64,000 nucleotides of DNA, taken from positions 6,852,001-6,916,000 of the forward strand of contig NZ_CP116413.1 in assembly GCF_030064675.1 (NCBI RefSeq), in the 5' to 3' direction. The notes beneath the pieces are model-generated. The model was given only the letters and a program-made list of their open reading frames with translations. It made no database searches and was not told where the DNA came from. Positions within the stretch are counted from its first letter, which is position 1. The number at the start of each line of letters is the position of its first letter. Source of the DNA: Crossiella sp. CA-258035 (lineage in GTDB: Bacteria > Actinomycetota > Actinomycetes > Mycobacteriales > Pseudonocardiaceae). Shown here in pieces: positions 1 to 64,000 of the stretch. A program made the translations under genes and the position numbers.

Positions 1-916
1 CCGCGATCGGCCGCCGCCCATCGGCGCGGTCGGCCATGATGGTGGCCAGCAGCGCGGCCGGGTCGAGGCGCTGGTCCGGGGTGACCGGCACCGGCACCAC
101 GGCGTCCTCGCCGAGGCCGAGGATGCCCGCGTTGCGCTGCACCGAGAAGTGCGCGGCGGCGCTGCAGTACACCCGGGGCCGCTCGGCCGGGGTGTGCTCG
201 CGGGCGAGCAGCAGGCCCATCAGGTTGGACTCGGTGCCGCCGGAGGTCAGCACTCCCCCGGCCTGCTCCGGCTGGTAGCCCACGAGCTCGGCGAGCGCGC
301 GGACCACCCAGGGTTCCAGCTCGGTGGCGGCGGGCGCCTGGTCCCAGGAGTCCAGGGACTGGTTCATCGCCCCGGCCGCGATCTCGGCGGCGACCGCGAT
401 GGCCAGTGGCGGGCAGTGCAGGTGCCCGGCGCAGCGCGGATCGGCCGGGTCGGCGGAACCCGCGGCGATGAGCCTGGTCAGCTCGGCGAGCGCGGGTTCG
501 GCGCCGATGCCCTTGGCGGGCAAGGGGTTGTGGTCGACGGCGGCCGCGGCCGCGGCGGCGATGTGCGCGGGCGGTCCGGCCGGGGTTGGGCCGCCGCGTT
601 CGGCGGTGCCCTTGGCCAGGGACTCCAGCACGATGTCGACGAGCGGGGCGAGCGCGGCGGCGCCGGCCACGCCACCGGCGAGGGCGGCGGGGTCCGGGGA
701 GCCGAACTGGCCGCGGTGGGGAGCGGGGCCTGCCGAGCCGTGGCCGGGCGCAGCAGGGCCGGCGGGGCTGGGCGTGGCGGCGGAACCTGGCGCTGCGGCA
801 GGGCCGGGCGCTGCGGCGGGGCTGGCGGTGCCGCTGGAGCCGGGCGCGGCGGAACCGGCCGGGCGCTCGGGTGTTCTTGGCACGCCGTCGGTTCGGGCGC
901 TCCACTTCGCGGTCAT
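1..916 (-). CDS. Diaminobutyrate decarboxylase-like PLP enzyme (5' part, runs off the left edge)
   Basis: The frame is open from an ATG at 916 to the window edge, giving about 305 N-terminal residues. After an Ala/Pro-rich lead of about 65 residues come the motifs GHLHCPP, MNQSLDSWDQAP and TSGGTESNLMGLLLARE, typical of group II PLP decarboxylases of the L-2,4-diaminobutyrate/glutamate decarboxylase family. The PLP lysine would lie beyond the edge. The start overlaps the aminotransferase stop as ATGA (913-916), so the two are translationally coupled. In the known dat-ddc pairs the aminotransferase makes L-2,4-diaminobutyrate and this enzyme decarboxylates it to 1,3-diaminopropane, often a siderophore precursor. 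Substrate is inferred from the partner gene; another aromatic or acidic amino acid decarboxylase is less likely. Confidence 0.85.
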   Translation of the reverse strand, partial: MTAKWSARTDGVPRTPERPAGSAAPGSSGTASPAAAPGPAAAPGSAATPSPAGPAAPGHGSAGPAPHRGQFGSPDPAALAGGVAGAAALAPLVDIVLESLAKGTAERGGPTPAGPPAHIAAAAAAAVDHNPLPAKGIGAEPALAELTRLIAAGSADPADPRCAGHLHCPPLAIAVAAEIAAGAMNQSLDSWDQAPAATELEPWVVRALAELVGYQPEQAGGVLTSGGTESNLMGLLLAREHTPAERPRVYCSAAAHFSVQRNAGILGLGEDAVVPVPVTPDQRLDPAALLATIMADRADGRRPIA

Positions 917-2286
917 CGGCTCGCTCCGCGGTCGACCGCGGTCACGGCCTCGCCCAGGCGGTTGAGCACGCTGGTGGCCTCCTGGTCGGTGATGGTCAGT
1001 GGGGGCAGCAGCCGGACCACCGAGTCGCCCCGGCCGCCCAGCTCCAGGAGCAGGCCGCGGTGCAGGCATTCCGTGCGGATGGCGGCGGCCAGTTCCGGGG
1101 CGGCCGGGCGGGCGCCGAGGGCGTCCGGGGTGGCGTCCGGGTTGACGATTTCCAGGCCCAGCATGAGGCCGCGGCCGCGGACCTCGCCGATGCAGGAGGA
1201 GTTTCCTTGCAGGACGCGGAGTTCGGCCAGCATCCTGTCGCCCAGGTCGGCGGCGCGGGCGGACAGGTCCTGCTCGGCGACGAAGCGCAGGGTGGCCGCG
1301 CCGGCTGCCATGGCGAGCTGGTTGCCGCGGAAGGTGCCGGTGTGCGCGCCGGGCAGCCAACTGTCCAAAGCGGACTTGTAGACGATCACCGCGAGGGGCA
1401 GGCTGCCGCCGATGGCCTTGGACAGCACCATGACGTCCGGGGTGATCCCGCTGTGCTGCACGGCCCAGAACTCGCCGGTGCGGCCGACGCCGGTCTGCAC
1501 CTCGTCCACGATGAGCGGGATCCCGTGCTCTTCGGTGATCCGGCGCATGTCGCGCAGCCATCTGTCGGGGCTGGGGATGACGCCACCCTCGCCCTGCACC
1601 GCTTCCAGTATCATGGCGGCGGGTGGCAGGACCCCGGAGTGGCTGTCGGTGAGCAGCGACTCGACCAGGCGCGCGCCGATCTGGTGCGCCTGCGGGCCGC
1701 CGAGGCCGAACGGGCAGCGGTAGTCGTAGGGGTAGGGCAGCCGGGTCACGTTGAACCCGTTGTCCGCCAACGGCTCGCGCACCGCGAGGTTGCCGCTGGT
1801 GGCCAGCGCGCCGGCGGTCATGCCGTGGTAGGCGCCGGTGAAGGCGAGCACGTTCTGCCTGCCGGTGGCGGTGCGGGCGAGCTTGAGCGCGGCCTCCACC
1901 GCGTCGGTGCCCGCCGGGCCGCAGAAGTGGATCCGGCAGTCCGCGGCCAGCTCCGGTGGCAGGGTGTCCAGCAGCGCGGTGGTGAAGTCGTCCTTCTCCG
2001 GGGTGCTGATGTCCAGCGCGTGCAGTGGCGCGCCGGAGTCGAGCACCCGGCGGATCGCGGCCAGCACCACCGGGTGGTTGTGGCCCAGCGCCAGGGTGCC
2101 GGCGCCGGCCAGGCAGTCCAGGTACTCGCGGCCGTCGGCTCCGGTGACGCGCAGGCCGTCGGCGTGCACCGGGACCACCGGGAAGCTGCGGGCGTAGGTG
2201 CGCGCGGCGGACTCGCGATCCCGTTGCCTGCCCAGCACTGCCGCGAGGTCGATCTCCGCGTGCGCGGCGTCGGTCCAGGCTGTCAT
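913..2286 (-). CDS. Diaminobutyrate--2-oxoglutarate aminotransferase
   Basis: A 457-residue class III PLP aminotransferase of the EctB/Dat group, predicted to transfer the amino group between glutamate and aspartate semialdehyde to form L-2,4-diaminobutyrate. Visible motifs are the GTDAVEAALKLAR region, the aspartate in LIVDEVQTGVGRTG (about 258-271) and the Schiff-base lysine in VLSKAIGGSLPL (about K290). The ATG at 2286 follows a TGGGGGA ribosome site; an in-frame start at 2406 would add 40 non-conserved residues. Because ddc follows directly, diamine or siderophore supply is more likely than ectoine: no ectA or ectC is visible. Confidence 0.9.
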   Translation of the reverse strand: MTAWTDAAHAEIDLAAVLGRQRDRESAARTYARSFPVVPVHADGLRVTGADGREYLDCLAGAGTLALGHNHPVVLAAIRRVLDSGAPLHALDISTPEKDDFTTALLDTLPPELAADCRIHFCGPAGTDAVEAALKLARTATGRQNVLAFTGAYHGMTAGALATSGNLAVREPLADNGFNVTRLPYPYDYRCPFGLGGPQAHQIGARLVESLLTDSHSGVLPPAAMILEAVQGEGGVIPSPDRWLRDMRRITEEHGIPLIVDEVQTGVGRTGEFWAVQHSGITPDVMVLSKAIGGSLPLAVIVYKSALDSWLPGAHTGTFRGNQLAMAAGAATLRFVAEQDLSARAADLGDRMLAELRVLQGNSSCIGEVRGRGLMLGLEIVNPDATPDALGARPAAPELAAAIRTECLHRGLLLELGGRGDSVVRLLPPLTITDQEATSVLNRLGEAVTAVDRGASR

Positions 2287-2399
2287 CAGGCATCCCCCAG
2301 GGTCGAGTGGTTCCACGAAGGTCGTTCGGCGCCGGCGGCAGCGCAACTGCTGTGGTGGGGGAGGTGCCGCCGGTCGGTGTGCAGGGCCTTCGTCCGCAT

Positions 2400-2415
2400 C
2401 AGCCAAATCCTAATC
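2400..2415 (-). promoter_or_regulatory. Weak candidate iron box upstream of the dat-ddc operon
   Basis: The complementary strand reads GATTAGGATTTGGCT about 115 bp upstream of the aminotransferase start. It resembles one half of the DmdR/IdeR iron box (TTAGGTTAGGCT...) with an insertion. The dyad is incomplete, so this is only suggestive of iron control. Confidence 0.2.
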
Positions 2416-2497
2416 TCGGCGTGCGCGCCTTGCGCCCGGCCGCGAGGATTTGCGATGATCGGCACATGATCAACGGAAGGGGCCTCGCCCACCGCGC

Positions 2498-5400
2498 ATG
2501 GTGAGCGGCCACCACGGCGACCGTGAGCCGAGCTCCGGAGCCGACCAGCTGTCCGACCTGCTGACCCTGCCGCACACCGAACGCACGACCGCGATCGCGG
2601 CGTTCGCGCGGGCACTGAGCACGCCCGGATACCGGGCGATCCTGGCCGAACTGGACATCGGCGACCAGCATCAACGTGAGCTGGGCCTGTTCCTGGCCGT
2701 GGCACGGCGGGACCTGGAAACCCTGGTCAACGCGCTGCTGGACCCGCGACTGCGGCCGAGGGCGCTGGCCGCCACGGTGCGGTTGCCGGTGCCGGATGAC
2801 GTGCTGCACGAGGTGCTGCGCAGCGCGCCGCGCCGGGACCGGCTGCTGCTGTACCGGACACTGCGGCAGTCCCGGCGGCGCGGGCTGGCCGATGAGCTCC
2901 TGCCGGTGGTCGCGCAGCGGTTCGACCTGACCGAGGCGCGCGCCCTGCTGACCGCCTGTTCGCCCAGCGTGATCGCGGTGTGGCTGCCGAAGCTCGGCGC
3001 CACGCCCGCACTGCTGCGCGGCCTGGCGCGGGTGGCGCCGGCGGCGGTGCTGGCGCACCTGATCGCGGACCTGCCCGGCCTGGCCGAGCCGAACCGGTGG
3101 AACTGGCGGCGGCGGCACGGCGGTCTGCTCACCCTGCTGTTCCGGCGGATACCGGAGGCGGTGGCGCGGGCGCTGGTCAGCGCCGAGCACGCGGTGCCGA
3201 TCGCGGCGGCGGACCAGACCCCTCGGCTGGCCGCGGCGATCGTGCGGGCGGCCGGGGACGACCTGCCCTCGGTGTTCGGCCGGATCGGCGCGGGCGGTTT
3301 TGACCGGTTGTTGCTGCGCGCGCTGCCCGAGGGCGAGCGGCTGGCGCTGCTGGCACAGGTGTACCCGGGGCAGGTGGCAGCCAAGGCCGAGCCCGCTCTG
3401 CTGGCCGAACTGCCCGAGGCGGACCGGGTGCCGCTGGCCAGGGCCGCGCTCGCGCTGGAGCGGGAGTCCCGGCTGGAGTTCGAGGCGCTGCTGCCACCGG
3501 CGGAGGCCAGTGCCGCGCTGGCCGGGGCGACCAGCAGCCACCGGGTGCTGACCAGGGCGCAGGGCTGGCGGGTGGCGCTGGCCAGCGCGGCGCGCGGCGG
3601 TGATCCGGCGGTGTTCGCCTCGGCGGTGCGGGCGGCGGTCCGAGCGCTGCACGACCAGGACCGGGTGCGCACCCAGGCCCTCACGCAGATCCGGGTGGCG
3701 CCGTCCCGGTTGCTGGCCGCGGTGCCGGTGCCGGTGCTGGCCGAGGCGGTCACCATCGTGGTGACGGCCAGGGACAGTTCGAAGTGGACGTTCGAGGCCC
3801 TGGACGACTGGCTGCGCCGCACCATCGCGGCCGATGCGGACGCCGAGCGGCAGATCGGCCTGGTGCCGCTGCTGGCCCGCCTGCACCGGGACCGGCGGGC
3901 CCCGGCGCGACGGCTGGCCCTGCGGCTGCCGCCGCCGGTGTGGGCGCGGCTCTGGGCGAGCATGCGGGAGCCGGTGCTGCACGAGGCGGCGGGCGGGCGG
4001 TTTGACCCGGCGCTGCGGGCGGCGGAGATGTTCGGGGCCAACCTGGCCGCGGCGCCGGAGCTGGACGAGCTGATGTGGCGGATCGCGAGGCACAGCAACG
4101 ACATCCGGCAGGTCGAGACGGCGATCCGGTGCTGGCTGGCCGGTTCCGGTCAGCGCGCGGAGCGGGTGCGGCGGATCGTGCGGCACAACCCGGCCTGGGG
4201 CGCGTTGCCCGCGGTGTGGCGGGAGGTGAGCACGCGCCACACCGACCTGCTGGACCTGGTGCTGCCCGCGGTCGTGCCGCCGCGCACCCCGCGTTCGGTG
4301 CCGCACCGGTGGACGGCGGCACAGCGGGAGCTGGCCGCGCGCCGGGCCGAGGCGGTCGCGCTGGACGAGCGGAACGAGCTGTGGCAGCGGGTGGACGCGG
4401 TGTCCGGGATCCGGTCGGCGGACACGCTGATCACGTTGACGGCCAACGAGAACCAGCCGATCGTGGCCGCTGCGGCGACCGAGCTGGGCGTGAGCGCGCC
4501 GGTGCGGGTGGCGTTGCCGGTGCTGCTGCGGATCGCCGGTGGTCCCAGTGGACCGGCGGCCCGCGCGGCGGTGCGCGCGCTGCGCCGGGCGCTGGACACC
4601 GTGCCGGACGCGGAAGCCGTCGCGGTGCTCGGGACACTGCTGGCCGGGCCGCGGTCGGTGGGCACCGCGAAGGAGGCCGTGCGGATCCTGGGCACGGTTC
4701 GCGGTGGCGAGGCGGCCGGGGTGCTGCTGCGGCTGTGGGCGGAAACTGAGCTGCACCAGGACGTGCGGGCGGCGGTGGCCGGCGCGCTGACCGGTTTCCT
4801 CGGCGAACCGGGAGTGCACGCGGCACTGGCCGAGGCGGTGGCCGGGGCGCCCGCGGTGCGTGAGGCAGTGCTGCGGACCACCGTGGAGCAGGTGGCGCCG
4901 GCCCTGCGTCCGGTGTTCGCCGAACTGGTCAGCCGGACGCTGTCCATCGCGCGCACCGACACCGTGCCGGAGTTGAACCTGGCGTTCTGGGCGTGGTGGC
5001 GCTACCTGCCGGACTGCGCGGCGGCACTGGGCGAGCTGCTGACCCAGGACCTGTCGATGCGCGTCTACCAACGGGTGGCGGAGAACCTGCTGCGCTCGTT
5101 ACCCGTGCCCGAGGCGTTGCCCGCACTGCGTTCCCTGGTGGACGGGCTCGCGCCGGCGGCACGGGACGGCGACGACTCGGCCTGGCGGCAGCTGGGGTGG
5201 CTGTTCGGCGCGCGGGCGCTGAACCATCCCGACCCAACCGGGCAAGCCGAGCTGGACCGGGTGCTGGTGGACGGCTTCCGGACCGCCGGGATGCTGCGCG
5301 AGGCGGCGCACCTGCTCGATGTGATGGCACGGGAGTCGCTGGCGCGCGGGGTGCGGGTCGAGTTGTGGGACGAGCTGGTCGCCACCATCGACGAGCGGGC

Positions 5401-5656
5401 GTTCCGGCTGCCCCGGGAGGCTCGTTACGGCGGGCTGTACGAGGAGGGGGTGCCCGCGGCGACGGTGCTGGCGGTGGTCGACCACCTCGGCGGGCTGGGT
5501 GGGGTGGTGCCGGGGTTGCTGGCGGCGCGGTTGGTGCGGTTCGGGGGGAAGCGGGCGCGGTGGTCGGGGCCGTGGGTGGCTCGGCGGGAGTTGTTGCTGG
5601 GGCATGCGGATGCGGATGTGCGGGCGGCGGTGCGCGGGGTGCGGGTCGGCGGGTGA
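2498..5656 (+). CDS. Large alpha-helical repeat (HEAT-like) protein, function unknown
   Basis: A 1,052-residue protein rich in Ala, Leu and Arg, built from repeated helical pairs (for example LARVAPAAVLAHLIADLPGL, and ALRRALDTVPDAEAVAVLG later). The pattern resembles HEAT/Armadillo scaffolds. No catalytic motif, signal peptide or membrane segment is evident. The ATG at 2498 is preceded by GGAAGGGG at a rather long spacing of about 15 nt; the GTG at 2501 is an alternative. It stands alone, divergent from the dat operon. I recognise no named family and can infer only a protein-binding scaffold role. Confidence 0.8.
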   Translation: MVSGHHGDREPSSGADQLSDLLTLPHTERTTAIAAFARALSTPGYRAILAELDIGDQHQRELGLFLAVARRDLETLVNALLDPRLRPRALAATVRLPVPDDVLHEVLRSAPRRDRLLLYRTLRQSRRRGLADELLPVVAQRFDLTEARALLTACSPSVIAVWLPKLGATPALLRGLARVAPAAVLAHLIADLPGLAEPNRWNWRRRHGGLLTLLFRRIPEAVARALVSAEHAVPIAAADQTPRLAAAIVRAAGDDLPSVFGRIGAGGFDRLLLRALPEGERLALLAQVYPGQVAAKAEPALLAELPEADRVPLARAALALERESRLEFEALLPPAEASAALAGATSSHRVLTRAQGWRVALASAARGGDPAVFASAVRAAVRALHDQDRVRTQALTQIRVAPSRLLAAVPVPVLAEAVTIVVTARDSSKWTFEALDDWLRRTIAADADAERQIGLVPLLARLHRDRRAPARRLALRLPPPVWARLWASMREPVLHEAAGGRFDPALRAAEMFGANLAAAPELDELMWRIARHSNDIRQVETAIRCWLAGSGQRAERVRRIVRHNPAWGALPAVWREVSTRHTDLLDLVLPAVVPPRTPRSVPHRWTAAQRELAARRAEAVALDERNELWQRVDAVSGIRSADTLITLTANENQPIVAAAATELGVSAPVRVALPVLLRIAGGPSGPAARAAVRALRRALDTVPDAEAVAVLGTLLAGPRSVGTAKEAVRILGTVRGGEAAGVLLRLWAETELHQDVRAAVAGALTGFLGEPGVHAALAEAVAGAPAVREAVLRTTVEQVAPALRPVFAELVSRTLSIARTDTVPELNLAFWAWWRYLPDCAAALGELLTQDLSMRVYQRVAENLLRSLPVPEALPALRSLVDGLAPAARDGDDSAWRQLGWLFGARALNHPDPTGQAELDRVLVDGFRTAGMLREAAHLLDVMARESLARGVRVELWDELVATIDERAFRLPREARYGGLYEEGVPAATVLAVVDHLGGLGGVVPGLLAARLVRFGGKRARWSGPWVARRELLLGHADADVRAAVRGVRVGG

Positions 5657-5895
5657 CGGCGGGCCGCGCGACGGTAGCGGCGGCGGGTGGCGGCGGCGCG
5701 CTGTGGGGCGGGTGCGGGCGGGCACGGGATCCGGCGCGGTGGTGGGTTCTGGGGGTGGCGTCTCGGTGCGTGACGGGGATGAATGGCTCCTCCGGGCAGG
5801 TGCCCCGGCGGTCGGCGCGAACCGTGGTCTGCCACCATGCGTGGCATCCTCGGCCGCTTGTCGTCGGCCGGGGGACCCCCAGACGAGGAGCGCCG

Positions 5896-6567
5896 GTGAC
5901 CGTGACCAAAGCGGCCAAGGCCGCGCCAGCCGCGGACCGCATCCGGCGGGCGGCGCTGACCCTGTTCGCGGCGAAAGGCTTCCACGGCACCGGGATCCGG
6001 GATCTGGCCGAGGCGGCCGGGCTGTCCTCGGCCAGTCTGTACCACTACATGGGCACCAAGGAGGACCTGCTGCTGCGGATCATGCGCGAGTGCATGATCC
6101 GGTTGCTGACCGCGGGTCACCGGGTGGTCGCGGCGGATCCGGATCCGCGGTCACGGCTGGCCGGGCTGGTGCAGGTGCACGTGCTCAGCCACGCGCTGCA
6201 CCCGCTGGAGACCGCGGTGGTGGACCACGAGCTGCGGGCCCTCTCCCCCGCCGCCCGCGCGAGCGTGGTGGCGCAGCGGGACGAGTACGAGGACCTGTGG
6301 CGGGCGGCCATCGAGGAGGGCTGCGCCAGCGGGGTGTTCCGCAGCTCGGCGCCCGCGGTGACCCGGTTGGCGCTGCTGGAGATGTGCGGCGGGGTGGCCC
6401 GCTGGTACTCCCCGCGTGGCAGGCTGGCGCTGACCGGGCTGGCCGTGCACTACACCGAGATCGCCTTCGGGGCACTGCGTGCCGAACCGTCCACAGTGGA
6501 CATTGAAGCAGCGCGGCTGCGGACCGGGCTGGTCAGCGAGGTGTGGGGCGGGGCAGCGCGCCGTTGA
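5896..6567 (+). CDS. TetR family transcriptional regulator
   Basis: A 223-residue regulator with an N-terminal helix-turn-helix (residues about 15-65, containing FAAKGFHGTGIRDLAEAAGL and SLYHYMGTKEDLL) and a C-terminal ligand/dimer domain. The GTG at 5896 follows GAGGAG by 6 nt. The frame is open far upstream, but that extension lies in the preceding gene and lacks TetR character. The C-terminal half resembles TetR proteins that sense acyl-CoAs, and the next operon over degrades branched acyl-CoAs, so control of that operon is plausible but unproven. Its 3' end overlaps the convergent gene by 35 bp and carries a GTCCACAGTGGAC motif (6489-6501). Confidence 0.9.
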   Translation: MTVTKAAKAAPAADRIRRAALTLFAAKGFHGTGIRDLAEAAGLSSASLYHYMGTKEDLLLRIMRECMIRLLTAGHRVVAADPDPRSRLAGLVQVHVLSHALHPLETAVVDHELRALSPAARASVVAQRDEYEDLWRAAIEEGCASGVFRSSAPAVTRLALLEMCGGVARWYSPRGRLALTGLAVHYTEIAFGALRAEPSTVDIEAARLRTGLVSEVWGGAARR

Positions 6568-6985
6568 GGGTCTCCCCGGTCGGTGTGCGCGCGGTGCAGA
6601 CCAGCGGCTGTCCCGGTTCCGCGGTCCTGGTGGCCAGCACGCGTTCCCGGCTGCGGCCCTTGTCCAGGGTGATCACGCAGCTCAGGCCGGCGGCCGGATC
6701 GGCGATGCTGACCCTGGCCTCCGTGCCGGGTGGGATGGCCACCTCTTCCTTCCACGGCAGCGTCGGTCCGTCCACAGTGGCCTGGACCGGTGGCTTGTCC
6801 CGGTCGCTGGTGGGCTCGTGGAGGTACTCGATCCGCGCCGGGGCGACCGCGCCGGAGACCTCGTAGGTGACCGAGTAGATGTCGATCGGCCGGTACACCA
6901 CGGTGAGCAGGTAGGTCACGTAGACCACCACGACCAGGCCCACCACACCGAGTGCGGCCAGCAGCGTCTTCGCCCACGGCTTCAT
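6533..6985 (-). CDS. MmpS-like membrane-anchored accessory protein
   Basis: A 150-residue protein with an N-terminal membrane segment (about 8-30) and an extracytoplasmic beta-rich domain. The order VTYEVSG, TLPWKEEVAIPPG, then a conserved Cys pair (LSCVITLDKG and LVCTARTPTG) follows the MmpS pattern of mycobacterial and other actinobacterial transport accessory proteins. No MmpL transporter is nearby, so any export role is an inference. It is convergent with and overlaps the TetR gene. Confidence 0.7.
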   Translation of the reverse strand: MKPWAKTLLAALGVVGLVVVVYVTYLLTVVYRPIDIYSVTYEVSGAVAPARIEYLHEPTSDRDKPPVQATVDGPTLPWKEEVAIPPGTEARVSIADPAAGLSCVITLDKGRSRERVLATRTAEPGQPLVCTARTPTGETLNGALPRPTPR

Positions 6986-7054
6986 GACCCCAGCTTGCCA
7001 CCGGGCTCGCGCGCCGGTGGGCAGCTGGGGGTGTGCTGGCGTGTCCGGACCAGG

Positions 7055-7828
7055 TCAGTTGTGCTCGAACTCAGCCGCGCGCTTCTCGATGAAGGCGGCC
7101 ATGCCCTCCTTCTGGTCCGCGGTGGCGAAGGTGGCGTGGAACAGGCGGCGCTCGAACCGGACGCCCTCGGCCAGGGTGGTCTCGTAGGCGCGGTTCACCG
7201 CCTCCTTGGCCATGATCGCGATCGGCGCGGACATCCCGGCGATGGTGGCCGCGGTGGCCAGCGCGTCCTCCAGCAGCTGGTCCGCGGGCACGATGCGGGA
7301 GACCAGTCCGGCCCGCTCGGCCTCCTCGGCGTCCATCATCCGGCCGGTCAGGCACAGCTCCATCGCCTTGGCCTTGCCGATCGCGCGGGTGAGCCGCTGC
7401 GAGCCGCCGATGCCGGGGATCACGCCGAGCTTGATCTCCGGCTGGCCGAACTTCGCGGTGTCGGCGGCCAGCAGCACGTCGCAGATCATGGCCAGCTCGC
7501 AGCCGCCGCCCAGCGCGTAGCCGGAGACCGCGGCGATGATCGGCTTGCGCACCTGGGCCAGCTGGTCCCACTCGGCGAACCAGTCGTCCAGGTAGACCTG
7601 CGGGTAGCCGTTGGGCTGCATCTCCTTGATGTCCGCGCCCGCCGCGAAGGCCTTGGCCGAACCGGTGATCACCAGCGCGCCGATCTCCGGGTCGCGGTCC
7701 AGCTCCCGGGCCGCGGTGGTGACCTCGCGCATGAGCTGGAGGTTCAGCGCGTTGAGCGCCTTGGGCCGGTTGAGGGTGATCAGGCCGACCCGCTCGCGTC
7801 GCTCAACGAGGATGGTTTCGTAGCTCAC
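7055..7828 (-). CDS. Enoyl-CoA hydratase
   Basis: A 257-residue crotonase-fold enzyme. The oxyanion-hole stretch [16 protein letters not shown] with glutamate E111, and [18 protein letters not shown] with glutamate E131 match the two catalytic acids of mitochondrial-type (ECHS1) hydratases. It hydrates 2-enoyl-CoA esters; in this operon methacrylyl-CoA from valine is the natural substrate. It is the last gene of the operon and its ATG overlaps the mmsB stop (7825-7828). Confidence 0.93.
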
Positions 7829-8724
7829 GCCTGGTCTCCCTGCTTCGAGCGGTCACGGATGGCGTTGATGATGCCGGAGAAGTCGGTCCCGGCCCCACCC
7901 TCGGCGGCATAGGCGCGGAACAGCTCCGCGGTGTGCCGCCCCAGCGCGGTGTCCGTGCCGGTCTCGGCGGCCGCGGCCTCGGCCAGGCCGAGGTCCTTGA
8001 GCATCAGCGCGGTGGCGAAGCCGGGCTGGTAGTCCCGGTTGGCCGGGCTGCCGGGCACCGGGCCGGGCACCGGGCAGTTGGTGGTCAGCGCCCAGCACTG
8101 GCCGGAGGCGGTGGAGGCCACGTCGAAGAGCGCCTGGTGGGACAGGCCGAGCTTCTCCCCCAGCACGAACGCCTCGCTGACCGCGACCATGGAGATGCCC
8201 AGGATCATGTTGTTGCAGATCTTGGCGGCCTGCCCGGCTCCGGACTCGCCGCAGTGCACCGAGCGGCGGCCCATCAGCGCCAGGATCGGCTCCGCGCGGG
8301 CGAAGTTGTCGGTGGAGCCGCCTACCATGAAGGTCAGGGTGGCGGCCTGGGCGCCGACGACGCCCCCGGAGACCGGGGCGTCCAGTGCGGCGTGCCCGGC
8401 GTTCGCGGCTGCCTCGGCGGCCTGGCGGGCGGCGGCCACGTCGATGGTGGAGCAGTCCAGGAACAGGGTGCCCGGCTTGGCCTCGGGCAGGATCTCCCGG
8501 TAGCAGTCCAGCACGTGCGCGCCGCTGGGCAGCATGGTGATGACCACCTCGGCCGCCCGCACGGCCTGCACCGCGCTGCCCGCTGGGCTGACGCCCGCGG
8601 CTTCGGCGGCGTCCACCGCGGCGGCGACCGGGTCGTAGCCGTGCACGGTGTGCCCGGCCTTGACCAGGTTGGCGGCCATCGGGCCACCCATGTTGCCCAG
8701 GCCGAGGAATCCGATGACGGTCAT
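7825..8724 (-). CDS. mmsB: 3-hydroxyisobutyrate dehydrogenase
   Basis: A 299-residue enzyme oxidising 3-hydroxyisobutyrate to methylmalonate semialdehyde with NAD. It has the N-terminal Rossmann motif [12 protein letters not shown], the substrate signature DAPVSGG (about 116-122) and the catalytic lysine in [11 protein letters not shown] (K168). The ATG at 8724 overlaps the stop of the upstream hydrolase as ATGA. The frame stays open further upstream, but that lies inside the hydrolase gene. Confidence 0.95.
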
Positions 8725-9761
8725 GCCGAACCTCCGAACACGGGCTGCTGTCCTGGCTTCGGGGTGAAGTACTCCTCGACCGCGGCGTCGGCGACCTCGG
8801 CCAGGGTGGCCGGGTGCCAGGTCGGGTTGCGGTCCTTGTCGATGACCGCGGCGCGGATGCCCTCGGCCAGGTCCGGCGCGGTGAGGAACCGGCTGACCAG
8901 GCGGTGCTCCAGGTTCAGGCATTCCTCCACAGTGGACAGTCCGCGGGCGGTGCGCAGCGCGCGCAGGGCGACCTTGACCGCGGTGGGCGCCTTGGCCTGG
9001 ATCTCCTTGGCCGCTGCCTCGGCTCCCGGGTGCCCGCTGCCGTGCAGGTTGGCCAGGATCTGCTCGACGGTGTCGGCGGCGTAGCAGGAGTCGATCCACT
9101 CCCGGTCCTCGGCCAGCTGACCGGCGGGCGGGGTCTCCGCGCGGGCGGCGATCTCCACCAGCAGCTGCTCGGCGGGCAGTTCGGCCAGCTCGGGCAGGAC
9201 CGCGCTGGGCAGGTACTGGTCGGCCAGGCCGCACAGGATCGCGTCCGCGGCGCCGATCCGGCCGCCGGTGAGCGCGAGGTGGGTGCCCAGCTCGCCGGGC
9301 GCGCGGGAGAGCAGGAAGGTGCCGCCCACGTCGGGGATGAAGCCGATGGAGACCTCGGGCATGCCGATCGCGGTCCGCTCGGTGACCACCCGCACGCTGC
9401 CGTGCGCGGACACCCCGACCCCGCCGCCCATGACCAGGCCGTCCATGAACACCGCGTACGGCTTGGGGTAGTTCGCGATCAGCGCGTTGACCTGGTACTC
9501 CTCGCGCCAGAATCCGATCGGCCCGTCGGTGCCGTCCTGGATCGCTCGGTAGATCGAGCGGATGTCGCCACCGGCGCACAGGCCGCGTTCGCCCGCGCCG
9601 TCCAGCAGCACCGCGTGCACCGCGGCGTCGGTGGCCCACGAGGTGAGCGCCTTGCCCATCTCGCGCAGCATGTCATCGCTGAGCGCGTTGATCGCCCGCG
9701 GCCGGTTGAGCGTGATCCGGCCGACGCCGCCGGTGACCCTGATGAGGATGTCCTCGCTCAT
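8721..9761 (-). CDS. 3-hydroxyisobutyryl-CoA hydrolase
   Basis: A 346-residue member of the HIBCH branch of the crotonase family. Key features are CAGGDIRSIY, VMGGGVGVSAHG, and MPEVSIGFIPDVGG with the catalytic E136 and D144 typical of the hydrolase branch. It frees 3-hydroxyisobutyrate from CoA, the step between the hydratase and MmsB. Both ends overlap neighbours by 4 bp. The SxVE region carries a variant of the recurrent TCCAC(A/T)GTGG motif (8926-8937). Confidence 0.93.
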   Translation of the reverse strand: MSEDILIRVTGGVGRITLNRPRAINALSDDMLREMGKALTSWATDAAVHAVLLDGAGERGLCAGGDIRSIYRAIQDGTDGPIGFWREEYQVNALIANYPKPYAVFMDGLVMGGGVGVSAHGSVRVVTERTAIGMPEVSIGFIPDVGGTFLLSRAPGELGTHLALTGGRIGAADAILCGLADQYLPSAVLPELAELPAEQLLVEIAARAETPPAGQLAEDREWIDSCYAADTVEQILANLHGSGHPGAEAAAKEIQAKAPTAVKVALRALRTARGLSTVEECLNLEHRLVSRFLTAPDLAEGIRAAVIDKDRNPTWHPATLAEVADAAVEEYFTPKPGQQPVFGGSA

Positions 9762-10927
9762 CGGTCACCGCCCATCAGGCCGCGGGAGACGATGACCCGC
9801 ATGATCTCGTTGGTCCCTTCGAGGATCTGGTGCACCCGCAGGTCACGCACGATCTTCTCCACTCCGTACTCGGCGAGGTATCCGTACCCACCGTGCAGTT
9901 GCAGCGCGCGGTTCGCCACTTCGAAGCCGGTGTCGGTGGCGAAGCGCTTGGCCATCGCGCACAGCCGGGTGGCCTCGGGGTGGCGGGCGTCCAGCGCGGA
10001 GGCGGCCCGCCACAGCAGCAGCCGGGCCGCTTCCAGCTCGGTGCCCATGTCGGCCACGGTGAACCGCAGCGCCTGCTGCTTGCTCAGCGGCCCGCCGAAG
10101 GCGGTGCGCTGGCCGAGGTGCTCGATCGACTTGTCCAGCGCGGCCTGCGCGCCACCGAGGGAGCAGGCGGCGATGTTGATCCGCCCGCCGTCCAGGCCGG
10201 ACATGGCGATGCGGAAACCGTTGCCCTCGCCGCCGATCAGGTTGGCCGCGGGCACCCGCACCCCGTCCATGATCACCTGGCGGGTGGGCTGGGCGTTCCA
10301 GCCCATCTTCTGCTCGTTGGCGCCGAACTCCAGGCCCGGCGTGCCCTTCTCCACCGCGAAGGCGGACACCCCGCCCGCGCCCGGCCCGCCGGTGCGCGCC
10401 ATCACCAGGTAGAAGTCCGAGGACCCCGCGCCAGAGATGAACTGCTTGACCCCGGTGAGCACGTAGTCCTCCCCGTCGCGGACCGCGCTGGTGCGCAGCG
10501 CGGCGGCGTCGGAACCGGCGTCGGGCTCGGTGAGGCAGTAGCTGGCCAGCAGGTCCATCGAGACCAGGCCGGGCAGCCACGTGGCGCGCTGGGTCTCGTC
10601 GCCGAAGCGGTCCACCATGCCGGCGACCATGTTGTGGATGGACAGGTAACCGGCGATGGAGGGGCAGCCGGTGGCCAGCGACTCGAACACCAGCACCGCG
10701 TCCAGGCGGCTGAGCCCGGACCCGCCGTGCTGCTCGCCGACGTAGATGCCGCCCATGCCCAGCTGCGCGGCCTTGCGCAGCACGTCGACCGGGAAGTGCT
10801 TGCGCTGGTCCCAGTCCACCGCGTGCGGGGCCAGGTGCTCGGCGGCGAAGTCGGCGGCCATCTCCCGGATGGCGCGCTGGTCCTCGTTGAGCCCGAACAC
10901 GTCCGGCCGGATCTCCGAGATGGTCAT
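9758..10927 (-). CDS. Acyl-CoA dehydrogenase, probably isobutyryl-CoA specific
   Basis: A 389-residue flavin dehydrogenase with the FAD/substrate signatures CLTEPDAGSDAAAL and QLHGGYGYL, and the catalytic base in LEGTNEIMR (E370). It oxidises a short acyl-CoA to the 2-enoyl-CoA, passing electrons to ETF. Its place between mmsA and the HIBYL-CoA hydrolase gene argues for isobutyryl-CoA as substrate (ACAD8-like). It starts 4 bp after mmsA. Confidence 0.92.
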   Translation of the reverse strand: MTISEIRPDVFGLNEDQRAIREMAADFAAEHLAPHAVDWDQRKHFPVDVLRKAAQLGMGGIYVGEQHGGSGLSRLDAVLVFESLATGCPSIAGYLSIHNMVAGMVDRFGDETQRATWLPGLVSMDLLASYCLTEPDAGSDAAALRTSAVRDGEDYVLTGVKQFISGAGSSDFYLVMARTGGPGAGGVSAFAVEKGTPGLEFGANEQKMGWNAQPTRQVIMDGVRVPAANLIGGEGNGFRIAMSGLDGGRINIAACSLGGAQAALDKSIEHLGQRTAFGGPLSKQQALRFTVADMGTELEAARLLLWRAASALDARHPEATRLCAMAKRFATDTGFEVANRALQLHGGYGYLAEYGVEKIVRDLRVHQILEGTNEIMRVIVSRGLMGGDR

Positions 10928-10931
10928 CGGC

Positions 10932-12431
<1,500 letters not shown>

Positions 12432-12496
12432 GGACGCACCCCACTGTGCTTCGCGGACACCTGGCGAGTGATCAGCGCCACCCACGGCCGAACATA

Positions 12497-12514
12497 TAGT
12501 AGGACGTCCAACTA
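12497..12514. promoter_or_regulatory. Palindromic operator candidate of the valine operon
   Basis: TAGTAGGACGTCCAACTA is an 18-bp dyad with one mismatched pair, 65 bp upstream of mmsA. On the minus strand it covers TACTAT, a plausible -10 element. GGACGTCCA recurs at 12532-12540. The first copy overlaps the stop codon of the preceding gene. Its size and symmetry suit a TetR-type repressor. Confidence 0.5.
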
Positions 12515-13459
12515 TGTCGATACAGAGTGACGGACGTCCAAGTGTGCTAGGAGCTCCGGCAGCCGGTCGATCCAGTCGAGCAGCCGTCGCCGCCACAGTT
12601 CGACCCTGGTCACCGCGGCCGCGGACAGCGACTCGTCGGCGGCCCACTCCGCCCAGTCCTCGCCGGCCAGCCAGCCCAGGCAGCCCACGACGCGGTGCAG
12701 CAGCAGCGAGTTCTCCGGCACGGTGCGGCCGTAGCCGGTCCAGAAGGCCGGGGGCAGCTCGGCGCCGTGCAGGTAGGCGTGCTCCTGGAAGGCGGACAGC
12801 TCGTCGAGGGGCTGGCGGACGCCGGGGTAGTCCCAGTCGATCAGGGTGGCCCGGTCGTGCCCGATGATCACGTTGAACAGGTTGACGTCGCCGTGCACCA
12901 GGCAGGGTCGCTCGGCGCGCAGCTCCTCGGCGTGCGCGAGCAGCGCGGCGTCGACCGCGGGCAGCAGGGGCAGCAGCGCGGGGCGGTGTTCGCGCACCCA
13001 CGGCTGGGTCGCGGCCAGTTCGGCGCGCAGCCTCTCCACCGGGTCGGCCGGGGTCAGCCGGAGCCCGTCGGGGCGGAGCTCGCCGTGCAGGTGCGCGGGG
13101 AAGCCGACCGCGTGCACCGCGGCCAGCGCCCGGCCGACGGCCTGCCAGACCCGGTCGGTCGCGGTGCCCGCGCGCACGGCCTCGGCCAGGGTGACGCCCT
13201 CGACGTAGGCCACCAGCCGGTCGCCGCGGTCGTTCGCGGCCAGCAGCGGTGGCGCGCCGACCTGGTTGGCGGCCAGGAACTCCGCCATCGCCCTCGGGCT
13301 GGGCCGGGGGTGTTCGTGTTGGCGCAGCACCACTTTGCGGCCGTCGGCGAGCACGGCCAGGTGCAGCGTGTTGTCCAGTCCGTCGCCGCCGATCGGCTCG
13401 ACCTGGGCCGCCGCGGGAAGTCCCGCGGCGGCGATCAGGTCGCCGAGAGCTTGGTTCAG
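12512..13459 (-). CDS. APH-family phosphotransferase-like protein with an apparent CTG start
   Basis: The catalytic core is clear: LVHGDVNLFNVI (Brenner motif) and LIDWDYPG. The first GTG (13354) would give 280 residues and cut off the N-lobe. In the same frame upstream, codons from 13459 read LNQALGDLIAAAGLPAA and then GGDGLDNTLHLAVLADG, a glycine-rich nucleotide loop that belongs to the fold. No ATG, GTG or TTG occurs there, but a CTG overlaps the preceding gene's TGA as CTGA (13456-13459), mirroring the ATGA couplings elsewhere. That start gives 315 residues. The substrate is unknown: antibiotic, sugar, choline or other small molecule. Confidence 0.7.
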   Translation of the reverse strand: MNQALGDLIAAAGLPAAAQVEPIGGDGLDNTLHLAVLADGRKVVLRQHEHPRPSPRAMAEFLAANQVGAPPLLAANDRGDRLVAYVEGVTLAEAVRAGTATDRVWQAVGRALAAVHAVGFPAHLHGELRPDGLRLTPADPVERLRAELAATQPWVREHRPALLPLLPAVDAALLAHAEELRAERPCLVHGDVNLFNVIIGHDRATLIDWDYPGVRQPLDELSAFQEHAYLHGAELPPAFWTGYGRTVPENSLLLHRVVGCLGWLAGEDWAEWAADESLSAAAVTRVELWRRRLLDWIDRLPELLAHLDVRHSVST

Positions 13460-15786
13460 CGGCCCACCAGGTCGCGGCTGATCAGCGACGGCAGGTCGAC
13501 CCCGCAGCGCTCGGCCAGTTCGCGCACCGGGTCCGGCAGCGGCAGCAGCTTGCGGATGTCCTTGGTTGCCGGGACGCCCTCACTGCCGCCGATCAGGCTG
13601 TGCGGGGTGCTCATCCCGGACAGCTGGTAGCTGCGCCAGGTCGGCGGCTTGCCCTCGGTGAAGGCCAGCGAACGCCCGCTCCACAGCAGCAGCGCCATGG
13701 TGCGGCGGTTGCTCACCACCACCGCGGTGCCGCCCTGCTTGCTCACCGCGGCGAAGTCGGTGATCATCCGGGCGGCTTCGCGCAGCGGGCGCCGGCACTC
13801 GCCGGTCACCACCCACGCACCGTCCAGCCGGTCGATCTCGAATCCTCGCTCGCGCAGATCCTCCTGCACGGCCGCGCTCGGTTCGTCCACCGAGTTCTCG
13901 GCCAGTTCCAACACCTGCTCGACCTCGGTCACCGTGGTCGTTCTCCCTTCGAACCGCCGCGTGTCCGGCAACAGCGGTTCCACCAACTCGGGCCTGCCGA
14001 ATGCGGCCCATTCATAACATCGCTCCCACGCGAGGCGCGCGGTCCGGTCGGCGGCTGAGCCGCCCTGGAGATCGGCATCCTGCAACAGCAGGGCGAGGCA
14101 GGCGGCGAGCAGGGTGCTCAGCCGCGCCTGCGCCTGGTCGGGCAGTGCCTTCTGCTCGGTCTCGGCAGGGCACAGGGACTGCGCCAGCGCACCGAGGCCG
14201 GGCCGCCATTCGTCGTCGTGACCCCAGACCCCGGCGGCGAGCAGGTCCAGGTACAGGCAGGTGAGCAGCATGCGCACCGGCAGCGGCGCGCCGGGCCCGG
14301 CCGTGGCGACCCAGCGAGCGGCCAGCGCGCGGACCTTGGCCCGGTCCTCGTCCTGGAGCAGCGCTGCGCCGGAGTGGCCGTCCTCGGCGAGCTCGCCGAC
14401 GGTCCAGGCCGTGGGCCTGGGTTCGGGCAGCACGGAGACCGCGCCGGGCAGCACCCGCTCGGTCAGCGGGTCACCGAGCACCGATCGGGTGAAGTGCACG
14501 TAGGCGGCCCAATCCGGCCGGAACGGCAGTTGATCAGCGGTAATCTTGCCGAGGGTGTCGGTGAACCGGCTCAGGCGGGCCGGGTCGGCGAGCAGTGCGG
14601 CCGCGGGCCGGTCGGACAGGCCGGAGCCGCTGCTCTGCTCGCTGCGGGGCGCGCAGGCGGTCAGGTCGGTGACGTGCGCGGGGCCGGAGGCGACGCGGCG
14701 CTCGTCCACCAGTGCGCTCACCCGGAGCGCGACTCCCGGTTCCTCGGCGGGAACCCGGGCGCGCACGGGACCGTTGACGTACAGCTCGGCGGCGGGCACC
14801 CGATGGGCAGCGAGCCAGCCGTTGTCGGTCAGGGTTTCCACGATGACGCCGTGGGTGCCGCGCGGCACCAGGAACTCCACCACCGTAGTGTCGTCCTCGC
14901 GAAAAGCGCCGAGCAGGCGGGGTCCTCGTGTGTCCTGCGCCACAGGGGTTTCCGGGGGCAGTGGGCCACTTTCGCCTTCGGGCGCAACGGACTCCGCGCG
15001 CGGGTGCAGCGCGGCCAGCACGCAGTCGCCGCCCTCGGCGACCGAGCGCAGCAACCCGGACCCGGTGAGGTGGCCGCCGGCCAGCGCGGTCCACCGGCCG
15101 TCGGTGGCCTGCCACTCGATGAGCGTCGCGCTCGCGGGCGCGGTGCGGACCTCGCGCGGCTGGAGGTGCTCGGTGAGGGCGTGCACGGCGGCCGGGTCGG
15201 CGGCGGGCGCGGTCAGGCCGAGCACCCGGACCGGGCCGGCGGGCAGCTGGGTCAGCAGGGGTTCGGTGAGGTTGCCGAGGAAACGCAGCCCGGCCTGCCT
15301 GGTGGCCGAGGGCACCATGGCGATGGCGATCTCGTCCAGGGTGTCGGCCAGCCAGGACGGCAGGGTCAGCGCCTGGGCCAGGTCGGCGAGCCAGGTGCCG
15401 AGGTCGGCCAGTGCCAGGGGTCCCTCGGCCAGGTCGCCGTGCACGGCCAGCCACAGGCCGCTCCCGGTGTAGCCGTCCAGGGTGGGGTCGCCGGAGCCGA
15501 CGGCCACCGCCACCCGGTCCGCGCCGAGCAGCACCGCGAGCTGGGGCAGGAACCTGCCCTGCCCCAGCGCGTGCCCGTGCTGGTAGGCGCGGCCGGCGAA
15601 GCGGACGTCGGCCGGGTCGTGCTGGGTCGCGCCGTGCCCGGTGAGCACGGTGACCCGCGCGCCGAGCTCGCGGGCTCTGGGCAGGCAGTGCCGTTCCAGG
15701 AAGTCGAGGTCGACGGCGTGGCCGGTGATCAGCAGCTCGCGCAGCGGGCCGGTCCACTCGGCGAGCAGGGACAGCGGGGTGCTCAC
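13456..15786 (-). CDS. Large protein with a degenerate PLD-like N-terminal domain, function unknown
   Basis: A 776-residue protein starting at GTG 15786, which overlaps the upstream stop as GTGA. Residues about 1-150 look like a phospholipase D/NgoFVII-type fold: ITGHAVDLDFLERHCLP, VRFAGRAYQHG, and GSGDPTLDGYTGSG in the place of the HxK...GSxN signature, but the canonical His/Lys pair is not intact. The middle (about 300-400) is beta-rich, and the rest is helical with a final segment containing VVVSNRRTMALLLWSG. No membrane segment is seen. I do not recognise the family. The coupled partner and the PLD fold suggest a nucleic-acid or defence role, but this is speculative. Confidence 0.8.
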   Translation of the reverse strand: MSTPLSLLAEWTGPLRELLITGHAVDLDFLERHCLPRARELGARVTVLTGHGATQHDPADVRFAGRAYQHGHALGQGRFLPQLAVLLGADRVAVAVGSGDPTLDGYTGSGLWLAVHGDLAEGPLALADLGTWLADLAQALTLPSWLADTLDEIAIAMVPSATRQAGLRFLGNLTEPLLTQLPAGPVRVLGLTAPAADPAAVHALTEHLQPREVRTAPASATLIEWQATDGRWTALAGGHLTGSGLLRSVAEGGDCVLAALHPRAESVAPEGESGPLPPETPVAQDTRGPRLLGAFREDDTTVVEFLVPRGTHGVIVETLTDNGWLAAHRVPAAELYVNGPVRARVPAEEPGVALRVSALVDERRVASGPAHVTDLTACAPRSEQSSGSGLSDRPAAALLADPARLSRFTDTLGKITADQLPFRPDWAAYVHFTRSVLGDPLTERVLPGAVSVLPEPRPTAWTVGELAEDGHSGAALLQDEDRAKVRALAARWVATAGPGAPLPVRMLLTCLYLDLLAAGVWGHDDEWRPGLGALAQSLCPAETEQKALPDQAQARLSTLLAACLALLLQDADLQGGSAADRTARLAWERCYEWAAFGRPELVEPLLPDTRRFEGRTTTVTEVEQVLELAENSVDEPSAAVQEDLRERGFEIDRLDGAWVVTGECRRPLREAARMITDFAAVSKQGGTAVVVSNRRTMALLLWSGRSLAFTEGKPPTWRSYQLSGMSTPHSLIGGSEGVPATKDIRKLLPLPDPVRELAERCGVDLPSLISRDLVGR

Positions 15787-16754
15787 GGGGAGACCTCCAG
15801 CAGGCGCGCGCCGAGCGGGGTGACACCGAGGCCGTCGTCCTCGGTGGCGGAGAAGAGGTTCTCGGCCTGGGCGAGCTCGCCCAAGGTGTTGAGGTGCAGC
15901 GGAACGGGGCTCGCCTCGGGCCGCGAGTCGTGCGGTCGCGGCTGGTTGCGGCGGACCGCGATCCGGTGTGCCTGGGCCAGCATGTCTTCCACCAGCGTGC
16001 GTCCCAGGGCCCGCAGGCTGGTCGTGGACTCCGCGCGCTGGGCCACGAAGCCGGGGTCCAGGTACACCCCGGTCTGGCCGAGGAAGGCGGTCTTGGCCTT
16101 GCCGCGCAAGGTCTCCGCGCGCTGAGCGCCGATCAGCAGGGTGGCCAGCGCGCCGGGGACGGGGGCCAGGCGGAGGGAGAGCTCGGCGGGAGCCGGGTGG
16201 CCCGCGGCATCGGTGTGCGCGGGCAGGTCGGCGGTGAACGCGGCGACCGTGACATCGGGGAGGGACTCGGTGGTGAGCTCGCGCGGATCGGGATGTCCGG
16301 CCAGTGCGGCCCACCATCGTCGCCAGGCGTCCACGCTGTGCCGGCGGAGCAGCACGCCGCGCCAGGTGGCCGCGACCTCCAGGCCGCGCAGCAGCGGGTC
16401 CTCGGCTAGGTAAGCGTCGTAGGCGATGGCCTGTTCGGCGGCTTCCTGCCAGTCCTCGGCCTCGGGCAGCAGCTGGGCCGCGCGGGCGAGCATCCGCAGG
16501 CTCGCCCGGCGCGGCCGGTCCTCGGCAGGCCAGGGATGTCGGCCGGTGAGGGTGAGCCACTCGGGGCCGGATCCGGACGGCGGGGAGATTCCGGGCAGCA
16601 GCCGCGCCAGCGCGGCCAGCACGGGGGCTTCGACGTTGAGGGGGTAGCGCGGGACGCCCGGTGTGCCGGTGGGTTCGGTCCATGCCGGGCCGGACACAGC
16701 ACTGGCGTTGGGCACGCGCACCCCCTCGTCGATCTTCGGTAACCACCGTGTCAC
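15783..16754 (-). CDS. Conserved-looking protein of unknown function, partner of the PLD-like gene
   Basis: A 323-residue mostly helical protein; GTG start at 16754. It has a Trp/Arg-rich middle (HSVDAWRRWWAALAGH) and ends in VTPLGARLLE, a phrase common at the end of winged-helix modules. There is no signal peptide or membrane segment. Its stop overlaps the start of the 776-residue partner by 4 bp, so the two are probably made in fixed ratio. No function can be assigned. Confidence 0.75.
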   Translation of the reverse strand: MTRWLPKIDEGVRVPNASAVSGPAWTEPTGTPGVPRYPLNVEAPVLAALARLLPGISPPSGSGPEWLTLTGRHPWPAEDRPRRASLRMLARAAQLLPEAEDWQEAAEQAIAYDAYLAEDPLLRGLEVAATWRGVLLRRHSVDAWRRWWAALAGHPDPRELTTESLPDVTVAAFTADLPAHTDAAGHPAPAELSLRLAPVPGALATLLIGAQRAETLRGKAKTAFLGQTGVYLDPGFVAQRAESTTSLRALGRTLVEDMLAQAHRIAVRRNQPRPHDSRPEASPVPLHLNTLGELAQAENLFSATEDDGLGVTPLGARLLEVSP

Positions 16755-16800
16755 ATCGCGGCCCGGTTTCCCACCGCGAGCGGCCCGAGTGTGACCAGGG

Positions 16801-18060
16801 TCAGGCTCTGGCGCCCAGCCGGGCCACCGCCTCGACGACCCGGCTCGCGCCGTCCTCCTGGGCCACCCGCTCGGCCAGTGCGGCGGCGCGGCGGCGGTAG
16901 CCGGGGCCGGTGACCGCGTCCTTGATCAAGGCGGCCAGCCGGGGCGCGGTGATCTTCTTCATCGGCACCGAGCCGGGGCTGACGCCGAGCTCGGCCAGCC
17001 GGTCGGCCCACAGCGGCTGGTCGCCCAGCACCGGCACGATCACGGCGGGCACGCCCGCGCGCACCCCGGCGCCGGTGGTGCCCGCGCCGCCGTGGTGCAC
17101 CACCGCGGCCATCCTCGGGAACAGCCAGCCGTGCGGCACCTCACCGATGGAGAGCACGTGCTCGCCGGTGGCGGCCAGCTCGTTCCACCCGGCCTGGACC
17201 ACCCCGCGCACCTTGGCCAGCCGCATCGCCTCGACCGCGATCTCGGACAGCTCGCGCGCCCGGCCGGGGGCCATGCTGCCGAAGGACAGGAACACCGGCG
17301 GCTCCCCCGCGGCCAGGAACTCGGTCAGCTCGGCCGGCGGCTGGTAGTCCGGGGACTGCCAGGGCCACCAGTAGCCGACCACCTCGGCCTGGGCGGGCCA
17401 GTCGCTGGGCCGGGGCAGCACGTGCGGGCTCCAGCCGTGCAGCACCGGCCAGCGGGTCTGCCGGATGTCGCGGTAGAGCGCGCCCGGGCTGCGCACGCCC
17501 TGCTCGCGCAGGAACTCCTTGTACCCCGGCAGGAACCCGCCGCCCAGCTGGGCGAAGCCGCGCATCATCGCGTGCGCGGCCAGGTTGCCGGTGCGGCCCA
17601 GCGAGCGGGTGGCCAGCGAGATCGGCGGCAGCTCGCCGGAGGTGATGATGCCGCTGGGGAACAGCTCCAGGCCCATGCTCGGGATGCCCGCGTTCTTGGC
17701 GATCCAGTACACGAAGCCGAACGCGGCGCGGTGGGTCAGCACCAGGTCCGCGCCCTCGACCGCCCGCTGCGCGCCCCGGCCCAGGTCGCTGATCATCTTG
17801 CTGGCGAAGCGGAGCTGGGCGGGCAGGCCGCGCAGGCCGATGCCGTGGTGCTGGAAGTCCTGGCCCGCCTTGCTGGCGAAGTCCGCGCGGATGTCACCGG
17901 GCATCTCCCGGAAACCGAGCCCGGCCTCCCTGGCCATCGGCTCGAACAGCTGCTGCGCGGCCAGCGTCACCTCGTGCCCCGCTTCTTGCAACCGCGCCCC
18001 CAGGCCGGTGAACGGCGCGGTGTCCCCGCGCGAGCCCGCCGTCACGATCACGATCTTCAC
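16801..18060 (-). CDS. GT1-family glycosyltransferase
   Basis: A 419-residue UDP/TDP-sugar glycosyltransferase of the GT-B fold. The N-terminus has IVTAGSRGDTAPFTGLG (acceptor domain), and the C-terminal donor site shows HHGGAGTTGAGVRAGVP and PVLGDQPLWADRL, as in macrolide, glycopeptide and sterol glycosyltransferases. The GTG at 18060 follows GGAGGAGAG and overlaps the ferredoxin stop. Translation coupled to a P450 and ferredoxin suggests that a hydroxylated metabolite is then glycosylated. A self-protecting macrolide glycosyltransferase is another option. Confidence 0.9.
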   Translation of the reverse strand: MKIVIVTAGSRGDTAPFTGLGARLQEAGHEVTLAAQQLFEPMAREAGLGFREMPGDIRADFASKAGQDFQHHGIGLRGLPAQLRFASKMISDLGRGAQRAVEGADLVLTHRAAFGFVYWIAKNAGIPSMGLELFPSGIITSGELPPISLATRSLGRTGNLAAHAMMRGFAQLGGGFLPGYKEFLREQGVRSPGALYRDIRQTRWPVLHGWSPHVLPRPSDWPAQAEVVGYWWPWQSPDYQPPAELTEFLAAGEPPVFLSFGSMAPGRARELSEIAVEAMRLAKVRGVVQAGWNELAATGEHVLSIGEVPHGWLFPRMAAVVHHGGAGTTGAGVRAGVPAVIVPVLGDQPLWADRLAELGVSPGSVPMKKITAPRLAALIKDAVTGPGYRRRAAALAERVAQEDGASRVVEAVARLGARA

Positions 18061-18257
18061 GAACTCTCCTCCACCGTGATGGCCGCCGCCGGGCACAGCT
18101 GGGCCGCCTCCCGGACCGCGGCGAACTCACTCGCCACCGGTTCCGGGGTCAGCAGCAGCACGGTGCCGGCCTGCTCGTCCTGGTCGAATACCGCGGGCGC
18201 GGTGAGCGCGCACATGCCCGCGCCACAACAACGATCGGTGTCCACCTCGACTCGCAT
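18057..18257 (-). CDS. Small [3Fe-4S]-type ferredoxin
   Basis: A 66-residue ferredoxin with Cys at 10, 16 and 55 in the CxxxxxC...CP arrangement of single-cluster actinobacterial P450 ferredoxins, plus an extra Cys at 11. It carries electrons to the adjacent P450. It overlaps the P450 stop by one base (TGATG) and the glycosyltransferase start by four. Confidence 0.93.
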   Translation of the reverse strand: MRVEVDTDRCCGAGMCALTAPAVFDQDEQAGTVLLLTPEPVASEFAAVREAAQLCPAAAITVEESS

Positions 18258-19465
18258 CAGGACTCCCAGGTCACCGGCAGGCTGTGCACGCCGTAGATGC
18301 CCATCTTGGTGCGCATCGGCACCTCATCGGCGGGCACGGCCAGGCGCAGCGTGGGGAAGCGCTGGAACAGCTTGCGGTAGCCGATCCGCATCTCCACCCT
18401 GGCCAGCTGCTGGCCGAGGCACTGGTGCACGCCGTGGCCGAAGGCGAGGTGCCCGCTGGCGTGCCTGCCCAGGTCCAGCTGGTCCGGGTGCGGGAACTTC
18501 GCCGGGTCCCGGTTCGCGGCCGGGGTGTGCAGTTGGAGGCACTCGCCCTTGGCGATGGCGATGCCGGCGATCTCCACGTCCTCCAGCGCGATCCGCTGCA
18601 GCCCGAAGTGGGTGATGGTCAGGTAGCGCAGCAGCTCCTCCACCGCGGGCTCGACCAGCTCGGGGTCGCCGGTGAACGCCTTGAGCTGGTCCGGGTTCTC
18701 CAGCAGCGCGAAGGCGCCGAGGGCGAGCATGTTCGCGGTGGTCTCGTGTCCGGCGGTGAGCAGCAGCAACGCGAAGGAGACCAGCTCCTCGTGGTCCAGC
18801 TCGCCGCCGGTGACCAGGCCGCTGAGCAGGTCGTCGGCCGGTTCGGCCCGCTTGCGCTCGATCAGCTCGCCCAGGTAGGCCATGATCTCGCCGAAGGCCG
18901 CCATCACCTCCTCGTCGCCGCGCTCCAGGTTCAGCATCAGCTTGGTGCGCTCGTGGAAGACCGCCCGCTCGGCATAGGGCACGCCGAGCAGCTCGCAGAT
19001 CACCAGGGACGGGATGGCCAGCGCGTAGTCGTGCACCAGCTCGGCAGGCGGGCCCTTGCGGGCCATCGCGTCCAGGTGCTCCTCGGCGATCTGCTCGATC
19101 CGCGGGATCAGCTGGTTCATCCGGCGCACGGTGAACTGGCCGGTGAGCAGCCTGCGGTAGTGGGTGTGCTCGGGCGGGTCCATCTGGATGAACATGCCGC
19201 GCGGCACCGGCGGCAGGGCCTTGCCCTTGAACCGGTCCACGTCGATCGGCACGTGCCGCAGCTCGCCGCGGGAGCTGAACCGGGGGTCGGCCAGGATCTG
19301 CCTGGCCAGCGCGTGCCCGGTGACCACCCAGCCGAGGTGGCCGTCCGGGTAGCGCATCCTGGCCACGGGTTCGGTCTCCCGCAGCCGCCCCAGCTCCGCG
19401 GGCGGGTCGAAGGGGCAGCCGGTGGGCCGCGTGGTGGGCAGCGCGTTCGGCAACGAGATCGTCAT
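18257..19465 (-). CDS. Cytochrome P450
   Basis: A 402-residue class I bacterial P450. It shows the I-helix AGHETT (238-243), the ExxR pair in EELLR (E277/R280) and the heme loop FGHGVHQCLGQQLA with Cys 349. The length and the linked ferredoxin are typical of tailoring P450s. An in-frame GTG at 19474 is an alternative start. It heads a three-gene unit with the ferredoxin and glycosyltransferase; the substrate cannot be read from the sequence. Confidence 0.94.
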   Translation of the reverse strand: MTISLPNALPTTRPTGCPFDPPAELGRLRETEPVARMRYPDGHLGWVVTGHALARQILADPRFSSRGELRHVPIDVDRFKGKALPPVPRGMFIQMDPPEHTHYRRLLTGQFTVRRMNQLIPRIEQIAEEHLDAMARKGPPAELVHDYALAIPSLVICELLGVPYAERAVFHERTKLMLNLERGDEEVMAAFGEIMAYLGELIERKRAEPADDLLSGLVTGGELDHEELVSFALLLLTAGHETTANMLALGAFALLENPDQLKAFTGDPELVEPAVEELLRYLTITHFGLQRIALEDVEIAGIAIAKGECLQLHTPAANRDPAKFPHPDQLDLGRHASGHLAFGHGVHQCLGQQLARVEMRIGYRKLFQRFPTLRLAVPADEVPMRTKMGIYGVHSLPVTWES

Positions 19466-19482
19466 GCCCACCACGCTACAGA

Positions 19483-19495
19483 AGTTTCACAAACT
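19483..19495. promoter_or_regulatory. Short palindrome upstream of the P450 operon
   Basis: AGTTTCACAAACT has perfect 5-bp arms around CAC and lies 18 bp upstream of the P450 start in a short AT-richer gap. It may be an operator or the spacer between the MFS gene and this unit. Confidence 0.3.
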
Positions 19496-19502
19496 CATGA
19501 AG

Positions 19503-20723
19503 TTAATGTTCCGTATAAATCCGTCGGCGGACGGCCGGGCCGATGGCGAGCGCGCCCACCGCGCCGAGCAGACCCAGGACGAGGCAGCCGGTCCAGGCGG
19601 CGCCCGGTCCACCGTGCTGGTAGACCCAGGTGCCCAGCAGCGGCCCAGTGAGCGCGGCGGCGCTGAACCCGAAGCCGATGGCGGCCTGGTAGCGGCCGCG
19701 CGCGGCCGGTGGCGCGAGGTCGGCGGCCAGCGCGCCGAGCAGGCCGGCCATGGCGATCTCGCCGAGGGTCCACACCACCACGGTCAGCACGTACTCCAGC
19801 GCGGTCTCGGCCAGTCCGGTGAGCGCCATGCCGACGCCGACCACAGCCCAGGCGATGGCGAGCACCCGCATCCGGTCGAAGCGCGCCACCCAGGTGCTGG
19901 CCAGCGGTTGCAGGATGACGATGAGCACGCCGTTGACCGCGACGATGCTGCCGTAGCCCGCCGCGCCGAGCCCGGAGTCCTTGACGGCCAACGGGATGAT
20001 GACCTCGGCCTGGGTGTAGACGGTGGCGTGCACCAGGACCAGCAGCACCAGTCCGAGCAGCAGCCGGTCCCGCAGCAGCGCGCGCAGCCCGAACACCGGA
20101 CCGTCCACAGTGGACTTGACCATGCGTTCGGCGGACTTGGGGATGCCGAGGCCGACGATGACCGCGAAGGCGGTGCAGCCGGTGGCGTTGAGCGCGAACA
20201 GCAGCCAGTAGCCGGAGTCGGCGAGGTGGCCTGCCATCACGCTGGCCACCGAGAAGCCGAGGTTGATCGCCCAGAACTGGAGCCCGTAGGCCTTGGTGAG
20301 CAGCGGCCGCTCGACCACGTCGGCGATCAGCGCGGCGGCGGCCGGGCGGAAGATGTCGGCCGCCACGCCGTGCAGGAAGGCCGCGCCGATCAGCAGTGGC
20401 AGGCTGTGCACCGCGCCGAGCAGCATCAGGCAGCCTGCGCTGGAGAGCAGTCCGAGCATCAGGGTGAACCGGCGGCCGACCCGGTCGGTGAGCACCCCGC
20501 CGAGGGGCTGGCTGAGCAGCGCGCCGACGCCCTTGGCCGCCAGCACCAGGCCGACCTGGTCCAGCGGGATGCCCATGGCGGTCAGGTAGAGCACGAGGAA
20601 CCCGGCGACCACGCCGCCGATGCGGTTGACCAGACTGCCGTAGAACAGGATCCAGAACGGGCGCGGCAGACCGGCGAAGGGCCCGGTCCGCGCGGGGCTG
20701 GCGTGGGTGGTCTCGGTGCTCAC
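19503..20723 (-). CDS. MFS transporter
   Basis: A 406-residue integral membrane protein with about 12 hydrophobic segments and the loop motif GVLTDRVGRRFTLMLG between helices 2 and 3, as in drug/metabolite exporters. GTG start at 20723. It is divergent from an ArsR-type regulator across a 73-bp gap holding a perfect inverted repeat, so the pair probably forms a regulator-exporter module. It lies upstream of, and on the same strand as, the P450 operon. It carries a GTCCACAGTGGAC motif (20103-20115). Confidence 0.9.
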   Translation of the reverse strand: MSTETTHASPARTGPFAGLPRPFWILFYGSLVNRIGGVVAGFLVLYLTAMGIPLDQVGLVLAAKGVGALLSQPLGGVLTDRVGRRFTLMLGLLSSAGCLMLLGAVHSLPLLIGAAFLHGVAADIFRPAAAALIADVVERPLLTKAYGLQFWAINLGFSVASVMAGHLADSGYWLLFALNATGCTAFAVIVGLGIPKSAERMVKSTVDGPVFGLRALLRDRLLLGLVLLVLVHATVYTQAEVIIPLAVKDSGLGAAGYGSIVAVNGVLIVILQPLASTWVARFDRMRVLAIAWAVVGVGMALTGLAETALEYVLTVVVWTLGEIAMAGLLGALAADLAPPAARGRYQAAIGFGFSAAALTGPLLGTWVYQHGGPGAAWTGCLVLGLLGAVGALAIGPAVRRRIYTEH

Positions 20724-20762
20724 GGTGAGGAGCGTGCGCCCCTTACCCGGCGACCGAGCAAT

Positions 20763-20782
20763 GATTTAGAGTGAGCTAAATC
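20763..20782. promoter_or_regulatory. Inverted repeat operator between MFS and ArsR genes
   Basis: GATTTAGAGTGAGCTAAATC has perfect 7-bp arms (GATTTAG/CTAAATC) with a 6-bp spacer, 15 bp before the ArsR start and 40 bp from the MFS start. This is a likely autoregulatory site for the ArsR-type protein. Confidence 0.65.
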
Positions 20783-20796
20783 GTGGGGGTGACACC

Positions 20797-21786
20797 ATGC
20801 CTGAGCTGGAGCTGGAGTTCTCCGTCGCCGACCTGGCGCGGACCCGGTTCGCGTTCTCGCCGCTGTGGGAGACGGTGGTGAGCGTGCGGGTGCTCAAGAC
20901 GCCCGGCGAGCACGCGCTGCACTTCCCGTGGCTGCGCGAGACCCGCGAGCGGCTGGCCGGCTCGGGCCTGGACCTGACCCCGCTGACCGACCTGATCCCC
21001 GGGCCGCACAGCGGTTTCCCGGACTTCCTCACCCCGCCGCCGGACACCGCGGTGCCCGACTTCGACACCGAGCTGGCCCTGATGGCCCGGTCCACGCCGG
21101 AGCAGATCCGCAAGGACCTGGCCTACTTCGACTACCCGCCGCAGGCCCGGTTCGTCCGCGAGCTGCACGCGGACCCTGGCCGGCTGGCCGAGCTGGTGGA
21201 GGTGGTGCGGGCCTACTGGGAGCTGGCGATCCAGCCGTACTGGCCGCGCCTGCGGGACCTCCTCGAGGCCGAGGTGCACTTCCGCGCCCGGCGGCTGGCC
21301 CTGGGCGGGCACCAGCTGCTGTTCGAGGACCTGCACCCGCACCTGCACTGGGCCAACGGCGTGCTGCGGGTGGACAAGCGCTGCTGCGTGCTCTCCGCCC
21401 AGCTCACCGGTGACGGCCTGCTGCTGGTGCCCTCGGTGTTCACCTGGCCGGACGCGCTGACCATGGTCGAGGCGGCGGGCTGGCAGCAGACCCTGTTCTA
21501 CCCGCCACGCGGCATCGCCACCCTGTGGGACCACCGCGAACAGCGCTGCCCGCCGGAAGCCCTGGCCGGGGTGCTGGGCCGCTCCCGCGCGACCCTGCTG
21601 CTGGCGCTGGGCGATCCGTTGTCCACCACCGACCTGGCCCGCCGCACCGGCCTGACCGCCGGTGGGGTGTCCCAGCACCTGGGCGCGCTGAGCGCGGCCG
21701 GGCTGGTCACCGGGCACCGGCTGGGGCGGCAGGTCAAGTACACCAGGACCAGGGTGGGCGAGCTGCTGGTGTCAGCGCCCCGCTAG
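20797..21786 (+). CDS. ArsR-type regulator with an N-terminal DUF5937-like domain
   Basis: A 329-residue protein. Residues about 1-240 form a non-DNA-binding domain typical of DUF5937 regulators (start MPELELEFSVADLARTRFAFSPLWE, ending near PPRGIATLWD). Residues about 250-329 form a winged helix with TTDLARRTGLTAGGVSQHLGALSAAGLV. No ArsR metal-binding CxC motif is seen, so an organic ligand is more likely than metal. It is probably the repressor of the divergent MFS exporter. Its 3' end overlaps the convergent lipoprotein gene by 15 bp. Confidence 0.85.
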   Translation: MPELELEFSVADLARTRFAFSPLWETVVSVRVLKTPGEHALHFPWLRETRERLAGSGLDLTPLTDLIPGPHSGFPDFLTPPPDTAVPDFDTELALMARSTPEQIRKDLAYFDYPPQARFVRELHADPGRLAELVEVVRAYWELAIQPYWPRLRDLLEAEVHFRARRLALGGHQLLFEDLHPHLHWANGVLRVDKRCCVLSAQLTGDGLLLVPSVFTWPDALTMVEAAGWQQTLFYPPRGIATLWDHREQRCPPEALAGVLGRSRATLLLALGDPLSTTDLARRTGLTAGGVSQHLGALSAAGLVTGHRLGRQVKYTRTRVGELLVSAPR

Positions 21787-22752
21787 CCGGGGGATGACCG
21801 CGACCAGCACGTCCTCCGGCACCGGCCCGGCCAGGTGCACCTGCTGCGCCGAGCCCTCCCGCAGCCCGATCCACACCTGCTCCTCGCCGTCCCGCGCCAC
21901 CGGCCGCCCCGCCACGCTGCCCTGGTAGGGCCGGTCCCGGGCGGCCTGGGTCATGGTCGCGACCACCCGACCCGCGCGCAGCGGGATCGCGCACACGCCT
22001 TGGGGTTCGGCGGTGCCGAGCGCCGGGTCGACCCGGAACGCCTCCCCCAGGATCAGGCAGAGCTGTTGCGCCGCAACGGGAAGTGGCTGGTCGGCCACGC
22101 CGAAACCGGGCAGCGGCGGCTGCGGTGTCACCGCGGCGAGCTCGCCCTTGTCGTTGAGCCGCGGCAGTTCCGGTCCCGCTGCCCCGGCGCGGCGCAGCAC
22201 CGCCTCGGCCGCCTCCTTGGCGATCTGGCCGGTCTCGCCCTGCTCGTCGCTGGCGGACTGGTCGCGCAGCTTCACCGTGACGCTCAGCGTGGGCCGCAGT
22301 CCCCGGTAGGGCCGGGCCGCTTCCTCGGTGACCAGCTCCACGTCCAGGTCACTGGCCCGCTGCTGCCGGTCCACCCTGGCCCGCCGCCCGGCCACCGTGT
22401 CCGCGCCGGTGACCAGGTCGCCGGTCAGCCGGGCGGTCAGCTCGAACCGGGCGGAGACCACGTGGCACTGGTCGGTGAGGAAGACCTCGGTGCGCACCTC
22501 CCCGCGCATCGCGGCCCGCCAGTCCTCCGGCGCAGGGGCGGAGCAGAGCACGTGGCCCGCGGTCAGCTCGGGCAGGTAGCCGAGCAGCTGACCGGCGGGC
22601 ATGGGCACCTCGCGGACCGCCGTGCCGTGCTGGGTGGGCCAGTCCGCCGGCAGGCTCGGTGCGGGCGTGGGTGGTGGTTCGGCCTCGCCGCAGGCCTGGG
22701 TGGCCAGCACCAGGGCGAGCAGGACCGCGCTGCACCGGGTTCGCATCTCCAC
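21772..22752 (-). CDS. Secreted lipoprotein, function unknown
   Basis: About 326 residues with a lipoprotein signal: a short basic start, hydrophobic SAVLLALVLA, and the lipobox TQAC. The mature part is rich in Asp, Arg and Pro and contains Cys pairs such as VLCSAPAPEDW and QCHVVSARF. A GTG at 22752 and an ATG at 22746 are both possible starts. I do not recognise the family. It lies between the regulator and the terpene genes. Confidence 0.8.
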   Translation of the reverse strand: MEMRTRCSAVLLALVLATQACGEAEPPPTPAPSLPADWPTQHGTAVREVPMPAGQLLGYLPELTAGHVLCSAPAPEDWRAAMRGEVRTEVFLTDQCHVVSARFELTARLTGDLVTGADTVAGRRARVDRQQRASDLDVELVTEEAARPYRGLRPTLSVTVKLRDQSASDEQGETGQIAKEAAEAVLRRAGAAGPELPRLNDKGELAAVTPQPPLPGFGVADQPLPVAAQQLCLILGEAFRVDPALGTAEPQGVCAIPLRAGRVVATMTQAARDRPYQGSVAGRPVARDGEEQVWIGLREGSAQQVHLAGPVPEDVLVAVIPRLAGR

Positions 22753-22799
22753 AGCATGTCAGCGTCCGGCCGCCGCGGTCAGCAAGGGCGAGCCACAGG

Positions 22800-23843
22800 T
22801 CATTCCCGCAGCTCGTCCCACCACCAGGCCACCGTCGGGTAGGGCAGCGGCGCCGAGCTCGGGTCCAGGGGCGTCCGCGACCAGCCGGGGCTGCCCAGCC
22901 CCTGGTAGCGCGGCACCCGCAGGGCCCAGTCGATGTTGCCCCTGATCCCGTGCCCCAGACAGTCCACATAGGACCGCAGCGGCGCGGACCCGCCCCGCCG
23001 CACCCGTTCCGCCAAGCGCAGGAACAGGCTCATCAGCCGGTCCCTGATGCCCACCGCGGCCAGCACCGCCTCTTCCAGGGACCGCTGGGACTCGGTGCGC
23101 AGCACGGTGACCAGGTTCTGCTCGGTCTGGCCCAGCAGCCTTTCCTTGCGGTAGGAGTGCAGGTCGTTGTCCAGCGCGGCCACCATGCTGGCGCAGTCGG
23201 TCAGCGCGCGGACCCGTGGTGAGTCCATCTCCGACGAGGGCACCTCCTCGCCGAGGCCGATCTCCAGCATGGCCATGGTGGGCGGGCCGCCGCTGGTGCC
23301 CAGGCGCATGCTCAGGTACTCGTCCAGTCCGGGCATCCGGCCGGTGGCGCGGTTGGCCACCTGCCAGGACACCGCGAACAGCCAGCGGCGGTGCGCCTCG
23401 GTGAAGCGGCGGACCTGGGTCGGGGTGGCGCAGCCGCGGAAGCGGGCGCCGATGTCGTGCAGGGCAAGGGCGTACGGGTCGGTCAGGCCGGTGCGCGCCG
23501 GGTTTTCCAGCGCCTGCTGGACCCTCGCCGCCTCGGGAAGGAACTGGGCCGGGTTGGCGGAGAGCACGCCGGTGTCGCAGCGGACGTCGTCGAAGGCGAA
23601 GCCCCAGTACACCCACAGCGTCGCGGCCAGCACGTTGTGGGTGGCGCCGGTGGGCACGAAACGGCAGAAGAACTCGGCGCTGCGGGTGCCGAGCAGACGT
23701 TTGCGCGACACCCCCGGCAGGGCCATCCGGTCCAGCCAGGCCACGGCGCGCTGTTCGATGTCGGCGACCGCGGGGTGCACGGCGGGCTCGATCGGGCAGT
23801 AGCAGGGCAGCAGCTCGAAGCCCTGTTCCAGCGGCTGGGTCAC
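22800..23843 (-). CDS. Class I terpene cyclase
   Basis: A 347-residue terpene synthase. The metal-binding motifs are FAFDDVRCD (D85, D86, D90) and NDLHSYRKE (N226, S230, E234), matching the acidic and NSE motifs of bacterial terpene cyclases, with a late RY pair in VPRYQ. It would cyclise an allylic diphosphate; C10, C15 or C20 cannot be told here. The GTG start overlaps the ispG stop (GTGA, 23840-23843), tying cyclase output to precursor supply. Confidence 0.92.
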
Positions 23844-24967
23844 TCGCGTTCCACCGTCATCCGCTCGGCCAGCGCCAGCGCCTCCTCGATCAGGGTCTCC
23901 GCGATCCGGTGCTCCGGCACCGTCTTGATCACCTTGCCCTTGACGAAGATCTGGCCCTTGCCGTTGCCGGAGGCCACCCCGAGGTCGGCCTCCCTCGCCT
24001 CGCCCGGCCCGTTCACCACACAGCCCATCACCGCGACCCGCAGTGGCACCGACATGCCTTCCAGGGCCGCGGTCACCTCCTCGGCGAGCCGGTACACATC
24101 CACCTGCGCGCGCCCGCAGGACGGGCAGGAGACGATCTCCAGTCCGCGTTCCCGCAGGCCAAGGGACTCCAGGATGCCGATGCCCACCTTGACCTCCTCC
24201 ACCGGCGGCGCGGACAGCGAGACCCGGATGGTGTCGCCGATGCCCTCGCCGAGCAGCGCGCCGAAGGCCGCGGCGGACTTGATGGTGCCCTGGAAGGCCG
24301 GTCCGGCCTCGGTGACGCCCAGGTGCAGCGGGTAGTCGCACTGGGCGGCGAGCTGGCGGTAGGCGTTGACCATGACCACCGGGTCGTGGTGCTTGACCGA
24401 GAGCTTCAGGTCGGTGAACCCGTGCTCCTCGAACAGCGAGCACTCCCACAGCGCCGAGGCGACCAGCGCCTCCGGGGTGGCCTTGCCGTACTTGCGCAGC
24501 AACCGCTCGTCCAGCGAACCGGCGTTGACCCCGATCCTGATCGGCACGCCCGCCGCGCCCGCGGCCTTGGCGATCTCGCCCACCCGGTCGTCGAACTGGC
24601 GGATGTTGCCGGGGTTGACCCGCACCGCGGCGCAGCCGGCCTCGATCGCGGCGAAGACGTACTTCGGCTGGAAGTGGATGTCGGCGATGACCGGCAGCGG
24701 GGACTTGCGCGCGATGGCGGGCAGCGCGTCCGCGTCGTCCTGGCTGGGCACCGCGACCCGGACCAGCTGGCAACCGGCCGCGGTCAGCTCGGCGATCTGC
24801 TGCAGGGTCGCGTTGACGTCGGCGGTCGGGGTGGTGGTCATGGACTGCACGCTGATCGGCGCGTCGCCGCCGACCTGGACCGCGCCCACGCGCAGCGCGC
24901 GGGTCTGCCTGCGCCGGGCGAGCGGGACCGGCGGGCGGACCGGCATTCCGAGGGGCACAGCGGACAC
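23840..24967 (-). CDS. ispG: 4-hydroxy-3-methylbut-2-enyl diphosphate synthase (IspG)
   Basis: A 375-residue enzyme of the MEP pathway, forming HMBPP from methylerythritol cyclodiphosphate. It has the TIM-barrel start [19 protein letters not shown] and the [4Fe-4S] ligands C281 and C284 (CPSCGR), C316 ([10 protein letters not shown]) and E323. The length is that of bacterial IspG. It is coupled to a terpene cyclase rather than to dxr and rseP, so it is probably an extra, pathway-dedicated copy; whether another copy exists cannot be seen. Confidence 0.96.
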
Positions 24968-25410
24968 GAATTCCTCCTTGACCGCCGATGCGCGGAATGC
25001 GCGACGACGGGACTACTGGCGGGGAAGGGGGATCGATCGAATGACGCCTGTGGCCGGACGGCAGGGAGCCTAAGTCACGAACTCGGCAGGTCAGCGAGTC
25101 CTCCAGCGCGTTCACACGAATTCGTGATGGCTCACTCGTTCGCCGCGGACTGGGCCGTTCGGGGTGCGGCTCGCTGCCGTACATCGCGCGAATGGCCGCA
25201 GTACACCACGGGTTCCACGGCTTGCGGGCCGGTCGGCGGCGACCGTCCACCCTGCTGGTTGTCAGGCTGCCGTTGGAATTGCGGACTACTGGTCACCCTG
25301 AGCGAAAAGACCAGGGAAGAATCAGGGTCCAGGACGACTTTCGTCTGCTCTTTGTTCGGCTTTTTGTCAATGCGCTACCGCACACGTGACGAAGCTGAAA
25401 CATAAAGCGC
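24968..25410. other. 443-bp divergent intergenic region with a perfect 12-bp palindrome
   Basis: No coding sequence is convincing here. The region holds promoters for ispG (minus) and the subtilase (plus), and is less GC-rich than its flanks. CACGAATTCGTG at 25115-25126 is a perfect palindrome. A related half-site TCACGAA lies at about 25075. Both could be operator sites. Confidence 0.5.
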
Positions 25411-28400
25411 ATGCGACATCCCGGGAAGAGAACACTGCCGGTCGCCGCGCTGGCGACCGCACTGCTGGCACTGGGCGTCCCCGCCCTCGCCGACCCCGCC
25501 CCGCCGGGCGGAGCCGCCACCGGCGGCCTGCGGACCATCACGCTGATCACCGGCGACCAGGTGCAGGTGGACGAGCGCGGCCGCCCGGTGCACGTGGCGG
25601 CCGGACCGGAGCGGACCGGCACCGCCTTCCGCAGCTGGACCGAGCAGGGCCAGTGGCAGGTGCGGCCCAGTGACGCCGAGGCCCCGGTGCGGGCAGGCCG
25701 GGTGGACCCCCGGCTGTTCAACATCAGCCTGCTGCTGGAGTCCGGCTACGAGGACGCCAAGCGCCCGGACGTGCCGCTGCTGCTGGCCGGGGACAACTCC
25801 CGTTCCGCGCCCGGCGCCCTGGACGGCACCACCCGGACCAGGGAGCTGCCCGCGCTGGGCCTGACCGCGGTGTCCGCGCCCAAGAGCACCGCGGTCCGCA
25901 CCTGGAACACGGTCAAGGACCAGGCGCGCCAACGCGCCACCGGCAAGGTGTGGCTGAACGCGACGCTGAAGTACACCCTGCACGAGAGCGTGCCGCTGAT
26001 CGGCGCGCCGGCCGCCTGGCAGGCCGGGCACACCGCCAAGGACGTGCCGGTGGCGGTGCTGGACAGCGGCATCGACGTGGACCACCCGGACTTCGCCGGG
26101 GTGCTCAAGCAGGCCAAGGACTTCTCCAACTCCCCGCACGGCATCAAGGACACCATCGGACACGGCACGCACGTCTCCTCCATCGTCGCGGGCAGCGGCG
26201 CGGCCGGCGGCGGCAAGCAGGTCGGCGTGGCCAAGGACGCGAAGCTGCTCTTCGGCAAGGTCGGCGACTTCGGCCCCACCGAGGACGCCGCGCTGGCCGG
26301 GATGACCTGGGCCGCGGCCGAGCACAAGGCCAAGGCGGTGAACATGAGCTTCGGGCTCCGGCAGACCCAGCCGGACCCGGTGAGCGAGGCCATCACCCGC
26401 CTCTCCGCCGAGCACGGCACGCTGTTCGTGATCGCCGCGGGCAACAGCGGCGAGCAGGAGCCGGTCGGCCACCCGGCGACCGCGGACGCCGCGCTCGCGG
26501 TGGCCAGCTCCACCAAGGACGGCAGGCTCAGCGACTTCTCCTCGCGCGGCCCGCGCGCCGGGGACTACGCGCTCAAGCCGGAGATCACCGCGCCGGGCAG
26601 CGAGATCCTGGCCGCCAAGGCCTACCCCGGGGGCGGCGAGCCGTACCAGGCGATGTCGGGCACCTCGATGGCCGCCCCGCACGTGACCGGTGCGGCCGCG
26701 GTGCTGGCCGGGGCGCACCCGGACTGGAGCGCGGCCCGGCTGAAGGCGGCGCTGATGAGCACCGCCAAGCCGCTGAGCGGCGTGTCCGTGCACGGCCAGG
26801 GCGCGGGCGTGGTGGACCTGGAACGCGCCACCAGGCAGCAGGTGACCGCGGAGACCGGTGGCCTGTCCCTGGGTTACTTCCGGTGGCCGCACCAGGGTCA
26901 GCAGCCCGCGAGCAAGGACGTGGTGTACCGCAACGACGGCGACACCCCGGTCACCCTCGACCTCGCACTGTCCATTCTGGACAAGCAGGGCGGCGCGCCG
27001 GATTCCGGCCAGTTCGCGCTGAGCACGCAGCGGATCACCGTGCCCGCCAAGGGAACCGAGAAGGTCAGCCTCACCGTGGACCCCGGCAGGCGGGTCGGCC
27101 TCTACGGCGGCTGGCTCACCGCGACCGCCGGGGACGTGGCGGTGCGCACCGCGGTCAGCTCCTACGTGGAGGAGGAGCGCTACGACCTGACCGTGCAGGT
27201 CACCGGCCGGGACGGCAAGCCGGTCACCGCCGAGACCGAGGCCGAGCTCACCGTGACCGACCTGCGTGACGGCACCAGCCAGCAGCTGTCGCCGGGCGAG
27301 AACGGCGTGGCCACCGTGCGCGCCGCCAAGGGCGACTACCAGGTCGCCAGCACCATCAAGGAGTACGACCAGCGCGGGGTCGAGCAGGGCGACCCGGTCT
27401 CGCTCACCCAGCAGGTCGCGCCGAAACTGCGGCTGGACAAGGACACCACGCTCAACGTCGACGCGCGCACCGCGAAGCGGGTGGAGGTGGAGCTGGACGA
27501 TCCGAGCCTGCGGGTCACCGGGATCGAGCTGAGCGCGGTCTCCGGCGGCCGGTCCCCGGCCCTGTTCCCGCCCTTCACCGACACCGACGCGCCGGTCTAC
27601 CTCGGCTCGCTCGGCGGCTCGGCCGCGGACTTCCGGCACCTGACCCACGTGACCGCCGCGCGCCCGGAGATCAGCGCGGACCTCGTTGCCCCGCAACGGC
27701 TTCCGCTGGGCGTGTGGCGCAACCGGTCCTCACCGCAGCTGCTCGGCGAGCACACCCTGCCGGTGGTGGACGTCAAGGCGGGCGACCCGGCGGACCTGGC
27801 AGGCAAGGACCTCAAGGACGAGCTGGCCCTGCTGACCCCGCCGGTCCAACAGGACGCCGTCGACCGGATCACCGCGGTGGCCAAGGCAGGCGCCAAGGTG
27901 GTGCTGCTGGTCGAGCCGAGCCGGGTGCGACCGCAGACCAAGCTGCCACTCCCGGTGCTGGGCAGCACCGAACACCGCCTCACCACCCTGCGCGAGCTGC
28001 TGGCCAAGGGCCCGGTCTCGGTGCGGCTCAACGGGATCGCCACCAGCCCGGTCAGCTACGACCTGGCCTTCACCAGCTCCGGCACGATGGCCGAGGGCGG
28101 CAAGCTGCGCGCGCACCGGCACCAGCTGAGCCGGGTCGAGGCGACCTACCGCGAGGACGGGATCACCCACACCTTCCGGCCCAGCTGGCGGCCGGGCCTG
28201 GACGGTCCGGCCGCCGCGGAGATCCCGGACAGCTACCCCTTCCGCGAGGGCGCGCCGCCGGTGCCGGCCGGGGCCACCCGCACCGAGTACGTGACGCCGG
28301 GCTGGTGGCGCAAGCACAGCGAGCTGGGCAACGGTTTCGACCGCGCCTCCGGTGGTGACAGCAGGCAGTTCGACCTGGCGGCCACCCGGTTCACCCGGCA

Positions 28401-29055
28401 CGGCGCCCAGCGCGTGGACTACAACGCCGGTCCGTTCGCGGCCCGGCCCGGCGGCGGCCACGGTGGCGCCGCCCGTCGAGGTGACGAGCTGATGGCCAAC
28501 CTGAACCTGTTCGTGCCGCAGGGGAACCCGGCGCAGTACGGACGGCAGGCCTACCAGTCGGTCACCGGCGAGACCACGTTGTCCAGCGGTGGCACCGTGA
28601 TCGGCCGCACCCAGCTGCCCGGCAACGGGCACTGGCGGGTTCCGGCCGGTCCGGCGACCTTCGAGCTGAGCGCCAAGGCGACCTACGGTGACCGGCAGGT
28701 CGAGGCGGGCTGGACCTTCCGCTCCGACACGACGGCCGAACTCCGCCACCTGCGCCTGCTGTACGTGACGCCGAACCTCGGCCTGGACCGGGACAACTCC
28801 GCCAAGGCCGGGAAACCCCTGCCCGTCACGGTGTCCACGCACCACGGCGAGGGCGAGACCAAGGCGACCCTGGAGGTCAGCCTGGACGGCACCAGCTGGC
28901 AGCCGGTGCCGCTGCGCAAGACCGGCGCGGGCTGGGCCGGCCTGCTGCCCGCGCTGGGCAAGACCGGTGACAAGGTCTCGCTGCGGCTGACCGCCGAAGA
29001 CGGCAGCGGAGCCAGGGCGCACCAGACGCTGCGGCAGGCCTACACCCTGCGCTGA
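25411..29055 (+). CDS. Secreted S8 (subtilisin-like) serine protease
   Basis: A 1,214-residue exoprotease. It has a signal peptide (about 1-27, ending VPALA), a propeptide region to about 195, and a peptidase domain about 200-470 with the catalytic triad D218 (VLDSGIDVDHP), H251 (GHGTHVSS) and S419 (GTSMAAPHV). About 740 further residues are beta-rich domains of the kind seen in large actinobacterial subtilases. ATG start at 25411. It is a single-gene unit closed by a strong hairpin. Confidence 0.95.
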   Translation: MRHPGKRTLPVAALATALLALGVPALADPAPPGGAATGGLRTITLITGDQVQVDERGRPVHVAAGPERTGTAFRSWTEQGQWQVRPSDAEAPVRAGRVDPRLFNISLLLESGYEDAKRPDVPLLLAGDNSRSAPGALDGTTRTRELPALGLTAVSAPKSTAVRTWNTVKDQARQRATGKVWLNATLKYTLHESVPLIGAPAAWQAGHTAKDVPVAVLDSGIDVDHPDFAGVLKQAKDFSNSPHGIKDTIGHGTHVSSIVAGSGAAGGGKQVGVAKDAKLLFGKVGDFGPTEDAALAGMTWAAAEHKAKAVNMSFGLRQTQPDPVSEAITRLSAEHGTLFVIAAGNSGEQEPVGHPATADAALAVASSTKDGRLSDFSSRGPRAGDYALKPEITAPGSEILAAKAYPGGGEPYQAMSGTSMAAPHVTGAAAVLAGAHPDWSAARLKAALMSTAKPLSGVSVHGQGAGVVDLERATRQQVTAETGGLSLGYFRWPHQGQQPASKDVVYRNDGDTPVTLDLALSILDKQGGAPDSGQFALSTQRITVPAKGTEKVSLTVDPGRRVGLYGGWLTATAGDVAVRTAVSSYVEEERYDLTVQVTGRDGKPVTAETEAELTVTDLRDGTSQQLSPGENGVATVRAAKGDYQVASTIKEYDQRGVEQGDPVSLTQQVAPKLRLDKDTTLNVDARTAKRVEVELDDPSLRVTGIELSAVSGGRSPALFPPFTDTDAPVYLGSLGGSAADFRHLTHVTAARPEISADLVAPQRLPLGVWRNRSSPQLLGEHTLPVVDVKAGDPADLAGKDLKDELALLTPPVQQDAVDRITAVAKAGAKVVLLVEPSRVRPQTKLPLPVLGSTEHRLTTLRELLAKGPVSVRLNGIATSPVSYDLAFTSSGTMAEGGKLRAHRHQLSRVEATYREDGITHTFRPSWRPGLDGPAAAEIPDSYPFREGAPPVPAGATRTEYVTPGWWRKHSELGNGFDRASGGDSRQFDLAATRFTRHGAQRVDYNAGPFAARPGGGHGGAARRGDELMANLNLFVPQGNPAQYGRQAYQSVTGETTLSSGGTVIGRTQLPGNGHWRVPAGPATFELSAKATYGDRQVEAGWTFRSDTTAELRHLRLLYVTPNLGLDRDNSAKAGKPLPVTVSTHHGEGETKATLEVSLDGTSWQPVPLRKTGAGWAGLLPALGKTGDKVSLRLTAEDGSGARAHQTLRQAYTLR

Positions 29056-29062
29056 GCCGAAA

Positions 29063-29098
29063 AGCCGTGCGGGCCGGGCGTTGCCGGCCCGCACGGCT
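29063..29098. terminator. Bidirectional hairpin terminator between subtilase and catalase
   Basis: Perfect 15-bp arms at 29063-29077 (AGCCGTGCGGGCCGG) and 29084-29098, with a 6-nt loop, sit between two convergent stop codons. Confidence 0.9.
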
Positions 29099-29103
29099 CC
29101 CGG

Positions 29104-30762
29104 TCAGGCGCCCGGCTGGTACCGCTGGTTGGGCACGCAGTGGGTCATGGTGAGCCCGTCCACCGGCCGCGGCCCGTTCTTGCCCAGCCGGGTCAGCCGG
29201 TCCCGGTCCTCCTCGGACAGGTCCTGGCTGGCCAGCGGCGGCAGGTCGGCCACATCCGCCGGGGAGATGCCCAGCCCGTCGCCGACCCGCAGCCCGAGCT
29301 CGTCCTCCACCAGCAGGAAGTGCCACACCATCCGCTCCTGGACGGCGCGCTCGCACTGTCCCAGCTGGTCGATCATGTTGTGCACCAGGTCGTCCCGCTC
29401 CCACTGCTCCATCAGCCGGAACCGTTGGCCCGCCTGGAGGTAGTCGTTGGTGCGCGGGATCCGCTTGCGGGTCACCCTGCCGGTGATCTCCGGCCCCTGC
29501 TCGTCGTGCGACGGGTACTGCGCCTCGCGCAGGCCGCCGGTGATCGAGGGTTCGTAGTTCACGTGCGGGTTCTCCCCGGCCGCGTCCACCTGGTAGGTCA
29601 TCGCGCCGTCCCGCTGGTTGGTGCGCACCTGCGCGTTGCGGGCCTGGTTGACCGGGAGCTGGAGGTAGTTCGGGCCGACCCGGTAGCGCTGGGTGTCGCT
29701 GTAGGAGAACGTGCGGCCCACCAGCATCTTGTCGTCGGAGAAGTCCAGGCCGTCCACCAGCACCCCGGTGCCGAAGGAGATCTGCTCGTTCTCGGCGAAG
29801 TTGTCCGACACCGGGCGGTCCAGCACCATCCGGCCCACCGGCAGCGCCGGGAACTCCTGCTCCGGCCACACCTTGGTGTCGTCGAGCGGGTCGAAGTCCA
29901 GCTCCGGGTGCTCCTCGTCGGTCATCAGCTGCACCAGCAGCTCCCACTCGGGGTGGTCACCGGCCTCGATGGCGTCCCGCAGGTCCTTGGTGGCGTGGCC
30001 GAGCTCGTTGGCCTGCACCGCGGCCGCGTCGGCGGCGGTCATGCTCTTCACCCCGCACTTGGGCATCCAGTGGTACTTCACCAGGTGCGTGCGCCCGTCC
30101 GCGTCGACCCACTTGTAGGTGTTCACGCCGAAGCCCTGCATGTGCCGGTAGTCCGCCGGGATGCCCCTGGGGCTGAACAGGTTCACCAGCATGTGCATGG
30201 ACTCCGGGGTCTGCGACATGAAGTCGAAGATCCGGTTCGGCTCCTGCCGGAAGGTCACCGGGTCCGGTTTGAGCGCGTGGATGACGTCCGGGAACTTGAT
30301 CGCGTCCCTGATGAAGAACACCGCCAGGTTGTTGCCGACCAGGTCCCAGTTGCCGTCCTCGGTGTAGAACTTCACCGCGAACCCGCGCGGGTCCCGCGCC
30401 GCCTCCGAGGAGTCCCGGCCGCCGATCACGGTGGAGAAGCGCACCGCGACCTCGGTGCGCTTGCCCGGCTCGGCGAACAGCTTCGCCCTGGTGTACCGGG
30501 AGATCGGCTCCTCGCCCCACTTGCCGTAGGCCTCGAAGTAGCCGAAGGCGGTGGTGCCGCGGGCGTGCACCACCCGCTCCGGGATCCGCTCCCGGTCGAA
30601 ATGGCTGATCTTCTCCAGGAACTGGTAGTTCTCCAGCGTGGCCGGTCCGCGCGCGCCGACCGTGCGCTGGTTCTGGTTGTCGTACACCGGATGGCCCTGC
30701 CGGTTGGTCAGCACCGGGCGCTCATCGCCCGGCCCGAACCCCTTGCTCGCCACGTCGGTCAT
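29104..30762 (-). CDS. Heme catalase
   Basis: A 552-residue monofunctional heme catalase converting hydrogen peroxide to water and oxygen. It has the distal histidine in [15 protein letters not shown], the distal asparagine region [13 protein letters not shown], and the proximal tyrosine in [14 protein letters not shown]. The ATG at 30762 follows AAGGAGAGG by about 10 nt; the frame is open a further 20 codons, but that lead lacks family similarity. It is cotranscribed with the manganese catalase 64 bp upstream. Confidence 0.96.
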
Positions 30763-30826
30763 CGCGGTCACCCTCTCCTTCGCACAGTCCTGCCGAGCGC
30801 GGGGTACCCGGACCGGGCGCATCCAC

Positions 30827-31690
30827 TCAGGTCAGCTTGTCGATCGCCCGATCGATGAGGTTCAGGTTGGCCGGTGAGGTGGCGTAGAGCAGCGGGTTCG
30901 GCTTCGGCGCCGCGGCGGGACCGCCCAGGGGCTCCGGGTGCTCCAGGTAGCCCATCTGGTGGGCGCCGTCCGGCGCGAGGCCGCGCGCCCACGGCCCGTC
31001 CGCGGACTCCTGGCCCTCGGAGAGGTTCCACAGCGTGCCCGCGTGCTCGGTCTCCTCCTCGTCGAAGAGGTCGTTGGGCGCCACCGTGCCCTCCAGCCCC
31101 TCCTCCTTGAGCTGCTCGATCGCGGCCAGCCACATGTTCTGGTGCGCGGTGTCGCGGGCCAGGTTGAACTTCAGCATCGCGCGCACGCCGGGGTCGTCGC
31201 TCATGTGGTAGAGCCGGGCGGTCTGCAACCGGCCCTGCGCCTCGGCGGCCACGTTGGCCCGGAAGTCGGCGAGCAGGTTGCCACTGGCCACGATGTAGCG
31301 GCCGTTCCACGGGTAGCCGTTGCTGTCGGCCAGCAGCGGGCCGCCACCGGCCACGATGGCCTGCTGCGGGTCCATGCCGCCGATCACCGCGGCCAGCACC
31401 GGGTCGTTCTCCACGGCCTTGGCGGTGACCTCCGACGGGGCGCCCTCCAGCAGCCGGGCGATCATGGTGGAGATCATCTCCACGTGCCCGATCTCCTCGG
31501 TGGCGATGTCCAGGATCAGGTCCTTGTACTTGCCCTCCATCCGGCAGTTCCAGCCCTGGAACAGGTACTGCATGGTCACCGTCATCTCGCCGAACGCGCC
31601 GCCGACCAGCTCCTGGAGCTTGCGGGCGTAGTGCGGGTCCGGGGCACTGGGCTTGGCCTCGAACTGCAGTCGCTTGCTGTGGTAGAACAT
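30827..31690 (-). CDS. Manganese (non-heme) catalase
   Basis: A 287-residue ferritin-fold catalase. The di-manganese ligands fall in [26 protein letters not shown] and DTAHQNMW, the conserved Glu/His positions of the family. The C-terminal tail is long and proline-rich. The divergent promoter region (31691-31799) is shared with a BTAD regulator. It pairs two peroxide-removing chemistries, one heme- and one manganese-dependent, in one operon. Confidence 0.93.
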
Positions 31691-31799
31691 CGCGCTCCCT
31701 ACTCGGCTCGGGTCCGCCCCGACGCTAGGCAGCCTCCGTCACCACAGCGTCACCGCAAAGGGGGCGTTTCCCTGCTGTGGCAACGGGAATTCCGCCGCC

Positions 31800-32459
31800 G
31801 TGCCAGCCTCTCTCCAGCTGCTCGGTCAGTTCGCACTGCACGACGACCGGCCCCTGTCCACCACCCCCGTCTGCCGCAGGCTGCTCGCCTATCTGGCCCT
31901 GCGCGGGCACCCGGTCAGCAGAGCGGTCACCGCGGCGCAGCTGTGGCCGGACCTACCGGCGCAGCGGGCGCACGCCAGCCTGCGCACCACGCTGTGGCGG
32001 CTGACCGGGCGGGAGCTGGTGAGCGCCGGGCCCAGCGGCCTGGCGCTGGCCGGGACGGTGCGGGTGGACGTGCGCGAGGCGCACCGGCTGGCCGGGGACC
32101 CGGAGGCCGACATGGCGCTGTTCGAGCGGGACCTGCTGCCGGACTGGCCGGAGGACTGGCTGCTGCTGGACCGCGAGTGGTTCCACGAGCTGCGGCTGCG
32201 CGCGCTGGAGGCACTCGGCGAGGCGCACCTGTGCCAGGGCAGGCCGGTGCCGGCCTGGGCGGCGGCCACCGCGGTGGTGCGGGCCGAGCCGCTGCGGGAG
32301 AGCGGGCACCGGCTGCTGCTGCGGCTGCACCTGGCCGAGGGCAACGCGGCGGCGGCGCTGCGGCACTACGAGCGGTTCCGGCGGCAGCTGCGGGCCGAGC
32401 TGGGGGTCGCGCCCTCGCCCCGGCTGCACCGGTTGATCGCGCCGCTGGTGCGCGGTTGA
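31800..32459 (+). CDS. BTAD-domain (SARP-like) transcriptional regulator
   Basis: A 219-residue regulator. Residues about 1-85 form an OmpR-like winged helix (PVCRRLLAYLALRG, TAAQLWPDLP, HASLRTTLWRL). Residues about 90-215 form the bacterial transcriptional activation domain of TPR-like helices (ALEALGEAHLCQGR, RESGHRLLLRLHLAEGN). It lacks the ATPase domain of large SARPs. GTG start at 31800. It is divergent from the catalase operon, which it may control, or it may act on a metabolite cluster elsewhere. Confidence 0.88.
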   Translation: MPASLQLLGQFALHDDRPLSTTPVCRRLLAYLALRGHPVSRAVTAAQLWPDLPAQRAHASLRTTLWRLTGRELVSAGPSGLALAGTVRVDVREAHRLAGDPEADMALFERDLLPDWPEDWLLLDREWFHELRLRALEALGEAHLCQGRPVPAWAAATAVVRAEPLRESGHRLLLRLHLAEGNAAAALRHYERFRRQLRAELGVAPSPRLHRLIAPLVRG

Positions 32460-32496
32460 GCCGCCCCTGACCGACGACGGCGGTCAGGGGCGGCTC
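32458..32496. terminator. Bidirectional hairpin terminator after the BTAD gene
   Basis: Perfect 16-bp arms at 32458-32473 and 32481-32496 with a 7-nt loop overlap the BTAD stop codon and precede the convergent module B gene by 13 bp. Confidence 0.9.
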
Positions 32497-32509
32497 GGTC
32501 AGCGGGCGG

Positions 32510-33118
32510 TCAGACCACGCGCTTGAGGTTGAGGCTGATGGTGTTGTCCGGGCCCGGGATCATGAAGTTGATCAGCAGCTCGGCCAGGTGGCAGTTGCTG
32601 AACTCCGGGATGGTGTAGGCGCCGCTGAGCTTGCCGCCGGTGAGCGGGTTGAAGCCCGGCTCACTGGTCAGGTCGATCGTCATCGGGGCCTTGCTCTGGC
32701 ACTTGTCCCCGACCGGGTAAGGGATGCCGCCTGCCTTCACATCGCGCAGCCGCAGCACCACCTGGGAGCTGGAGGTCACCACCCCGCGCACGATCTTGCC
32801 GGTGGTCTGCCCCTGCGGCAGGAACTCGATCGTCGCGGTGACCGGGATCAGGCCGAAGACCTTGAACTCCGAGTGTGCCGGCGGCAGCGTCAGGTCACCC
32901 TTGATGTCCCCGGTGGCCGCGTTGAGGTCGACCGACAGCGCGCCCGGCCCCAGCGGCAGGGTCGAGCCGGTCTTCTTGACCACGCTCTGCCCTTCCACCG
33001 AATAGTTGATTTTCACCGCCGGACCGGTCGGCTCGGCCGCCGCGCCACCGGCGAAGGTGACAACTCCGATCAGGGCCACCGCGAGCACCCGTAACGCCGA
33101 CTTACCCGATCTCCTCAT
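32510..33118 (-). CDS. Secreted module B protein associated with the mce locus
   Basis: A 202-residue secreted protein with a signal peptide (VLAVALIGVVTFAGGAAA). The mature part shares GDIKGDLTLPP, a LRDxKxGGxPxxVGxxC stretch and a YTIPxFxNC stretch with the C-terminal half of the fused protein at 41923-43176. The two conserved Cys suggest a disulfide-stabilised beta-sandwich. The ATG at 33118 follows GGAGGG by 7 nt; an earlier in-frame GTG at 33133 overlaps that ribosome site. It is cotranscribed with module A (44-bp gap). The molecular function is unknown. Confidence 0.85.
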   Translation of the reverse strand: MRRSGKSALRVLAVALIGVVTFAGGAAAEPTGPAVKINYSVEGQSVVKKTGSTLPLGPGALSVDLNAATGDIKGDLTLPPAHSEFKVFGLIPVTATIEFLPQGQTTGKIVRGVVTSSSQVVLRLRDVKAGGIPYPVGDKCQSKAPMTIDLTSEPGFNPLTGGKLSGAYTIPEFSNCHLAELLINFMIPGPDNTISLNLKRVV

Positions 33119-33162
33119 GGACATTCCCTCCACGGATCGAACTACGGAATTCGCATTCGCGC

Positions 33163-33798
33163 TTACCTGGCGGCGGTAACCGGAATCTTGGCCAGCAGCG
33201 GGTCCTGCCCGGCGTCCTGCTTGCAGACCAGGTCGAAGGTGCCCAGCTCGGTGGGCGAGCCGTCGGCCTTGCGCGGGGTGAGCTTGGAGACGTGGTCGCC
33301 CACGCTGACCCCGATGTGGCCGGGGGCGCGCACGCCGATCCCGGGCACCGGGCCGCGGGCCACCGTGACCAGGTCGCCGGTCTTGGGCACCGGGGTGCTC
33401 GGGATGCGCAGGCCGGGCAGGGTGACGTCGATCAGCGCGCCGTTGGCGTCCACCGCGAGCAGCGCCTCGGCGTCGCCCTCGATGGTCTCGGCCTCGAACA
33501 GCAGCAGGGCCTGGGCGGTCGCCTCGGGCACGGTGATGGTCGCGGAGAAGTTGGTGGTGCGCATGAGCTCGCCGACCTTGACCGTCTCCGGCATGGTGAC
33601 GTCGATCCTGGTGCTCAGCTGGGACGGGCCGATCAGCGGGAACTCGCAGGTGTAGGTGAGGGTCTTGGTGATCGGCCCGCTGGCGGTGGCGGGCGCGCTG
33701 GCCCCGGCGTCGGCGACCGCGCCGGTCAGCACCAGCGCGGCGGCGCCGAGGACGGCGGCGGCTCGTCGGGACAACCGTGCGGAGAATGCGGCTCTCAT
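33163..33798 (-). CDS. Secreted module A protein (DUF6801-like)
   Basis: A 211-residue secreted protein with a signal peptide (AAAVLGAAALVLTGAVADA). The mature domain begins ITKTLTYTCEFPLIGP and ends in a second conserved Cys (FDLVCKQDAGQDPLLAKIPV), both shared with the protein at 43180 and the N-half of the fusion at 41923. LTPRKADGSPTELGTFDL is identical in the two free-standing A proteins. The ATG at 33798 follows AAAGGAGA by 9 nt; an in-frame ATG at 33819 would put that site inside the gene. The DUF6801 name is from memory and tentative. Confidence 0.85.
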   Translation of the reverse strand: MRAAFSARLSRRAAAVLGAAALVLTGAVADAGASAPATASGPITKTLTYTCEFPLIGPSQLSTRIDVTMPETVKVGELMRTTNFSATITVPEATAQALLLFEAETIEGDAEALLAVDANGALIDVTLPGLRIPSTPVPKTGDLVTVARGPVPGIGVRAPGHIGVSVGDHVSKLTPRKADGSPTELGTFDLVCKQDAGQDPLLAKIPVTAAR

Positions 33799-33861
33799 GT
33801 CGGACGTCTCCTTTGACATCGAATCTCAGAGAGGGAACGGCTTATCCGCGGATGCCGCACA

Positions 33862-33895
33862 ACTTGCGACGAATCGGAGCCTACTCGCAAGTAGG
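33862..33895. promoter_or_regulatory. Palindromic operator and hairpin upstream of the A-B pair
   Basis: CCTACTCGCAAGTAGG (33880-33895) has 6-bp arms around a 4-bp centre, 82 bp before the module A start. It matches 13 of 16 positions of the site at 43948-43963. ACTTGCGA (33862-33869) and TCGCAAGT (33885-33892) also form an overlapping 8-bp inverted repeat. The size suits a TetR-type dimer. Confidence 0.6.
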
Positions 33896-34006
33896 TAACG
33901 TCACAAGAAATTCACTGCCCCTTCTGTGAACCGATCACAGAAACGTACTCCGGTGATAATTCAAGCCAACGTGCCACGGTGTTGTTTTGTCATCTGAATG
34001 CAGTCC

Positions 34007-34717
34007 TCAGCGCGGTTGTAGTTCGGTGATCAACCATTTTTCGCCGGCGCGGCGGGCGGTGACGCCGAGCTGGGCGGCCGAGGCGGAGGTCTGGTTGTTG
34101 TCGCCGCGGGTGGCGGTCTGGTCCAGGAAGACCAGCAGCACCGCCCGGTCGGCCGACAACTCCCGGACCCCGGTGGTGACCGCCTTGGTGGACAGGACCA
34201 GCTTCTGCTGCGGGGCCTGCTCGCGCACCTGGGCGAACAGCGCGTCGTACTGCGCCCGCGCGGCGTCCACCAGCACCTCGGCCGCGGCCGCCTCGGTGCT
34301 CGCGGTGTCGTCGTGCCGGTAGGAGAACACCCGGCGCAGCGCCTCGGCCACCTGACCGGAGACCTCGGCCGTGGCCGGTCCGTTGACCAGGGCCTGGTTG
34401 CGCGCGGCCGGGCTGCCGCTGGTCCGCCAGCCCTGCACCAGGAAGAACCCGGCCAGCAGCGCGAGCGCGACGGTGAGCGCGACCAGCCAGCGTCCCGCCC
34501 GGGGTGGCCGGGACCGGACCCGTTCCGCGACAACAGGTTCGGCCCCGGCCTCGTCCACCGCGGTGGCTTCGTCGGCCGCCGCGGCAGCGCGGGTCCCCGT
34601 CTCTTCCAGCGCGCCGGTGTCGCTGTCCCGGCCGGGTCGCGCGGGGTGCGTGGTGCGGCTGCCGGCCACCGCGGGCCTGCGGCGGTGCGGGGCGGCGGCG
34701 CGTCGGGTGGGAGCCAT
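34007..34717 (-). CDS. Mce-associated membrane protein (second copy)
   Basis: A 236-residue protein. An Arg/Pro/Ala-rich cytoplasmic lead (about 1-75) is followed by one membrane helix (WLVALTVALALLAGFFLVQGW) and a periplasmic domain with the AGEKWLITELQP ending of Mas proteins. It starts 11 bp after the previous mas gene and closes the operon. Mas proteins are thought to stabilise or assist Mce complexes. Confidence 0.8.
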   Translation of the reverse strand: MAPTRRAAAPHRRRPAVAGSRTTHPARPGRDSDTGALEETGTRAAAAADEATAVDEAGAEPVVAERVRSRPPRAGRWLVALTVALALLAGFFLVQGWRTSGSPAARNQALVNGPATAEVSGQVAEALRRVFSYRHDDTASTEAAAAEVLVDAARAQYDALFAQVREQAPQQKLVLSTKAVTTGVRELSADRAVLLVFLDQTATRGDNNQTSASAAQLGVTARRAGEKWLITELQPR

Positions 34718-34728
34718 CAGAGGTCCTT

Positions 34729-35262
34729 TCAGGAGGCCGCGACCGGGACCGGACCGAGCCCGCTGAGCTTCCAGCCGGTCTCGGTGCGGGTCAGCTCGGC
34801 CTGGAACCGGTTGCGCTTGGTGGTGGCCGCGGCCCCGTCCGGGGCGACCTCGATCTCCACCGCGGCGATCAGCTTCGCCTTGCCCGCGCGGTCGTCCAGC
34901 TCGGTGACGGCGGCGTCGGTGACCCGCCCGGTGGTGACCGTCTTGGTCTCCTCGATCTGCTTCTTGCTGCTGGCCCCGGTGTTGCGCAGCTCCTCGTGCA
35001 GCGCGCCGGTGGAGGTCTCCAGCCAGCGGCGCATGCCCTCGTCCACCCGCCGGTAGTCCAGGCTGTTGAACTCCGCCACCGCCCGCTCCCCCGCGCCGCG
35101 CACCTGCTCGCGCAGCTCGGCGAACTTGACGCCGTCGTCCTCGGCGGCGGCGTACCACCACCAGCCGGACCCGGCGGCCAGCAGCGCGGCGGCCACCGCG
35201 AGGATCACGGGCAGCCGCAACGGGTTCCGGCGTGCGGTGGCCGGTTCGACTGTCTCGCTCAT
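34729..35262 (-). CDS. Mce-associated membrane protein (first copy)
   Basis: A 177-residue protein with one N-terminal helix (LPVILAVAAALLAAGSGWWWYAA) and a periplasmic domain ending TRTETGWKLSGLGPVPV, the usual Mas organisation. Its ATG overlaps the mceF stop (35259-35262). Confidence 0.85.
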   Translation of the reverse strand: MSETVEPATARRNPLRLPVILAVAAALLAAGSGWWWYAAAEDDGVKFAELREQVRGAGERAVAEFNSLDYRRVDEGMRRWLETSTGALHEELRNTGASSKKQIEETKTVTTGRVTDAAVTELDDRAGKAKLIAAVEIEVAPDGAAATTKRNRFQAELTRTETGWKLSGLGPVPVAAS

Positions 35263-36476
35263 CGGTCTCCTCCCGGCAGGCCGAGCAAGCCGCGCAGGGT
35301 GGCGGTGTCCGGACTCAGGCTCTCCAGCTGTGCGGGTTGCCAGTTCGAGGTGGCGGCCGCGGCGACCTTGCCGCCCTTGGGCGCGTTCTGCGATCCCCTC
35401 ACCCCGGTGGGGTGGCCGCGCGGCAGGGTGCAGGCGGCCTGGGTGTTCAGCGGCTTGCCCGGGGTGGCGACCAGGCCGTTGCGGTACTCGGTGCCCTCGT
35501 AACCCTGGGTGCAGGGCAGCGGGTTGAAGTAGGTGGTGGTCATGCCGAAGTGCGCGCCGTCGGCCCGGGCCACCGTGCTGCCCGCGGCGACCGCGGCCGG
35601 CGCGGTGAACAGCACCTGCTCCAGCCCGGCGTTGCGGGTGACCATCACGTTGGCCGTGGTCAGCAGGTTCGCGATGACCACGCCGAGGTTCGGCCCGGTC
35701 TCCCGCAGCACGGCGGAGACCTGGTCGGAGACCGGCGGCACCGCGGCCACCACCTTGCGGAAGTCGCCGTCGGAGGCCCGGAACTGCTGGGCCAGCAGCT
35801 TGGCGTTGCGGGTGAGGTCCTTGAGCGCCTGGGACTGCTCGGCCTGGGTGTCCAGCACGGTGCGGCCGTCGGTGAACAGCTGCTTGGTCTGCGGCAGGTG
35901 CTCGATCGCGGCCTCGGTGAAGGAACCGGCGGAGTCCAGGATCTGCTGGAGGTTGCGGCCGGAGTCGGTGAACGCGGTGCCCAGCTCGTCCACCACGGTG
36001 CGCAGCGACTTGGTGGGCACGGAGGAAACGAGGCCGTCCACCGCGGCCAGCACGTGCTCCACCGGCTTGGGAATCCTGGTGTCGCTCTGGCCGATCACCG
36101 AGCCCTGGGCCAGGTACGGGCCGCCGTCGCGGCGCGGGCGCAGGTCCACGAACTGCTCGCCGACCGCGGACCGGTTGCTCACCACGGCCTGCGCGTCGGC
36201 GGGCACCTGGGGGCCGTCGTCGTCCAGGACCAGGTCGACCTCCACGCCGCGGGCGGTCAGCCGCAGCGGGCCGACCCGGCCGATCGGCACGCCGCGGTAG
36301 GTGACCTCGGCGTTGGTGAAGATGCCGCCGGAGTCGGCCAGCTGCACCCGCACGGTGTAGCCAGCGTAGCCGAACCAGCGGTCCAGTCCGGCGTAGCGGG
36401 CGCCCACGTAGGACACCCCGACCAGGGCGACCAGCACGAAGATGCCGATCTGCCAGCGGATTCGCGCGGAGAGCAT
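35259..36476 (-). CDS. mceF: MCE family protein, MceF position
   Basis: A 405-residue protein with an N-terminal anchor (IRWQIGIFVLVALVGVSYVGA), one MlaD/Mce domain (about 38-120, with VTYRGVPIGRVGPLRL and SAVGEQFVDL) and a long helical stretch expected to form part of the lipid-conducting tube. Its start overlaps the mceE stop by one base. Assigned to F by order and by the lack of a lipobox. Confidence 0.9.
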   Translation of the reverse strand: MLSARIRWQIGIFVLVALVGVSYVGARYAGLDRWFGYAGYTVRVQLADSGGIFTNAEVTYRGVPIGRVGPLRLTARGVEVDLVLDDDGPQVPADAQAVVSNRSAVGEQFVDLRPRRDGGPYLAQGSVIGQSDTRIPKPVEHVLAAVDGLVSSVPTKSLRTVVDELGTAFTDSGRNLQQILDSAGSFTEAAIEHLPQTKQLFTDGRTVLDTQAEQSQALKDLTRNAKLLAQQFRASDGDFRKVVAAVPPVSDQVSAVLRETGPNLGVVIANLLTTANVMVTRNAGLEQVLFTAPAAVAAGSTVARADGAHFGMTTTYFNPLPCTQGYEGTEYRNGLVATPGKPLNTQAACTLPRGHPTGVRGSQNAPKGGKVAAAATSNWQPAQLESLSPDTATLRGLLGLPGGDR

Positions 36477-37576
36477 CAGCGCACCCCCGTCGAGACCGCG
36501 GGCACGCCGTCCACCGGCGGCAGCGGCAGCACCGGCTTCGCCGCGTTGTCCGGTTTTGGCTGGATCCGCTGTGGTTGTTGCTGTGCCTCAGGTCCTGGGT
36601 CCTTCACGTGCAGGGTGAGGTAGGTGTTGAGGTAGTCGCCCTTGATCGCGTTGAGCGCGGCGTCCGGGAACGGGTAGGTGAACAGGATCTCCAGCGACTG
36701 CGGCAGGTTCTGCCCCGCCTCCACCAGCCGTTGCAGGATCGGTTGCAGCGCCTTGAGATCGGCCACGAAGTCGTCCTTGCTGCGCCGCACGGTGTCCACC
36801 GCGACCTTGCCCATCTTGTCCAGCGCGGCCAGCATCGCCACCATCGACTCGCGCTGCTCGTGGAAGACCTGGAGGCCGGGACCGAGGTCGGTGATGGCCT
36901 TGTCGATCTGCCCGGTCCGCCCGGCCAGCACGGTGTTGAGCCGGTTCATCCCGTCCAGGGCCTTGGTCAGGCTCTCCTTGTTCTGGTCCAGCTGGGTGAC
37001 GAACTTGTCCATTGTGGACAGCAGCGCCTTGAGCTGGGCCTCGTTGCCGTCGAAGGCCGAGGCCAGCTCGCGGCTGATGTCCCGCAGCTGCTGCACTCCG
37101 CCGCCGTTGAGCAGCAACGACAACGCGCCGAAGACCTCTTCCACCTCGGGGTTGCGGTTGGTCCGGCTGACCGGGATCACCGCCCCGTCGGCCAGCACCG
37201 CGGTGTCCGCCCCCTGCTCGCTCGGCCGGGCCAGCTCCACGTACTTCTCGCCCAGCAGGCTGGACTGCCGCAACCTGGCCAGCGCCGCGGCGGGCAGCTT
37301 CACCTGTCCGTTGACCGCGACCGTGACGTCCACCGTGCGTCCGTCCTCGGCCAGCTCGATCCGCTCCACCTTGCCCACCGCGACGTCGTTGACCTTCACC
37401 GCGGCCTGCGGCACCAGGTCCAGCACATCCCGGAACTGCGCGGTGACCCGGTACGGCCGCTCGCCGAGGTCCGCGCCACCGGGCAGCGGCAGGTTGTACA
37501 GCCCGTCGAACCCGCCGACGCCGCACCCGGTGGCCAGCAGCGCGACCGCGCCCAGGGCCAGGATCTGTCTGCGCAT
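36476..37576 (-). CDS. mceE: MCE family lipoprotein, MceE position
   Basis: A 366-residue Mce protein with a lipobox (LLATGCG), the mark of MceE. The Mce domain holds VKVNDVAVGKVERIEL and SSLLGEKYVELARP, followed by a long coiled helical region. The ATG at 37576 overlaps the mceD stop (TGATG); a GTG directly upstream (37579) could also serve. The GTCCATTGTGGAC variant lies at 37007-37019. Confidence 0.92.
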   Translation of the reverse strand: MRRQILALGAVALLATGCGVGGFDGLYNLPLPGGADLGERPYRVTAQFRDVLDLVPQAAVKVNDVAVGKVERIELAEDGRTVDVTVAVNGQVKLPAAALARLRQSSLLGEKYVELARPSEQGADTAVLADGAVIPVSRTNRNPEVEEVFGALSLLLNGGGVQQLRDISRELASAFDGNEAQLKALLSTMDKFVTQLDQNKESLTKALDGMNRLNTVLAGRTGQIDKAITDLGPGLQVFHEQRESMVAMLAALDKMGKVAVDTVRRSKDDFVADLKALQPILQRLVEAGQNLPQSLEILFTYPFPDAALNAIKGDYLNTYLTLHVKDPGPEAQQQPQRIQPKPDNAAKPVLPLPPVDGVPAVSTGVR

Positions 37577-38664
37577 CACCGTTCTCCTGCCGGGAGGGTG
37601 TGCAGGTCGCCGACCACCGGCAGCGGCAGCACGGGCAGCTTCTTGGCGTCCGCGCCGGTGGCGACCGGCACCAGGCGGGTCTTGGCCTTCGGCGAGAGCT
37701 CGAGCAGGTTGACCCGGCCGTCGATGACCCGCTGCTCCGGGTTGTAGGCGTTGAGCAGGTTGGTCATCGCCAGCGGGGCCACGTCCAGGGCCTCGGCCAG
37801 TGCGGAGCGCTGGTCGGCCAGCACCTTGGTGATCCCGGTCAGTTTGTCCACTGTGGACTTGACCCGGCCGCGGTGCTCGCCGATGAACTCCCCGACCTGG
37901 CCGAGCGCGGCGGGCAGCTCGGCCAGCGCGGCGCGCAGCGCGTCCCGGTCGGCGGCCAGGAAGCGGGTGACCTCGGCCAGCTGCTGTTCGGCCGCGACCA
38001 CCTGGTTGTCGTTGCGGGCCAGCATGCCGGTGAACTTGGCCAGGTTGTCCACAGTGCCGAACACGTCCTGCTGCGAGCCGTCCAGGGTCTTGGCGGCCTG
38101 GCCGAGGTCGCGGAACAGCTTGTTCAGCGCGGCCCCGTTGCCTTCCAGGTTGGCCGCGCCGGTCTCCAGCAGGCTGGAGAGCGCGCCCTGTTTGTTGGCC
38201 CCGTTGGGTCCCAGCGCGGTGGCCAGCTTCTCCATGCTCTCGTAGAGCTGGTCCAGCTCCACCGGGCTGGCGGTGCGCTCGACCGGGATCACCGCGCCGT
38301 CGGCCAGGGTCGGCCCGCCGCGGTAGACCGGGGCGAGCTGGAGGTAGCGGTCGGAGACCAGGCTGGGCGCGACCGAGACCACCTTGGCCTCCGCGGGCGC
38401 CTTCACCCCACTGTCCAAAGTGAACTCGACCCGGACGCGTTGTCCTTGCGGCTCAACGGAGTCGATGGTGCCGACCCGCACCCCGAGCATCCGCACGTCG
38501 GATCCGGCGTACACGCCGACCGCGGCGGCGAACCAGGCGGTGGCCCGCACCCGCTCGGCGCTGCCGCGCCACCACCACACCCCGGCCACCCCGGCGACCA
38601 GGGCGAGCACCGCCACCCCGATCAGCACCCGGGTTCCCCTGCCACGACTGCGGAACCAGCTCAT
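37576..38664 (-). CDS. mceD: MCE family protein, MceD position
   Basis: A 362-residue protein with a membrane anchor (VLIGVAVLALVAGVAGVWWW), an Mce domain (VRMLGVRVGTIDSVEP, SVAPSLVSDRYLQLAP) and helical repeats, ending in LPLPVVGDLHTLPAGER. Its start overlaps the mceC stop (ATGA). It contains a GTCCACTGTGGAC motif (37846-37858). Confidence 0.9.
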   Translation of the reverse strand: MSWFRSRGRGTRVLIGVAVLALVAGVAGVWWWRGSAERVRATAWFAAAVGVYAGSDVRMLGVRVGTIDSVEPQGQRVRVEFTLDSGVKAPAEAKVVSVAPSLVSDRYLQLAPVYRGGPTLADGAVIPVERTASPVELDQLYESMEKLATALGPNGANKQGALSSLLETGAANLEGNGAALNKLFRDLGQAAKTLDGSQQDVFGTVDNLAKFTGMLARNDNQVVAAEQQLAEVTRFLAADRDALRAALAELPAALGQVGEFIGEHRGRVKSTVDKLTGITKVLADQRSALAEALDVAPLAMTNLLNAYNPEQRVIDGRVNLLELSPKAKTRLVPVATGADAKKLPVLPLPVVGDLHTLPAGER

Positions 38665-39650
38665 TTGCCGCCTCCCTTGGGTGGCACGCAGCCCTCTTCG
38701 CCGGAGACCGGCGCGAGCAGGCCGCACATGTAGCTGTCCACCCACCGGCCGTTGCCGGCCGCGTTGTTGATCAGCCGGTAGTACGGCCCGGACAGCGAGA
38801 GCGCCTTGTTCAGGTTGTCCTGGTTGCGCTGCAACACCGCGGCCACCTTGTCCAGCCGGTCCAGCGCGGGCCCGAACTGGGCCTTGTTGTCCTGCACCAG
38901 CCCGGTCAGCTCCCTGGACAGGTCGCGGATGCCGGTGAGCAGCTTGCTGATCGCCTCCCGCCGGTTGCGCACCTCCGTCAGGAGCTTGTTGCCGTCGGCG
39001 AGCAGGGTGGCGATCTGGGAGTTGCGGTCGCTGAGCGTCTGGGTGATCTTGCGGCTGTTCTCCAGCACCTTGGCCAGCTCCAGGTCCCTGGAGGCGATGG
39101 TGGTGGACAGCGCGGACATCCCGTCCAGTGCCTTGCGCACGTGCTCCGGCGAGTCGCGGAAGGTCTCGGAGAGCACCGAGAAGCTCTGCGCGAGCTGCTG
39201 GGTGTCGATCTGGCCGATGGTGTCGGTCAGGCCCTGGAAGGCGTCACTGATGTCGAACGGGGTGCTGGTGCGCTCCCTGGGGATCGGCGTGTCCCCGTCC
39301 AGGCTGCCGCCGCCCTGCGGGTCCAGCGCCAGGTACTTCTGGCCCAGCAGCGTCTTGATCCGGATGGACGCGCCGGTCTTGTCGCCGAGCTCCACGCCGG
39401 AGACCTTGAACCGCACCGCGACCCGGTCCCCGGCCAGCTCGACCGCGCTGACCGCGCCGACCTTGAGCCCGGAGACCCGGACCTCGTCGTCGGGCTTGAT
39501 CCCGGCCGCCTCGGTGAACTCCGCGGTGTAGCTGGAGCCGCCGATCATCGGCAGGTCCTCGAAGAAGAAGGTGGCCAGCACCGCGATCCCGATCGTGGTC
39601 AGGCCTGCCAGGCCGACGGTGATCGGGTTGCGTTCCCGGAAGGGCTTCAT
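38661..39650 (-). CDS. mceC: MCE family protein, MceC position
   Basis: A 329-residue protein with an anchor (VGLAGLTTIGIAVLATFFF), an Mce domain (EVRVSGLKVGAVSAVEL, LLGQKYLALDPQG) and a helical arm, with two Cys near the C-terminus (YMCGLLAPVSGEEGC). The ATG at 39650 overlaps the mceB stop; an ATG three codons upstream is less likely. Confidence 0.9.
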   Translation of the reverse strand: MKPFRERNPITVGLAGLTTIGIAVLATFFFEDLPMIGGSSYTAEFTEAAGIKPDDEVRVSGLKVGAVSAVELAGDRVAVRFKVSGVELGDKTGASIRIKTLLGQKYLALDPQGGGSLDGDTPIPRERTSTPFDISDAFQGLTDTIGQIDTQQLAQSFSVLSETFRDSPEHVRKALDGMSALSTTIASRDLELAKVLENSRKITQTLSDRNSQIATLLADGNKLLTEVRNRREAISKLLTGIRDLSRELTGLVQDNKAQFGPALDRLDKVAAVLQRNQDNLNKALSLSGPYYRLINNAAGNGRWVDSYMCGLLAPVSGEEGCVPPKGGGK

Positions 39651-40666
39651 CCCTTGCACCTTTCGTGGGTGAGCGGGATCCCGACCGGCGGCCCGCCGGG
39701 CGCGGGGGGCACCCCTGGCGCGGAAGCCGAGCAGAGGAAGAAGTTGAACCAGGAGCCGTAGGAGCCGATCCGGCCGATCGCCTCGAACTTGGTGGGCAGC
39801 CGGTCCAGGAACTCCGTCAGCAGCTTCGGTTGCTCCATCAGGTTCCCCGACAGCGCGCCGAGTCCGGCGATGTCGGCCTTGAGCGGGGCGCGCGCCTTGT
39901 TCAGCAGGTCCGCGGTGGCCCCGGTCAGCTCGGACATCGAGCCGATCGCCTCGCCGATCGGCTTGCGGTCCGCGGCCAGTCCGCTGACCAGCTTCTGCAT
40001 GGTGCCGATCAGGTTCGCCAGCTGGTCGCCGCGGGAGTTGACCGTGCCGAGCACGGTGTTCAGGTTGTTGATCAGGTCGCCGATCACCTTGTCCTTGGCC
40101 GCGATGGTCGAGGTGAGCGAGGCGGTGCGGGCGAGCAGGCTGTCCACCGTGCCGCCTTCCCCTTGCAGCACCTGAACGATCTCGTAGGACAGCTTGTTCA
40201 CGTCATCGGGGTTCAGCGCCTGGAACAGCGGCTTGAACCCGTTGAACAGCAGGGTGAGATCCAGCGCGGGCGTGGTGCGCTCCAGCGGGATCTGCCCCTC
40301 CGGCGGCAGCGTCGCGGTGGTGCCCGCGCCCTGGTCCAGGGCCAGGTAGCGCTGGCCGACCAGGTTGCGGTAGCGGATGGCGGCGGTGGCCGAGGCGAAG
40401 ATCCGCCGCCTGCCCTCGACGGAGAACTGCACCTCGACCACCCCCCGGCCGGCCAGTCGCAGTCCCTCGACCTTGCCGACCCGGACCCCGGACATGCGCA
40501 CGTCGTCGCCCTCGTTGAGCGAGGTGACGTCGGAGAAGCGCGCGGTGTAGAAGTTCGCGCCCACCGCGGTGGTGTTGGAGATGGTCACCGCGAGCAGGGC
40601 GGTGACCAGCACGGTGAGCACGGCGAAGACGCTGAACTTGAGCAGTGGCGCGGTGACTCCCCTCAT
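39647..40666 (-). CDS. mceB: MCE family protein, MceB position
   Basis: A 339-residue protein with an anchor (FSVFAVLTVLVTALLAVTI), an Mce domain (DVRMSGVRVGKVEGLRL, YRNLVGQRYLALDQG) and a helical arm ending in FFLCSASAPG. The start overlaps the mceA stop (40663-40666). Confidence 0.9.
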   Translation of the reverse strand: MRGVTAPLLKFSVFAVLTVLVTALLAVTISNTTAVGANFYTARFSDVTSLNEGDDVRMSGVRVGKVEGLRLAGRGVVEVQFSVEGRRRIFASATAAIRYRNLVGQRYLALDQGAGTTATLPPEGQIPLERTTPALDLTLLFNGFKPLFQALNPDDVNKLSYEIVQVLQGEGGTVDSLLARTASLTSTIAAKDKVIGDLINNLNTVLGTVNSRGDQLANLIGTMQKLVSGLAADRKPIGEAIGSMSELTGATADLLNKARAPLKADIAGLGALSGNLMEQPKLLTEFLDRLPTKFEAIGRIGSYGSWFNFFLCSASAPGVPPAPGGPPVGIPLTHERCKG

Positions 40667-41913
40667 TTCAGGGTCACCTCCGTTCCCCGGTAGATCGCGC
40701 CGAGCAGCACGCCGCTCCAGGACGGCACCGCATCGGGGGTGCGGCCGAGCGCGGGCGCGAGCAGCTGGGCGAGCAGTTGGCTCTCCTGTGGCGAGTTGGC
40801 CAGGCCGAGGTCGGCGGTGTCCCCGCTGACCGGCAGCGCGACCGCCTTGCCGCCGCTGGGCGGGCTGCCGAAGGGGTAGCAGCGGGGGCCGCCGCGGGCG
40901 TTGTAGACCGGATCGTCCTTGCCCGGCTGGTACTCCCCGCGCGAGGGCACCGGGTGCAGGTGCACCTTCAGGCCCGGCCGATCGGTGCCCGCGCCGAAGG
41001 CGGAGTTCATCACCGACTTGAACTTGGTCAGCGTGTCGGCCATGCAGGGCCAGGACGGCGAGTACTTGGCCATCGTCTCCAGGGTGGACCTGCTGGCGTC
41101 GGAGAGCCGGATCACGTTGTCCTTGTTGGCGCGCAGGAACCCGCCGAGGTCGTTGGCGGTGGCGCCCAGGCTGCGGTACAGCAGCTTCAGGTTCTCCCGC
41201 TGCTCGACGAAGGTCCTGGTGGTGACGGTGAGGTCGCTGAGCGCGTCCAGCGCGTCCGGGATCGCGGTGCTGTAGGTGTCGGCCACCTTGACCAGCTCGC
41301 GCATGCCCTCGGTGAGCGCGGGCACCTCGGGGTTGATCTCGGTGAGGTAGTGCTCCAGCCGCACCAGGTTCTGCCCGAGCGCCTTGCCTCGGTTGGCCAG
41401 GGCGGCCGACATCGCGCCGAGGGTGACCGAGAGCTTGTGCGGCTGCACCGCCTCCAGCATCGGCATCAGGTTGGCCAGCAGGCGTTCCAGCTCGATCGCG
41501 GTGGCCGAGCGGTCCTGCCCGATCACGTCGCCCGCGCCGAGGGTGTCGCCGGTTCCGTTGTCCGGCAACATCAACGCGACGTAGCGCTCACCGAAGAGGG
41601 TCTTGGGCAGCAGCCGGGCGGAGACGCCCTTGGGGATGAGCTCCAGCTTGTCCGGCTGCATGGCCAGCTCCAGCTCGGCGCCCTCGCCCCGGCTGGAGAT
41701 GCGTTTCACCGAGCCGACCACCAGCCCGCGCACCTTCACGTCGGACTCGGTCATCAGCTGGTTGCCGACGTGGTCGGTGCGCAGCAGCACGCTGACCGCG
41801 GAGCTGAAGTCGCCGCGGTAGACCGCGACGGTCAGGCCCAGCAGCAGCGAGATGATCACCAGGAACAGCAGGCCGAGCAGGCGGCCCCTGAGCACGTGCG
41901 GGTTCGGCGGCAT
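40663..41913 (-). CDS. mceA: MCE family protein, MceA position
   Basis: A 416-residue protein, first of six Mce paralogues. It has an anchor (LLGLLFLVIISLLLGLTVAVY), an Mce domain (DVKVRGLVVGSVKRI, LLPKTLFGERYVALML), and a long C-terminal extension with a Cys pair (WPCMADTL and PRCYPFG). It starts 9 bp after the A-B fusion gene rather than after yrbE permease genes. The Mce hexamer is known in other actinobacteria to import sterols or lipids with an MlaE-type permease and MceG ATPase; both must be encoded elsewhere. Confidence 0.92.
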   Translation of the reverse strand: MPPNPHVLRGRLLGLLFLVIISLLLGLTVAVYRGDFSSAVSVLLRTDHVGNQLMTESDVKVRGLVVGSVKRISSRGEGAELELAMQPDKLELIPKGVSARLLPKTLFGERYVALMLPDNGTGDTLGAGDVIGQDRSATAIELERLLANLMPMLEAVQPHKLSVTLGAMSAALANRGKALGQNLVRLEHYLTEINPEVPALTEGMRELVKVADTYSTAIPDALDALSDLTVTTRTFVEQRENLKLLYRSLGATANDLGGFLRANKDNVIRLSDASRSTLETMAKYSPSWPCMADTLTKFKSVMNSAFGAGTDRPGLKVHLHPVPSRGEYQPGKDDPVYNARGGPRCYPFGSPPSGGKAVALPVSGDTADLGLANSPQESQLLAQLLAPALGRTPDAVPSWSGVLLGAIYRGTEVTLK

Positions 41914-41922
41914 CGGCGGGCC

Positions 41923-43176
41923 TCACTCATATCCGAGGAAGGTGAGGGTCAGGTTCAACGTGTTGCCGGGCCCGGAGATCAGTCCGGTCAGCAGCGAGTC
42001 CAGCGGCTCGGTGACACCGCAGTTGCCGAAGGGCGGGATGGTGTAGGTCGCGCTCATCGGGGTGGGCCTGGTGGGCAGGAACGGCGGTGGCGGCGGGGCC
42101 GAGACCAGGTCGATCACCGCGGGTTCCACGGTCTTGCAGTTCGGTCCCACGTCCAGGGGCACGCCGCCGACCTTGATGTCGCGCAGCTTGATGAACATCT
42201 TCGAGGTCGCCTTCACCTGGCCGCGTTCGATGATGCCCGCCACCTGGCCGACCGACTCGAACTCGATCACCGAGTTGTTGGGCACGAACCGGAACAGCAC
42301 GAAGTAGCCCTTCGACGGCGGCAGGGTGAGGTCGCCCTTGATCTCGCCGACCGGCAGTTTGATGATCACCTCGGTGAGCATCTCGCCGGGGCCGATCTTG
42401 ACCTCGGACTCCATCTTCTTGATCCGGGACACCCCGTCGACCTTGTACCGGATCCGCCGGGCGAGCGGCCCCATCTGCTGGTCCTCGCCCGCGCCCGGCA
42501 CGGTGGATCCGGTGCTGGGCACCGGTTTGCCGCCGGTGGTGGGCACCGGCAGGGTGCCGCTGGCGCCGGGCACGGTGGTCAGGTTCCGCCCGGTGACCGG
42601 GAGCTTGACCAGCTGGGCGTCCTGCCCCTCGTCCTTGGCGCACTTGAGGTTCAGCGGCGGTCCGTCGTCGGTGGCCGAGCCAAGGGTCAAGCTCAGCTCG
42701 GTCGCGGTGACGGTCAGGTCGCCGGGTTTCGCCGGGGTGAGCGCGGGGGCCTTGCCGGTGGCGACGACCTTCAGCTCACCCTTCTCCGGCACCTCGGTGG
42801 CCGGGATGCCCAGCTCCTCGGCGGTGACCGCGGCCGAGAGTCCCGCGCCGTTGACGGCGAGGCCGAGAGCGGCGGTGCCGATCACCGACTTCGCGCCGCC
42901 GAGGGCGGGCAGCACCGTCTCCGGCAGGGTCGCGGTGACGGTGAGGGCGGACTGGACCGGCGCGCCGACCGAGCCCGAGGCCGGGAACACGCCCGCGACC
43001 TCGGTGACCACCGCCTGGGCGGTCAGCTCCGGCGCGGTGCAGGTGTAGGCGATCCGGCGGGCTGTCGATTCGGCGGCCGCGCTGCCGTCGCCGACAAGGG
43101 AGACGCCGAGTGCCGGCACCAGCAGCGCCGCGGCCGCGAGGGCCCCGAGCCGGTGCGCCGATCCAGTCCGGGTCAT
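41923..43176 (-). CDS. Secreted A-B fusion protein at the head of the mce operon
   Basis: A 417-residue secreted protein with a signal peptide (LGALAAAALLVPALGVSLV). Residues about 40-220 correspond to module A: RRIAYTCTAPEL, then LNLKCAKDEGQDAQLVKLPV. A Thr/Gly/Pro linker (about 225-245) leads to module B: GEIKGDLTLPP, LRDIKVGGVPLDVGPNC, YTIPPFGNC. It has both domains that occur as separate genes at 33163 and 32510, strong evidence that A and B work together. The start is 3 bp after the preceding stop. The biochemical role is unknown; lipid capture outside the cell is an inference from context. Confidence 0.85.
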   Translation of the reverse strand: MTRTGSAHRLGALAAAALLVPALGVSLVGDGSAAAESTARRIAYTCTAPELTAQAVVTEVAGVFPASGSVGAPVQSALTVTATLPETVLPALGGAKSVIGTAALGLAVNGAGLSAAVTAEELGIPATEVPEKGELKVVATGKAPALTPAKPGDLTVTATELSLTLGSATDDGPPLNLKCAKDEGQDAQLVKLPVTGRNLTTVPGASGTLPVPTTGGKPVPSTGSTVPGAGEDQQMGPLARRIRYKVDGVSRIKKMESEVKIGPGEMLTEVIIKLPVGEIKGDLTLPPSKGYFVLFRFVPNNSVIEFESVGQVAGIIERGQVKATSKMFIKLRDIKVGGVPLDVGPNCKTVEPAVIDLVSAPPPPPFLPTRPTPMSATYTIPPFGNCGVTEPLDSLLTGLISGPGNTLNLTLTFLGYE

Positions 43177-43179
43177 CTG

Positions 43180-43800
43180 CTACTTCCTCGCCGCGGCGAC
43201 CGGGATCTCGCCGAGCTTGAGGTCCTGCCCCGGCTTCTCCGTGCAGGGCAGGTCGAAGGTGCCCAGCTCGGTCGGCGAGCCGTCGGCCTTGCGCGGGGTC
43301 AGCTTGGCGTCGAACCCGCCGCTGACGATTGCCTCGGCCTGACCGGGGTTGTCCACCGTGGTCGGCGGGACGTCGCCGGTGGCGGGCACGGTCAGGTCAC
43401 CGGTGTCCGGGATCGGGGTGGACGGCACGGTCATGCCGTTGATGTCGACCGTCTTGCTCACCCCGGCCGCGTCCTTGACGTCGAAGTGCGCGACCGCGGA
43501 GCCGTCCAGGGTCTTGGCCTCGAACAGGTCGAAGGCCTCCACGATCCGTTCCGGCACCAGCACGCTGACCTTGAAGTCGGTGGCCTGCGCGGGCTGGCCG
43601 ACCACGGCCGAGTCCGGCAGGTTCACCGAGATGGTCACCTGGAGCTCGTCCGGGCCGATCAGCGGGAACTCGCAGGTGTAGGTCAGGGTCTTGGTGACCG
43701 GCACCGCCTGCGCGACCCCGGCGCCGACTGCGGCGAGGGCCAGGCCGGCGAGCACGGCTGTGGTCCGAGTCAAGATGGTGGTCAAGTGGCGTCGAGCCAT
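43180..43800 (-). CDS. Secreted module A protein (DUF6801-like), first gene of the mce operon
   Basis: A 206-residue secreted protein with a signal peptide (TAVLAGLALAAVGAGVAQA). The mature domain starts VTKTLTYTCEFPLIGP and ends FDLPCTEKPGQDLKLGEIPV, parallel to the protein at 33163, with LTPRKADGSPTELGTFDL identical. ATG start at 43800. It is promoter-proximal in a run of ten same-strand genes (43800 to 34007), mostly overlapping or only a few bases apart. Confidence 0.85.
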   Translation of the reverse strand: MARRHLTTILTRTTAVLAGLALAAVGAGVAQAVPVTKTLTYTCEFPLIGPDELQVTISVNLPDSAVVGQPAQATDFKVSVLVPERIVEAFDLFEAKTLDGSAVAHFDVKDAAGVSKTVDINGMTVPSTPIPDTGDLTVPATGDVPPTTVDNPGQAEAIVSGGFDAKLTPRKADGSPTELGTFDLPCTEKPGQDLKLGEIPVAAARK

Positions 43801-43947
43801 GTGAACTTCTCCCTCGGTCAGCGAGCGTCATTGTTCGCCGAATTCACTCGAACGACTCGTTGACAGAAAAAATCCGGGGCAGGGGAGTCGCCGAAAGAAA
43901 CCCGGAAGGCAGGCGGCAATACGGCAGGTGACCTGCACGAACGGCCT

Positions 43948-43963
43948 CCTACTAGCCGGTAGG
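43948..43963. promoter_or_regulatory. Palindromic operator upstream of the mce operon
   Basis: CCTACTAGCCGGTAGG has 5-bp perfect outer arms (CCTAC/GTAGG) and matches the site at 33880-33895 at 13 of 16 positions. It is 148 bp before the first gene. Confidence 0.6.
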
Positions 43964-44114
43964 TTACTGTCGTGTGTCATAGCTAGGCAAGAACCAAACC
44001 GAGGAAACTCCCCCAAGAGGCCAACATTTCCCCAGTTTTGTCACCACCCTGACAATTCACTCCGCCGAACGTGCTCACCAGGGCACCAAGTTCCGGGGTC
44101 AAGTTGTCAGCGCA
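43964..44114. other. Non-coding stretch between the mce promoter and an MFS pseudogene
   Basis: No gene is seen. It is less GC-rich than the surroundings. TTGTCA at 44038-44043 and TGACAA at 44050-44055 form a 6-bp inverted repeat that could belong to a promoter. Confidence 0.4.
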
Positions 44115-44801
44115 TCAAAATAATGACCCGATGGAGTGATGAGGGCGCACCCATTCCCCGGCATAGGCGTTTGCGATACCGCCGAAATACGCCGTCGCTT
44201 GGGCTGAACGCCCGGCTTCCGCTGCCGACAACGGCCGCGCCACCGACTCCAGGGACTTGCCGGCGGCCTCCACCCCGAGCACCAGCTCGGCCACGCCGGG
44301 TCCCCGGTCTCCACCAGCGCGCCGAACAGCGAAGGCCCGATGATGCCGCCCAGTCCGGTGCCCACCGAGTAGAACAGCGCGATGGCCATCGCCCTGATCT
44401 CCATCGGGAAGATCTCCAAGACGGTCAGGTAGGCCGCGCTGGCCCCGGCCGAGGCGAAGAAGAACACCGCGGACCAGGCCAGGGGCAGCCCGGTCGCGGA
44501 CAGCGCGCCGTTGCCGAACAGCGCGGCGGTGCCCACCAGCAGCAGCCCGGAGCCGAAGGAGAACGCGGTCAGCACGGTGGCGATGAGGTAAAGCACCAGG
44601 GTGAGCAGGAACAGCTTCTTGCGGCCGAACCGGTCGGTCAGGTAGCTGAAGACCAGCGAGCCGAGCACCGCGCACCGTGCCCAGCCCGAGCAGCACCACC
44701 CAGTGCCAGCGCGCCCACGGCAGCCGGTCCAGCCGCGCCGGAATGGCCGTCCCCACCTCGCCGGCCGCCTGCCGCGGCCGCTGCTCGTCACCGAGACGCA
44801 C
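44115..44801 (-). pseudogene. Decayed MFS (sugar/metabolite symporter type) transporter
   Basis: Recognisable MFS pieces lie in order but in different frames: IPARLDRLPWARWHWVVLLGLGTV, then after a frame change and loss of about 50 residues FSYLTDRFGRKKLFLLTLVLYL, then after a much larger internal loss AVFFFASAGASAAYLTVLEIFPME and GLGGIIGPSLFGALVE, then a second frame change to a C-terminal tail with SLESVARPLSAAEAG. At most about half of a normal 450-residue transporter remains, and no single frame is intact. It is clearly non-functional as a transporter. Confidence 0.85.
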
Positions 44802-44882
44802 GACAGCCCGGATACCCGGTGGATCACCAACTACTCCCCGCTGGTGACCAGGTCAGCCGGGTAAGGCACGATCGGGGGCACC

Positions 44883-47396
44883 ATGACGCTCACCGAGTAC
44901 CTGCCGGACGGCCAGGATCCCGACGCCCTGTTCGACGCCTTCAGCACCTGGGCCGCGGGCCAGGGGATCGAGCTGTACCCGGCGCAGCAGGAAGCGCTGA
45001 TCGAGATCGTCTCCGGCGCGAACGTGATCCTGTCCACGCCGACCGGCTCCGGCAAGAGCCTGGTCGCCGCGGGGGCGCACTTCGCCGCGCTGGCGAACAA
45101 GCAGCGGACCTTCTACACCGCGCCGATCAAGGCGCTGGTCTCGGAGAAGTTCTTCGCGCTGATCGAGATGTTCGGCGCGGAGAACGTCGGCATGATGACC
45201 GGCGACTCCAGCGTCAACGGCGACGCGCCGATCATCTGCTGCACCGCGGAGATCCTGGCCAACATCGCGCTGCGGGACGGCGCGGACGCCGAGGTCGGCC
45301 AGGTCGTCATGGACGAGTTCCACTTCTACAGCGAGCCCGACCGCGGCTGGGCCTGGCAGGTCCCGCTGATCGAGCTGCCCAAGGCGCAGTTCCTGCTCAT
45401 GTCGGCCACCCTGGGCGACGTCAGCCGGTTCGAGACCGACCTGACCCGGCGCACCGGCCGCCCCACCACGGTGGTCAGCTCGGCCGAGCGCCCGGTGCCG
45501 CTGTTCCACTCCTACGTCACCACGCCGCTGCAGGAGACCATCGAGGAGCTGCTCTCCACCCAGCAGGCCCCGATCTACGTGGTGCACTTCAGCCAGGCCG
45601 CCGCGCTGGAGCGGGCGCAGGCGCTGATGAGCATCAACGTCTCCAGCCGCGCGGACAAGGACGCGATCGCCGCGCAGATCGGCAACTTCCGGTTCACCGC
45701 CGGGTTCGGCAAGACGCTGTCCCGGCTGGTCCGGCACGGCATCGGGGTGCACCACGCGGGCATGCTGCCCAAGTACCGCCGCCTGGTCGAGCAGCTGGCC
45801 CAGGCCGGTCTGCTCAAGCTGATCTGCGGCACCGACACCCTGGGCGTGGGCATCAACGTGCCGATCCGGACCGTGGTGTTCACCGCGCTGAGCAAGTACG
45901 ACGGGGTGCGCACCCGCATCCTCAAGGCGCGCGAGTTCCACCAGATCGCCGGCCGGGCCGGGCGGGCCGGGTACGACACGGTGGGCAACGTGGTGGTCGA
46001 GGCGCCGGACCACGTGGTGGAGAACGAGCGCGCGCTGGCCAAGGCGGGCGATGACCCGAAGAAGCGGCGCAAGGTGGTGCGCAAGAAGCCGCCGGAGGGC
46101 TTCGTCTCCTGGGGCGAGCCGACCTTCAAGCGCCTGGTCGAGGCCGAGCCCGAGCCGCTGACCTCCAGCTTCCAGGTCAGCCACGCCATGCTGCTGAACG
46201 TGATCAACCGCCCCGGCGACGCCTTCGCCGCCCTGCGGCACCTGCTGGAGGACAACCACGAGGACCGCCCGGCGCAGATCAGGCACATCCGCCGCGCGAT
46301 CGCGATCTACCGCGCCCTGCTGGCCGCGGGCGTGGTGGAGAAGCTGGACACCCCCGACGAGGAAGGCCGCACGGTCCGCCTCACCGTGGACCTCCAGTTC
46401 GACTTCGCCCTCAACCAGCCGCTGTCCCCCCTGGCGCTGGCCACCATCGAGCTGCTGGACCGGGACTCCCCGACCTACGCGCTGGACGTGGTCTCGGTCA
46501 TCGAGTCCACAGTGGACAATCCCCGTCCGGTCCTGTCCCAGCAGCAGTTCCGCGCCCGCGGCGAGGCCGTCAACAAGATGAAGGCCGAGGGCATGGAGTA
46601 CGAGGCGCGGATGGAAGCCCTGGAGGAGGTGACCTGGCCCAAGCCCTTGCAGGACATCCTGGAGGCGGCCTACAACATGTACCGCCGGGGTCACCCCTGG
46701 GTCGCCGACCACGAGCTCTCACCGAAGTCGGTGGTGCGCGACATGTACGAGCGCGCCATGACCTTCGTCGACTACATCGCCTTCTACCAGCTGGCCCGCT
46801 CCGAGGGCCTGGTCCTGCGCTACCTGGCCGATGTCTACAAGGCCCTGCGCCAGACCGTCCCCGACGACGCGAAAACCGAAGAGCTCACCGACCTCATCGA
46901 ATGGCTCGGCGAACTGGTCCGCCAGGTCGACAGCAGCCTGCTGGACGAGTGGGAACAACTCCGCAACCCCACCGACGAGGACGACCCCGAACAGTCCACA
47001 GTGGACACCGGCCCACCCCCGGTCACCGCCAACCCCAGGGCCTTCCGCGTCCTGGTCCGCAACGAGCTGTTCCGCCGGGTGGAGCTGGCCGCCCGCCGCG
47101 ACTACTACACCCTGGGCGAGCTGGACGCCCACGCCGGCTGGGACGCCGAGCGCTGGCGGGAAGCCCTGGAGCCGTACTTCGAGGAGTACGACGAGATCGG
47201 CACCGGCCCCAACGCCCGCGGCCCAGCCCTGCTGATGATCAACCAGGACGAGCACCCAGGTCAGTGGGTGGTCCGGCAGGCCTTCGACGACCCGGCAGGC
47301 GACCACGACTGGGCGATCACAGCCGAGGTCGATTTGGCGGCCTCGGACGAGGCGGGGAGCGCGGTGGTGCACGTCACCGAGGTCGCCCCGGCCTGA
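44883..47396 (+). CDS. DEAD/DEAH-box helicase with DUF3516-type C-terminus (Ski2-like)
   Basis: An 837-residue SF2 helicase. Motif I is TPTGSGKS (52-59), motif II is DEFH (144-147), motif III is MSATLGD, and motif VI is HQIAGRAGRAGYD (about 354-366), followed by helical domains as in Ski2/Mtr4-like actinobacterial proteins. It probably remodels RNA, less likely DNA. ATG start at 44883. It carries two exact GTCCACAGTGGAC motifs (46505-46517, 46994-47006). The Uma2-like gene follows after 3 bp. Confidence 0.93.
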   Translation: MTLTEYLPDGQDPDALFDAFSTWAAGQGIELYPAQQEALIEIVSGANVILSTPTGSGKSLVAAGAHFAALANKQRTFYTAPIKALVSEKFFALIEMFGAENVGMMTGDSSVNGDAPIICCTAEILANIALRDGADAEVGQVVMDEFHFYSEPDRGWAWQVPLIELPKAQFLLMSATLGDVSRFETDLTRRTGRPTTVVSSAERPVPLFHSYVTTPLQETIEELLSTQQAPIYVVHFSQAAALERAQALMSINVSSRADKDAIAAQIGNFRFTAGFGKTLSRLVRHGIGVHHAGMLPKYRRLVEQLAQAGLLKLICGTDTLGVGINVPIRTVVFTALSKYDGVRTRILKAREFHQIAGRAGRAGYDTVGNVVVEAPDHVVENERALAKAGDDPKKRRKVVRKKPPEGFVSWGEPTFKRLVEAEPEPLTSSFQVSHAMLLNVINRPGDAFAALRHLLEDNHEDRPAQIRHIRRAIAIYRALLAAGVVEKLDTPDEEGRTVRLTVDLQFDFALNQPLSPLALATIELLDRDSPTYALDVVSVIESTVDNPRPVLSQQQFRARGEAVNKMKAEGMEYEARMEALEEVTWPKPLQDILEAAYNMYRRGHPWVADHELSPKSVVRDMYERAMTFVDYIAFYQLARSEGLVLRYLADVYKALRQTVPDDAKTEELTDLIEWLGELVRQVDSSLLDEWEQLRNPTDEDDPEQSTVDTGPPPVTANPRAFRVLVRNELFRRVELAARRDYYTLGELDAHAGWDAERWREALEPYFEEYDEIGTGPNARGPALLMINQDEHPGQWVVRQAFDDPAGDHDWAITAEVDLAASDEAGSAVVHVTEVAPA

Positions 47397-47399
47397 CCG

Positions 47400-47990
47400 A
47401 TGCCCGGGACCAACTGGCCATATCCGCCACCGAACGGCTGGACCGCCGCCGATCTCGACCGGATCGGCGGCGACGGACTGTGCGGGGAGTTGGACGCGCT
47501 CCAGCACATCGAGCTGGTCGACGGTGAGCTGATCGTGATGGCACCGCGGACCGAGTTCCACCGCCGCGTCGTGGAACGCCTGCGGGACGAGCTCCAGCGG
47601 CAGGCGCCCCCGCACCTGGCCGCCACCCGCGAGATGGACGTGGTGCTCGGCCCCCGCCAGCGCCCCTGCCCCGACGTCTCCGTGGTCACCGCCACCGCCG
47701 CCCGCGACCTGGACCGCACCTTCTACCAGCCCGAAGACGTGCTGCTGGTGGTCGAGGTGGTGTCCAAGTCCTCGGAGATCAGGGACCGGGAGACCAAGCC
47801 CCGCCGCTACGCCGAGGCGGGCATCGCGCACTTCTGGCGGGTGGAGAACAACTCCGGCGCCCCGGTCGTCTACGTCTACGAGCTCGACCCGGCGAGCCGC
47901 TCCTACGCGCTGACCGGCATCTTCCACGACCGCCTGGAATGCCGCGTGCCCTTCCCCACTGACATCCGCCTGGACACCCTCGTTCGCTAG
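47400..47990 (+). CDS. Uma2 family (DUF820) endonuclease-like protein
   Basis: A 196-residue protein with the PD-(D/E)XK-like pattern of Uma2: HIELVDGELIVMAP, RPCPDVSVVT, LLVVEVVSKSSEIRDRETKPRRYAEAGIAHFW. Such proteins have a restriction-nuclease fold, but their targets are unknown. It starts 3 bp after the helicase stop and so may be translated by read-through of ribosomes. Confidence 0.88.
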   Translation: MPGTNWPYPPPNGWTAADLDRIGGDGLCGELDALQHIELVDGELIVMAPRTEFHRRVVERLRDELQRQAPPHLAATREMDVVLGPRQRPCPDVSVVTATAARDLDRTFYQPEDVLLVVEVVSKSSEIRDRETKPRRYAEAGIAHFWRVENNSGAPVVYVYELDPASRSYALTGIFHDRLECRVPFPTDIRLDTLVR

Positions 47991-48000
47991 CTCACACTCC

Positions 48001-48035
48001 TTGGACACTCAGTCCAGCGGTTGTACATTTCGTCC
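48001..48035 (+). promoter_or_regulatory. Promoter of the ridA operon, possibly leaderless
   Basis: TTGGAC (48001-48006) and TGTACA (48022-48027) resemble -35 and -10 elements at a short 15-bp spacing. Transcription would start close to the ATG at 48036, and no ribosome site is visible, so the mRNA may be leaderless. TGGAC/GTCCA (48002-48006 and 48012-48016) forms a small inverted repeat over the promoter. Confidence 0.4.
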
Positions 48036-48386
48036 ATGACCGACGAGCACCCGTACTCCACCGCCTTCCGCAGCGGCGACCTGGTAGCCGTCTCCGGCCG
48101 CCTCGGCGTCACCGAACCGGGCGTCCTGACCCCCGGCGGCTTCCCCGCCGAATGCGCCCAAGCCTTCGCCAACCTCGCCGAAGCCCTGGCCGGGGCGGGC
48201 GCACAGCGGAGCGACGTAGTACAGGTGACCGCCTACCTCACCGACATCGGTGACCGGGACCGGCTCAACGCCGCCTTCGCCGCGTTCTTCGCCGAGCCGC
48301 GGCCCGCGCGCACCTGTGTCGGCGTGGCCAGCCTGCCCTACGGCGCCTGCGTGGAGATCGACGCACTCGCCAGGGTGGTCGGCTGA
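48036..48386 (+). CDS. RidA family enamine/imine deaminase
   Basis: A 116-residue YjgF/RidA-like protein with the family core VVQVTAYLTDIGDRDRLNAAF and a C-terminal PARTCVGVASLPYGACVEIDALA. RidA proteins hydrolyse reactive 2-aminoacrylate and 2-iminobutyrate released by PLP dehydratases. The dehydratase two genes on makes exactly this kind of product. ATG at 48036. It overlaps the next gene by one base (TGATG). Confidence 0.92.
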   Translation: MTDEHPYSTAFRSGDLVAVSGRLGVTEPGVLTPGGFPAECAQAFANLAEALAGAGAQRSDVVQVTAYLTDIGDRDRLNAAFAAFFAEPRPARTCVGVASLPYGACVEIDALARVVG

Positions 48387-49024
48387 TGGCGGAGCGGGAC
48401 GCCATCCTGGCGGCGCTGCGGCCGGTGGCCGACGGGATCGTGGCCACCTTCGGCGCGTGTTGCGAGGTGGTGGTGCACGACTTCCGGCGGCCGGCGAACT
48501 CGGTGGTGGCCATCGCGGGCGCGGTGACCGGGCGCGGGGTGGGCGGGGCGATGAGCGAGATCGGCATGGGACTGCTGGCCAGGGGCGATGACGCGGAGGA
48601 CCAGCTCAACTACATCACCCGCACGCCGGAGGGAAAGATGGTCAAGTCCTCCACGATGTTGTTGCGGGACAGCGACAACACCGTCTTCGGCGCGCTGTGC
48701 GTGAACCTCGACCTCACCGGGCTCACCCAGGCCCAGCAGCTGCTCGGCGGGCTCGCCGGGGTGGACAACCCGCTGCCCGCGCCGACCACCACCTTCGGCG
48801 ACGACATCGACGCCGTGATCGACTCCATTGTGGACAGACGCCAGCTGGCCGATCCGCGCCCCTGGGCCGAACTGGGCCGGGACGAGCGACTCGCGCTGTT
48901 CCAGGACCTCAACGAGCAGGGTGTGTTCGCGGTGCGCCGCGCGGTGCCCAGGGTCGCCTCCCGCCTGGGCATCTCCCGGGCCTCGGCCTACAGCTACCTC
49001 GCCCAGATCAAGGAGAACTCATGA
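48386..49024 (+). CDS. YheO/DauR-type transcriptional regulator
   Basis: A 212-residue regulator with an N-terminal PAS-like YheO domain (CCEVVVHDFRRPANSVVAIAG, VFGALCVNLDLTGL) and a C-terminal helix-turn-helix (GVFAVRRAVPRVASRLGISRASAYSYL). It sits between ridA and the dehydratase gene, overlapping both, and probably senses an amino acid or its keto product to control this operon. It carries the variant motif TCCATTGTGGAC (48824-48835). Confidence 0.9.
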   Translation: MAERDAILAALRPVADGIVATFGACCEVVVHDFRRPANSVVAIAGAVTGRGVGGAMSEIGMGLLARGDDAEDQLNYITRTPEGKMVKSSTMLLRDSDNTVFGALCVNLDLTGLTQAQQLLGGLAGVDNPLPAPTTTFGDDIDAVIDSIVDRRQLADPRPWAELGRDERLALFQDLNEQGVFAVRRAVPRVASRLGISRASAYSYLAQIKENS

Positions 49025-49977
49025 CCGCCCTCCCGGTGACCCTGGCCGACGTGCGGGAGGCCGCCGCCCGGCTGGCCGGGGTGGCGCACCGCACCCCGGT
49101 ACTGCACTCCCGCCAGCTCGACGACCTCGTCGGCGCGCGGGTGCACCTCAAGTGCGAGAACTTCCAGCGGATCGGCGCGTTCAAGTTCCGCGGCGCCTAC
49201 AACGCGGTCTCCCGGCTCTCCGAAGCCCAGCTGCGCAAAGGCATCGCGGCATATTCCTCCGGCAACCACGCCCAGGCCGTGGCGCTGGCCGCGCGGGAAC
49301 TGGGCAGCAGCGCGGTGATCCTGGTGCCGGCGGACACGCCACAGTCCAAAAAGGACGCGACCACGGGCTACGGCGCGGAGCTGGTCACCTACGACCGCTA
49401 CACCGGCGACCGGGTCGCCATCGGCAACAAGCTCGCCGCCGACCGGGGTCTCGCGCTGATCCCGCCGTACGAGCACCCGCACGTGATCGCCGGCCAGGGC
49501 ACCGCCGCGCTCGAGCTCCTGGCCGAGGTCGACGACCTGGACACCGTGCTCACCCCGGTCGGCGGCGGCGGACTGATCGCCGGCTCGGCCACCGCGGCCA
49601 AGGGCCTCTCCCCCGGCATCCGCGTCGTCGGCGTGGAACCCGAGGCAGGCGACGACACCCGCCGCTCGCTGCTGGCCGGCGAACGGGTCGCGGTCCCGGT
49701 GCCGCGCACCATCGCCGACGGCCAGGCCGCGGAGATCCCCGGCGAGCTGACCTTCGCCATCAACCGGCGCCTGGTGGACGAGGTGGTGCTGGTCAGCGAC
49801 GAGGAGATCCGGGCGGCCATGCGCTTCGCCTTCGAGCGGCTCAAGATCGTGCTGGAGCCCAGCGGCGCGACCCCGCTGGCCGCGCTGATGACCGGCAAGC
49901 TGCCCACCGGCGGCCGGGTCGGCGCGATCCTCTCCGGCGGCAACATCTCCCCCGAAAGGTTCGCCGAGCTGATCTAG
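49021..49977 (+). CDS. Threonine/serine dehydratase
   Basis: A 318-residue fold type II PLP enzyme with the Schiff-base lysine K55 in IGAFKFRGAYNA, the SSGNHAQAVALAA phosphate/substrate loop and the glycine loop GGGGLIAG. There is no C-terminal ACT-like regulatory domain, so it is a catabolic-type dehydratase producing 2-oxobutyrate or pyruvate, or a serine racemase/hydroxyaspartate dehydratase relative. The ATG overlaps the regulator stop. The stop overlaps the convergent permease gene by 4 bp. Confidence 0.9.
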   Translation: MTALPVTLADVREAAARLAGVAHRTPVLHSRQLDDLVGARVHLKCENFQRIGAFKFRGAYNAVSRLSEAQLRKGIAAYSSGNHAQAVALAARELGSSAVILVPADTPQSKKDATTGYGAELVTYDRYTGDRVAIGNKLAADRGLALIPPYEHPHVIAGQGTAALELLAEVDDLDTVLTPVGGGGLIAGSATAAKGLSPGIRVVGVEPEAGDDTRRSLLAGERVAVPVPRTIADGQAAEIPGELTFAINRRLVDEVVLVSDEEIRAAMRFAFERLKIVLEPSGATPLAALMTGKLPTGGRVGAILSGGNISPERFAELI

Positions 49978-52721
49978 GTGTGCCTGCGGTCGATCCGCAC
50001 CCGGCGGCGCACGCAGGCCAGTGCCACCAGGGCGGCGATCGCGGGCACCACCACCAGCACGAACCCGATCACCGGCCAGGGCAGCACCAGCTCGTACGGC
50101 AGCGCCACCGGACCGTCCCGCCACATCCGGCGCGCGCCCTGGGCGGAGACCACCGCCGCGGGCAGGATGCCGACCAGCACACCGAGCACGCTGCCCAGGC
50201 CGGAGATGACCAGTGACTGGGTCACCGCCAGCGCCCGCCGGGTGCGCAGCGAGGCACCGACGGTGGCCAGCATGACCGAGTGCCGCCGGGTGTCGATCAG
50301 CGAGAGCACGGTGGCGGTCACCGCGGCCGTGGTGCTCAGCAGCGCGGTGCAGGCCAGCAACAGCAGCGCGAACAGCGCCGCCTCCCTGGTCGCGCCGCGC
50401 TCCACGTAGCCGCTGAGCCCGAAGGCGCGCACCACCTCGCCGATCCGGTCCTGCTCGAACCGGCTCAGCCGCCGGCCCAGCTCGATGTCCAGGCCGCGCA
50501 GGCTCAGCGCCACCCCGGTCCGCGCCGCGGTCTCCGGCGGCAGCACCACCAGCGTGGAGCCGACCTCGCTGGGCACGGCCAGCGCGGGCAGGGCGAGATC
50601 ATGGCTGCCCCGCGGGGTGTTCAGCACCAGCCGGACCATCCCGTCCTGGACGTACCTCGCGTCCAGCACCACCGCCTCGCCTCGGGCCAGCGCGGCCGCC
50701 GCGGCCGGGTCGGTGACCCCGCTGACCCGGCGCAGCAGCTCGGCCTCGCCCACCAGCACGGTGCCCAGCAGCCGCCGGTGGTGCACGCAGTCCGGTCCGC
50801 CCGGCGGCAGCCACTGCTCCCTGGTGGTCCACTCCGGCCCGCACCCGGCGGCCGGGGACATGGCCACCTCCACCGTGTGCGGGCAACCGCCGCCGCCACA
50901 CCGGTCCCAGGTCCCCGGCAGCGCGGTGACCTCGGCGAAGGACCGCGCGGGCAGCGCCTCGCCCAGGGTGCGCCGCAGCGCGTCCCACCCGGGCGGGCGG
51001 GTGGCCGCGTCGGGCGCCAGGACCGCGGCGTGCCGGTCCGGCAGGGTCGGCCAGTAGCGGCCGGAGGTGTAGGCGTTGCGGGTGACGTCCAGGGTGGCCA
51101 GCGCGATGGTGCCGATCACCACCGCCATCACCGCGGCGATGGCCGGCGCGCTGCGCGCCCGGTGCCTGCCCAGCTCGCGCAGCGCGATCCGCACGCTCAC
51201 CGGCAGCGCGGGCGCGAGCGCGGCGATCCCGCCGACCAGCGCGGGGAAGCAGACGAACAGGCCGACGCTGACCAGCACCGTGGCCACCGGCACCAGGGCG
51301 CGCCAGTCCAGCGCGAAGGCCGCCGCCGCGGCCACCGCCAGCCCGGTGAGCACCAGCGCCAGGCCCAGCACCGGGGTCACCCTGGACGGCCGCCGCTCGC
51401 TGCGCCGGTCGGCCAGCAGCTGCCCGGGCCTGGTCCGGCCGGCCCGCACCGCGGGCACCACCGCCGCGGCCAGCCCGGCGAAGACGCCCAGCGCGAACGG
51501 CAGCACCAGGTCGTCCAGGCCCACCTGGAACCGCCAGATCCGCGGCAGGTCGAACCGGTGGAACAGCTCGATCAGCACCCCGGCCGCCACCGTGCCGACC
51601 ACGCTGCCCAGCACCGCGCCGCCCAGCCCGAGCAGCAGGCCCCACAGCAGCAGCAACAGCACCAGGTGCCCGCCGCTGGCTCCGTTGGCGGCCAGCGCGC
51701 CCAGCTGCCGCCGCCCCAGCCGGATGCCGACGGCGAACATCGCCCCGCCCAGCAGCACCACCTGCACCACCGCGATCCAGACCAGCAGCATGCCCAGCCG
51801 CTCGCCGGTGGACTCGCTGCGGTCCTGTCCGCCGGTCAGGTCGTCGATGAGCAGGTCGTGGAAGCTGCGGTAGGCCTCGGTGGGATCGCCGGGCAGCGGC
51901 ACCCGCTCCGGCGGCGGCGGCTCGGTCACCGCGCCCCTGGAGTACACCGCCAGCCCGTGCTCGTTCGCCGCCAGCACCCCCGGCCAGTCGAAGTCCTTGT
52001 CCACCAACCACATCCGGCCGCCGAGCCGGGGCAGCTCGCTGGGCGGCAGGCGCGCGGCCAGCTGCTCGTAGAGCGCGCCGGGCTGGGCGTAGAGCACCAG
52101 CTCGCCGTGGTCCCTGGCCGGCCGGGCCACCCCCACCACCAGGAAGGCGCGTCCGGCCTCGGGCACCGAGACGGTGGCGCCGAGCTCGATCCCGGCCGCG
52201 CGCAGGAACTCCGGCGAGGCGGCGAGCTCATCCGGGCCCTTCGGCGCGCGGCCGCGCACCTGCTCGGTGATGCCGCGGGCCAACGGATGCGGGTAGTCCA
52301 GCTCCTGGAACTGGGCGCTGAGCCGGCTCTGCCCGGCCTGCGCGGTCAGCAGCGAGCGGGTCATGGTCAGCGCGGTCGCGCCCGGCGGCAGCTCCGGCCG
52401 GGTCGCGTGCCGGTGCGCGGGGGCGCCCTCCCCCGGCGGCGCGGGCCGCACCTGGGAGCCGTCCAGGTTCTGCAGGATCGGCACGTCGCCGTAGCCGGCG
52501 TCGGTCAGCCTGGCCCCGGCCTGGCCGATGGTCTGTTCGATGGTGCGGCGCGGGGTGGTGCGCTGGGCGTCCGAGAGCACGTCGCTGAGCAGGGTCGCGG
52601 CCACCGGCACCGAGATCATCACCGCCAGCGCCAGGCTCGCGCCCCTGGTCACGCTGATCCAGCGGAGCACCAGCCGCAGCACCGCCCGCACGGCGGGCCG
52701 GCAGAACACGCCGCGCCGCAT
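49974..52721 (-). CDS. FtsX-like ABC transporter permease
   Basis: A 915-residue permease with the MacB/FtsX plan: an N-terminal helix (SLALAVMISVPVAATLL), a large extracytoplasmic domain (about 55-320), a helix cluster about 325-520, a second extracytoplasmic domain (about 560-790), and a last helix cluster. A Cys-rich patch (WDRCGGGGCPHT) lies in the second outer domain. Such permeases need a separate ATPase, which is absent from this locus. It lies downstream of the PadR gene on the same strand. Confidence 0.88.
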   Translation of the reverse strand: MRRGVFCRPAVRAVLRLVLRWISVTRGASLALAVMISVPVAATLLSDVLSDAQRTTPRRTIEQTIGQAGARLTDAGYGDVPILQNLDGSQVRPAPPGEGAPAHRHATRPELPPGATALTMTRSLLTAQAGQSRLSAQFQELDYPHPLARGITEQVRGRAPKGPDELAASPEFLRAAGIELGATVSVPEAGRAFLVVGVARPARDHGELVLYAQPGALYEQLAARLPPSELPRLGGRMWLVDKDFDWPGVLAANEHGLAVYSRGAVTEPPPPERVPLPGDPTEAYRSFHDLLIDDLTGGQDRSESTGERLGMLLVWIAVVQVVLLGGAMFAVGIRLGRRQLGALAANGASGGHLVLLLLLWGLLLGLGGAVLGSVVGTVAAGVLIELFHRFDLPRIWRFQVGLDDLVLPFALGVFAGLAAAVVPAVRAGRTRPGQLLADRRSERRPSRVTPVLGLALVLTGLAVAAAAAFALDWRALVPVATVLVSVGLFVCFPALVGGIAALAPALPVSVRIALRELGRHRARSAPAIAAVMAVVIGTIALATLDVTRNAYTSGRYWPTLPDRHAAVLAPDAATRPPGWDALRRTLGEALPARSFAEVTALPGTWDRCGGGGCPHTVEVAMSPAAGCGPEWTTREQWLPPGGPDCVHHRRLLGTVLVGEAELLRRVSGVTDPAAAAALARGEAVVLDARYVQDGMVRLVLNTPRGSHDLALPALAVPSEVGSTLVVLPPETAARTGVALSLRGLDIELGRRLSRFEQDRIGEVVRAFGLSGYVERGATREAALFALLLLACTALLSTTAAVTATVLSLIDTRRHSVMLATVGASLRTRRALAVTQSLVISGLGSVLGVLVGILPAAVVSAQGARRMWRDGPVALPYELVLPWPVIGFVLVVVPAIAALVALACVRRRVRIDRRHT

Positions 52722-52789
52722 CGACCGTCCCTCCAGGACCGGGTTCCCGCTGTCGTCAGCGGCAGTCTTCCCGGCGGGGACGGCTCAGG

Positions 52790-53380
52790 TCATCCTCCGA
52801 CTCGCCCGGGTTCGGCCTGTTCGGCCACCGGCGCGGCGTTCTGGTCCCGCCCGGACTCCTCGGTCTGGGCGCGGCGGGCCAGGCGCTGTTCGCACTGCTC
52901 CAGCCAGCGCACCTCGGCCTCGGCCTGGAACACCAGCGAGTCCAGCACCAGCAGCCAGGCCAGGTCCTCATCGGCGGAGGCCTGCGCCTTGAGCCGGGTG
53001 TAGTTCTGCAGCACCCGCAGCGTGTGCAGCCGCTGCACCCGGACGATGCCGCGCGCGTCCACCCCGGGCAGCGCGGCCGCCAGGGCGATCTTGATGGCCA
53101 GCTCGTCCCGCGCGGGCGCGCCGCGGTCCACCGGGGACTGCAGCCAGCGCTGCACCTCGCCCCGGCCGCCGTGGGTCAGCCGGTAGTAGATGTGGCCCTC
53201 GGCGTCCTGCCCGGCCGGTTCGACCAGGTCGTCGCGTTCGAGCCGTCCCAGCGTGGTGTAGACCTGCCCGATGTTGAGCGGCCAGGTCGACCCGGTGCGC
53301 GACTCGAACTCGGCGCGCAGCTGGAAGCCGTACTTGGGCCCCTGCTGTAACAGGGCCAACAGGGCCTGGCGGATTGACAT
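52790..53380 (-). CDS. PadR family transcriptional regulator
   Basis: A 196-residue regulator with a winged helix (LLALLQQGPKYGFQLRAEFE, NIGQVYTTLGRLERDDLV) and the helical dimer domain of PadR proteins (HTLRVLQNYTRLK), then a charged tail. ATG start at 53380. In the common actinobacterial arrangement PadR is followed by an ABC ATPase and a permease; here the permease follows after 68 bp without the ATPase. Confidence 0.92.
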   Translation of the reverse strand: MSIRQALLALLQQGPKYGFQLRAEFESRTGSTWPLNIGQVYTTLGRLERDDLVEPAGQDAEGHIYYRLTHGGRGEVQRWLQSPVDRGAPARDELAIKIALAAALPGVDARGIVRVQRLHTLRVLQNYTRLKAQASADEDLAWLLVLDSLVFQAEAEVRWLEQCEQRLARRAQTEESGRDQNAAPVAEQAEPGRVGG

Positions 53381-53493
53381 GACCCCGTAGGTACCATCTC
53401 CGACCGCGCTTGTCGCCCCTCCTGTCGAATCTGGTTTGGACCAGTTGCCGGTCCACCCAGCGGCACAAGCAGGCCGAATTGAAAATTCAAAAG

Positions 53494-53523
53494 AGCATAC
53501 AGTGCCACTATATCGAGTATGCT
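53494..53523. promoter_or_regulatory. Inverted repeat in the AT-rich padR/luxR-type divergent region
   Basis: AGCATAC (53494-53500) and GTATGCT (53517-53523) are perfect 7-bp arms. The smaller TTGAAAATTCAA lies at 53479-53490. This 188-bp region is markedly AT-richer than the genome around it and could hold PadR or LuxR-type operator sites. Confidence 0.45.
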
Positions 53524-53568
53524 AGTCTGCGAAACCCCTGGCGCCGCCCCTGCGTTCCCGAGGTTTCC

Positions 53569-54219
53569 ATGGCCGTCCAAGCAGATGTCCGGGTATTCGT
53601 CATTGATCCGCAGCCCATTGTCATCGCCACCCTGCGCACCGTGTTCGCCGGCACCGGCGACATCGCCCAGGTGGGCGGCGCCACCTCGTGGCGTACCGCG
53701 TATCCCCAGTTCAGCCGGTGTCCTCCGGATGTCGTACTCCTGGAGCTGGCCACCACGCTGGACGACGGCCTCGAACTGATCCGGCACTTCCGCGAATACC
53801 ACCCCGGCACCGAGGTCCTGGTGTTCAGCGCCGAAGGACGCCGGGTGCTGTGCGCATTACGCGCGGGCGCCCGCGGTTTTCTGCTGAAATCGACCGGCCG
53901 GGTCCAGCTCATCGAGGCGGTGCGCCGGGCGCGCGCCGGGATCGCCACCGTGTCACCAGAACTGCTGTGCCAACTGGTGGCCGAGGTTCAGCAGGACGGC
54001 AGCAGGCCAAAACTGTCGGCCCGTGAACTGGAAGTGCTCCGGCTGGTCGCCGCGGGCCACCGCAACACCGACATCGCCCGCGACCTGTTCGTCACCGAGG
54101 CCACCGTGAAGAGCCACCTGCAACGGCTCTTCACCAAGCTCAAGGTCAACGACCGGGCCGGGGCGGTGCGGGCCGCGACGGCCGCCGGACTGCTCTGTGC
54201 AGGAGGACTGAATCGCTAG
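53569..54219 (+). CDS. NarL/LuxR-type regulator with an atypical receiver domain
   Basis: A 216-residue protein. The N-terminal receiver-like domain (about 5-120) keeps the fold (VFVIDPQPIVIATLR, GARGFLLKST) but has Glu59 in VVLLELA where the phosphoacceptor Asp is expected, and only one acid (D13) in the usual Asp pair. The C-terminal LuxR helix-turn-helix is intact (LSARELEVLRLVAAGHRNTDIA, TVKSHLQRLFTKL). No histidine kinase is adjacent. It is probably phosphorylation-independent. The ATG at 53569 gives the normal length for the family. Confidence 0.9.
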   Translation: MAVQADVRVFVIDPQPIVIATLRTVFAGTGDIAQVGGATSWRTAYPQFSRCPPDVVLLELATTLDDGLELIRHFREYHPGTEVLVFSAEGRRVLCALRAGARGFLLKSTGRVQLIEAVRRARAGIATVSPELLCQLVAEVQQDGSRPKLSARELEVLRLVAAGHRNTDIARDLFVTEATVKSHLQRLFTKLKVNDRAGAVRAATAAGLLCAGGLNR

Positions 54220-54302
54220 TTCAGTAATCGTCGATGGACGCATGCGCACGCGCGCACCCAGACTCAGGCATCGCGTAACCGCTAGTTGTCTGGAGATGCC
54301 TG

Positions 54303-55334
54303 GTGAAAGCACTGATCAAGGCGAAGGACGAGCCCGGCCTGTGGCTGGAGGACGTCCCGATGCCCGCCGTCGGCGCCGACGACGTGCTGGTGCGGGTGCG
54401 CCGCACCGGCATCTGCGGCACCGACCTGCACATCCAGGACTGGGACGACTGGGCCCGGCGCAACGTGCCGGTGCCGCTGGTCACCGGGCACGAGTTCGTC
54501 GGCGAGGTGGTCGAGGTCGGCTCGGCGGTGCGCGAGGTCGCGGTCGGCGACCTGGTCAGCGGCGAGGGCCACCTGGTCTGCGGCAAGTGCCGCAACTGCC
54601 TGGCCGGGCGGCGGCACCTGTGCGCCCGCACCAAGGGCCTGGGCGTGCACCACAACGGGGCCTTCGCCGAGTACGTGGCGCTGCCGGCCAGCAACGCCTG
54701 GGTGCACCGCAACCCGGTGGACCTGGACGTGGCCGCGATCTTCGACCCGTTCGGCAACGCGGTGCACTCCGCGCTCAGCTTCCCGATCATGAACGAGGAC
54801 GTGCTGATCACCGGCGCGGGCCCGATCGGCGTGATGGCCGCCGCGGTGGCCAAGCACGCCGGCGCCCGGCACGTGGTGATCACCGACGTCAGCCCGTACC
54901 GGCTGGCGCTGGCCGAGCAGGTCGGCGTCTCGCTGGCGCTGGACGTCAGCAAGCACACCATCGCCGACGCGCAGCGCCGGCTCGGCCTGCGCGAGGGCTT
55001 CGACGTCGGGCTGGAGATGTCCGGGCAGCCCTCCGCGCTGCGCGAGATGATCGCGAACATGACCCACGGCGGCCGGATCGCGATGCTCGGCCTGCCCAGC
55101 AAGGAGATCCCGGTGGACTTCTCCACCGTGGTGCTCAACATGCTCACCATCAAGGGCATCTACGGCCGGGAGATGTTCGAGACCTGGTACTCGATGTCGG
55201 TGCTGCTGGAAGGCGGCCTCGACCTCAGCCCGGTGATCACCCACCGGTTCGGCCACGAGGACTTCGAGGAGGCCTTCGCCACCGCCCGCGAGGGGCGCTG
55301 CGGCAAGGTCATCCTCGACTGGACCACGAACTGA
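54303..55334 (+). CDS. tdh: L-threonine 3-dehydrogenase
   Basis: A 343-residue zinc alcohol dehydrogenase-fold enzyme oxidising threonine to 2-amino-3-ketobutyrate with NAD. Catalytic zinc ligands are C38 (GICGTDLH), H63 and E64 (TGHEFVG). The structural zinc Cys are 93, 96, 99 and 107. The NAD site is [23 protein letters not shown] start at 54303 after a GGAGAT ribosome site. kbl follows 28 bp downstream. Confidence 0.95.
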
Positions 55335-55362
55335 GCACCGACCCAGCACGGAAAGGGACCTG

Positions 55363-56547
<1,185 letters not shown>

Positions 56548-56596
56548 GTAATCAGTTCAGAATGAGCTGGCGTGTCGGCTTTGCCGGTGCTGCAAG

Positions 56597-56930
56597 GTGT
56601 TCCGGGATCAGCGCGTGCGTGAGGAGGTCCTGACCGATGAGCTGTGGGCTCGGCTTGAGCCGCTGATCCCGGTACGCCCGAGGCGCTTCCGTCATCCCGG
56701 TCGCAGACGTGCCGATGACCGGACGGCGTTGGAGGGCATCCTGTACGTGGTGCGCACCGGCATCGGGTGGAACCGATTGCCCACCGGCCTGTTCGGCGCC
56801 TCGCGCGCGAGGTGTTGGCGGCGACTGACCGGGTGGCATGAGGTCGGGGTGTGGCAGGAGTTGCACGAGCGGCTGCTCGCCGAGTTGCGGGCGGCAGGGC
56901 TGGTGGACCTGTCCGCTATCTGGTGCCGCA
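56597..56930 (+). pseudogene. IS5-type transposase, N-terminal fragment
   Basis: Residues VLTDELWARLEPLIPVRPRR, ALEGILYVVRTGIGWNRLP and CWRRLTGWHEVGVWQELHERLLAELRAAGLVDL are the start of an IS5-family DDE transposase. Similarity stops near 56930, where the sequence switches to the reverse complement of an integrase-type gene. The DDE catalytic region is missing. Confidence 0.85.
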
Positions 56931-57036
56931 GGGCCAGAATCTCCGCGTCCTTGTCCCTCAGGGGTAACAAGCGCAGCAGCGCGAAGCATCGGTCACGGTC
57001 AGGTACGCCAGTCGGAGCAGCACAGCCAGTCATCAT
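56920..57036 (-). pseudogene. Integrase-core transposase, N-terminal fragment
   Basis: On the minus strand LLRLLPLRDKDAEILALRHQ matches the start of actinobacterial integrase-core (rve) transposases of the IS3/IS481 type. It is cut at the IS5 junction, so only about 40 residues remain. Confidence 0.65.
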
Positions 57037-57207
57037 GCTGCGTCAGTCGCCGAAGCTGTGGATCACGAGCACGCTACGGGCTATCCGAGTCCCTTTGCCC
57101 TGCTCACGCTTCTCACCTGCATGGATGCGGCTATCGGCAGGCGCAACGCCGGGGCGCGGCGCGTCACGGCGAGTTTGGGGAAGTGCGCGGCGAGGAACCT
57201 CGCACCC

Positions 57208-57639
57208 ATGGGGAACTTGTCGTCCCGGCGTCCGCCGGCGTGGTTGTTCGGGTTGGTCGGCGCGATCGTGATCGGGGGCTTCGCTTGGGCGACCTATCAG
57301 GTGTGGAGCAACGACCAAGCGTTGGCCGAGCGTGGCCAGCGGGCGATGGCCACGGTGGTGGACACGGACAAGCGCGACGAAGTGGAGTTCCGCACCCAGG
57401 ACGGCAGGCAGGTGCGGGCGTTGATCGGGCAGCGGCTGTCCGGTACCGCGGTCGCGGTGGGGGAGGAGATCGAGATCGTCTACGACCCCGCCGACCCGAC
57501 GTCGGATGTCGACGACGCGCGAGCGACCGGCGACCGGTCCTTCGCCTACCTGATGTCGGCCATCACGATCCTCGCCGCAGCGGTCATTCCCGCGGTGACC
57601 TGGCATCTCGCCCGGATGTCGAGGACAAAGGTCCGATAA
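57208..57639 (+). CDS. Small membrane protein, DUF3592-like
   Basis: A 143-residue protein with a membrane helix at about 10-29 (PAWLFGLVGAIVIGGFAWAT), a soluble domain with ATVVDTDKRDEVEFRTQDGR and EIEIVYDPADPT, and a second helix at about 111-132. This is the DUF3592 organisation; function is unknown. The ATG at 57208 is 12 nt after an AGGA site, while in-frame sequence upstream looks non-coding. It appears intact although trapped between transposase fragments, so it is likely cargo carried by, or stranded among, mobile elements. Confidence 0.65.
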   Translation: MGNLSSRRPPAWLFGLVGAIVIGGFAWATYQVWSNDQALAERGQRAMATVVDTDKRDEVEFRTQDGRQVRALIGQRLSGTAVAVGEEIEIVYDPADPTSDVDDARATGDRSFAYLMSAITILAAAVIPAVTWHLARMSRTKVR

Positions 57640-57679
57640 CCCTTCCGCCCTGTGCCACTCGAAAAGTCATCGCTGCTGG

Positions 57680-57897
57680 TCAAGCGGCACACCCGTACTC
57701 GTCGAGGATGCCGCCGAGGATGCGGGTGCGGTGCGGTTCGCCGGTGTCGAGGTCGTGGACTGCGGTGGGGTGCTGCTGAGTTCCGGGGATAGCTGGTCAC
57801 GGGCTTGATGAGGTCGGTGTCGGTTGCAGTGGTCTTCGTAGCTGTTCAGGACCTGGCGTGCGTGGGCTTCTCCCAGGATCAGGATGTGGAAGACCAC
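57680..57897 (-). pseudogene. Integrase-core transposase, C-terminal fragment with a frameshift
   Basis: The minus strand reads ILGEAHARQVLNSYEDHCNRHRPHQARDQLSPE, the C-terminal end of integrase-core transposases. After a frame change near 57775 it continues as DTGEPHRTRILGGILDEYGCAA and a stop at 57680, a common ending for this group. The upstream catalytic part is missing. Its position to the right of the N-terminal fragment on the same strand means the two cannot be one simply deleted gene. Confidence 0.85.
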
Positions 57898-57899
57898 CT

Positions 57900-58047
57900 A
57901 CACCTACGACCTGTCCGGTGGCCGGTCGAACGCACCTTCGCCTGGATCAAAGGCTTCCGACGACTCCGCGTCCGCACCGAACGACGAGCCGATGTCCACC
58001 AGGCCATCCTCGCCTTCGAGAAGGCCCGCGAAACCCTCAAGGCCTAA
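57900..58047 (+). pseudogene. IS5-type transposase C-terminal fragment ending in the copied kbl tail
   Basis: RPVRWPVERTFAWIKGFRRLRVR and TERRADVHQA are the conserved end of an IS5-family transposase. The frame then runs directly into [11 protein letters not shown] and a stop, which is the kbl C-terminus rather than a transposase ending. The switch occurs within the shared bases CAGGCCATCC. Confidence 0.85.
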
Positions 58048-58048
58048 G
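58000..58048. repeat. Direct repeat, copy 2 (duplicated kbl 3' end)
   Basis: Same orientation as 56500-56548, offset by exactly 1,500 bp, 48 of 49 bases identical. Together the copies bracket the transposase mosaic, as attachment-site repeats bracket an island. Confidence 0.9.
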
Positions 58049-58059
58049 CCTCCACCAAC

Positions 58060-58181
58060 GTGTTGGCCGTTGTCGTACCCCATGTTGGCCGAACTCGTAC
58101 CCCGAGTTGGCCGCCGCGGGACAGCGCGGTCCGGTTCGGCTGTCCACAACGGCCAACACCCCGTACGACAACGGCCAACAC
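58060..58181. repeat. 122-bp nested hairpin element with 22-bp internal repeats
   Basis: Outer arms GTGTTGGCCGTTGTCGTAC (58060-58078) and its exact complement (58163-58181) enclose inner arms TGTTGGCCG (58083-58091)/CGGCCAACA (58150-58158), a small hairpin AACTCG/CGAGTT (58092-58097/58103-58108), and GGACAGC/GCTGTCC (58119-58125/58139-58145). The left side is also three 22-bp direct units sharing GTTGGCCG. It lies between two convergent gene ends. Confidence 0.85.
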
Positions 58182-58190
58182 GGCGGTGGG

Positions 58191-58817
58191 TTAGCTCTCC
58201 ACCAGGGCGGGATGTCGAGGATCGTCGGCCCGGACAACCAGATCGGCCAGGTTGTCCGGGTCGACCTCGTCCATGTACCGCTTGTACGCGGGCAGCGTCC
58301 AGTGCAGCTCCGGAGCCGTGCGCCGGGCCAGCGCCGCCTCGGACAGTCGCAAGTGGACGGTCAAGTCCAGCGGAAGTCCTTGTCCCATCAGCAGTGTGCC
58401 GTCCAGCAGCAGCACCCCGCCCGGCGGCAGCGGCACCCGCTCGGCCCTGGTCGCCCGGTCCGTCACCGGGTTCCACAGGCTGGGCAGCACCAGGCCGGAT
58501 CCCTGTGGCGCCAACGGGTCCAGCACCTCCCGGCGCAGTGCGCCCGCGTCCAGCCAGTTGAGGTAGAAGGAGTCCGGGTCCCGCCTGCCGTGTTCCAGCC
58601 GCAGCGAGGCCGGGCGCAGGAAGTCCCCCGCGGAGACCCGCAGCACCGGCCGGCCGCGCACCCGCAGCGGCTCGGCCAGCGCGTCGGCCAGCAGGCCCGG
58701 CTCGGCCGCGGCCGCCCCGTCGACGGCGACCCTGGCCCACAGTTGCCTGGGCAGGGCGGCGATCCGGTCGGCGACCTCGGTCACCAGGACGTCGAAGGAC
58801 ACCGGTCGCACCCGCAT
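58191..58817 (-). CDS. Uridine kinase-like protein lacking a canonical P-loop
   Basis: A 208-residue protein with the layout of actinobacterial uridine kinase-like NTPases: WARVAVDGAAAAEPGLLADAL, DFLRPASLRLEHGRRDPDSFYLNWLD, GVLLLDGTLLM and HLRLSEAALARR. The first segment sits where Walker A (GxxxxGKS/T) should be, but the Gly-Lys-Ser/Thr is absent. The remaining features are kept, so it may be a pseudo-kinase or use another binding mode. ATG at 58817. Confidence 0.8.
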   Translation of the reverse strand: MRVRPVSFDVLVTEVADRIAALPRQLWARVAVDGAAAAEPGLLADALAEPLRVRGRPVLRVSAGDFLRPASLRLEHGRRDPDSFYLNWLDAGALRREVLDPLAPQGSGLVLPSLWNPVTDRATRAERVPLPPGGVLLLDGTLLMGQGLPLDLTVHLRLSEAALARRTAPELHWTLPAYKRYMDEVDPDNLADLVVRADDPRHPALVES

Positions 58818-58891
58818 CCCGCCATCCTGCCAACACCGCCGCGTTTGGCCGGGAACGCCCCGGGTAGCCGGGGTCCACGAGGAGGTGTGCG

Positions 58892-59371
58892 ATGAGTGAG
58901 CGAGTCCGGCCAGCCCGTTTCCCCTGGCCACAGATGGTCGCACTGAGCACCGGCGTGATCTTCTTCTTGCTGGGACTCGGCGGTTTCGCCGTCACCGGCT
59001 TCACCGACTTCTTCCGGCACGACCCGGTCATCGACGCGCTCGGCTTCACCGTGAACCCGATGCACAACCTGATCCACTTCGTGCTCGGCATCGTCGGCGG
59101 CATCTGCGCCAGCGGGCTGCGCGCCACCATGGCCTACGGCTGGGTGCTCATCGTCGGCTACGGCGCGGTCCTGGTCTACGGCCTGTTCGTCACCGGCGAC
59201 CCCGCGCACGACCTGCTCAACCTGAACTGGGCGGACAACGTGCTGCACCTGGCCGCCGTCGGCGTCGGCGTGCTGATCGCCATCGGCGCGGTCAAGGTCG
59301 CCCGCGCGGACGGCTGGGTGGTGCCCCGGCCGGGCGCCCCGACCCCTGGGCAGTCCGCCAATCAGGGGTGA
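58892..59371 (+). CDS. DUF4383 membrane protein
   Basis: A 159-residue protein with four membrane helices (about 14-35, 55-78, 82-104, 117-139) and the family phrases NPMHNLIHFVLGIVGG and NWADNVLHLAAVGVGV. The ATG at 58892 follows GAGGAGGTG. Function is unknown; members are common in actinobacteria. Confidence 0.9.
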   Translation: MSERVRPARFPWPQMVALSTGVIFFLLGLGGFAVTGFTDFFRHDPVIDALGFTVNPMHNLIHFVLGIVGGICASGLRATMAYGWVLIVGYGAVLVYGLFVTGDPAHDLLNLNWADNVLHLAAVGVGVLIAIGAVKVARADGWVVPRPGAPTPGQSANQG

Positions 59372-59828
59372 GCTACTGCACGTGCTAGTTCCGGAACAAG
59401 AGGGAGTGGTAGACCGTTGAACCAGTTGACTGACGCGTGCCAGATCCGGCGACGAGCATCCCGAGAGTCGCCGTCGAGCCCGGGTGGCATGCGGTGAACC
59501 CCCCAGACCACCGCCTCCCCCATCCGGTGGAGATCGCCGCGTCAGTCCACCGCCGTCGGTCGGTAACACCCCCCTCGCCGGCCGACGGCCCTCTTCGTTT
59601 TGGGGAACAAACGGCAAGTGCGATAAGTTGTACTTGGTGGTCGGCGTGTTACGTGTCCCCCGGGCTCACTTTCCGCCTTCATGGAATACCGTTCGGCTGG
59701 AGCCATGTCGTGCCTTTCGCCGAGAGGCGACCTAGCGCGTCGACCGCCCCAACTTCCCCGGCAACCGCCGGGATGCCCCGGGTAGCCACCCGGATGCGCG
59801 CAGCCTTCGCCCGCCCCACTGCGGCAGG
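59372..59828. other. 457-bp region with no convincing gene
   Basis: Frames here lack actinobacterial codon bias and any family signature. The last part probably holds the promoter of the GCS2-like gene; no clear operator, hairpin or RNA gene is seen. Confidence 0.5.
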
Positions 59829-60953
59829 GTGATGGGCATGAGCGAGTGGACCTTCGGGGTCGAAGAAGAGTTCATCCTCGTCGACGCGGACACCGGCAGG
59901 CTGGCGGCGCAGGCCGCGGCCGTGCGCCGGGGCGCGGACGCCAGCGAGTCCGACGACGAGCTCCAGGAGGAGCTGACCCGCTTCCAGGTGGAGACCGCCT
60001 CGCCGGTCTGCACCACCGCGGAGGAGCTGACCCACCACCTGGCCCGGCTGCGCGGCAGGCTGGCCGACAGCGCCCGCGAGCTGAACCTGTGGCTGCTGGC
60101 CACCGGCACCGCGGTCTTCCCGGAGCCCTGGCCGCCGCCGCTGGCCGGCAAGGACCGCTACCACCTCATCGCCGAGCGCTACGGCGGCCTGGTGGACACC
60201 CTGTGCGGCTGCCACGTGCACGTGGCCATCCCGGACGCCGAGTTCGGCATCCGGCTGTCCAACCACCTGCGCCCCTGGCTGCCGCTGCTGCTCGCGCTGA
60301 GCGCGAACTCCCCGTTCTCCCGCGGCCAGGACAGCGGCCACGCCAGCTGGCGGCACGTCAGCTGGGCCCGCTGGCCCTCCGCTGGCCCGCCGCCGTTCTT
60401 CGACTCCCCCGCCCACTACGACGCCAGCGTGAGCGCTCTCCTGCGCGCCGGGGCGGCCCTGGACCGCAAGATGGTCTATTGGGACATCCGCCTGTCGGAG
60501 GCCCAGCCGACCCTGGAGGTCCGGGTCTGCGACGTGGCGGCCACGGTCGAGGAGGCGGTCCTGCTGGGCGTGCTGGTGCGCGCGCTGGCCCAGGCCGCCA
60601 GCCACGACATCGAGGCCGGGGTGGCCGCGCCGCGGATCCCGCACGAGGTGCTGCGCGCCGCGCTGTGGCGGGCCGCGCGGGACGGCCTCGGCGGCCACTG
60701 CCCCGATCCGGAGTCCGGCTCGCTGCTGCCGGTCAGCGCGGTGCTGCGACGTGCTCTGCGGCGGCTGCGGCCGTTCCTGAGCGCCAACGGCGAGCTGGAG
60801 CTGGTCGAGCGGCTGACCGAGCACCTGTTCACCGTGGGCGGCGGCGCGCAGCGGCAGCGGCAGGCGATGGCCCGCCGCGGCGAGCCGATGGATGTGGTCG
60901 AACTGCTCGCCAGGCAGACCACGGTTTCGTCATTACTGGACTCGCCCAGCTAG
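59829..60953 (+). CDS. Carboxylate-amine ligase, GCS2/YbdK type
   Basis: About 374 residues. FGVEEEFILVD at the N-terminus and CGCHVHVAIPDAEFG in the middle are the glutamate-cysteine ligase 2 signatures (metal and substrate site), with TLEVRVCDVAATVEEAVLL later. It joins glutamate or another carboxylate to an amine using ATP. YbdK proteins have weak glutamate-cysteine ligase activity and unclear true substrates. ATGs at 59829 and 59838 are both possible. Erm follows 9 bp downstream. Confidence 0.9.
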   Translation: MMGMSEWTFGVEEEFILVDADTGRLAAQAAAVRRGADASESDDELQEELTRFQVETASPVCTTAEELTHHLARLRGRLADSARELNLWLLATGTAVFPEPWPPPLAGKDRYHLIAERYGGLVDTLCGCHVHVAIPDAEFGIRLSNHLRPWLPLLLALSANSPFSRGQDSGHASWRHVSWARWPSAGPPPFFDSPAHYDASVSALLRAGAALDRKMVYWDIRLSEAQPTLEVRVCDVAATVEEAVLLGVLVRALAQAASHDIEAGVAAPRIPHEVLRAALWRAARDGLGGHCPDPESGSLLPVSAVLRRALRRLRPFLSANGELELVERLTEHLFTVGGGAQRQRQAMARRGEPMDVVELLARQTTVSSLLDSPS

Positions 60954-60962
60954 CGTAGGAGG

Positions 60963-62015
60963 GTGCAACCAGGTCGTCCGCCGCGTCAGCGCCAGCCCAA
61001 CCACTCCAGTGTCCACCTGCTGTCCTCCTCGAAGGTGATCAGCGACCTGGTGGTGAACGCCCGGCTGGGCCCGGACGACCTGGTCATGGACCTGGGCGCG
61101 GGCACCGGTGCGATCACCGCCGAGCTGGTGCGCACCGGGGCCCGCGTGCTCGCGGTGGAGCGGGACGAGGAGTTCGTCGGCGACCTGGAGCGCCGCTACG
61201 GCGAGCACGAGAACCTGCGGGTGGTGCACGCCGACCTGCTGTCGGTGCCGCTGCCGCACCGGGAGTTCGCGGTGGTGGCCAACATCCCGTTCTCCATCAC
61301 CACCGCGCTGCTGCGCCGCCTGCTGAACACCCCGAACGGCTCGCTCACCCAGGCTGACCTGCTGGTGGAGTGGGGCCTGGCCAAACGCCTGACCGCGGCC
61401 TGGCCGAGGGACCTGGAGAACGCCTGGTGGGCGGCCCGGTTCGAGATCGCCATCAAGCACCGGGTCCCGGCCACCGCGTTCCGCCCGGCCCCCAAGGTCG
61501 ACGCCGCGCACCTGGTGCTGCAACGCAAGTCCGGCCAGAGCCGCCACCTGCAGGGGGTGATCTGGGCGCTGCTGAGCACCGCGTACGGGTCGCCGAACAC
61601 CCCGGCGCGGGCCGCGCTGACCTCGTTCATCACCAGGGGCCGGGCGCACCGGATGCTGCACGAGATCGGCATCGAGTCGCAGGCCGCGGTGGGCACCATC
61701 AAGCTCAGCCAGTGGCTGGGCATGGCCGATGAGCTGGCCGCGGACCGCTCGCTGTCCTGGCCGCCGCTGCCGAAGAACCTGCGCACCGACGGCAGCCGCC
61801 GCGAGGAGTCCACCAACCGCGGCCTGCGCGCCCCCCAGGGCAAGGCAGCCGCCCAGGGCCGCTCCAGCCAGGGCAAGTCAGGCCAGGGCAAGTCCGCGCA
61901 CGGCAAGTCCGACCAGGGGAAGTTCGGGCACGGCAAGTCGGACCAGGGCCGCACCGGCCAGGGCCGCGCTACCGGCAAGCCCGACGGTAAACCGCGACGC
62001 GCACCGAAGCGCTGA
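60963..62015 (+). CDS. Erm-family 23S rRNA adenine N6-methyltransferase
   Basis: A 350-residue rRNA methylase of the Erm/KsgA fold. The SAM site is MDLGAGTGAIT (42-52) and the catalytic motif is NIPFSIT (107-113). The core ends near 265; the last 80 or so residues are a basic low-complexity tail with repeated QGKS/HGKS units, recalling the Gly/Arg-rich tail of ErmE. It would methylate A2058, giving macrolide-lincosamide-streptogramin B resistance. The only start is the GTG at 60963, directly abutting AGGAGG, an unusually short spacing that may limit translation. It overlaps the convergent gene by 47 bp. Confidence 0.9.
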   Translation: MQPGRPPRQRQPNHSSVHLLSSSKVISDLVVNARLGPDDLVMDLGAGTGAITAELVRTGARVLAVERDEEFVGDLERRYGEHENLRVVHADLLSVPLPHREFAVVANIPFSITTALLRRLLNTPNGSLTQADLLVEWGLAKRLTAAWPRDLENAWWAARFEIAIKHRVPATAFRPAPKVDAAHLVLQRKSGQSRHLQGVIWALLSTAYGSPNTPARAALTSFITRGRAHRMLHEIGIESQAAVGTIKLSQWLGMADELAADRSLSWPPLPKNLRTDGSRREESTNRGLRAPQGKAAAQGRSSQGKSGQGKSAHGKSDQGKFGHGKSDQGRTGQGRATGKPDGKPRRAPKR

Positions 62016-62832
62016 CCGCACAAGGCTCCGGCAGCACACCGATCCGCCCGGCCAGTTCGGCCGGATCGGTGTGCCAGGCGCTCGGCCCCATCCCGACCAC
62101 GGTCGCGATGTCCCGATGCGCCAAGGACAACTCGAACGAGCGAACCTCGTCATCCACCCGGATGAAGTAGGCCCCGAGCTTCTCCTCCACCCGCCGCGCC
62201 TTGCCCTCATCCACCCGCAACAGCCCCAGCGCCGCCACCAGCTCACCGAGGTGCCCGGCCTCCGGCGTCACCACCACCAGCCGCCCGCCAGGGGCCAGGA
62301 TCCGGGCCAGCTCGGGCCCGTTGCGCGGCGCGAACACGTTGAGCACCACCGAGGCCACCCCGTCCCGCACCGGCAGCCGCCGCCACGCGTCACACACCAC
62401 GGCCCCCAGCCGAGGGTGTTCCCTGGCCGCCCGCCGCGCCGCGAACTTGGACAGGTCCAGCGCCAGCCCCACGGCCTCGGGCACGCCACGGAGCACCTGC
62501 CCGAGGTAGTAGCCGGTCCCCGCCCCGAGGTCGACCACAGCCCCACCGGCCGCGTTGCCGTCCGCCGCCCCGCCCTCCGCCGCTCCGTCGGCCGCCAGCG
62601 CCTCCCCCGCCGCCGCGCACACCGCCTCCGCGACCGGCCGGAAATGCCCGGCCCCCAGGAACTCCGCCCGCGCCGCCACCATCGCCGCGGTGTCCCCGGT
62701 CCCCGCCCCCGCGTCCCCCGCCAGCAAGCTCAGGTACCCCTGCCGCGCCACGTCGAAGGAGTGCCCCGCCGCGCACCGCACCGCCCGCCCCTCGGCGGCC
62801 AGCTCCAGCCCGCAGTGCGGACAGGCCAGCAT
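61969..62832 (-). CDS. RlmA(II)/TlrB-type 23S rRNA guanine methyltransferase
   Basis: A 287-residue methylase with an N-terminal zinc finger (C4, C7, C20, H24 in CPHCG...RCAAGHSFD), the family phrase GHSFDVARQGYLSLL, a SAM site VVDLGAGTGYYLGQVL and a C-terminal ARRVEEKLGAYFIRVDDEVRSFELSLAHRD. RlmA(I) methylates G745; RlmA(II)/TlrB methylates G748 and protects against tylosin. Actinobacterial origin favours G748. ATG 62832 has an AGAGG site 7 nt upstream; an in-frame GTG at 62853 is possible. Confidence 0.88.
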   Translation of the reverse strand: MLACPHCGLELAAEGRAVRCAAGHSFDVARQGYLSLLAGDAGAGTGDTAAMVAARAEFLGAGHFRPVAEAVCAAAGEALAADGAAEGGAADGNAAGGAVVDLGAGTGYYLGQVLRGVPEAVGLALDLSKFAARRAAREHPRLGAVVCDAWRRLPVRDGVASVVLNVFAPRNGPELARILAPGGRLVVVTPEAGHLGELVAALGLLRVDEGKARRVEEKLGAYFIRVDDEVRSFELSLAHRDIATVVGMGPSAWHTDPAELAGRIGVLPEPCAVSASVRVAVYRRACR

Positions 62833-63033
62833 CGGCAACACCTCTGAGATCACCCCGCCACTCCACCACAGGCGCCGCCACCCAGCTCGCGCAGGTGCCC
62901 GGCCACCGGACCGCGACCCGGCCCCGCTGCGCCTTCCGGCGGATTTCCCTTACCGGCCACCACATCGACACGCTCGGCCGCCTCCGGGCCTGGCAGGGTG
63001 AACGGGATCGCCCCCGAACCCCGCGGAGGAACC

Positions 63034-63954
63034 ATGTCCCGCCGAGCCCACCGCGCGAAACCGTTGCTGGCAAAGCTGTTCTGCACCGCTCTGGCCGTCC
63101 TCGGCCTGACCCAGGCCACCCCCGCGCTGGCCGGAGGGGCCCCGGTGATCGGCCCTGCCCGCGGCGACACCCTGCACGTGATGTCGTTCAACCTCCGCTA
63201 CGCCGCGACCACCCAGCCGAACTCCTGGCCGGTCCGCCGCCCGGTGCTGGCCGAGCTGCTGCGCCGCGAACAGCCCACCGTGCTCGGCACCCAGGAAGGT
63301 CTCTACGGCCAGCTGAAGGACATCGAAGCGGACCTGCCCGCGCACTACGACTGGATCGGCCTCGGTCGCGCGGGCGGCAGCCAGGACGAGTTCATGGCGG
63401 TCTACTACGACACCCGCAGGCTGACCCCGCTGGCCTTCGACCACTACTGGCTCTCCGACACCCCGAACGTGATCGGCTCGAAGTCCTGGGGCAACCGGGT
63501 CATCCGCATGGTCACCTGGGTCCGCTTCGCCGACCGCCGCACCGGCGCCGAGTTCGTCACCGTCAACACCCACTTCGACCACGAATCGGAGAACTCCCGC
63601 CAGCGCAGCGCCGAACTGGTCCGCGACCGGATCAACGCCCTGTCCCCCGGCCTCCCAGTCATCCTCACCGGCGACTTCAACACCGCCGCGGGCAACACCC
63701 CGGCCTACGACATCCTCCGCACCGGCGCCACCCTCACCGACACCTGGCCCGCCGCCACCGAACGCCGCACCCCCCTGCACGCCACCTTCCACGGCTACCG
63801 CCCCCTGGTGCCGAACGGCGACCGCATCGACTGGATCCTCACCAGGGGCGCGACGAGCATCCGGGCCGCGGCCATCAACACCTACGCCCGCGACGGCCAG
63901 TTCCCCTCCGACCACCTGCCGGTCCAGGCCCTGCTCACCCTGCCCAAGGGCTAG
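63034..63954 (+). CDS. Secreted endonuclease/exonuclease/phosphatase-family protein
   Basis: A 306-residue protein with a signal peptide (LFCTALAVLGLTQATPALA). The EEP fold motifs are VMSFNLRYA, GTQEGLYGQL, VNTHFDHES, LTGDFNTAAG and PSDHLPVQA, giving the metal, catalytic His and Asp positions. It could act on nucleic acid, phosphoinositide or sphingomyelin-type substrates outside the cell. ATG at 63034 after GGAGGAACC. Confidence 0.92.
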   Translation: MSRRAHRAKPLLAKLFCTALAVLGLTQATPALAGGAPVIGPARGDTLHVMSFNLRYAATTQPNSWPVRRPVLAELLRREQPTVLGTQEGLYGQLKDIEADLPAHYDWIGLGRAGGSQDEFMAVYYDTRRLTPLAFDHYWLSDTPNVIGSKSWGNRVIRMVTWVRFADRRTGAEFVTVNTHFDHESENSRQRSAELVRDRINALSPGLPVILTGDFNTAAGNTPAYDILRTGATLTDTWPAATERRTPLHATFHGYRPLVPNGDRIDWILTRGATSIRAAAINTYARDGQFPSDHLPVQALLTLPKG

Positions 63955-63959
63955 ACCGG

Positions 63960-63974
63960 GCCGGAGAGTCCGGC
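63960..63974. terminator. Short hairpin after the EEP gene
   Basis: GCCGGA (63960-63965) and TCCGGC (63969-63974) form a 6-bp stem with a 3-nt loop between two apparently convergent stops. There is no T tract. Confidence 0.45.
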
Positions 63975-64000
63975 TCAGGACTGGGTGATCGTGGCCTCGC
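63975..64000 (-). CDS. Possible 3' end of a gene entering from the right
   Basis: The minus strand reads EATITQS then TGA at 63977-63975. The position just after a hairpin is what one expects for a convergent gene end, but eight codons cannot prove coding. Confidence 0.3.

Follow-up and report, generated by a model that had tools for sequence, protein, structure and literature searches.

Do the secreted proteins encoded on both sides of an mce cluster in Crossiella sp. CA-258035 belong to the transporter beside which they lie? Mce systems are major lipid importers, best known in mycobacteria. The window analysed here (the whole stretch of 64 000 nucleotides from contig NZ_CP116413.1; positions are counted from its first letter) carries six mce and two Mas-type genes, flanked by three A and two B domains, the two modules of which the secreted proteins are built. 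All open reading frames on which an earlier, sequence-only reading was based were recovered on the minus strand with unchanged coordinates; the features are listed in gene order.

43180..43800, minus strand: A1, secreted DUF6801 protein of 206 aa, heads the gene string (ORF listing; PF20611, 4e-44)
41923..43176, minus strand: A-B fusion, 417 aa (PF20611, 1.5e-19; BLASTP)
42595-43053, minus strand: module A within the A-B fusion
41941-42456, minus strand: module B within the A-B fusion
40663..41913, minus strand: mceA (Mce4_CUP1, 1.1e-68; MlaD, 3.7e-12)
39647..40666, minus strand: mceB (MlaD match)
38661..39659, minus strand: mceC (MlaD match)
37576..38745, minus strand: mceD (MlaD match; ORF as listed, true start possibly further inside)
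36476..37579, minus strand: mceE (MlaD match)
35259..36476, minus strand: mceF (MlaD match)
34729..35262, minus strand: Mas-type mce-associated protein 1, 177 aa (phmmer)
34007..34717, minus strand: Mas-type mce-associated protein 2, about 236 aa (phmmer; start deduced from the reading frame)
33163..33819, minus strand: A2, second stand-alone secreted DUF6801 protein, 218 aa (PF20611, 2.8e-39; BLASTP)
32510..33133, minus strand: B, stand-alone secreted module B, 207 aa (ORF listing; BLASTP; model pLDDT 94)

Six MlaD-domain matches exceeded the cut-off inside the window, which therefore encodes six tandem Mce proteins. The intergenic gaps are 3 bp from A1 to the A-B fusion, 9 bp from the fusion to mceA and 29 bp from A2 to B. 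Both Mas-type genes (the name was taken from PMC1810536, not from a profile model) are placed between mceF and A2; phmmer matched both to genes elsewhere in Mce loci, protein 1 among others at the two that this genome has besides the window (L023, 1e-32; L024, 1.4e-26) and protein 2 in L098 (1.1e-49), L111 (1.3e-44) and L168 (7e-42).

The actinobacterial Mce operon, according to the available text of Casali and Riley (2007; PMC1810536), consists of genes for two YrbE, six Mce and Mas proteins, and the operon account in that text describes no DUF6801- or B-like protein. The window cluster resembles this operon in its six tandem mce genes with two Mas-type genes downstream, and differs from it in lacking the yrbE pair, in beginning with A and A-B and in finishing with A and B. 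The designation "complete mceA-F operon" thus held for the six mce genes, but not for the yrbE pair that usually stands ahead of them: a PF02405 (YrbE) search found no such pair ahead of the window mceA, and its four matches genome-wide were all located at the two other mce loci, where one of the YrbE pairs has an ABC ATPase directly upstream. An assembly gap was ruled out, because the assembly is one contig, 99.28 % complete, and yrbE is likewise missing from the cluster in the four other genomes of the genus. Clusters of mce genes without yrbE were found in 13 sampled genomes of the family, and YrbE is present elsewhere in all 13. An MceA tree was computed from 80 rows, reduced to 74 by dropping identical ones, with the Goodfellowiella row L063 omitted (branch length 10; its duplicate L112 had already been dropped as identical). 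This tree (73 rows, 13 of them yrbE-less) gave two changes, and a single clade was not rejected (AU p 0.14); yrbE may have been lost once or twice.

The motifs quoted for the two modules in the sequence-only reading are present, LTPRKADGSPTELGTFDL being identical between the stand-alone A proteins A1 and A2, and the separate A and B genes proved to be related to the two halves of the fusion. By BLASTP within the window protein set, A2 matched A1 (52 % over 172 aa, E 6e-54) and the first half of the fusion (33 %, E 2e-17), and B matched the second half (41 % over 187 aa, E 6e-38); these three pairs scored 18 to 57 SD over the mean of 300 shuffles. By the same measure A and B are not sequence-detectable copies of one another (A1 against B, 1.8 SD; fusion halves, 0.5 SD). 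Module A is a member of Pfam DUF6801 (PF20611), annotated there as of unknown function: the three A domains scored 135.2, 71.1 and 151.0 bits (gathering cut-off 26). The window B protein matched no Pfam family at E ≤ 1, and 65 B domains gave just two single matches to Pfam (E 0.078 and 0.088), neither convincing. NCBIfam searches with A and B proteins gave no match near any cut-off, and PDB sequence searches, including the fusion protein and a B profile, gave no convincing match. Searches of one collection of papers found none on DUF6801 or on Crossiella with mce, and broader searches gave nothing on the A/B proteins among the matches listed. Each module has a conserved cysteine pair (Cys43 and Cys186 of the A1 precursor; Cys145 and Cys181 of the listed B ORF, numbered C110 and C146 in the aligned fragment, where both are invariant), and the N-termini of the window copies are signal-like, as judged by eye. 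A single-frame A-B is the most frequent state in the fetched family loci (76/194 A/B frames); two-A frames (11/194) and frames with two A and one B (9/194) also occur. The genome itself has a second A-B fusion (L022:12448-13728) with a B gene, 1.9 Mb off and near a secretory lipase; this second copy and the 76 fused frames rule out a local accident as the origin of the fusion.

Predicted structures were all-beta for both modules (A1 residues 33-206, model m8d6a6b2cc024, pLDDT 96.6; B, model mdc1d50200450, pLDDT 94.0). Compared with PDB structures, the A model had one match at E ≤ 1e-3, and its matches are varied: a Corynebacterium membrane-anchored protein, ApaG, arrestins and adhesin repeat domains. 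The B model had no PDB match at E ≤ 1e-3; its top Foldseek match was DynF (6ubl; E 2.5e-3, probability 1.00, rmsd 7.1), which the available text of PMC8725005 describes as an eight-stranded barrel enclosing palmitic acid. B shares with DynF the all-beta fold and a comparable size, but DynF comes from a biosynthesis cluster, and the likeness is weak (13 % identity, TM 0.41) and does not imply common descent.

A genome survey had been set beforehand as the test that could refute a tie to Mce; among loci of the same family, most A and B genes lay not far from mce. The family count covered the window, L022 and 100 regions (L093-L192) from 59 genomes. Genomes G011, G110 and G119 were left out, as were most of G045, G107:C22, G054:C1, G008:C6, G100:C4:503821, G078:C47 and G027:C1:7015348; the L022-locus copies found in G055, G086 and G108 were likewise not included. 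A or B is present in at least 62 of 120 genomes. Within 10 kb of Mce/YrbE genes lay 44/49 stand-alone B genes, 50/76 A-B fusions and 41/69 stand-alone A genes, and linked B was found in 48 of the 53 genomes having B; these are lower bounds, because the regions were at most 20 kb long and some were shortened at contig ends. Position alone would give about 1-4 % per gene, assuming an 8-Mb genome with 3 to 10 operons. A and B are thus encoded beside Mce/YrbE genes far above the positional expectation, and the linkage is strong, although the counts are not independent, since many loci come from related genera. Outside the family, 11/18 class-level B loci were linked (one solely to YrbE, at 7.6 kb) and 7/18 unlinked, the count omitting L211 and L212 (G045; same family, unlinked). 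Among named loci 20/39 were linked, eight of these from Streptomyces and Actinomadura; the 19 unlinked ones include B-only loci in Knoellia, Rhodococcus and Williamsia.

The A/B domain was co-directional with an Mce/YrbE domain in 79 of 87 linked loci (duplicates included), with a gap within 300 bp in 31 of the 79. A-B and yrbE are adjacent gene calls in L100 and L120, while in L111 A-B is separated from YrbE by an ABC ATPase gene. The short gaps in the window (3 and 9 bp) and the adjacent calls in L100 and L120 suggest shared transcripts. Conversely, most of the family's Mce operons are without A/B, which accompany a minority: the family sample comprises 565 YrbE genes, or about 280 pairs, and YrbE was included in 39 fetched A/B loci. 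No Mce/YrbE gene was found in the fetched stretch of 45/101 family loci (window and L093-L192; some end at contig ends). The proposal that A and B are unrecognised parts of Mce lipid uptake is therefore backed by linkage as far as belonging with Mce is concerned, but they are not strictly Mce parts, since for 28/69 stand-alone A genes and 26/76 fusions no mce gene was found within 10 kb in the fetched loci, and some of these lie beside a secretory lipase.

The recurrence of A and B beside lipid-import genes suggests overlooked outside parts of the Mce machine, which probably handle lipid outside the cell. We give a little better than an even chance to the reading that secreted A (DUF6801) and B assist a subset of the Mce transporters of actinobacteria as accessory proteins, handling lipid outside the membrane, and that the yrbE-less cluster uses a YrbE and ATPase encoded elsewhere. 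On the outer side of the membrane, the secreted A-B unit would hold or present a hydrophobic substrate, such as fatty acids released by the secretory lipases that adjoin other A/B loci, and would pass it to the Mce assembly; the window cluster (A, A-B, six Mce, Mas) would rely on a YrbE pair and ABC ATPase from elsewhere in the genome. As accessories to Mce outside the eight-gene core, A and B would be comparable with LucA and LucB, which assist Mce in mycobacteria; the available text of PMC9882608 describes these two accessory factors as transmembrane proteins, whereas A and B appear to be secreted and are encoded within the cluster.

The lipases also lend themselves to an account in which A and B, as secreted proteins, handle lipid in general and partner extracellular lipases; they would lie near mce because both serve lipid use, with no Mce contact. 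Twenty homologues of the L022 lipase were found among the loci examined (18 without two near-duplicate loci); each of the 18 had an A/B domain no more than 3.6 kb away, and 0 of 20 000 random placements matched this, the 18 being not independent because the seed L022 is counted and kin of L022 (L070, L115) and of L104 (L167) were kept. Neighbours of Mce-less A/B loci (114 hand-picked from 255 found; 25 of 89 families) included, among the matches listed, nine PucR-type regulators, eight secretory lipases, at least one of them picked knowingly since the L022 lipase was added by hand, and five AMP-binding enzymes; gene calls around A/B were made with a simple GC3 caller and are in part incorrect. 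These neighbours and the sizeable fraction of A and A-B genes far from mce favour this account, but a lipase is present in just 13/74 unlinked and 6/87 linked loci, Mce linkage is far commoner, and the shared transcripts hinted at above count against it; we regard it as unlikely. Still less probable, in our estimate, is that A and B are structural proteins of the wall or surface which scaffold the Mce assembly in the envelope and themselves bind no lipid: the breadth of the PDB matches of A and the existence of multi-A frames fit such a role, but B finds its top match, albeit a weak one, in a barrel that binds a fatty acid. A functionally meaningless, inherited gene order, to which the large share of related genera in the counts might point, appears very improbable, because the link persists in many genera and several MceA groups, into Streptomyces and Actinomadura, while A/B lie upstream, downstream, divergently or on both sides, and in 8/87 linked loci are joined on the opposite strand alone.

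The accessory-protein reading may be extended, tentatively and with rather more doubt than belief: in actinobacteria that have no mycolate outer membrane, A and B would be the module with which Mce importers capture substrate outside the cell. Fatty acids freed there by lipases would be ferried by A-B to the outer end of Mce. One or two lineages would have dropped their own permease pair, and A/B together with Mce might then act as an exchangeable front end to a YrbE-ATPase base used in common. In favour of this extension, f2, a family of the same order that we presume to be mycolate-bearing, had no genome among the matches listed, and at least 18 f2 genomes were without a match; against it stand the B-only copies, unlinked to Mce, in Rhodococcus and Williamsia, which bear mycolates.

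A and B are thus two small, apparently soluble and confidently folded candidate partners of Mce in soil actinobacteria, and DUF6801 and the unnamed family B gain a concrete, testable context. The permease-less Mce clusters raise the possibility of Mce assemblies that share a permease.

The window cluster is transcribed from the minus strand in the order A1 (a module A gene), A-B fusion, mceA-mceF, two Mas-type genes, A2 (a further module A gene) and B. By window coordinates, A1 and the fusion are separated by 3 bp, and the fusion and mceA by 9 bp. The N-termini of all four A/B proteins were judged by eye to be signal-like; all four proteins lack tryptophan, and each module contains exactly two cysteines. 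This pair is at least 90 % conserved in module A (58 domains) and invariant in module B (65 domains), consistent with a disulphide in secreted proteins. Upstream of A1, at window 44099-44830 (minus strand), a partial MFS transporter of 243 aa aligns with just a portion of the family model; in the relative L116 no gene is called at this position. A short BTAD-domain (SARP-like) regulator gene (window 31800-32459, plus strand) is convergent with B.

Three six-gene Mce sets were identified in the 9.17-Mb single-contig genome with the PF02470 profile; YrbE pairs (PF02405 profile, whole genome) were present only at the two other mce loci. The window cluster is therefore without permease genes of its own, a point overlooked in the sequence-only reading. 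The same state was found in all five sampled Crossiella genomes and in eight genomes of other genera; these 13 genomes carry two or four YrbE genes apiece, none of them inside the fetched yrbE-less loci. Related operons that contain yrbE are often ordered A, A-B, YrbE, YrbE, Mce (loci L062 and L100; L120 with a double A), so the window-type cluster is most simply explained by one or two losses of the yrbE pair. At 8.55 Mb of the same genome an ABC ATPase (L024:12725-13846; ABC_tran, 2.7e-27) is encoded upstream of a YrbE pair; a shared YrbE pair and this ATPase may power the yrbE-less cluster.

The proposal, made from the sequence, that A and B belong with mce genes held up in a survey of the fetched Pseudonocardiaceae loci: 44 of 49 B-only, 50 of 76 A-B and 41 of 69 A-only frames were linked, that is, at most 10 kb from an Mce or YrbE gene (lower bounds). 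At least one linked B copy was present in 48 of 53 B-bearing family genomes (exceptions G008, G045, G049, G078 and G100). Position alone would give 1 to 4 %, assuming that an 8-Mb genome carries 3 to 10 operons. Since related genera in the sample share ancestry, the linkage counts are not independent; placement relative to mce nevertheless varies from locus to locus (A/B upstream, downstream, divergent or on both sides), and the MceA proteins of linked loci split into several groups. Beyond the family, a link was seen at 11 of 18 B loci from the class-level sample. Among the named loci, 20 of 39 were linked (12 Pseudonocardiaceae, 3 Streptomyces, 5 Actinomadura); the other 19, some shortened by contig ends, showed no link and include B-only loci of Rhodococcus, Williamsia and Knoellia. 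Also counting against the association, no Mce/YrbE link was found at 45 of 101 family loci.

DUF6801 was detected in 58 of 120 family genomes (26 of 46 genera) and B in 55 (25 of 46 genera). The class-level sample (296 genomes) yielded B in 19 and DUF6801 in 20, and the order-level sample (249 genomes) B in 33. Contig 1 of G414 and of G437, genomes of another family in the same order, carries 14 module B matches each, many clustered, a marked expansion. Conversely, the 565 YrbE genes of the family sample, spread over 107 of 120 genomes, form about 280 pairs, and 39 fetched A/B loci include YrbE; A/B thus mark a subset of Mce operons, most of which are without them. Among the 13 family genomes without any YrbE, one carries A (G102) and another carries B (G011, 74 % complete).

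A second A/B locus (L022) lies at 5.02 Mb of the same genome:

L022:12448-13728, second A-B fusion
L022:10554-11735, second B gene

No mce genes were found in the 19.5 kb examined; a secretory lipase (PF03583, 1.7e-53) is encoded 1.8 kb from the A/B genes. The second B gene is adjoined by a gene for a T4-like tail tube gp19 family protein (PF06841, 1.2e-16; L022:10054-10647, minus strand); 3 of the 114 chosen A/B-locus neighbours match this family. A PucR-type regulator is encoded at L022:8617-10047 (plus strand), and similar regulators occur at other A/B loci without Mce.

Homologues of the L022 lipase numbered 20 across all loci examined. With two near-duplicate loci removed, the remaining 18 lie at a median of 0.73 kb and at most 3.6 kb from the nearest A/B domain. 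When they were placed at random within the same loci (20000 trials), the median averaged 3.3 kb; the observed median was reached in 0.01 % of trials and the observed maximum in none. Such a lipase was present at 13 of the 74 loci without an Mce link and at 6 of the 87 with one (named/unnamed duplicates counted). For the 114 neighbours chosen at unlinked loci, the matches listed were led by the Pfam families PucR (9), secretory lipase (8) and AMP-binding (5), counts that have no matched background set, the distance test being the only comparison.

The sequence-only reading had treated A and B as two recurring modules open to profile search and structure prediction. All three window copies of A matched Pfam DUF6801, and both folds were predicted confidently by AlphaFold (A: mean pLDDT 96.6, pTM 0.88; B: 94.0, 0.85), nearly all strands with one helix apiece; for B, sequence searches of Pfam, NCBIfam and PDB gave no convincing relative. 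The only Foldseek match of A in the PDB at E ≤ 1e-3 was 3lso (1.1e-4, TM 0.52), a putative membrane-anchored protein of Corynebacterium diphtheriae; below it ranked ApaG, arrestins, RhoGDI and further sandwich folds. B had no PDB match at this threshold; its first was DynF (E 2.5e-3), described as an eight-stranded barrel with palmitic acid inside (PMC8725005), after which came chiefly barrels, among them outer-membrane and fluorescent proteins. From these matches A is probably a sandwich and B a barrel, likely shapes that are silent on what is bound.

According to Casali and Riley 2007 (PMC1810536), the mce operon consists of a yrbE pair and six mce genes, accompanied by Mas proteins and the ATPase Mkl; a Mce1 structure preprint (PMC9882608) deals with the accessory factor LucB. 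The portions of these two sources consulted make no mention of an A- or B-like protein. A literature search, with most subscription papers outside it, returned no paper naming DUF6801 and none treating Crossiella together with mce. Linkage, fusion and short gaps make it likely that A/B are functionally tied to Mce systems. Given the proximity of lipases and the fold match, lipid handling is the most likely predicted activity. The full mechanism is graded below the functional tie; by a modest balance of probability, A/B would serve as Mce accessory proteins that handle lipid outside the cell.
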